Shown here: positions 1-5,933 of the stretch, one piece after another
Layout of the letters: every line of letters begins with the position of its first letter
Numbering within the stretch: position 1 is the first letter of the stretch
Origin: Spirochaetaceae bacterium
GTDB lineage: Bacteria; Spirochaetota; Spirochaetia; Treponematales; Breznakiellaceae
Length of the DNA: 5,933 bases
Direction: 5' to 3'
NCBI GenBank assembly: GCA_031284295.1
Contig: JAITAE010000261.1
Coordinates: 1-5,933, forward strand
Position numbers and translations under genes: made by a program
The notes under the pieces: generated by a model
Seen by the model: only the letters and a program-made list of their open reading frames with translations
Databases searched by the model: none
What the model was told of the DNA's origin: nothing

Positions 1-66
1 AGCTTACCCTTTAGATACATGCTGACAGTGTAATGCGATGCGGCTGGGGGCGTCAAGCCGACAAGC

Positions 67-126
67 AGTGAGTAGTTAATAGTGAGTAGTGAAGAGTGTT
101 AATCCGTGTAATCCGCGTAATCTGTG
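67..126. repeat. Two short tandem-repeat tracts
   Basis: AGTGAGTAGT occurs at 67-76 and again at 81-90, a 14-base period. It is followed by three degenerate 9-mers in tandem: TAATCCGTG (100-108), TAATCCGCG (109-117) and TAATCTGTG (118-126). No coding frame is maintained. The tracts look like simple intergenic repeats of unknown role. Confidence 0.6.
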
Positions 127-318
127 GACGATTTAGAATCCCCCTTTGATGAGTAACTGGCGGGGGCGGCGGATTGGGGGGGTGGCGGAATACCGCGCTT
201 GCGCGGGATGTAGACAGGGCGCTAAAAACTTATTCTAAACAGCGGCCTGGTCCCGCGCCACAGCCTGCGGCATTTTTTGACTAAACGCGCTCAATGTTTC
301 GCGCGCTGTTATCGGGCT

Positions 319-375
319 GGGGGGCGCGACAGGAAGGCGGTTATGTGCCGGTAACGGCATGGAAATAGCGCCCCC
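319..375. repeat. 57-bp GC-rich palindromic dispersed repeat, copy A
   Basis: The element begins GGGGGGCGC (319-327) and ends GCGCCCCC (368-375), so its ends can pair. Inside is a small hairpin, TGCCG (346-350), loop GTAA, CGGCA (355-359). A second copy of exactly the same length lies at 4922-4978, upstream of adk. Both share GGGGGGCGCGACAGG at the left and TGGAAAT close to the right end. It resembles a REP-type palindrome or a small structured RNA; the sequence alone does not decide. Confidence 0.6.
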
Positions 376-453
376 TTCATAATGAAATGAGGAATGAAGG
401 ATGAATGACAAGGCCTAGCAAATAGCACGGTCTATAACTGACATACCCGCGTA

Positions 454-513
454 TTTAAACCCGCTGGCGGGCGCGGCGCGGACTTTAAACCCACTGGTGG
501 GGGCGGGGGCGTG
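454..513. repeat. 30-bp tandem repeat with hairpins, after the ABC-F stop
   Basis: Two 30-base units start with TTTAAACCC (454-483 and 484-513). Each contains a short palindrome: CCCGC-TG-GCGGG at 460-471 and CCCAC-TG-GTGGG at 490-501, where a G-C pair in one is an A-T pair in the other. Read on the minus strand, as in the ABC-F transcript, each hairpin is followed by TTTAAA. They could act as weak tandem terminators for that gene, but the stems are short and the T runs are only three bases. Confidence 0.5.
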
Positions 514-518
514 CGTCC

Positions 519-2456
519 CTAGCCAAGCGCTTCCCACTCGCGGGCGCAGGCGTTAAGGGCGGCGTTGACGGAGGCGAGAGCGGCGCTTACTTCGCGGGAC
601 TTTTCGCCTGAAGTATAGACTTCGCGTGTGGAAAGCCGGTTTTCCAGCTCGCGTTTCTCCGCTTCGAGCGCATCTATACGTTCAATCAGGGCGGACTCGG
701 CGCGTTCAAGGCGGCGGGCGGCGGCGGCGCTCTTCTTGGCCTCTTCGCGGGCGGCCTGTCCCCGCGCGGCGGGGACAGGCTGTTTTTGTCCGGCTTCAGC
801 CGCGTTTACTTCAAACCCGCCTACCGCGCCCGGATTCCCCAGCGATTCAAGGTAGTCCGCGTAGCCGCCGTAGTGAAGGCGGTGTTCACGGCCCGCCTGC
901 AGCGCGAGCGTCTTTTTGGACAGAGCTTCCATGAAGGCGCGGTCGTGCGAGACAAAGATGACCGTACCTGTATAAGACAGCAGCGCATCGAGCAGCACAT
1001 CCTTGGCGTACAGATCGAGGTGGTTTGTCGGCTCGTCAAGTATCAACAGGTTTGCGGGGCGTAACAGCAGACGGAGCAGCGCAAGCCGGCTCTTTTCGCC
1101 GCCTGAAAGGACGGAAATCTTTTTGAACACATCGTCGCCGTGGAACAGGAACGCCCCCAGCATATCCCGGAGGCGCGGGACTATGGCCGACGCGGCTTCG
1201 TCTTCCAGACAGCCCAGCACGGTCTTTCCCCCCGAATCGCCCGCACTCAAGTTTTCGGCTGCCTCCTGCGAAAAATAGGCGCTTACGATACCCGCTCCAT
1301 AACTCACGGTCCCATCATGGCCGCCGTCCGCTCCGGCGATTATGCGCAGCAACGTACTTTTGCCCGCGCCGTTTGCCCCCACGACAAGCAGGCGCTCGCC
1401 TGATTCAATACAGAGGTCAAGGCCGGAAAGCACACGCTTTTCGCCGTAACTCCGGCCTATCCCTTCCAGTCTGAGCGCGATCCGGCCTGAATGAGGGGGC
1501 GCGGGCAGGTTTATCGCGATTCTTTTCAGGTTTTCAGGGATTTCTATCCGCTCCATCTTTTCAAGTTTCTTGACGCGCTCCTGCACCATAGCCGCCTTGC
1601 TGGCTTTGTAACGAAACCGGCGGATTAAATCTTCTGAGCGGGCAATCTCCTCCTGCTGCCGCTTGTGCGCGGCGACAAGACTTTCTATCTCGGCGGCGCG
1701 GCGCTTCTCGTAGTCCGTATACGCGCCCGGATACCGTTTAAGCCTCCCCCCAAACAATTCGTAAATCTCGTTCACGCTCACATCAAGGAAGTAACGGTCG
1801 TGCGACACGAGTAAAAGCGCGCCGTCAAATTTCCGCAGCCACTGTTCCAGCCACGCGCGTCCCTCAATATCCAGGTAGTTTGTCGGCTCATCCAGCAGCA
1901 GGATATCTGGATTTTCGAGCAGGACTTTGGCAAGCGCGATACGCATCTGCCAGCCGCCTGAAAATTCCTCCGTCAAGCTGCCGAAATCGCTTTCTTCAAA
2001 GCCCAAACCCCGCAGCACGAGCGAAATTTGTCTGTCCATCCGCCAAAACTCTGATTTTTCTAACGTTTCGTTTATGTTTTCCGCTTCATTGAGCAGGCTT
2101 TGCGTCCTCCCGCCGTCCGTTTTCACACTTTCAAGCTGATTTTCCACCTCAAGGCGGCGTTCTACCATCGCGGCAAAGCGGGAAAACGCGGTTTTTACCT
2201 CGTCCCAAAGAGTTCTTCCACCGTGAACAATGCCCGATTGCGGCAGGTAGGCGACAGTCGCGCCCTTTTCCAGCGCCCTCTCCCCCCTATCGCACGGAAT
2301 TATACCCGCCATCACCTTCATCAGCGTAGATTTTCCCGAACCGTTAGCCCCGCAAAGCGCCGCCCGCGAACCGCTTTTGAGTTTTATATCCGCGTTTACC
2401 AGTATGTCCCTGTCGCCAAACGCAAGCGACACGCCCGTAAATTGCACAAACGCCAT
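519..2456 (-). CDS. ABC-F family ATPase (ribosome-associated, two ABC domains)
   Basis: A 645-residue soluble protein with two nucleotide-binding domains and no membrane segment, so it is an ABC-F translation factor rather than a transporter. Domain 1 has Walker A GANGSGKST (36-44), signature FSGGW (165-169), Walker B ILLLDEPTNYLD (185-196) and switch SHD (218-220). Domain 2 has GANGAGKST (360-368), LSGGE (450-454), LLILDEPTNHLD (470-481) and SHD (503-505). The charged linker at about 245-315, with RFRYKASKAAMVQ, is the inter-domain helical hairpin that reaches the tRNA and peptidyl-transferase centre in known ABC-F proteins. Residues about 565-640 form an Ala/Glu/Arg-rich C-terminal coiled coil, as in the Uup and YdiF types. 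Both catalytic glutamates (DE) are present, so it should be an active ATPase. Whether it does housekeeping or antibiotic protection cannot be told. The start lacks a clear Shine-Dalgarno sequence. It is transcribed alone, divergently from the CBS gene. Confidence 0.95.
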   Translation of the reverse strand: MAFVQFTGVSLAFGDRDILVNADIKLKSGSRAALCGANGSGKSTLMKVMAGIIPCDRGERALEKGATVAYLPQSGIVHGGRTLWDEVKTAFSRFAAMVERRLEVENQLESVKTDGGRTQSLLNEAENINETLEKSEFWRMDRQISLVLRGLGFEESDFGSLTEEFSGGWQMRIALAKVLLENPDILLLDEPTNYLDIEGRAWLEQWLRKFDGALLLVSHDRYFLDVSVNEIYELFGGRLKRYPGAYTDYEKRRAAEIESLVAAHKRQQEEIARSEDLIRRFRYKASKAAMVQERVKKLEKMERIEIPENLKRIAINLPAPPHSGRIALRLEGIGRSYGEKRVLSGLDLCIESGERLLVVGANGAGKSTLLRIIAGADGGHDGTVSYGAGIVSAYFSQEAAENLSAGDSGGKTVLGCLEDEAASAIVPRLRDMLGAFLFHGDDVFKKISVLSGGEKSRLALLRLLLRPANLLILDEPTNHLDLYAKDVLLDALLSYTGTVIFVSHDRAFMEALSKKTLALQAGREHRLHYGGYADYLESLGNPGAVGGFEVNAAEAGQKQPVPAARGQAAREEAKKSAAAARRLERAESALIERIDALEAEKRELENRLSTREVYTSGEKSREVSAALASVNAALNACAREWEALG

Positions 2457-2462
2457 TTTTTT

Positions 2463-2468
2463 ATAATA
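2463..2468 (-). promoter_or_regulatory. Possible -10 element of the ABC-F gene
   Basis: On the minus strand TATTAT lies exactly at -12 to -7 relative to the ABC-F start codon, which would place the transcription start on the A of ATG (leaderless). The matching -35 position reads TACTAA, which is poor. An alternative is TATACT (2488-2493), which would give a leader of about 25 nt, also without a good Shine-Dalgarno sequence. The TTATAATAA block is nearly symmetric and also offers TATAAT on the plus strand. Confidence 0.35.
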
Positions 2469-2473
2469 ACTCT

Positions 2474-2570
2474 ATCAACATGGTTTTAGTATAGGCCGCA
2501 TTGCCTAATAATTAATCTAGCCAAAATCAGACCATCGGGGACTGACCGTCCTCCTGACAGGAGGTTTTTT
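2474..2570 (+). ncRNA. Candidate small RNA or attenuated leader, divergent from ABC-F
   Basis: A consensus -10 TATAAT (2462-2467) on the plus strand would start a transcript near 2474. The best -35-like hexamer, TTGCAC (2442-2447), is only 14 bases upstream, which is short. A hairpin TAGGC/GCCTA (2492-2507) follows, and a terminator-like hairpin with a six-T run ends at 2570, defining a transcript of about 97 nt. Within it GGAC (2539-2542) could pair with GTCC (2548-2551), competing with the terminator stem. The only start-stop frame is a 4-codon ATG (2480-2494). No family is recognised; this is a hypothesis built from signals. Confidence 0.25.
2550..2570 (+). terminator. Rho-independent terminator candidate
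   Basis: CCTCC (2550-2554), loop TGACA, GGAGG (2560-2564) is followed directly by six T residues (2565-2570), the classic plus-strand arrangement. The minus strand has no T run after the stem, so it does not serve the ABC-F gene. No plus-strand gene lies upstream, which is why a short non-coding transcript is proposed. Confidence 0.5.
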
Positions 2571-2777
2571 CACCATACATTTTTTTTCACGGTTGATTTT
2601 CAATATCCCGCATTGCCGCATCGAAAATGTTACCGAAAAAATGGGTTTGAGACAGTCCGCAAGTTCTCGTTTATCAAACCACCGGTGATGGCTGCCGTTA
2701 AACTGTATCTTTTCCCCAAAATATTACCGCCGTTCAAACCAAAATAATGCTTATGGCAGAGCGGATTAACTTTAGTC
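2571..2777. other. Spacer without recognisable gene
   Basis: There is no gene with a start signal here. On the minus strand about 48 codons (roughly 2775 down to 2632) are open between two stops, but no ATG and no ribosome binding site accompany them. It may be unremarkable spacer or a worn-down gene fragment. Confidence 0.5.
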
Positions 2778-2783
2778 TACGGA

Positions 2784-2837
2784 AGCACTGATTTATGCGA
2801 GTGCGCATTCGTCAACGTAGTTGACGCAATCGGTGCT
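2784..2837. repeat. Palindromic element folding as a three-way junction
   Basis: An outer 10-bp stem AGCACTGATT (2784-2793) with AATCGGTGCT (2828-2837), containing one G-T wobble, encloses two hairpins: ATGCG-AGTG-CGCAT (2795-2808) and CGTCAAC-GTA-GTTGACG (2810-2826). The three helices are joined by single bases at 2794, 2809 and 2827. The preceding GGAAGCACTGATTTA (2781-2795) resembles the IS/MITE terminus GGGCAACGCTGATTAA, so this may be a related miniature element. The segment from GTTGACG rightwards (2820-2847) is repeated exactly at 4694-4721. Confidence 0.55.
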
Positions 2838-2848
2838 ACTTTAATGCC

Positions 2849-2876
2849 GTATTTGCGTAATGAAATGAGCAAATAC
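2849..2876. repeat. 8-bp perfect hairpin between the two palindromic elements
   Basis: GTATTTGC (2849-2856) pairs with GCAAATAC (2869-2876) around a 12-base loop GTAATGAAATGA. The 20 bases ATTTGCGTAATGAAATGAGC (2851-2870) recur at 4743-4762, where the 3' arm is lost. Confidence 0.5.
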
Positions 2877-2880
2877 ATAG

Positions 2881-2935
2881 GGCAACGCTGATGCGCCAAC
2901 GAAGTTGGCGAGGCCTCAAGTTAATCAGCGTTGCC
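2881..2935 (+). mobile_element. IS5-related MITE, one-hairpin copy (55 bp)
   Basis: It starts GGCAACGCTGATGCGCC and ends AAGTTAATCAGCGTTGCC, so the ends are inverted repeats. It encloses one hairpin CGCCAAC-GAA-GTTGGCG (2894-2910). It is flanked by a perfect ATAG on both sides (2877-2880 and 2936-2939), a likely 4-bp target duplication, as expected for IS5-group transposition. It has no coding capacity for a transposase, so it must move in trans. The right-hand ATAG runs into the Shine-Dalgarno of the CBS gene. Confidence 0.75.
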
Positions 2936-2937
2936 AT

Positions 2938-2943
2938 AGGAGA
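2938..2943 (+). promoter_or_regulatory. Ribosome binding site deciding the start of the CBS-ACT gene
   Basis: AGGAGA ends 7 bases before the ATG at 2951, the standard distance. The reading frame is also open upstream to an ATG at 2891 inside the MITE, with AGGG (2879-2882) eight bases before it. The 2951 start is preferred because it gives the N-terminus MIVSRVMTKNP typical of CBS proteins, and the extra 20 residues come from the mobile repeat. Confidence 0.75.
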
Positions 2944-2950
2944 ATACGCA

Positions 2951-3589
2951 ATGATAGTCAGCCGTGTTATGACAAAAAATCCGGTTTATACCCACATAGA
3001 CGCGACAATGAGCGAGGCGCGTTCCTTGATGGATAGGGAAAAAATATCTCATTTACCGGTACTTGATAAAGAAAATAATTTGGTCGGTATAGCCACAAAA
3101 AAAGATATGTTAAAAGCCGGCCCCTCGCCTGCGACCAGTCTGGATATGTATGAGATCAGCTATCTTCTGTCTAAGCTGACTATTGACAGGGTAATGACTA
3201 AAAGCGTTATTACTACCGTTGAAAATGAAGTTATCGAGGAAGCTGCCAGAATGATGGCGGATAACAATATAAGCTGTCTGCCCGTTGTTCGCGGCAGGCT
3301 GTTGTTGGGCATAGTAACGGTGAAAGACCTGTTTCAAGCCTTTATCACTGCCTTTGGAGCGAGGCATCCGGGTATCAGGGTCAGCTTTTTTATGCAGGAA
3401 AAGCCGGGTCAGCTTGCGAAACTGAGCAACGCCATAGCCGAAAAAGGCGGTAACATCGTGGCTTTCGTTACGCAGGAGGGCGACTATCTCTATGAACTTG
3501 GCGGCACAATAAAAATTACCGGCATCGACATGGAGGATGTAACCGATATATTCAAGAAATCTAAAGCTGAAATCTTGGATATTCGTTAG
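2951..3589 (+). CDS. CBS-CBS-ACT domain regulatory protein (AcuB-like architecture)
   Basis: A 212-residue cytoplasmic protein with two CBS motifs, about residues 1-56 (VMTKNPV; ligand-type motif GIATKKD at 46-52) and 79-133 (VMTKSVI; GIVTVKD at 120-126). A C-terminal ACT domain follows at about 141-212 (VSFFMQEKPGQLAKLSNAIAE). Paired CBS motifs form a Bateman module that usually binds adenine nucleotides, and ACT domains usually bind amino acids or other small ligands. The combination is that of AcuB-like proteins, whose exact biochemical role is poorly defined. No enzyme domain is attached, so a ligand-sensing regulator is inferred. The gene is visibly AT-richer than the ABC-F gene. One MITE lies before its Shine-Dalgarno; another begins at its stop codon, whose TAG lies in the TTAG border. 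The ending EILDIR looks natural for an ACT domain, so truncation is unlikely. Confidence 0.9.
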   Translation: MIVSRVMTKNPVYTHIDATMSEARSLMDREKISHLPVLDKENNLVGIATKKDMLKAGPSPATSLDMYEISYLLSKLTIDRVMTKSVITTVENEVIEEAARMMADNNISCLPVVRGRLLLGIVTVKDLFQAFITAFGARHPGIRVSFFMQEKPGQLAKLSNAIAEKGGNIVAFVTQEGDYLYELGGTIKITGIDMEDVTDIFKKSKAEILDIR

Positions 3590-3684
3590 GGCAACGCTGA
3601 TTAACTTGGCGCCTCGCCAGTATAGCTGGCGCCTCGCCAGCATAGCTGGCGCCTCGCCAGCATAGCTGGCGCATCATCCTTGCC
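3590..3684 (-). mobile_element. IS5-related MITE, inverted three-hairpin copy (95 bp)
   Basis: On the plus strand it starts GGCAACGCTGATTAACTTGG, the reverse complement of the right end of the other copies, and ends GGCGCATCATCCTTGCC, a mutated version of their left end. It is therefore inserted in the opposite orientation. Its interior is three tandem 20-bp units (3611-3630, 3631-3650, 3651-3670), each a hairpin CGCCAGY-ATA-GCTGGCG. Flanks are TTAG (3586-3589) and CTAA (3685-3688), reverse complements of each other rather than a direct duplication. The left TTAG contains the stop codon of the CBS gene. Confidence 0.7.
3611..3670. repeat. Three tandem 20-bp hairpin units inside the MITE
   Basis: The unit GCCTCGCCAGCATAGCTGGC repeats three times with a single difference (T for C at 3621). 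Hairpins lie at 3615-3631, 3635-3651 and 3655-3671; the first has a T-G wobble next to its loop. The stem differs from that of the other MITEs (CGCCAGC instead of CGCCAAC), with the opposite strand changed to match. Confidence 0.85.
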
Positions 3685-3704
3685 CTAAGAAGCAAGCTCG
3701 TTTC

Positions 3705-3732
3705 AATAACATGACCAAATGGTCATGTTATT
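3705..3732. terminator. Bidirectional terminator candidate between convergent genes
   Basis: AATAACATGACCA (3705-3717) pairs perfectly with TGGTCATGTTATT (3720-3732), a 13-bp stem with two bases between the arms. It lies between the CBS gene (plus strand, ending 3589) and the GerMN gene (minus strand, ending 3746), where a shared terminator is expected. T runs after the stem are modest on both strands, so it may instead be a protein-binding palindrome. Confidence 0.55.
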
Positions 3733-3745
3733 TCCTTACAGTTCC

Positions 3746-4594
3746 TTAAAGAGAATCCCTGCTGATTGGCCGCCCTATGCGTATGCTTTCGCCGAGAAAA
3801 TCAACGCGCTGCCCCTCTATCAGTATCTGGACATCGTATATGTTCGGAAATTCTGTTGCGGTCCAGACAATTTGACGTAGCTGCGCTATATAACCTTCTG
3901 CTCCATAGCTGTTAAACATAAAAATTTCGTTAAAGTTGATGAACGCGGTATTGCCTGTAACCCGTGCGTTCTGTATCCGTGCGCCTTCCGGTATGAGCGA
4001 GGTCAAACCCTGCTCCTGTTCAGCGTCGGTGGTTCCCTGCAACAATAGATTCAACACATCAAGCAGCGGGGAATCTGAAACAAAGACTCGCCGTTTAACC
4101 GGTGATGTAAATACCATGCCTGAATTGTCAATTTTTACAAAATAAATCACGCGCTCCCGTGTTTCGGGCGGCTTTTCTTCAGTTTGAGCTTTTCCGACGG
4201 CAATCTGAGTCCGGTTTTCTTGCCCTGCCGCCGCGTCAGTACCGCCGTCAGACTGATTTTCAAGCTCCTCCGTCTCAACAGTATTTCCATTCGGTATTTC
4301 CTGTGGAAAGGACGGACGGTCAGGTTGTTCGATGGTAATTATGTTGACAGGCGGATTTTGTTCCGTCTCCTCCTCCCGCAGCGACTGTCCATCATCACCG
4401 GCAGCTACCGGCCTATTTGTCAGACGTTCAACTATATGGGTGGATTGCAGCGTTTTTCGTATATCCGGCAGCTTTATTATGAACAGCAACAGTATGACGA
4501 TGAAAAAAACCATCCAAAAAAGTATACCTAACGGCGTTTTTCGTTTTTTAGAAGCATTATTCGCACTGTTTTGGCCTGTTCTATGGACACTCAT
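3746..4594 (-). CDS. Membrane-anchored GerMN-domain protein
   Basis: A 282-residue protein. Residues 1-20 are polar and end in KKRK. Residues 21-41 (PLGILFWMVFFIVILLLFII) form one strong transmembrane segment, so the N-terminus should be cytoplasmic and the remainder periplasmic or extracytoplasmic. Residues about 45-147 are an acidic, Pro/Gln/Glu-rich low-complexity linker. The C-terminal part (about 148-277) matches the GerMN fold, with SPLLDVLNLLLQGTTDAEQ, the turn IPEGARI, and VTGNTAFINFNEIF followed by a hydrophobic helix and strand. GerMN domains occur in the sporulation protein GerM and the lipoprotein LpqB and generally mediate contacts at the cell envelope. Nothing here suggests sporulation, so an envelope-assembly role is only inferred. 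An in-frame TAA four codons upstream (4604-4606) limits the start. There is no real Shine-Dalgarno sequence. Confidence 0.85.
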   Translation of the reverse strand: MSVHRTGQNSANNASKKRKTPLGILFWMVFFIVILLLFIIKLPDIRKTLQSTHIVERLTNRPVAAGDDGQSLREEETEQNPPVNIITIEQPDRPSFPQEIPNGNTVETEELENQSDGGTDAAAGQENRTQIAVGKAQTEEKPPETRERVIYFVKIDNSGMVFTSPVKRRVFVSDSPLLDVLNLLLQGTTDAEQEQGLTSLIPEGARIQNARVTGNTAFINFNEIFMFNSYGAEGYIAQLRQIVWTATEFPNIYDVQILIEGQRVDFLGESIRIGRPISRDSL

Positions 4595-4600
4595 ACCTAT

Positions 4601-4629
4601 ATTTTACGAGAAAAAACATTAACCGTCAA
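4601..4629 (-). promoter_or_regulatory. Sigma70-type promoter of the GerMN gene, predicted leaderless
   Basis: On the minus strand TTGACG (4624-4629) and TAAAAT (4601-4606) are separated by exactly 17 bases. Five of six -35 bases and five of six -10 bases match consensus. The -10 occupies -12 to -7 relative to the ATG, so transcription is expected to begin at or within a base or two of the start codon. This fits the absence of a usable Shine-Dalgarno sequence. Confidence 0.65.
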
Positions 4630-4693
4630 TTTGCCGCGGCACAAGGCCATAAATACGCTGATTACAAAAATTATGAGGATTTGAGTACGAAAA

Positions 4694-4762
4694 GTTGACG
4701 CAATCGGTGCTACTTTAATGCGAATGTCAACGAAGTTGACACATTTGCGTAATGAAATGAGC
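4694..4762. repeat. Second copy of the palindromic spacer repeat
   Basis: Bases 4694-4721 are identical to 2820-2847 (28 of 28), and 4743-4762 are identical to 2851-2870 (20 of 20). Between them this copy has a 21-base insert containing the hairpin TGTCAAC-GAA-GTTGACA (4725-4741), where the other copy has only three bases. In both places the block lies just upstream of a MITE, so the two form a composite repeat. Confidence 0.8.
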
Positions 4763-4774
4763 TTGGCTCCTTTG

Positions 4775-4846
4775 GGCAACGCTGATGCGCCAACGAAGTT
4801 GGCGCGCCAACCTCGTTGGCGAGGCCTCAAGTTAATCAGCGTTGCC
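4775..4846 (+). mobile_element. IS5-related MITE, two-hairpin copy (72 bp)
   Basis: It has the same ends and orientation as the copy at 2881-2935 but is exactly 17 bp longer. The extra 17 bp are a second hairpin CGCCAAC-CTC-GTTGGCG (4805-4821) placed directly after CGCCAAC-GAA-GTTGGCG (4788-4804). The last 25 bases are identical to the first copy. Flanks are TTTG and CTAA, so no intact target duplication is visible. Confidence 0.75.
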
Positions 4847-4898
4847 CTAATGACCGGCTGCGCGGTTATTTTAAGAGTTTGCACCGGACTGGGGGGTA

Positions 4899-4918
4899 GC
4901 CCGCAACCGTGTGCGGGC
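4899..4918. repeat. 7-bp hairpin upstream of the 57-bp repeat
   Basis: GCCCGCA (4899-4905) pairs with TGCGGGC (4912-4918) around a six-base loop. It lies just before the second 57-bp repeat in the long adk upstream region. Confidence 0.45.
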
Positions 4919-4921
4919 GCA

Positions 4922-4978
4922 GGGGGGCGCGACAGGTAAGCGGCTGTATGCCGCAGGCAGTCTGGAAATGCGCCCCCC
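4922..4978. repeat. 57-bp GC-rich palindromic dispersed repeat, copy B
   Basis: The ends are GGGGGGCGC (4922-4930) and GCGCCCCCC (4970-4978). The length equals that of copy A at 319-375. The central hairpin is TGCC-GCA-GGCA (4949-4959), in place of TGCCG-GTAA-CGGCA, so the fold is kept although the bases differ. It lies on the adk-coding strand, about 155 bases before that gene. Confidence 0.6.
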
Positions 4979-5013
4979 TCCCCATCTTTATACATCACCG
5001 GCTCCATCACAAG

Positions 5014-5070
5014 CCGCAGTGAATGCCGTGCAAAATGCTGCCGTGCAAAATGCGCGGCATCAAGCTGCGG
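5014..5070 (+). promoter_or_regulatory. Foldable segment in the adk upstream region with 15-bp tandem duplication
   Basis: TGCCGTGCAAAATGC is perfectly duplicated in tandem (5024-5038 and 5039-5053). It is enclosed by nested complementary arms: CCGCAG (5014-5019) with CTGCGG (5065-5070), and ATGCCG (5023-5028) with CGGCAT (5055-5060). If transcribed, this would be a stem-loop ending 63 bases before the adk ATG. No convincing promoter was found nearby, so whether it is in the mRNA is unknown. Confidence 0.35.
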
Positions 5071-5120
5071 ACGCGGCTCCTATACCTTTTGTTTATTTTA
5101 GCATAATGTAAATACAGCAA

Positions 5121-5125
5121 AGGAG
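5121..5125 (+). promoter_or_regulatory. Ribosome binding site of adk
   Basis: AGGAG lies eight bases before the ATG at 5134 and five bases before an in-frame GTG at 5131. The ATG is preferred on spacing and because the family begins M-K/N-L-V-F-L-G-P-P-G. Confidence 0.8.
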
Positions 5126-5133
5126 ATTCAGTG

Positions 5134-5736
5134 ATGAAACTTGTTTTTTTAGGGCCGCCGGGCGCGGGCAAGGGAACGCTGGCTGTTAAGGCGACTGTAC
5201 TTTTGAAAGCGCCGCATATCAGTACCGGTAACATTTTCCGCGAAGCGATAGCGGCGGGAAGTCCGCTTGGAGTTAAAGTAAAAGCTATCATTGACGCGGG
5301 TAAACTAGTTGATGACGGTACAACAATCGAGCTTACGCGTGAACGGCTTGGACAGGGCGATGTAAAGGATTCCTTCATCCTTGATGGTTTTCCGCGAACC
5401 ATCGCGCAGGCAGAGGCTCTGGCTGGGTTTTCAAACATCGACAGAGTGATAAATTTCGATGTTCCCGACAGCGTTGTGATTGAGCGGCTTTCAGGGCGGC
5501 TCGTATGCCGTAAATGCGGATTTAACTGGCATAAAACGTTTAATCCGCCTGAAAAAGCCGGAGTTTGCGGCAAATGCGGCGGCGAGATATATACGCGGGA
5601 GGACGACAGGGCGGAGGCGGTAAAGAAACGGCTCGATATATACCGCGAGCAAACCGCCCCGCTCATCGGCTACTACCGCGAGAAGGGGCTTTTAACGGAT
5701 ATTGACGCACGTCCGCAGGTAGATGCTATTCTTTAA
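5134..5736 (+). CDS. adk: Adenylate kinase
   Basis: A 200-residue cytoplasmic enzyme converting ATP + AMP to 2 ADP. The P-loop GPPGAGKGT is at 7-15. The AMP-binding region includes STGNIFREAI (30-39), with Asn where the family usually has Asp in TGD. LDGFPRT is at 83-89. The LID begins GRLVCRKCG and has the zinc-type four cysteines C125, C128, C145 and C148, with FNPP at 136-139. REDD (155-158), RLDIY (166-170) and QTAPLI (173-178) complete the core. It is a few residues short in the core and about 12 short at the C-terminus compared with the usual 214-217 residue long form. The in-frame codons after its TAA would read NLKKAL, like the missing helix. It is not next to secY or ribosomal protein genes here. 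The IS boundary lies 15 bases downstream (TTAG at 5752). Confidence 0.96.
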   Translation: MKLVFLGPPGAGKGTLAVKATVLLKAPHISTGNIFREAIAAGSPLGVKVKAIIDAGKLVDDGTTIELTRERLGQGDVKDSFILDGFPRTIAQAEALAGFSNIDRVINFDVPDSVVIERLSGRLVCRKCGFNWHKTFNPPEKAGVCGKCGGEIYTREDDRAEAVKKRLDIYREQTAPLIGYYREKGLLTDIDARPQVDAIL

Positions 5737-5755
5737 AATCTAAAAAAAGCATTAG

Positions 5756-5933
5756 GGCAACGCTGATTAAATCGGGAAGAAGTAGTAGGATAGGAAGTAT
5801 GAAAACACAACAAACATTTACGGACGTGGAATACGGAAAACGGAAACGGATAAGCCGGCGGGAAGTATTTCTGGATACAATGGAACGGCTTGTGCCTTGG
5901 GAAAAGTTGGAGGAACAAATACGCCCCCATTAT
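5756..5933 (+). mobile_element. IS5-family insertion sequence, left end (runs off the window)
   Basis: The terminal inverted repeat GGCAACGCTGATTAA (5756-5770) is preceded by TTAG (5752-5755), which fits the YTAR target of IS5-group elements. A transposase gene starts 29 bases in. The terminus is identical to the corresponding end of the three MITEs in this window, making this IS or a sibling their likely source of transposase. The right end is outside the window. Confidence 0.8.
5799..5933 (+). CDS. IS5-family transposase, N-terminal fragment
   Basis: Forty-five codons are present and open to the window edge. The N-terminus has the familiar IS5-group pattern: a TF-DVEY opening, then RREVFLDTMERLVPW (20-34), then IRPHY. 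In complete members this region precedes the DDE catalytic domain, which is not visible here. AGGA (5787-5790) is 8 bases before the ATG, and a second AGGAAG (5792-5797) is too close to be the main site. The gene points away from adk. Nothing in the visible part suggests inactivation. Confidence 0.88.
   Translation, partial: MKTQQTFTDVEYGKRKRISRREVFLDTMERLVPWEKLEEQIRPHY

Follow-up and report, generated by a model that had tools for sequence, protein, structure and literature searches.

Optional 17-nt hairpins in a modular miniature inverted-repeat element of a Treponema relative: matched arms that may reflect DNA-level copying

In a window of 5,933 nt (the whole stretch of Spirochaetaceae DNA analysed), eight 17-nt hairpins with 7-bp stems and 3-nt loops differ on both arms while staying paired, which raises the question of whether the fold matters or whether one arm serves as the template for the other. 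All eight hairpins of the original prediction were found at their positions, and the one T-G wobble that it described, at 3615-3631, is the sole mismatch; the remaining seven of the eight are Watson-Crick paired at 7/7 positions. Exact 7-3-7 hairpins number 10 in the window, whereas 300 dinucleotide shuffles gave 0.53 on average and never more than 3. These 10 comprise seven of the eight, a hairpin at 759-775 that is a portion of a longer hairpin, and a shifted-register pair at 3625 and 3645, which appears because a 20-nt array folds in two phases. A genome search with the pattern YGYCARYNNNRYTGRCR, whose variable positions accept pairing and non-pairing letters equally, gave 56 matches; the reversed pattern gave 0. 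The same trend had been remarked on in repeats at 460-501, and inspection bears this out (CCCGC-TG-GCGGG versus CCCAC-TG-GTGGG). The window also contains another pair of repeats (316-376 and 4919-4979) with 72% identity, perhaps the 57-bp pair mentioned in the same prediction.

The principal finding, which goes beyond the original prediction, is that none of the eight stands alone: each is an optional side arm of 17 nt within a miniature inverted-repeat element (MITE) of this Treponema relative. The full MITE has three hairpin domains, and its empty form is 119-120 nt long. Every domain has a single fixed joint (H1, H2 or H3), where each 7-3-7 hairpin adds 18 nt, and element copies with one, two or three hairpins are about 137, 155 and 174 nt long. 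MITE copy 1 (2781-2936, plus strand; flanking-anchor extraction from 2782) has all three domains, with H1 (CGTCAAC-GTA-GTTGACG, 2810-2826) and H3 (CGCCAAC-GAA-GTTGGCG, 2894-2910) filled and H2 empty. Its domain II hairpin (GTATTTGC...GCAAATAC, 2849-2876, plus strand) carries AATGAAATGAG in the loop. We rejected AATGAAATGAG as the mark of a separate hairpin family, one further case only being found, at window 374-400 with an unrelated stem. Copy 2 (3589-3685, minus strand) consists of domain III only, with a 20-nt array of three H3 hairpins (3615-3631, the unit carrying the wobble; 3635-3651; 3655-3671), and its first base is the final base of the stop codon (3587-3589) of a CBS-ACT gene. Copy 3 (4694-4847, plus strand) is truncated on the left inside H1, of which the 3' arm remains. 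Its H2 is filled (TGTCAAC-GAA-GTTGACA, 4725-4741) and its H3 is doubled, the first of the two adjacent hairpins having a GAA loop (4788-4804) and the second a CTC loop (4805-4821), one base off TTC, the reverse complement of GAA. With 2810 at H1, 4725 at H2 and the other six at H3, the eight hairpins are split over three element sites, so that most of the sequence differences first listed among them are between-site differences; the sole within-site two-sided difference in the window is CGCCAAC versus CGCCAGC, at H3. In G061, of the same genus with 83% protein identity, neither element lies beside the CBS-ACT gene, a case of presence and absence at an orthologous place.

Loci were sampled by hairpin pattern or terminal repeat, at least 115 of them in one search. 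The hairpins covered were 55 of 56 in G000, 31 of 43 in G059, 19 of 26 in G044 and 27 of 33 in G060. Joint lengths, located by flanking anchors independently of pairing, were 13 nt in 42 and 31 nt in 39 of 105 distinct places for H1, 12 nt in 22 and 30 nt in 39 of 73 for H2, and 7 nt in 81 and 25 nt in 14 of 123 for H3; because the loci were fetched by a match to the hairpin pattern or the terminal repeat, these filled-to-empty ratios are not frequencies. H1 arrays grow in 21-nt steps (52, 73 and 94 nt). Filled and empty copies coexist within one genome, as do doubled ones. The 67 whole elements extracted with fuzzy end anchors (107-296 nt) are short, multicopy, non-coding and bounded by inverted terminal repeats, as in MITEs. 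Fifteen were excluded by length (L139, L153, L161, L170, L180, L249, L250, two rows of L263, L290, L295, L099, L114, the 147-nt row of L015 and the 227-nt row of L026); removal of 3 exact duplicates then left 49. Among the 52 rows kept by length, 11 elements measure 119-120 nt, 10 measure 137-138 nt, 27 measure 153-156 nt, 1 measures 174 nt and 3 measure 176-179 nt.

The MITEs and insertion sequences of the IS5 family have a terminal repeat in common. The likeness consists of the repeat GGGCAACGCTGA and of TA adjoining the ends: in 50 of the 52 length-kept rows the right end is followed by TA, and in 50 of 52 a TA occurs no more than 6 nt to the left of the left end. This TA is a candidate target site duplication but could instead be part of the repeat. 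The elements described here differ in having no transposase and in their length of 119 to about 180 nt. In the window, the left end of an insertion sequence that is cut by the contig end is marked by the terminal repeat GGGCAACGCTGATTAA (5755-5770, plus strand). This MITE repeat precedes the first 45 codons of an IS5-type transposase (5799-5933, plus strand), which are 93% identical to the beginning of a longer copy elsewhere in this genome. The 45 codons alone had no Pfam match. The first 97 aa of the longer copy match DUF772 and align with 72 of 285 positions of the IS5 model NF033581 at 65 bits, under the whole-protein cut-off of 140. A search of the own genome for a complete IS5-type transposase found broken or contig-cut copies only, the longest piece being 97 aa. 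The MITE repeat also bounds elements of 1165 and 1158 bp with a transposase ORF (2 of 26 non-spirochaete loci), and the IS5-type DDE transposases of the two Burkholderiales elements match DDE_Tnp_1 and, at 327.7 and 331.6 bits against a cut-off of 140, NF033581. An IS5-type transposase may mobilise the MITEs in trans. Plasmid and phage collections searched with MITE copy 1 gave zero matches.

Two readings had been offered for the matched arms, selection for the fold or copying between arms, and this interpretation is supported in part. Watson-Crick pairs exceed those of shuffles; distinct two-sided changes proved to be few, and one-sided changes more numerous. In the own genome, with shared descent left in, 201 of 220 variable cells are Watson-Crick against a shuffle mean of 139, and 97 against 73 when 29 distinct hairpins are taken (0 of 2000 shuffles as high in either case). 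Across 92 distinct single-hairpin sites, 81 are perfectly paired (H1 36/39, H2 33/39, H3 12/14), and the 11 with one-sided or broken hairpins outnumber the two-sided changes; one imperfect H3 row (L102) is a hairpin displaced by one base. Each of the three sites has matched two-sided changes, at pair 3 of H1, pair 7 of H2 and pair 6 of H3, H2 being read in the better of two registers and therefore not wholly blind to pairing. In L301, two neighbouring array units have the same loop and are distinguished by a two-sided change. On the element strand the mismatches are A-C in 6 cases, G-T in 1 and other in 4, excluding one hairpin read in the wrong register, and they show no preference for wobbles (binomial p = 0.125). 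With few two-sided changes, more one-sided ones and no wobble bias, arm copying with ongoing decay fits at least as well as RNA selection.

A given joint can hold different hairpins in relatives. H2 is occupied by unrelated or shifted hairpins, TGTCAAC or GGTAAAC, and H3 by CGCCARC or, in other genera, by CGGAC(C). Loop orientation differs with spacing: among neighbours 16-17 nt apart, the loops are nearer inverted in 5 of 10, direct in 4 and tied in 1, whereas at 20-21 nt they are inverted in 0 of 10, direct in 9 and tied in 1 (Fisher p = 0.033). Both orientations occur at H1 in G060 (GTA and TAC) and likewise at H3 (TTTA and TAAA). Reverse-complementary loops in some close neighbours are expected of strand-switch copying. 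A strand-specific stable DNA loop of the GNA type was considered and set aside; the loops include AAA, ATA and CGC besides GAA, GTA and GCA.

Selection for the fold would mean that a transcribed, branched RNA acts on the host or the element, through mRNA stability, termination or protein binding, and that arm changes are compensated. The predicted RNA fold of MITE copy 1 is unusual (z = -4.83), and the filled outer domains (I and III) are predicted to form three-way junctions with one-base linkers, not plain hairpins. The 7-3-7 size is constant, the domain II stem has variants with the loop kept, and paired letters exceed those of shuffles in several stems: out of 1000 shuffles, none is as high for H1 or for the terminal-repeat stem, 4 are for the domain I inner stem of empty copies, 5 for domain II and 10 for the domain I outer stem. 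However, 90 and 66 of 1000 shuffles are as high for H2 (TGTCAAC) and H3, GGTAAAC-type H2 hairpins have zero two-sided changes, mismatches lack the wobble preference, and the fold as DNA is at least equally unusual (z = -7.23). An Rfam 15 search gave no family at gathering score; the only hit, mir-1202 at 22.2 bits against a cut-off of 80, was put down to chance. Nor does the setting favour such an RNA: among the loci listed for the domain III type, a crude ORF-based classification placed at least 22 copies in tandem, 12 divergent, 10 convergent and 6 inside ORFs, with 20 unresolved, so that copies are intergenic in every orientation with no fixed position relative to genes seen, and empty, filled and doubled copies stand side by side. 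We consider fold selection rather unlikely as the main cause.

It is still less likely that the hairpin of 18 nt moves by itself, as a mini-element inserting into palindrome joints. One hairpin family does occupy three non-homologous joints and is present or absent within a single genome, as expected of such an element; however, own-genome clusters lie nearly all in the MITE (by eye, the exceptions are L154, L158 and L160 of 31), and the joint bases are replaced without clear target duplication. We know of no agent that moves 18 nt. Double-hairpin elements of organelle genomes, likewise short optional hairpins, would be of a comparable kind, but they belong to organelles and are not known to sit within an IS-type MITE. 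We regard it as very improbable that no special process was at work and that a small number of ancestral hairpins were carried along as the MITE spread, the covariation being between-site fixed differences plus drift. The near-identity of many copies and the few two-sided variants within a site agree with this, but it leaves unexplained the unrelated hairpins at one joint, the inverted loops, the two-sided change in L301 after tandem duplication, and the sites that are still perfect. A double-stranded site for a dimeric protein would suit palindromes of 17 bp with a 3-bp centre; its half-sites should, however, vary independently about a consensus, whereas here the arms within a copy match and unrelated palindromes substitute at one joint, and we give this reading almost no weight.

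We favour, with some reserve, the reading that a modular MITE of three domains, sharing its end repeat with the IS5 family, carries these hairpins as optional 17-nt arms, and that their two-arm matches arose mainly at the DNA level. On this view, a hairpin folded during DNA replication would lead the polymerase to use one arm as the template for the second; such template switching (foldback synthesis), in DNA that is single-stranded or extruded, would make the arms and loops and keep them matched. Tandem units 20-21 nt apart with the same loop orientation may arise by slippage, and those 16-17 nt apart partly from inverted copying. The empty form would be ancestral, and empty copies in relatives suggest gain of hairpins over loss. 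Such arm repair is not efficient, since two-sided changes are few, partly inherited and outnumbered by one-sided ones. Against copying, half of the close neighbours retain their loop orientation, and CGGAC(C) hairpins are untraceable to any copied local template. The near-constant 17+1 size at three joints goes beyond copying alone and would suit selection for junction shape.

Among known kinds, the nearest is the BOX element of Streptococcus pneumoniae (boxA-boxB(n)-boxC; PMC3049150), the likeness being one of architecture alone. BOX is a modular MITE with terminal repeats, target duplication and a predicted branched RNA fold, and its internal module occurs in zero to many tandem copies that vary among strains; it differs in its terminal repeats and host, and it has one kind of repeated module at one place, whereas the present elements have one 17-nt-hairpin joint per domain with unrelated fillers possible (PMC3049150). 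A term search of the BOX paper found no mention of compensatory change (PMC3049150). Template switching is described as able to create and mend hairpins, with loop inversion as its strongest sign, although loop inversion with compensation is extremely rare in rRNA (Monttinen and Loytynoja 2022, PMC8794818). One-step making or mending, loop inversion and two-sided changes are common to both systems; that study inferred them in rRNA and microRNA genes (PMC8794818), whereas here a single joint of a mobile repeat may be empty, may hold one hairpin or two, or may hold an inverted one. Small inverted triplications likewise result from a replication error that yields a duplicated, inverted, duplicated order, and E. 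coli removes them by hairpin slippage; they average about 148/160/148 bp, against 17-21 nt here (PMC13334657).

Two-arm matched changes are usually read as proof of a functional RNA, and the pattern described here can be explained without any host function. The empty, single, doubled and inverted states at the same joint put directly the question of whether DNA-level copying alone yields covariation, and they counsel caution in reading covariation in mobile palindromes. The repeat family also gives natural intermediates from a plain hairpin to a branched structure. More tentatively, this may be a mobile repeat that grows by its own hairpin-making, each domain acquiring, via strand switching, a perfectly paired foldback of 17 nt at the joint of its stem. 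If so, one living family would retain every stage between a plain hairpin, a branched junction and a tandem hairpin array, and would document in nature how structured nucleic acids acquire arms and how covariation arises without selection.

The original prediction of eight hairpins with a 7-bp stem and a 3-nt loop (7-3-7, 17 nt) at 2810..4821 was borne out well above chance: the window contains 10 exact 7-3-7 hairpins, versus a shuffle mean of 0.53. All window hairpins sit in elements that carry at least one of a pair of similar terminal repeats, GGGCAACGCTGATT and GGAAGCACTGATT. These are three copies of a three-domain MITE, at 2781..2936 (+), 3589..3685 (-), and 4694..4847 (+). Extraction of whole elements via flanking anchors gave 67 rows, of which 49 distinct rows were retained. 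Domains I and III are palindromes, each ending in one of these terminal repeats. Domain II forms a hairpin whose loop reads AATGAAATGAG; the constancy of this loop results partly from selection of rows, because AATGAAATGAG served as an anchor.

The bare element, found in 4 rows of the source genome and in several relatives, is 119-120 nt long. Copies of 137-138 nt carry one 7-3-7 hairpin, those of 153-156 nt two, and a single copy of 174 nt three; copies of 176 and 179 nt have a doubled H1. The hairpin sites (joints) H1, H2, and H3, in domains I, II, and III, fell largely into two states, empty and filled. H1 measured 13 or 31 nt at 81 of 105 places, H2 12 or 30 nt at 61 of 73, and H3 7 or 25 nt at 95 of 123. 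The remaining places held arrays, longer inserts, or different hairpins, or were copies that had decayed. Filling replaces one base by base-hairpin-base at H1 and H3, and replaces two bases at H2. An optimum junction shape is one possible reason for the near-constant 17+1 size. The predicted fold of the copy at 2781..2936 had z values of -4.83 (RNA) and -7.23 (DNA), with 0 of 200 shuffles as good in either. Empty domains were predicted to form plain hairpins. Domains I and III, when filled, were predicted to form three-way junctions whose linkers are a single base long; no three-way junction was predicted for filled domain II. In L303, one copy with a doubled H1, the prediction instead pairs the two hairpins with one another.

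Different hairpins were found at the same joint. H2 stems were TGTCAAC or GGTAAAC, in registers offset by one base. H3 stems were CGCCARC in the source genome and G075, and CGGAC or CGGACC in four other genera (G072, G076, G091, and G121). Filled H3 (by the pattern used) and filled H1 occurred in 7 and 6 of 195 family genomes, respectively. Loci L063, L084, and L108 had longer hairpins at the same joint.

The stems had also been proposed to vary by matching changes on both arms. Pairing was indeed kept, 81 of 92 single-hairpin sites being fully paired (duplicates removed); however, independent compensations were few. Two-sided changes were located at H1 pair 3, H2 pair 7, H3 pair 6, and one array unit (L301). 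The pair four bases into the domain III terminal repeat was A-T in 21 rows, C-G in 18, and T-A in 4, with 6 rows mismatched. When 3′ letters were shuffled 1000 times, shared descent remaining in the shuffles, the terminal-repeat stem and H1 exceeded all shuffles. The observed pairing was reached by 4 shuffles for the domain I inner stem (empty copies), 5 for domain II, 10 for the domain I outer stem, 66 for H3, and 90 for TGTCAAC-type H2; covariation was never seen in this test for GGTAAAC-type H2. At pattern level, with shared descent likewise retained, none of 2000 shuffles reached the value of the source genome or of G059, even when each distinct hairpin was counted once, and the excess on distinct hairpins was weak in G044 (reached by 97 of 2000) and G060 (226 of 2000). 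Two short repeats at 454-506, CCCGC-TG-GCGGG and CCCAC-TG-GTGGG, also differ on both sides.

Neighbouring hairpins 20-21 nt apart had loops in direct orientation in 9 of 10 cases, with one tie; those 16-17 nt apart were nearer to inverted in 5, direct in 4, and tied in 1 (Fisher p 0.033). L045, outside the counted neighbours, is an additional candidate inverted case (loops GCA and TGC), and single sites were found with both loop orientations. Strand switching leaves such marks; we infer template switching, which would make the hairpins and partly mend them. According to a study of template-switch hairpins in RNA genes (PMC8794818), loop inversion with compensation is the strongest possible support for this mechanism and is very rare in rRNA.

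The terminal repeats link the MITE to IS5. Among 26 listed non-spirochaete loci, GGGCAACGCTGATT flanked elements with transposase ORFs in two (1165 and 1158 bp), both transposases belonging to the IS5 family by a curated NCBI model, and ORF-less elements of 144-150 bp in two others. The latter are Burkholderiales elements (L031 2864-3013 and L122 663-806; Herbaspirillum) with GGGCAACGCTGATT as terminal repeat and long inner inverted repeats. GGGCAACGCTGATT also precedes a transposase start at the window end; a longer piece of this transposase elsewhere in the source genome matched DUF772 and, partially, the IS5 model. Another palindromic repeat, GGGGGGCGCGAC...GCGCCCCCC, occurs at 316-376 and 4919-4979 (72% identical), and L006 and L007 contain a similar sequence between two GGGCAACG-type ends of larger elements.

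Products of window genes are an ABC-F-like protein, a CBS-ACT protein, a GerMN-domain protein, and adenylate kinase. Neither element was found beside the CBS-ACT ortholog of G061 (same genus), indicating that the elements move or get lost. The source genome has two CBS-ACT genes (C143:2954-3586 and C139:1672-2304; protein match 81%), and no such element was found in the near flanks of the second. In the stretch 2891-2953, the longest CBS-ACT ORF begins within the MITE, and the true start is likely the ATG at 2951, after AGGAG; MITEs may therefore mislead gene calling. A terminator-like palindrome, AACATGACC...GGTCATGTT, lies at 3706-3731 between two convergent genes.

No description of this family was found among the listed open-licence papers on MITEs with Treponema or termites, hairpin modules, three-way junctions, or template switching. 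By term search, the words Treponema, hairpin, and IS5 family were absent from a 2024 review of prokaryotic MITEs. The closest modular MITE is BOX of pneumococcus (PMC3049150).

The source genome is a 1.84-Mb draft (318 contigs, 58% complete), with the window as contig 143. Exact TTAGGGCAACGCTGATTAA matches were found at at least 115 loci in named genomes; those listed comprised at least 89 in Treponema or Spirochaetaceae metagenome genomes and at least 26 in others (of the 26 listed, 25 Burkholderiales and 1 Desulfovibrionales). Isolate labels of the matching genomes presumably denote termite guts. The degenerate hairpin pattern occurred 56 times in the source genome (reversed control, 0). Among the 195 family genomes, the strongest other carriers were G059 (43; control 3), G060 (33; control 0), and G044 (26; control 0). 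About 10 more had a weaker excess, e.g., G025 (14; control 2) and G075 (13; control 0), and counts in the remainder were close to controls. By sequence identity, G059, G060, and G044 are Pcl387_bin63, Pcl387_bin125, and Pcl387_bin37, respectively, with one common sample label. G044 belongs to a different genus despite this shared label, and the hairpin elements may possibly have passed across genera inside one gut.
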